Shown here piece by piece: positions 1 through 10,290 of a stretch of DNA of 10,290 nucleotides. The position numbers and the translations under genes are program-made. Numbering within the stretch: position 1 is the stretch's first letter; every line of letters begins with the position of its first letter. Origin of the DNA: an uncultured Thermoplasmata archaeon (lineage in GTDB: Archaea; Thermoplasmatota; Thermoplasmata; Methanomassiliicoccales; Methanomethylophilaceae). Below the pieces are notes generated by a model. It was given only the letters and a program-made list of their open reading frames with translations. It was not told the DNA's origin and ran no database searches. The stretch is from contig CAMNNR010000034.1 of the NCBI GenBank assembly GCA_946545675.1, positions 1 to 10,290 of the forward strand. The letters are read 5' to 3'.

Positions 1-26
1 CCCATTACTGCCACTATGTTACTCAT
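1..26 (-). CDS. Possible start of a minus-strand gene, cut by the window edge
   Basis: Reading the minus strand from 26 gives ATG and then an open frame to the edge, encoding MSNIVAVM. There is no clear Shine-Dalgarno sequence. A TATA-like TTAAATAT on the minus strand (55-48) is centred about 25 bases upstream of the ATG, which would put transcription start at the start codon, the arrangement of archaeal leaderless genes. Only eight codons are visible, so no product can be named and the frame could be chance. Confidence 0.3.
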
Positions 27-56
27 ACCAACTGGAACTATTTTTTCATATTTAAG

Positions 57-77
57 CCCAATCAACGACTGATTGGG
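57..77. repeat. Perfect 8-bp hairpin after the MarR-type gene
   Basis: CCCAATCA (57-64) and TGATTGGG (70-77) are perfect inverted arms around a 5-base loop. The hairpin lies 43 bases beyond the stop codon of the MarR-type gene, so it could mark the end of that transcript. On the minus strand it is followed by an A-rich rather than T-rich sequence, so it is not a textbook intrinsic terminator. It also directly abuts the TATA-like box of the possible gene at the left edge and could be an operator there. Confidence 0.5.
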
Positions 78-119
78 ACTGATACACTGCAATATGAATT
101 CAGTTCTGCGAGATATCCA

Positions 120-743
120 TCAGCGGGAGCGTTTGGAAGGACGTGTGGAAACACGATCCGAGAACGCCTCGTATCCATCGGAGGGCGGAACGATGTGCAG
201 GTGGGTGTAGAACGGATCCTCGTATTTCGAAGACATGTACTCATCGATGTTCAGGTTCATGTTGTTCAGAATCTGAATCAGGGTGTTGCGCATGTTGAGG
301 ATGTCCTCGCGGGGAATGTTAGCGAAGTAGCTGTTATTCAGCTCGGTGATACGGGTCATGATCTCGGTGGAGAGCTTCTGACCTTCTTCGGTGAGGAAGA
401 TGTGATACTTCTTGGTACTCTCGGTCTTCCTGTCGTCGTAAACGAGTTTCTTCTCCCTGAGGGTTTTGATGACACGGTTGGTGTTGGCCGCATCGAGATC
501 GAGGAAACGGGAAAGGCTGACCATGGTCTGCCCATCCTGTAGATGAAGTGCAATAAGGTAAATCGCGTGGGAGTGAGTAAGACCGTAAGGCTCGACAATC
601 GATGTCATATTCTTACGCATTTGAAGGCTCATTCTGTCGAAGAACGCGGGAAGGAAGGAGTTCCAGTATGTATCGTCTGGATTCACAATGGGGGATTGGC
701 CTTCACCCTTATAAACATAGTTTTCAGCCAATCCATTCATCAT
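120..743 (-). CDS. MarR-type winged-helix transcriptional regulator
   Basis: A 207-residue cytoplasmic protein with the MarR layout: an N-terminal dimerisation helix (about 28-50), a helix-turn-helix (about 74-97, SLSRFLDLDAANTNRVIKTL, with the recognition helix at about 85-97), and a wing (about 100-120) ending in the typical FLTEEG. A long C-terminal helix (about 122-168) would complete the dimer interface. It is longer than the usual 140-150 residues because of an N-terminal extension of about 27 residues and a basic C-terminal tail (TRPSKRSR). The ATG at 743 is preferred over an in-frame TTG at 752 because AAAGGAG lies 9 bases before it but directly abuts the TTG. The gene follows the trimethylamine permease on the same strand but has its own promoter, which closely matches that of mttB. 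A role in trimethylamine regulation is inference; the MarR fold itself is well supported. Confidence 0.85.
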   Translation of the reverse strand: MMNGLAENYVYKGEGQSPIVNPDDTYWNSFLPAFFDRMSLQMRKNMTSIVEPYGLTHSHAIYLIALHLQDGQTMVSLSRFLDLDAANTNRVIKTLREKKLVYDDRKTESTKKYHIFLTEEGQKLSTEIMTRITELNNSYFANIPREDILNMRNTLIQILNNMNLNIDEYMSSKYEDPFYTHLHIVPPSDGYEAFSDRVSTRPSKRSR

Positions 744-752
744 ACTATCCAA

Positions 753-770
753 CTCCTTTGATAAAGGGAG
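753..770 (-). promoter_or_regulatory. Ribosome binding site of the MarR-type gene inside a hairpin
   Basis: On the minus strand the leader reads CTCCCTTTATCAAAGGAG (770-753). The ribosome binding site AAAGGAG can pair with CTCCCTTT immediately upstream, giving seven base pairs with one bulged C around a three-base loop. The ATG follows 9 bases later. Folding would hide the ribosome binding site, so translation might be adjustable. This comes from the sequence only; the helix is short. Confidence 0.4.
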
Positions 771-881
771 GAATTCGGCGCCACGGTGGAGGAAAATCAG
801 CAGCGCCTGAGGCCTCTTACCTCATGAACTTTTCAGGTATGCTCCCCTGACTTGTTCTTAGATAGAAAGAGGAATTATCAG

Positions 882-945
882 TATATAATACTTATTGTTT
901 AATTCAATATTTTTAATGAAAAACACAATAAAAAAATTGATGAAA
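882..945 (-). promoter_or_regulatory. Promoter of the MarR-type gene, matching the mttB promoter
   Basis: On the minus strand, TGAATTAAACAATAA (906-892) precedes a TATA element (TATTATATA, 890-882), which fits an archaeal BRE/TATA pair. Transcription would start near 860, giving a leader of about 115 bases. A TTTCATCAA element (945-937) lies 30 bases further upstream. The same three blocks with the same spacing stand before mttB (5176-5239). Promoter function is inferred from position and composition. Confidence 0.6.
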
Positions 946-964
946 TGATGATTTTTTCATCAAT
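936..964. repeat. Inverted repeat ATTGATGAAA/TTTCATCAAT, probable operator
   Basis: Two perfect 10-base arms (936-945 and 955-964) flank a 9-base centre (TGATGATTT) that contains the same TGATGA word. It lies upstream of the TATA element of the MarR-type gene. The left arm is the element that also occurs before mttB at the same promoter distance. The dyad is typical of a site for a dimeric regulator such as a MarR protein. The region is AT-rich, which raises the chance of accidental dyads. Confidence 0.5.
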
Positions 965-1021
965 AATTTGGATGCTTTTCTTTATATACCAAATAAATAA
1001 AATTGGACATACCCAGAGGCG

Positions 1022-1043
1022 ATTTTTTCGAAATTGAAAAAAT
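1022..1043. repeat. Inverted repeat ATTTTTTC/GAAAAAAT
   Basis: Perfect 8-base arms (1022-1029 and 1036-1043) surround GAAATT. It lies about 35 bases downstream of a plus-strand TTTATATA (981-988), between the permease terminator and the promoter of the MarR-type gene. It could be an operator, a terminator stem or an accident of A/T runs. Confidence 0.35.
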
Positions 1044-1243
1044 TCCATATCCGTTAATCAAAAATGATGAGGAAATCAACAAATCCAACTCATCGGATAT
1101 GCATTTATCAACTCTGCATGTTTTTTACTCATTATATTTCAATCTTTGCCGAAAAAATGTCACTAAATACGATTCGATCCGAAAGAAAGATCGAGGACAT
1201 TCCGAAGGAAATCCATGCCTTTATCGGAAAAAATAACGAGGTG

Positions 1244-1267
1244 AAAAACGGGTCGGAAGGACGACCC
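1244..1267 (-). terminator. Terminator of the trimethylamine operon
   Basis: On the minus strand, about 45 bases after the permease stop codon, GGGTCG (1267-1262) and CGACCC (1255-1250) form a perfect 6-base stem around a 6-base loop. One G and then TTTTT (1248-1244) follow, and a second T-run (1233-1228) comes shortly after. A stem followed by T-tracts fits transcription ending for the mtt operon before the MarR-type promoter. Confidence 0.7.
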
Positions 1268-1312
1268 CTTTTCGGGACCGCCCTTCTTCGCCTGAAATGA
1301 TTTGTTAGGGGT

Positions 1313-2794
1313 TTACTCCTTAGCCTGACCGAAGTCCATTCCGCAGGGAAGCTCGGGGTGGTGCTTGGAGTTCCACCACTGGAAGATCATCCAGCAGGGG
1401 ATGTAGAGCACTGCGAAGAGCGGACCCATCAGAGCATAGGTGATGTCGTAGATCATGTACAGATAGTACATGATACCGATCATCAGTGCAATCTCAAATC
1501 CAATGACCACGAATGAGGAGTAATACAAAGCAGTAGGTACTTTGTAAACCCTCTCAACGTCCTTGAAACGAGGATCGCGGCGGGACTTAATGAATGCCAA
1601 CTGGCACATAGCGTGGCAGACACAGTAGGAGAATGCACAGACTGCGAGGATCTGACTGGCTGTAGCACCGGAAATAATGAGTACAACGCCGATGAATGCC
1701 TCGAAGTACATGGCCTTCATGGGTACGCCATATTCATTGGTATCCGCGAACAGATAGGGAAGGCTCCCTTCCTCTGCCATGGCCTTGATGGTCATTGATG
1801 CACCGAGGAATGCGGTCTGGACAACCATAACCATTCCAATGATCAGACAAATGACTGCGATGATTCCACCATATGTTCCAAAGCACATATCGGCGATGGG
1901 CTTCAGGATGTAAGTGCTTGTACCGGCGTCTACGGAGTTGTAGATGTAATCTCCTCCGAGAGTTCCGTACATGCAGAATCCGATGAGGAAGTAAAGTGCC
2001 AGACATGCGAGTCCGCAGGACATAAGTGCCTTGGGGACATCGTGAGAAGGATCCTTGTATTCCGCACCATATGCTGCAGCGGTCTCCCATCCAACAGCAC
2101 TCCACTGGGCAACAGTGAGGCATCCAAGAATCATGAGGATTCCGTTACCATCCCATGCCCATCCCGGAGGAGTCATTTCATTGACTACGTAGTCAAGATG
2201 GAAGTGGCCCATAACGAGGGGTGCAATGCAGATTACCACAATGGGGACGATGGTGAAGATAGTCAGGATGAGCTGTACCTTTGCACCACCCTCAAGTCCT
2301 TTCCTACCGCTGAAAATGATGAACGCATACATTGCGAGACCTATCAGCAGATAGAATCCGATCTTGGTCCAATAATCAATGCCACCAAAGAAATCGGGAA
2401 CAAGAGTGAATATGTACTCTGCGGCCATTATGGTGAATATGGGGACGACTGTAATCCAGGGGTTAAAATAACACCATGCTCCGACTGCACTTAACAGACG
2501 GCCGGTGTTGATCTTCTTACCTTTGTATTTCTCGTCGTCAGTGAACATGTACTGGATGGAGCCTGCGATTCCAGGAGTGCGGAAAGTAGCACACATCTCT
2601 CCAAGGTTCAGATTCAGGAAGAATCCGGACACGACAGAAATGACCCAGATAAGAATGCTCATCGCGTAGAGAGTATAGGAGATGTCAGCAAGGGATGGCA
2701 CAATAAGGATAGGAACACCCATTGCGATGAGAAGACCCTGCTTCCAGCTAATACCCTGGTTAGCGCTAGGTTGAGTTGCATTTTCTTCGGTCAT
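1313..2794 (-). CDS. mttP: APC-superfamily permease, probable trimethylamine transporter MttP
   Basis: An integral membrane protein of 493 residues with about 12 hydrophobic segments (roughly 20-38, 40-62, 105-132, 143-162, 172-195, 217-235, 256-275, 308-332, 361-379, 380-402, 422-445, 448-470). The consensus loop GWETAAAYGAEYKDP (235-249) before TM7 is a hallmark of the amino acid-polyamine-organocation superfamily, as is the small-residue-rich start of TM1 (GVPILIVPSLADI). It is the third gene of the mttB-mttC operon, matching known methanogen clusters in which a permease follows the methyltransferase; trimethylamine import is inferred from that context. The ATG at 2794 is chosen because GTGAT lies just before it. 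The frame stays open to 2905, but that stretch reads unlike protein (Cys/Arg-rich) and covers the spacer hairpin. An amino acid or betaine transporter is the main alternative. Confidence 0.8.
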   Translation of the reverse strand: MTEENATQPSANQGISWKQGLLIAMGVPILIVPSLADISYTLYAMSILIWVISVVSGFFLNLNLGEMCATFRTPGIAGSIQYMFTDDEKYKGKKINTGRLLSAVGAWCYFNPWITVVPIFTIMAAEYIFTLVPDFFGGIDYWTKIGFYLLIGLAMYAFIIFSGRKGLEGGAKVQLILTIFTIVPIVVICIAPLVMGHFHLDYVVNEMTPPGWAWDGNGILMILGCLTVAQWSAVGWETAAAYGAEYKDPSHDVPKALMSCGLACLALYFLIGFCMYGTLGGDYIYNSVDAGTSTYILKPIADMCFGTYGGIIAVICLIIGMVMVVQTAFLGASMTIKAMAEEGSLPYLFADTNEYGVPMKAMYFEAFIGVVLIISGATASQILAVCAFSYCVCHAMCQLAFIKSRRDPRFKDVERVYKVPTALYYSSFVVIGFEIALMIGIMYYLYMIYDITYALMGPLFAVLYIPCWMIFQWWNSKHHPELPCGMDFGQAKE

Positions 2795-2882
2795 GATATC
2801 ACGACTTTGGTTCATGCCGAAGGCTGGAGGATGACGATGAAAGTAGCCATCGCACCAACGACGGCACGAAAATTGGAGGGAT

Positions 2883-2918
2883 GCCGCGAGGCACCCGGTT
2901 CTCACCGGGGCTCGCGGC
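2883..2918 (-). repeat. Strong GC-rich hairpin between mttC and the permease gene
   Basis: GCCGCGAG (2883-2890) pairs perfectly with CTCGCGGC (2911-2918). After a small asymmetric bulge, CCCGGT (2894-2899) pairs with ACCGGG (2904-2909) around a 4-base loop, giving 14 base pairs in all. It starts about 28 bases after the mttC stop codon. On the minus strand only a short T-run (AATTTTCG) follows, some 10 bases later, so full termination seems unlikely. It could block 3' decay or partly end transcription, giving more mttBC than permease mRNA. Confidence 0.65.
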
Positions 2919-2945
2919 TGGTAATGGTGTTTTCAGTTAAGACGA

Positions 2946-3596
2946 TCAGCCTTTGACGGCAGCAGCCATCTTGGGTGCGATCTCGGAGGAGTTCTCGGTG
3001 TAGACGTCTGCTCCGATCTCGTCGGCCCACTGCTGGGTGACGGGTGCTCCACCGACGTTGGTGAGGCACTTGCCCTTCAGTCCGGCCTTGACCATCATTT
3101 CCTCGAGGGTCTTCTGGTTGACCATGGTGGAGGTCATGAGTGCGGAGGTTCCGACTGCGACTGCACCGCTGTCCTGGCAAGCCTTGACGATGTCGCCGAG
3201 CTTGACGTCACGGCCGATGTTGAGAACATCGAATCCGCCGACTTTCAGCATGATAGCGCAGATGTCCTTTCCGATGGAGTGAATGTCTCCCTCGATGGTG
3301 CAGATGACGAACTTTCCAAGGGTGCTGGTGGAGTTTCCTCCGAGGTGGGGGGTGATGATCTCCATTCCGGCGTTGAGGGCGTTGGCTGCAGCCATGATGT
3401 GGGGAAGGAAGACCTTCTTCTGTGCGAAGAGGTCTCCGACGACGTTGATACCGGCGGTGTATCCGTTGTTGATCAGGTCGACGAGGTCGATTCCCTGGGT
3501 TGCAACTGCTTCCTCTGCGAGGGCCTTTGCTCCCTTGATGTCGTATTTGATTACTGCGTTCTTTGCTTTCTCATTGAGTTCCTGCTGGGTAGCCAT
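2946..3596 (-). CDS. mttC: Trimethylamine corrinoid protein MttC
   Basis: A 216-residue cytoplasmic protein that carries the corrinoid methylated by MttB and hands the methyl group to a CoM methyltransferase. It has the two-domain form of methanogen corrinoid proteins. A helical cap comes first (about 1-90). The Rossmann-like B12-binding domain (about 93-216) carries the base-off/His-on motif EGDIHSIGKD (D104, H106, G109), then S151-x-L153 (GTSALM) and the GG loop (182-183, VGGAPVT). Length is normal for the family. It starts five bases after the mttB stop codon. A GTG at 3605 is in frame, but the ATG at 3596, with GTGAT four bases before it, is preferred. Related dimethylamine and monomethylamine corrinoid proteins look alike; pairing with MttB decides the name. 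Confidence 0.92.
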   Translation of the reverse strand: MATQQELNEKAKNAVIKYDIKGAKALAEEAVATQGIDLVDLINNGYTAGINVVGDLFAQKKVFLPHIMAAANALNAGMEIITPHLGGNSTSTLGKFVICTIEGDIHSIGKDICAIMLKVGGFDVLNIGRDVKLGDIVKACQDSGAVAVGTSALMTSTMVNQKTLEEMMVKAGLKGKCLTNVGGAPVTQQWADEIGADVYTENSSEIAPKMAAAVKG

Positions 3597-3601
3597 TTGA
3601 A

Positions 3602-5113
3602 TCACTGCTCCTGTTTCTTGACCCTGTCGAAGTAAGCCTGGTCAGCCTGCTTGCAAATTTCGTCCCACTTGGCCTTTACATCGGCGTCGAGGGGCTTAAC
3701 TTCACGGTTTGCGAGGATGTCGACAACGACTTCGTGTGCGACATCAACGACGTCTTTCTTTCCTGCGGCTCTCCACTCACCGAGCATTGCACGGTCGAAG
3801 AGCTTGGGGTCAGATGCGATTTCCATGTTTTCCATGGTAGAGGGGTGGGAGATGAAGTCGTTTCCGACTCCGATCATCTTGATAGCGTCGATTGCGAGGG
3901 TCTCCTCATTTACGGGGACTCCCTCCATGAGCCTCCTCTCCATCATGATGATGTCGTTGTCGATGAGCATCTGCTCGAGAGAGAAGGTCTGTCCGAGTTC
4001 AAGCATTCCGGATCCGTAGATCATGTTGACACCTGCGAGTGCTGCGCACATGGAGGTGATGGTCTTCTCGTGAGCAGCCTGCTCATCGGGGACCTTGGCG
4101 TCAGTCTACATACCTGCGGTGAAGACAGGGAGCTTGTAGTACTGTCCGAGTTTTGCAACGGAAGCGGAGATGAGTCCGAGCTCAGGGGATCCGACAGGTG
4201 CGGTTCCGCTCTTGAGGTCGAAGGTGGTGGTGGAAGATCCGTACATGATGGGTGCTCCGGGGTTGGCGAGCTGAGAGAGCACGATTCCGGAGAGGATCTC
4301 TGCGTTGTGGGTAACGAGGGTTCCGGCAAGGAAGACGGAGGAGGATCCACCGGCCATTGCCATGGAGAGGACGTTCACGGGGATTCCGTACCTGGCTCCC
4401 TGGATGATGCACTGGCATGCGTTGTAGGAGAGCTCGAGGGGGGAGGTGGGGCAGACAAGCATAGACATGATGGGTTTTGCCCTGGCCTCTGCTTCGTCAC
4501 CGTGGTAGTACGCCTTGATCATTTCCCAGTAGAACTTCACGTTGTCGGCAACAGGGTCGATGTGGTGGAAGTGCATGGTGGTGTTCATCATAGAGGTGTA
4601 CATCTCGTGGACATCTTCGGATCCGTTTCCTGCCCAGTTCCTTGCGGAGACGGGGAGGGAGAAGAAGGAAAGTCCGTCGCATGCGTCGCAGATCCTTGCA
4701 ACGTTGGCGAGGTCCTGCTCGTTGGAGTCACGGGTCTCGAACTGTCCGTGTCCAAGGTAGTCACAAACCTGAATTCCGGTACCGAAGCAGGTGTAGTTGA
4801 CTTTTCCTTTCCATTCCATGGGGAAGGTCCTGCTCTCGTCACGTCCGTAGAGGTAGTATTTCTTGGGGCAGGTTGCGAGTGCCTTGTCAAGAATGTGGGA
4901 GGGGATCTTTACCATAAGGGTCTCTTCGTCGACGGGGCATCCGGCGTCCCTGAAGATCTGCCTTGCCTCAACATCGGAAACCTGAACTCCGTAGGTCTCG
5001 AGAACATCGCGGGTCGCCATGTCGAGTTTGCGGATTTCATCATCGCTGTAGAGTTCGAAGGTGATACCGTTGTGAGTCATGTTGTGTGGCTCGATAGGTG
5101 TGGTTTGTGCCAT
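3602..5113 (-). CDS. mttB: Trimethylamine methyltransferase MttB, with pyrrolysine
   Basis: It transfers a methyl group from trimethylamine to the Co(I) corrinoid of MttC, the first step of methanogenesis from trimethylamine. The 503-residue product is read through one in-frame TAG (4108-4106), pyrrolysine 336 in the setting [18 protein letters not shown]. This matches my memory of the Methanosarcina protein (Pyl at 334, about 495 residues), as do [71 protein letters not shown] and, after Pyl, [12 protein letters not shown] and [10 protein letters not shown]. Pyl is thought to bind and activate the methylamine. Without suppression the product would end after 335 residues; conserved sequence on both sides excludes a pseudogene. 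The ATG at 5113 is preferred to that at 5119 because GGAG lies 9 bases before it but only 3 before the other. It is the first gene of the operon. Confidence 0.95.
4071..4085 (-). promoter_or_regulatory. Stem-loop just downstream of the pyrrolysine codon
   Basis: In the mttB message, TGAGCA GGC TGCTCA forms a perfect 6-base stem with a 3-base loop, beginning 20 bases after the UAG. Structures placed after UAG have been proposed to help pyrrolysine insertion in some methylamine methyltransferase genes (PYLIS, mainly mtmB), although their necessity is disputed. The residues encoded here (DEQAAH) lie in a conserved part of the protein, so the stem may be chance. Confidence 0.3.
4106..4108 (-). 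other. In-frame amber codon read as pyrrolysine
   Basis: The plus-strand CTA is TAG in the mttB frame. It falls at the position where pyrrolysine lies in known MttB proteins, and the reading frame continues with conserved MttB sequence for 167 more residues. Decoding needs tRNA-Pyl (pylT), PylS and the PylBCD enzymes, none of which lie in this window. Confidence 0.95.
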
Positions 5114-5130
5114 TTTCATTCACTCCGTTT

Positions 5131-5160
5131 TCTGACTAATCATAGATTAATCTGAGTAAT
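5131..5160. repeat. Direct repeat TCTGASTAAT, 20-base period
   Basis: TCTGACTAAT (5131-5140) recurs as TCTGAGTAAT (5151-5160), nine of ten bases identical, exactly 20 bases apart, about two helical turns. Between them lies a small dyad, TAATC-ATA-GATTA (5137-5149). The pair covers the predicted mttB transcription start and leader, where a bound protein could block initiation. Function is inferred. Confidence 0.4.
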
Positions 5161-5175
5161 AAATCCATCCATCCA

Positions 5176-5239
5176 TATATATAGTTTATTGTTTAACTCA
5201 TTAAAAATGATGTTTAAAACATTCATTTTTTTGATGAAA
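5176..5239 (-). promoter_or_regulatory. Promoter of the mttB-mttC-permease operon
   Basis: On the minus strand, TGAGTTAAACAATAA (5200-5186) precedes a TATA element (CTATATATAT, 5184-5175). Transcription would start near 5150-5155, giving a leader of about 40 bases. TTTCATCAA (5239-5231) lies 30 bases upstream of the first block. The arrangement equals that of the MarR-type gene promoter (882-945), with about 42 of 64 positions identical without gaps by hand count. Inverted repeats lie directly upstream. Confidence 0.65.
5203..5230. repeat. Inverted repeat upstream of the mttB TATA element
   Basis: AAAAATG (5203-5209) and CATTTTT (5224-5230) are outer arms. ATGTTT (5210-5215, read with A5210) and AAACAT (5217-5222) are inner arms centred on A5216, with one unpaired base on the right. 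The dyad begins three bases upstream of the block beside the mttB TATA element, a place typical for an activator site in archaea. The A/T-rich composition weakens the claim. Confidence 0.4.
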
Positions 5240-5251
5240 ACAAGTAATTTT

Positions 5252-5266
5252 AATGATTCCATCATT
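5252..5266. repeat. Inverted repeat AATGAT/ATCATT upstream of mttB
   Basis: Perfect 6-base arms (5252-5257 and 5261-5266) surround TCC. Flanking AACAA (5239-5243) and TTGTT (5272-5276) extend the symmetry. The words resemble the TGATGA-type words of the inverted repeat at 936-964, so the two may be sites for the same protein. The site lies between the mttB and chelatase promoters and could serve either. Confidence 0.35.
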
Positions 5267-5378
5267 TTATTTTGTTGATACAAACATTTATTTTATTGAT
5301 AAGGTATGTTAAATTTAGTTCAGTAAACCTTAAAAATCGTTAAAAACGGTGAAAAAGGCACTGAAATGGACTGATTTA

Positions 5379-5393
5379 GCTATAATAAATATA
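5379..5393 (+). promoter_or_regulatory. Candidate promoter of the chelatase gene pair
   Basis: CTATAATAAATATAG is the best plus-strand TATA-like sequence before the BchI-like gene, predicting a start near 5415 and a leader of about 55 bases. A second candidate, AATAAATA at about 5433-5440, would give a very short leader. The AT-rich surroundings make either uncertain. Confidence 0.35.
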
Positions 5394-5472
5394 GACTTAA
5401 TCAACAAAAACCGTTGGAGATAGGATACATCCAATAAATACCTCCACATTAAACACAAAAAGGCTTGATAAG

Positions 5473-6504
5473 ATGACTGTTGAAAAATGCGTATTTCCCT
5501 TCTCCCGCGTCGTCGGACAGAAAGAGATGAAACTAGCACTGCTTCTGAACGCAGTGGACCCCTCCATCGGCGGTGTCCTCATCAAAGGAAGCAAAGGAAC
5601 CGCGAAATCCACTACTGTGAGATCAATGTCCCAATTCCTCCCCACCCGTCCTGCGGTAAAGGGATGCGTATTCAGGTGCGATCCCACCCAGACACGTAAG
5701 ATGTGTCCCGAGTGCAGGGCAAGATTCGAGAAGGGAGAGAAACTCGAGACCGTGCAGGTCCCTGTCGAAGTAGTAGAACTCCCTCTGAACGCAACCGAGG
5801 ACCGTGTCGCGGGAACCCTCGATCTCGAGCACGTCCTCGAGACCGGTAAGAGGAAGTTCGAACCCGGAATCCTCGCAGCCGCTAATGGTAATATATTATA
5901 TGTAGATGAAATCAACCTACTCGACGACCACATCGTCGACCTTCTACTCGACTCTGCCGCTATGGGTAGGAACTACGTGGAGAGGGAGGGAATCTCATTC
6001 TCCCACCCTGCCAACTTCATCCTCGTCGGAACCATGAACCCCGAAGAGGGAGACCTCAGACCCCAGCTGCTCGACAGGTTCGGTCTTTCTGTAGAAGTAA
6101 AGGAAGAATACAGCCTCGACTCCAGGATGGAGGTCATCAAACGGCGTATGGCATTCGACGCAGACCCTGACGGATATCTCGCGGGCTGCAAGGACGAACT
6201 CGCAGAGCTGAACAAGCAGGTCACCGAGGCCAAGAAACGCCTCGACAAGGTCGTCATCACCGACGACATCATCCGCAAGGCGGCAAAACTCTCTGGACAC
6301 TTCAAGATGGAAGGTCACAGGGCAGATCTGGCACTCATGAGGGCCGCAAGAGCCAACGCAGCACTCGAGGGTAGGACCGAAATCACCAGAGAGGACTTCC
6401 TCAAGATTGCTCCCCTGGTCCTGTCACACCGTATCAAGAAGAAGGCCTTCGAAAAGACCGTCCTCAACGTCGCCGAGGTAAAAGAGTGCCTGTACAAGAT
6501 GTGA
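5473..6504 (+). CDS. bchI: BchI/ChlI-type AAA+ chelatase ATPase subunit
   Basis: A 343-residue cytoplasmic AAA+ ATPase, the I subunit of a Mg/Co-chelatase-type complex, near the usual family length. Visible in order: FPFSRVVGQ (8-16); Walker A GSKGTAKST (39-47); C65, C69, C78 and C81 (last two in CPEC) in the loop after it; the insert PLNATEDRVAGTLDL (104-118); Walker B ILYVDEIN (141-148); sensor 1 LVGTMNPEEG (184-193) with the RPQLLDRFG segment (197-205); and a C-terminal helical lid with RADLALMRAARANAAL. With the BchD-like partner it would drive metal insertion by a large CobN- or BchH-type subunit, absent here. A methanogen makes no chlorophyll, so cobalt insertion for corrinoids is the likely role, which suits the neighbouring MttB/MttC genes. 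The start has only a weak ribosome binding site (GGCTTGAT). It overlaps the next gene by one base. Confidence 0.9.
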   Translation: MTVEKCVFPFSRVVGQKEMKLALLLNAVDPSIGGVLIKGSKGTAKSTTVRSMSQFLPTRPAVKGCVFRCDPTQTRKMCPECRARFEKGEKLETVQVPVEVVELPLNATEDRVAGTLDLEHVLETGKRKFEPGILAAANGNILYVDEINLLDDHIVDLLLDSAAMGRNYVEREGISFSHPANFILVGTMNPEEGDLRPQLLDRFGLSVEVKEEYSLDSRMEVIKRRMAFDADPDGYLAGCKDELAELNKQVTEAKKRLDKVVITDDIIRKAAKLSGHFKMEGHRADLALMRAARANAALEGRTEITREDFLKIAPLVLSHRIKKKAFEKTVLNVAEVKECLYKM

Positions 6505-8423
6505 TGCCGTTCTCTGCGGTGGCCGGCAACGAATCCGCCAAAACAGCGGTCAAGTGCCTTCTGGCCAATCCCAATCTGAACTGTATGCTCATCACAGGCC
6601 CCGCAGGAACTGGCAAAACTTTACTGACAAGATCTATCGGTTCGCTCGACAAGAGCATACCCGTGGTCAGCGCACCGATAGGCATATCCGACGACCGCCT
6701 GTTCGGTTCCATCGACATAGAGAAGGCTGTCACCACCGGCGACATGGAGATCCAGCCCGGACTGTTCGCCGAAGCCAAGAACGGTGTCATCTGCATCGAT
6801 GAAATAGAACTCATGGATCTGCGTCTGGCACTTCAGTGTGTGGAATGCGCAGTGAAGAAACAGGTCAACCTCGAAAGGGAGGGCTTATCCGCCAAATACC
6901 CCACGAATGCCCGCATCATCGCGACCACATCCTCCCCGATGTTCAAGATCAACGGCCACCTCAAGGACCGTTTCGATATCTCCGTCAGGCTGAGCAGGCC
7001 TGAGTTCGAGGACTATGTCGCATCCCTCCGCAACAACCTCGAATTCAGCGAGGGTGAACTCGACCTCAAACAGTTCAGGAGCAAGGACCGCGAGGTGTTA
7101 AAGCAGATCAAAGCCGCCAGGAAGGCTCTCCCCACCATCCGCGTACTCAAGAAGCACAAGGATGCCATCTCCCGCATCTGCAGGAAGTATGGGGTCATCG
7201 GACAGAGGGGGCCCGTTGCCGCTGCTGAGGTAGCGGCCACCCTTGCCGCCCTCGATGGCAGGAAGAAGACCAGCCAGGAGGATGTCATCCTCGCTGTCGA
7301 ACTCTGCCTGACCCACCGCCGTACCAAGTTCGAGCCCAAGAAGAAGAAAGGCGAGGAGGAACTCCCCAGAGGATTCGGATACGCCGGGTCCAAGAGGTTC
7401 ATCCACGACGACCGCAGGAAACGTATCGAAGCCACTCTCGTGGAAAAGATCAATGAAAAGGTCAATCTGGATAACATCGAGGAAGTGCAGGAAAGGCCCA
7501 TCAACGAACCCCAGGAGATAGAAACCAAGGTGGGCGAAAAGTTCGAGACCATCGACATCATGGAGTCCGCTGACGCCAACGGTGCCTTCGCCGAGACCAA
7601 GGCGAAGAAGTACATCGAATCCCCGATGGGACGTTACACCGCCTTCCGCATCCCCATGGGTCAGTGCACCGACCTCGCCATCGATGCCACCATCAGAGCC
7701 GCCGCCCCCTATCAGAGGGTCAGAGGCAAGAAGGCCGGAGAAGGCATGAAGATCGAAAAGAACGATCTCAGGGAGAAGATACGCACCAAGCACACTGAGC
7801 AGACCTTCATATTCATGATGGATACCAGCGGTTCCCTGATCATCAGGAACCGTATGGCCAAGGTGAAGGCGGCCATCATCTCAATGCTGGAGACCCACTA
7901 CCTCAAGAGGGACAGGGTCGGACTCTATACCTTCAACGACGAGAAGACCGAAATCCTGATGCCCCCCACACGTGCCATCGATGAGCTGTCATCCACCATC
8001 GACGGGATCGTGGTAGGTTGCGGTACCCCTCTGAGTAAGGCACTTATCGGTGTCTGGGACTTCATCAAGGGGTACCAGAAGAAGCACCCCGAGGAGATCG
8101 TCCACATCATCCTCTTCTCGGACGGAAAGGCCACCACTCCCCTCGAGGAAGGCAACGACCCCGTCGAGGAAGCACTGGAAATCGCGGAGCACCTGGAGAA
8201 ACCCAATGTGGATTGGACGGTGATCGACTCCGGACTCGGATCCTCGAAATCCGATATCCCTGTGAAACTGGCACAGAAGCTCAAGGGAAGGTTCTTCCTG
8301 TTGGATGACCTGCAGTCCAAGGACACTGTCTCCTCCATGTGGGGCGACAGCAAACCCAAGACCCAGGTACAGCCCTATATGCCGACGGCATACGACATCC
8401 TCGAGAAGAGGGGTCTGAGGTAA
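6504..8423 (+). CDS. bchD: BchD/ChlD-type chelatase subunit with AAA+ and vWA domains
   Basis: A 639-residue D subunit of the chelatase ATPase complex. An N-terminal AAA+ domain (about 1-270) has an intact Walker A GPAGTGKT (32-39), Walker B VICIDEIE (95-102) and NGHLKDRFDI (150-159). A charged, Pro/Glu-rich linker follows (about 274-375, KKKKGEEELP, EEVQERPINEPQEIE). Next is IRAAAPYQ (397-404), a BchD/CobT family signature. The C-terminal von Willebrand A domain (about 433-620) has a full metal-binding MIDAS: DTSGS (440-444), T508 in GCGTPL and D540 in FSDG. The D subunit scaffolds the I-subunit ring and contacts the large subunit, here probably CobN elsewhere. The ATG at 6504 overlaps the bchI stop codon (TGATG), implying coupled translation; an in-frame GTG at 6486 is less likely because MPFSAVAGNE is how the family begins. 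Confidence 0.88.
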   Translation: MPFSAVAGNESAKTAVKCLLANPNLNCMLITGPAGTGKTLLTRSIGSLDKSIPVVSAPIGISDDRLFGSIDIEKAVTTGDMEIQPGLFAEAKNGVICIDEIELMDLRLALQCVECAVKKQVNLEREGLSAKYPTNARIIATTSSPMFKINGHLKDRFDISVRLSRPEFEDYVASLRNNLEFSEGELDLKQFRSKDREVLKQIKAARKALPTIRVLKKHKDAISRICRKYGVIGQRGPVAAAEVAATLAALDGRKKTSQEDVILAVELCLTHRRTKFEPKKKKGEEELPRGFGYAGSKRFIHDDRRKRIEATLVEKINEKVNLDNIEEVQERPINEPQEIETKVGEKFETIDIMESADANGAFAETKAKKYIESPMGRYTAFRIPMGQCTDLAIDATIRAAAPYQRVRGKKAGEGMKIEKNDLREKIRTKHTEQTFIFMMDTSGSLIIRNRMAKVKAAIISMLETHYLKRDRVGLYTFNDEKTEILMPPTRAIDELSSTIDGIVVGCGTPLSKALIGVWDFIKGYQKKHPEEIVHIILFSDGKATTPLEEGNDPVEEALEIAEHLEKPNVDWTVIDSGLGSSKSDIPVKLAQKLKGRFFLLDDLQSKDTVSSMWGDSKPKTQVQPYMPTAYDILEKRGLR

Positions 8424-8436
8424 AACCCGTTAACCA

Positions 8437-8471
8437 ACGCGCGCGAGTCTTTTTGCTGGAACCGCGCGCGT
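8437..8471. terminator. CGCGCGCG hairpin with a T-run in its loop, after bchD
   Basis: ACGCGCGCG (8437-8445) and CGCGCGCGT (8463-8471) are perfect 9-base arms around a 17-base loop containing TTTTT (8450-8454). It begins 13 bases after the bchD stop codon and ends just before the AT-rich TAATCATTATTATTG that may serve as the hmgA promoter. It could end bchID transcription, with the loop T-run as the release point, or be an alternating purine-pyrimidine element. Confidence 0.45.
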
Positions 8472-8484
8472 AATCATTATTATT
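8471..8484 (+). promoter_or_regulatory. Candidate hmgA promoter
   Basis: TAATCATTATTATT is the only AT-rich box in the 82-base gap before hmgA. Its centre lies about 28 bases before the hmgA ATG, so transcription would begin at or next to the start codon. With no ribosome binding site visible, a leaderless hmgA transcript is plausible. Confidence 0.35.
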
Positions 8485-8505
8485 GTCGAACGATTGACGT
8501 GCAAT

Positions 8506-9675
8506 ATGTCAGACGGAACCGGCCTTAAGAACAGAGGCCATACCCAGGCGGACGTGGAAGACAGACGTGCCGCCGTCGAAGAATTCTCAGGAAGCAAACT
8601 GGACAAAATCACCCAGTGCTGCTTCGATGCGGAGACCGCATCCCACAACTGCGAGAACATGATCGGATCCATCCAGGTGCCCCTCGGATATGCGGGCCCT
8701 GTGAAGATCTCCGGCGAGTATGCCAACGGGGAGTTCCTGGTGCCTCTCGCCACCACGGAGGGTGCGCTCATCGCATCCATCTCCAGGGGAATGTCCGTCA
8801 TCAACGCCGCAGGAGGTTCCAGGACCAGGGTCTTCGGCGACTACATGACCCGTGCCCCCGTGCTCAGGGTCAGGGATCTGGAACATGCATGCCAGGCCAT
8901 CCAGTGGATCGATGCCCACGAGGATGAGATCAAAGCGGCGGTTGCAAGCACCACCTCCCACGGGAAGCTTGCCAAGATCGAGAAGTTCCCCATGGGCCGC
9001 GGACTCTATCTGAGGTTCTCCTTCGAGACCGGCGATGCGATGGGGATGAACATGGCCACCATAGCCTCCGAGGCCGCATGCAAGGTCATCGAAGAAGCCA
9101 CCGGCGCAGTGCTCGTATCCGTCTCGGGCAACATGTGCAGCGACAAGAAACCCGCGGCCATCAACATGATAGAGGGCAGGGGAAAGACCGTCGTGGCAGA
9201 AGCCCTCATTCCCGCCGACATCGTAGAGGCAAAACTCCACGCCACCGCAGCCGCGATCGTGGAGACCAACATCCGCAAGAATCTCATCGGCTCCTCCATG
9301 GCAGGCACCCTGGGGGCCAACGCACACGCCGCCAACATGGTGGCAGCATTCTACATCGCCACCGGCCAGGACCCCGCACAGGTGGTCGGCGGGAGCATGA
9401 CACTCACCGACTGCGAAGATGTCAACGGCAACCTTTACATCAGCGTGAGGATGCCCGCGGTCGAACTCGGTACCGTCGGAGGAGGTACCGGCCTCCCCTG
9501 CCAGACCGAGGCCCTGAACATCATGGGCTGCAAAGGGACCGGCAAGGCGAGGAAACTCGCTGAAATCCTATCTGTGACCGTCCTCGCAGGAGAACTCTCC
9601 ACACTCGCCGCACAGGCTGCTGGACAGCTTGGTAAGGCCCATGCAGAACTTGGGAGGGGTAAGAAATGCCAGTAA
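8506..9675 (+). CDS. hmgA: 3-hydroxy-3-methylglutaryl-CoA reductase (class I)
   Basis: It reduces HMG-CoA to mevalonate with NADPH, the committed step toward the isoprenoid chains of archaeal lipids. The 389-residue protein has the class I catalytic set: ENMIGSIQVPLGYAGP (50-65), catalytic E85 in TTEGALIASISRG, DAMGMNM (177-183) for NADPH binding, catalytic K214 in DKKPAAIN (213-220), D289 in GQDPAQ, GTVGGGTG (322-329), and the catalytic H379 near the C terminus (GKAHAELGR). It is soluble, with no membrane domain, as expected for archaea. The ATG at 8506 is used; a TTG at 8494 would add four residues without support. Its end overlaps the start of pheT by 10 bases. Confidence 0.96.
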   Translation: MSDGTGLKNRGHTQADVEDRRAAVEEFSGSKLDKITQCCFDAETASHNCENMIGSIQVPLGYAGPVKISGEYANGEFLVPLATTEGALIASISRGMSVINAAGGSRTRVFGDYMTRAPVLRVRDLEHACQAIQWIDAHEDEIKAAVASTTSHGKLAKIEKFPMGRGLYLRFSFETGDAMGMNMATIASEAACKVIEEATGAVLVSVSGNMCSDKKPAAINMIEGRGKTVVAEALIPADIVEAKLHATAAAIVETNIRKNLIGSSMAGTLGANAHAANMVAAFYIATGQDPAQVVGGSMTLTDCEDVNGNLYISVRMPAVELGTVGGGTGLPCQTEALNIMGCKGTGKARKLAEILSVTVLAGELSTLAAQAAGQLGKAHAELGRGKKCQ

Positions 9676-10290
9676 TCAACACGAGTTACAAGGACCTCAT
9701 CCGCATCATCGGACACGACGTCCCCATGGAGACCATCCTGAAGGAGGTGCCCCTCCTAGGAGGTGTCATCGACGAGCACGAGGAAGGCTCCGATGCCATC
9801 GCCATCGAGTTCTTCCCCAACCGCCCCGACATGTACTCCGCCGAGGGTATCGCCCGCGGACTGAAGGCGTTCCTGGGCTATGAACCAGGACTCAAGAAGT
9901 ACGATGTGGGGAAATCCGATGTCGAAGCCATCGTCACCGACGAGGTCAAGAAGATCAGACCCTACTTCATGGCCGCTGTGGTCAAAGGCGTTAGCATCGA
10001 CGACCAGGCACTCAAATCCATCATGGAGCTCCAGGAGAAGCTCCACACGACCCTAGGCAGGAAGCGCACCAAGCTCGCCATCGGAGTGCACGACCTGGAC
10101 AAGGTCAAGCCTCCGTTCACATTCAAAGCGGTGGACCCTGACGGCATGTCCTTCGTTCCCCTCACCAAGACCGAGGCCATGACCCCCCGCGAGATTCTCG
10201 AGAAGCACGAGAAAGGCAAAGCGTTCGCCCATCTGCTCGACGGCTACGAGAAATATCCCATGATTTACGACGCCAACGGCGACGTCCTCT
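9666..10290 (+). CDS. pheT: Phenylalanyl-tRNA synthetase beta subunit, N-terminal part
   Basis: The first 208 codons of the beta subunit of the heterotetrameric enzyme that charges tRNA-Phe. The gene runs off the right edge; archaeal PheT is about 550 residues long. It begins in the archaeal/eukaryotic way, without the bacterial tRNA-binding OB-fold: MPVINTSYKDLIRIIG, then EFFPNRPDMYSAEGIARGL (48-66), a strongly conserved PheT block, then the start of the B3/B4 region (about 95 on) with RPYFMAAVVKGV, LHTTLGRKRTKLAIGVHDLD and FVPLTKTEAMTPREIL. The ATG lies inside the hmgA end (10-base overlap), and GGGAGGGGT stands 5 bases before it, so it is probably co-transcribed with hmgA. Confidence 0.95.
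   Translation, partial: MPVINTSYKDLIRIIGHDVPMETILKEVPLLGGVIDEHEEGSDAIAIEFFPNRPDMYSAEGIARGLKAFLGYEPGLKKYDVGKSDVEAIVTDEVKKIRPYFMAAVVKGVSIDDQALKSIMELQEKLHTTLGRKRTKLAIGVHDLDKVKPPFTFKAVDPDGMSFVPLTKTEAMTPREILEKHEKGKAFAHLLDGYEKYPMIYDANGDVL

Follow-up and report, generated by a model that had tools for sequence, protein, structure and literature searches.

Helix-phased inverted repeats at the mttB and marR promoters of a Methanomethylophilaceae archaeon, a probable operator array of a lineage-specific MarR-type regulator

Gut Methanomassiliicoccales use trimethylamine, the TMAO precursor, as a substrate for methanogenesis. How is this use of trimethylamine switched on and off, and why does the promoter of a trimethylamine methyltransferase gene in one of these archaea resemble that of a nearby regulator gene? 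The locus that raises the question is a stretch of 10,290 nucleotides (hereafter the window), contig C34 of an uncultured archaeon whose metagenome-assembled genome comprises 1.17 Mb in 153 contigs and is 70.6% complete. Its minus strand carries, in this order, mttB, mttC, an mttP-like permease gene and a MarR-type gene. The mttB gene (3602–5119) encodes trimethylamine methyltransferase with an in-frame amber (pyrrolysine) codon, scores 689 bits with TIGR02369, above the cut-off, and contains a PYLIS_3 element at 4009–4108, the sole Rfam match on the window. The cognate corrinoid protein is encoded by mttC (2946–3605; TIGR02370, 202.9 bits, just below the cut-off of 215.3). Between mttC and marR lies the permease gene (1313–2794), an AA_permease_2 member of the amino-acid/TMAO permease family that reaches 164 of 690 bits with the NCBIfam TMAO permease model, below its cut-off. 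The MarR-type gene, whose product is the proposed binder discussed below, occupies 120–743. Divergent from mttB, the plus strand carries a chlI/chlD-like chelatase pair, HMG-CoA reductase and pheT; the chlI-like ATPase gene (5473–6504) matches TIGR02442 and TIGR02030 below their cut-offs.

The original prediction described a gapless likeness between positions 882–945, before the MarR-type gene, and 5176–5239, before mttB, and this likeness holds. The two stretches are identical at 42 of 64 bases, among them TATATA (6/6), a 15-base block, TTATTGTTTAAYTCA, in which Y marks the sole difference between the marR and mttB promoters, and TTGATGAAA, which matches at 9 of 9 positions and stands at the same distance from the block in both. 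Between the two 100-bp promoter stretches 42 is the best 64-base gapless match, and it was reached by none of 1,000 dinucleotide-preserving shuffles (mean 33.1, maximum 41); nor was it reached in 400 shuffles of the wider intergenic regions of 470 and 340 bp (mean 34.3, maximum 38). The 15-base block by itself is not beyond chance, a 14-of-15 match having arisen in 30 of the 400 shuffles of the wider regions. Across the genome of the window the exact block occurs only at the mttB and marR promoters, and two more places match it with 2 mismatches, neither having a TATA box beside it when inspected by eye. A scan for the block together with a TATA box, allowing up to 3 mismatches, found 30 places against 20 for the reversed control, and only the best two, which are the mttB and marR promoters, stand out. 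The literal block was accordingly discarded as a signature.

What the two promoters have in common is a row of 13-bp inverted repeats (WTGW-N5-WCAW, consensus TTGA-N5-TCAA), aligned along a single face of the helix up to the TATA box. The motif has 11 exact matches in the window where 3.2 are expected, and none of 200 shuffles reached 11. Five exact copies make up the mttB promoter, starting at 5189, 5210, 5231, 5253 and 5275, that is, in steps of 21, 21, 22 and 22 bp. Site 1, TTGTTTAACTCAT (5189–5201), lies inside the 15-base block, next to the BRE and the predicted TATA box TATATATA (5176–5183, minus strand); site 2, ATGTTTAAAACAT (5210–5222), is a perfect palindrome; site 3, TTGATGAAAACAA (5231–5243), contains TTGATGAAA; sites 4, ATGATTCCATCAT (5253–5265), and 5, TTGATACAAACAT (5275–5287), follow, and the whole row stands between mttB and the divergent chlI-like gene. 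The marR promoter repeats this layout in steps of 21 bp: beside the BRE and a predicted TATA box TTATATA (882–888, minus strand) are exact sites 1, TTGTTTAATTCAA (895–907, again inside the block), and 2, ATGAAAAACACAA (916–928), then site 3, TTGATGAAATGAT (937–949), which has one mismatch to the motif and contains TTGATGAAA. A further exact copy, ATGATTTTTTCAT (948–960), falls outside the 21-bp register. In gene direction, on the minus strand, each row runs towards site 1, and the adjacent TATA box is reached last.

The blocks first noticed are therefore sites 1 and 3. Site 1 falls within the 15-base block, site 3 has TTGATGAAA as its left part, and two 21-bp steps account for the constant N30 spacing. 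Site 2 (916–928 and 5210–5222), absent from the original prediction, lies between them in the same register. Thus the three-part form of TATA box, block and TTGATGAAA at N30 does not stand as a unit; it is the TATA box plus two members of a phased inverted-repeat array. When a chain was defined as sites stepped by 20.5–22.5 bp, a five-site chain was found in 0 of 5,000 shuffles of the mttB–chlI intergenic region, the longest shuffled chain being 2. For the marR region, 4 of 5,000 shuffles produced a strict chain of 2 and none its four sites; taken alone, the marR array is modest.

Related genomes keep the site as well as its phasing. A TTGA-N4/5-TCAA-like site lies beside the TATA box at the mttB promoters of G018, G014, G022 and G023, which belong to the same genus, of G057, G058, G059 and G072 (genus g9), and of G001 (g2). 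Taking as anchor the proximal site, placed by eye, in 13 promoters including the two of the window, the match score peaks upstream at 21 bp (z 7.3), 42 bp (4.4) and 64 bp (3.4); the null maximum z has its 95% point at 3.28 and its largest value at 4.45, which the peak at 42 bp does not exceed. Both anchor subsets, five of genus g1 and seven others, peak at 21 bp (z 4.7 and 5.2). The columns at that distance, unselected for the motif, read T9 T11 G12 ... C11 A10 of 13, with a variable middle. Four sites in G058 keep the outer inverted repeat around unrelated inner bases (TATAG, CGCCG, ACTAT), and G018 has a 21-bp pair, with other core letters, before its separate marR. A literal signature of block, N30 and TTGATGAAA is not what these relatives keep.

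Such details bear on the possibility that the marR promoter arose as a copy of the mttB promoter, through duplication or recombination, so that the likeness would reflect descent only. Copying would explain a gapless likeness of 64 bases in the same site register, but the promoters diverge outside the sites and the TATA box, the cores of the two sites 2 differ, and the pair of G018 has its own core letters. For the same reasons gene duplication was rejected as the full explanation. Descent alone is very unlikely; copying and shared regulation are not mutually exclusive, and even if the promoter was copied, the sites have been kept in phase.

How specific are these sites to methylamine genes? 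With the strict motif, 179 segments of cluster promoters (70,404 bp, mttP included) contained 177 sites, compared with 65.8 in shuffles. They included 20 pairs at 21±1 bp, for which shuffles gave a mean of 0.2 and a maximum of 1 in 60, and also 12 pairs at 42±1, 6 at 63±1 and 10 at 30±1 bp. Random intergenic DNA of G014 and G059 (165 segments, 62,134 bp) had 48 sites against 44.6 and no pair at 21 bp, while the untagged intergenic regions had 65 against 49.6 in shuffles and two such pairs. The window and 80 further stretches, 912,565 bp together, contain 14 chains scoring at least 14, of which 13 lie upstream of mttB, mttB-like, mtbC, mttP or marR genes; the remaining one (in L151) is not upstream of these gene classes. 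Among promoters of mttB, mttB-like, corrinoid or marR genes, 18 of 160 have a chain of at least 11.3. Such chains also occur in 5 of the 256 untagged intergenic regions on these stretches, in 1 of 165 random regions (G014, G059) and in none of the 28 regions directly before mtmB, mtbB or mtaB. The single random hit, in G059, scores 14.3 and depends on how the control was masked: a stricter version left 130 regions with none at 11.3 or above, and the less aggressive one, with 165 regions, was used. Genome-wide, the 21-bp pair pattern exceeds its reversed-pattern control in all 102 genomes, presumably mostly through coding sequence with 7-codon periodicity; since many of the places look like coding sequence, the pattern cannot serve as a regulon scan.

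These counts also weigh on the alternative that nothing more than an ordinary AT-rich promoter is being seen, either a BRE/TATA consensus helped by chance or phased A/T tracts that bend the DNA. The block alone is indeed within chance, its end is BRE-like, and the window's spacers are A/T-rich. However, dinucleotide-preserving shuffles of the same regions lack the chains and random intergenic DNA lacks the 21-bp pair, and the G058 sites keep their outer inverted repeat while the inner bases change; both the BRE/TATA consensus alone and bending by A-tracts were rejected. An ordinary promoter is thus an extremely unlikely account.

Some features of these loci lie apart from the 21-bp rows. In L135, L166, L168 and L172, mttB-like clusters accompanied by a second MarR type carry TTGA-N4-TCAA pairs 29–30 bp apart, which surround the TATA box where the sequence was inspected. 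ATCCATCC occurs twice at 5163–5174, and the word GGATGGAT follows closely downstream of the TATA box of mttB. The intergenic parts of the methylamine cluster loci contain GGATGGAT 37 times versus 10.7 in shuffles (maximum 17); in random intergenic DNA it occurs 1 and 3 times versus about 2, which is no enrichment. It was therefore dismissed as a general promoter word and is a second, unexplained element at cluster loci. The spacers before marR (744–881, and the mttC–marR spacers of relatives) often contain TTTCCTCC-like runs and GC-rich inverted repeats; a search for a common RNA structure in the mttC–marR spacers of seven genomes found only 4 pairs, at -2.3 kcal/mol.

Which protein might occupy the array? 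Among the window proteins scanned, the MarR-type protein is the only one that looks like a regulator; there is no Lrp/AsnC gene among them and no Msr-type gene at the locus. Its AlphaFold model (mean pLDDT 77.6) shows the helix order and wing of MarR with long flanking dimer helices. The top Foldseek matches are MarR proteins, also the best in the PDB (3s2w, E 5e-7), and the profile match to 3s2w has an E-value of 2.8e-15. It narrowly misses the curated Pfam cut-offs (MarR_2, 26.8 bits against 27; MarR, 19.9 of 24.6), and all its NCBIfam matches are under theirs. For the assignment to the MarR family we consider that the evidence of the predicted fold outweighs these narrow misses. The recognition helix ANTNRVIK is nearly invariant among relatives, and this family-restricted protein also has an invariant N-terminal helix of the YWNSxLPxFxDR type. 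At a threshold of E 1e-20, a profile of these MarR proteins has matches in 49 of 147 genomes from the order: 48 belong to this family, and the single match outside it is interrupted by two stops. The sites have the right form for a pseudo-palindromic operator that such a protein would bind as a dimer.

If this protein reads the sites, they should depend on its presence. Promoters were compared in 42 genomes with a strong match in the MarR homologue search (MarR+) and eight without one (MarR-), three of which (G008, G034, G047) have a distant MarR. The MarR+ promoters hold 167 sites in 57,008 bp (2.93/kb) and 20 phased pairs, in 13 of the 42 genomes; the MarR- promoters hold 10 sites in 13,396 bp (0.75/kb), which is background, and a phased pair in none of the eight. 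Permuting the labels over the 50 genomes gave p 0.0006, a statistic that ignores kinship although the genomes are related and the cases therefore not independent, and that concerns stretches picked around marR or mttB matches. The contrast persists when marR promoters are left out (2.72 versus 0.75 per kb), and the AT content is alike in the two groups (0.568 and 0.554).

The marR gene also keeps company with methylamine genes. Forty of the 51 MarR-type genes on the stretches examined, themselves a part of all the homologue matches found, lie within 3 kb of an mttB, mttB-like, mttC/corrinoid, mtbB, mtmB or mttP gene; the other 11 are farther away, some near contig ends. A separate named collection, which partly overlaps the same genomes and whose records bear Methanomassiliicoccales-type, Thermoplasmata or unspecific archaeon names, has a methyltransferase or corrinoid gene within 3 kb of the MarR-type gene at 27 of 37 loci. 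The order mttB–mttC–marR, in one direction, recurs in G014, G022, G023, G057, G058, G059 and G001, and marR is divergent from mtbC–mtbB–mttB–mttC in G067, G068 and G056. Within the window, the sites stand at the regulator's own promoter (marR) and at that of its proposed target (mttB). In G013, the match to mttC (L147:3412-4045) falls into three parts, as it would for a frameshifted or split gene. The chelatase genes recur as well: the chlI/chlD-like pair (5473–8423, with further loci L130, L132, L136, L152, L153, L154 and L159) is divergent from mttB in eight genomes of three genera, the window's included, the other cases being G014, G022, G023, G057, G058, G059 and G001. In G017 a phased array separates chlI from the divergent mtbC, and in G053 chlI lies beside marR without mttB. 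A link of the chelatase pair to corrinoid handling is possible.

Elsewhere in the window's own genome, contig C60 has an exact three-site array (21, 21) upstream of an EamA-type transporter gene (L209/L304, G000:C60:2903-4153). In relatives, 10 of 12 EamA homologues directly follow mttC or mtbB, which makes this gene a candidate methylamine transporter; no array was found upstream of the homologues in the relatives checked. The mtm promoter has a 21-bp pair with one degenerate member, and on C8 an operon of corrinoid and URO-D-type methyltransferase genes has a single full site at its promoter. An equally strong array, three exact sites at 21 bp, lies on C139 (L210/L317) between topA and an unknown gene, upstream of the frame 1785–2390; it has no counterpart in any of the seven relatives checked and is unexplained.

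The topA array would suit another account, in which the operators are real but are bound by a different or more global regulator, the MarR gene being a mere neighbour. The same could be said of the 9 of 42 MarR+ genomes that show no strict site in the promoters examined, and the MarR-type protein is itself a putative binder. On the other side, site density is at background in the eight MarR- genomes despite their retained mtt, mtb and mtm clusters, the arrays accompany marR where it stands detached, as in the window, or in divergent orientation (G039, G011), and the sites are inverted repeats, as used by MarR dimers. A different regulator is thus unlikely. The original prediction, that one set of regulator sites serves the MarR-type gene and the trimethylamine operon and defines a small regulon, is supported in this broader part, even though its three-part unit and literal signature had to be given up: density and 21-bp phasing at methylamine-cluster promoters are far above chance, genomes that lack a close MarR homologue have the sites at background or not at all, and the MarR gene shows linkage to methylamine genes.

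Our preferred reading, to which we give a probability of about 70%, is that the shared sequence is the operator array of a lineage-specific MarR-type regulator (MttR) that acts, probably as a repressor, on mttB, on its own gene and on further methylamine genes. Each inverted repeat of 12–13 bp (TTGA-N4/5-TCAA, core TTG-N7-CA) would be the site of one winged-helix dimer. With a site about every two turns (21–22 bp), dimers would sit on one face of the DNA, where they could bind cooperatively, and the last would abut the BRE and TATA box; in several relatives a further site 29–30 bp downstream would bracket the TATA box. Bound in this way, the regulator would keep TBP/TFB and the polymerase off the promoters of mttB–mttC, of its own gene and of further methylamine genes, and would release the DNA when a methylamine-related signal, its putative ligand, is present.

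The same sites and protein could also work in the opposite sense, the array beside the BRE recruiting TBP/TFB in the presence of methylamines. Ptr2 and similar archaeal activators act from a position next to the BRE, which is where site 1 ends, and neither of the window's two promoters has a site downstream of the TATA box. Against this, the pairs of relatives at 29–30 bp (10 pairs at 30±1) bracket the TATA box with the downstream member near the start site, an arrangement that occlusion fits better than activation. Activation is therefore doubtful, and repression is somewhat favoured over it. A bolder reading is tentative: the MarR-type protein, confined to Methanomassiliicoccales as far as searched, might polymerise along phased rows with up to five or more dimers per face, and might be a master switch of gut methylamine methanogenesis (mtt, mtb, mtm, the transporter and its own gene) acting in two geometries, 21-bp rows upstream of the TATA box and 30-bp pairs around it.

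MarR operators and phased Lrp sites are already known. Searches of the open literature turned up no MarR-linked row of sites before methylamine methyltransferase genes and, in the portions of it available, no described regulator or operator for Methanomassiliicoccales methyltransferase genes; the accessible parts of PMC5011839 and PMC10804542 yielded no mention of MarR or promoters, and in those of PMC6147122 and PMC10658910 the string "marr" matched author names only. The array would be a first handle on the switching of trimethylamine use in gut-type methanogens. With a 13-bp site, a strict 21-bp spacing and a single candidate protein, this regulation can be tested directly in vitro, and the site allows candidate methylamine genes, such as that of the EamA-type transporter, to be picked out.

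How does this compare with known systems? In Methanosarcina, Msr, MreA and MreB control methanol, methylamine or methylsulfide methyltransferase genes (PMC11619418). They differ from the window's system in belonging to other genes and another order, and the available text of PMC11619418 shows no link between them and a MarR gene or a TTGA-N5-TCAA array. Known MarR regulators, among them Methanosarcina mazei MarR (3s2w), S. aureus MepR with DNA (4lln) and Sulfolobus ST1710 with DNA (3gfi), have the same winged-helix fold, use short inverted-repeat promoter sites, and are encoded near their targets with sites at their own promoter. Unlike these, the present case combines rows of up to five sites stepped by 21–22 bp with a family-restricted protein, and the proposed targets are corrinoid methyltransferase genes. 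No MarR protein with a comparable row of sites is known to us, and a search of the open literature for a MarR with cooperative palindromic sites phased by helical turns gave no match. The phasing itself recalls the archaeal Lrp-type regulators, described in the part of PMC2995911 available as cooperative dimers on one helix face, with centres two or three turns apart. The sites of the array are likewise two or three turns apart (20 pairs at 21±1 and 10 at 30±1 bp), but the linked regulator has a predicted MarR fold, so that the array would work like that of Lrp with no Lrp member involved. If this is true, helix-phased rows of sites, described until now for archaeal Lrp proteins, would have a MarR counterpart.
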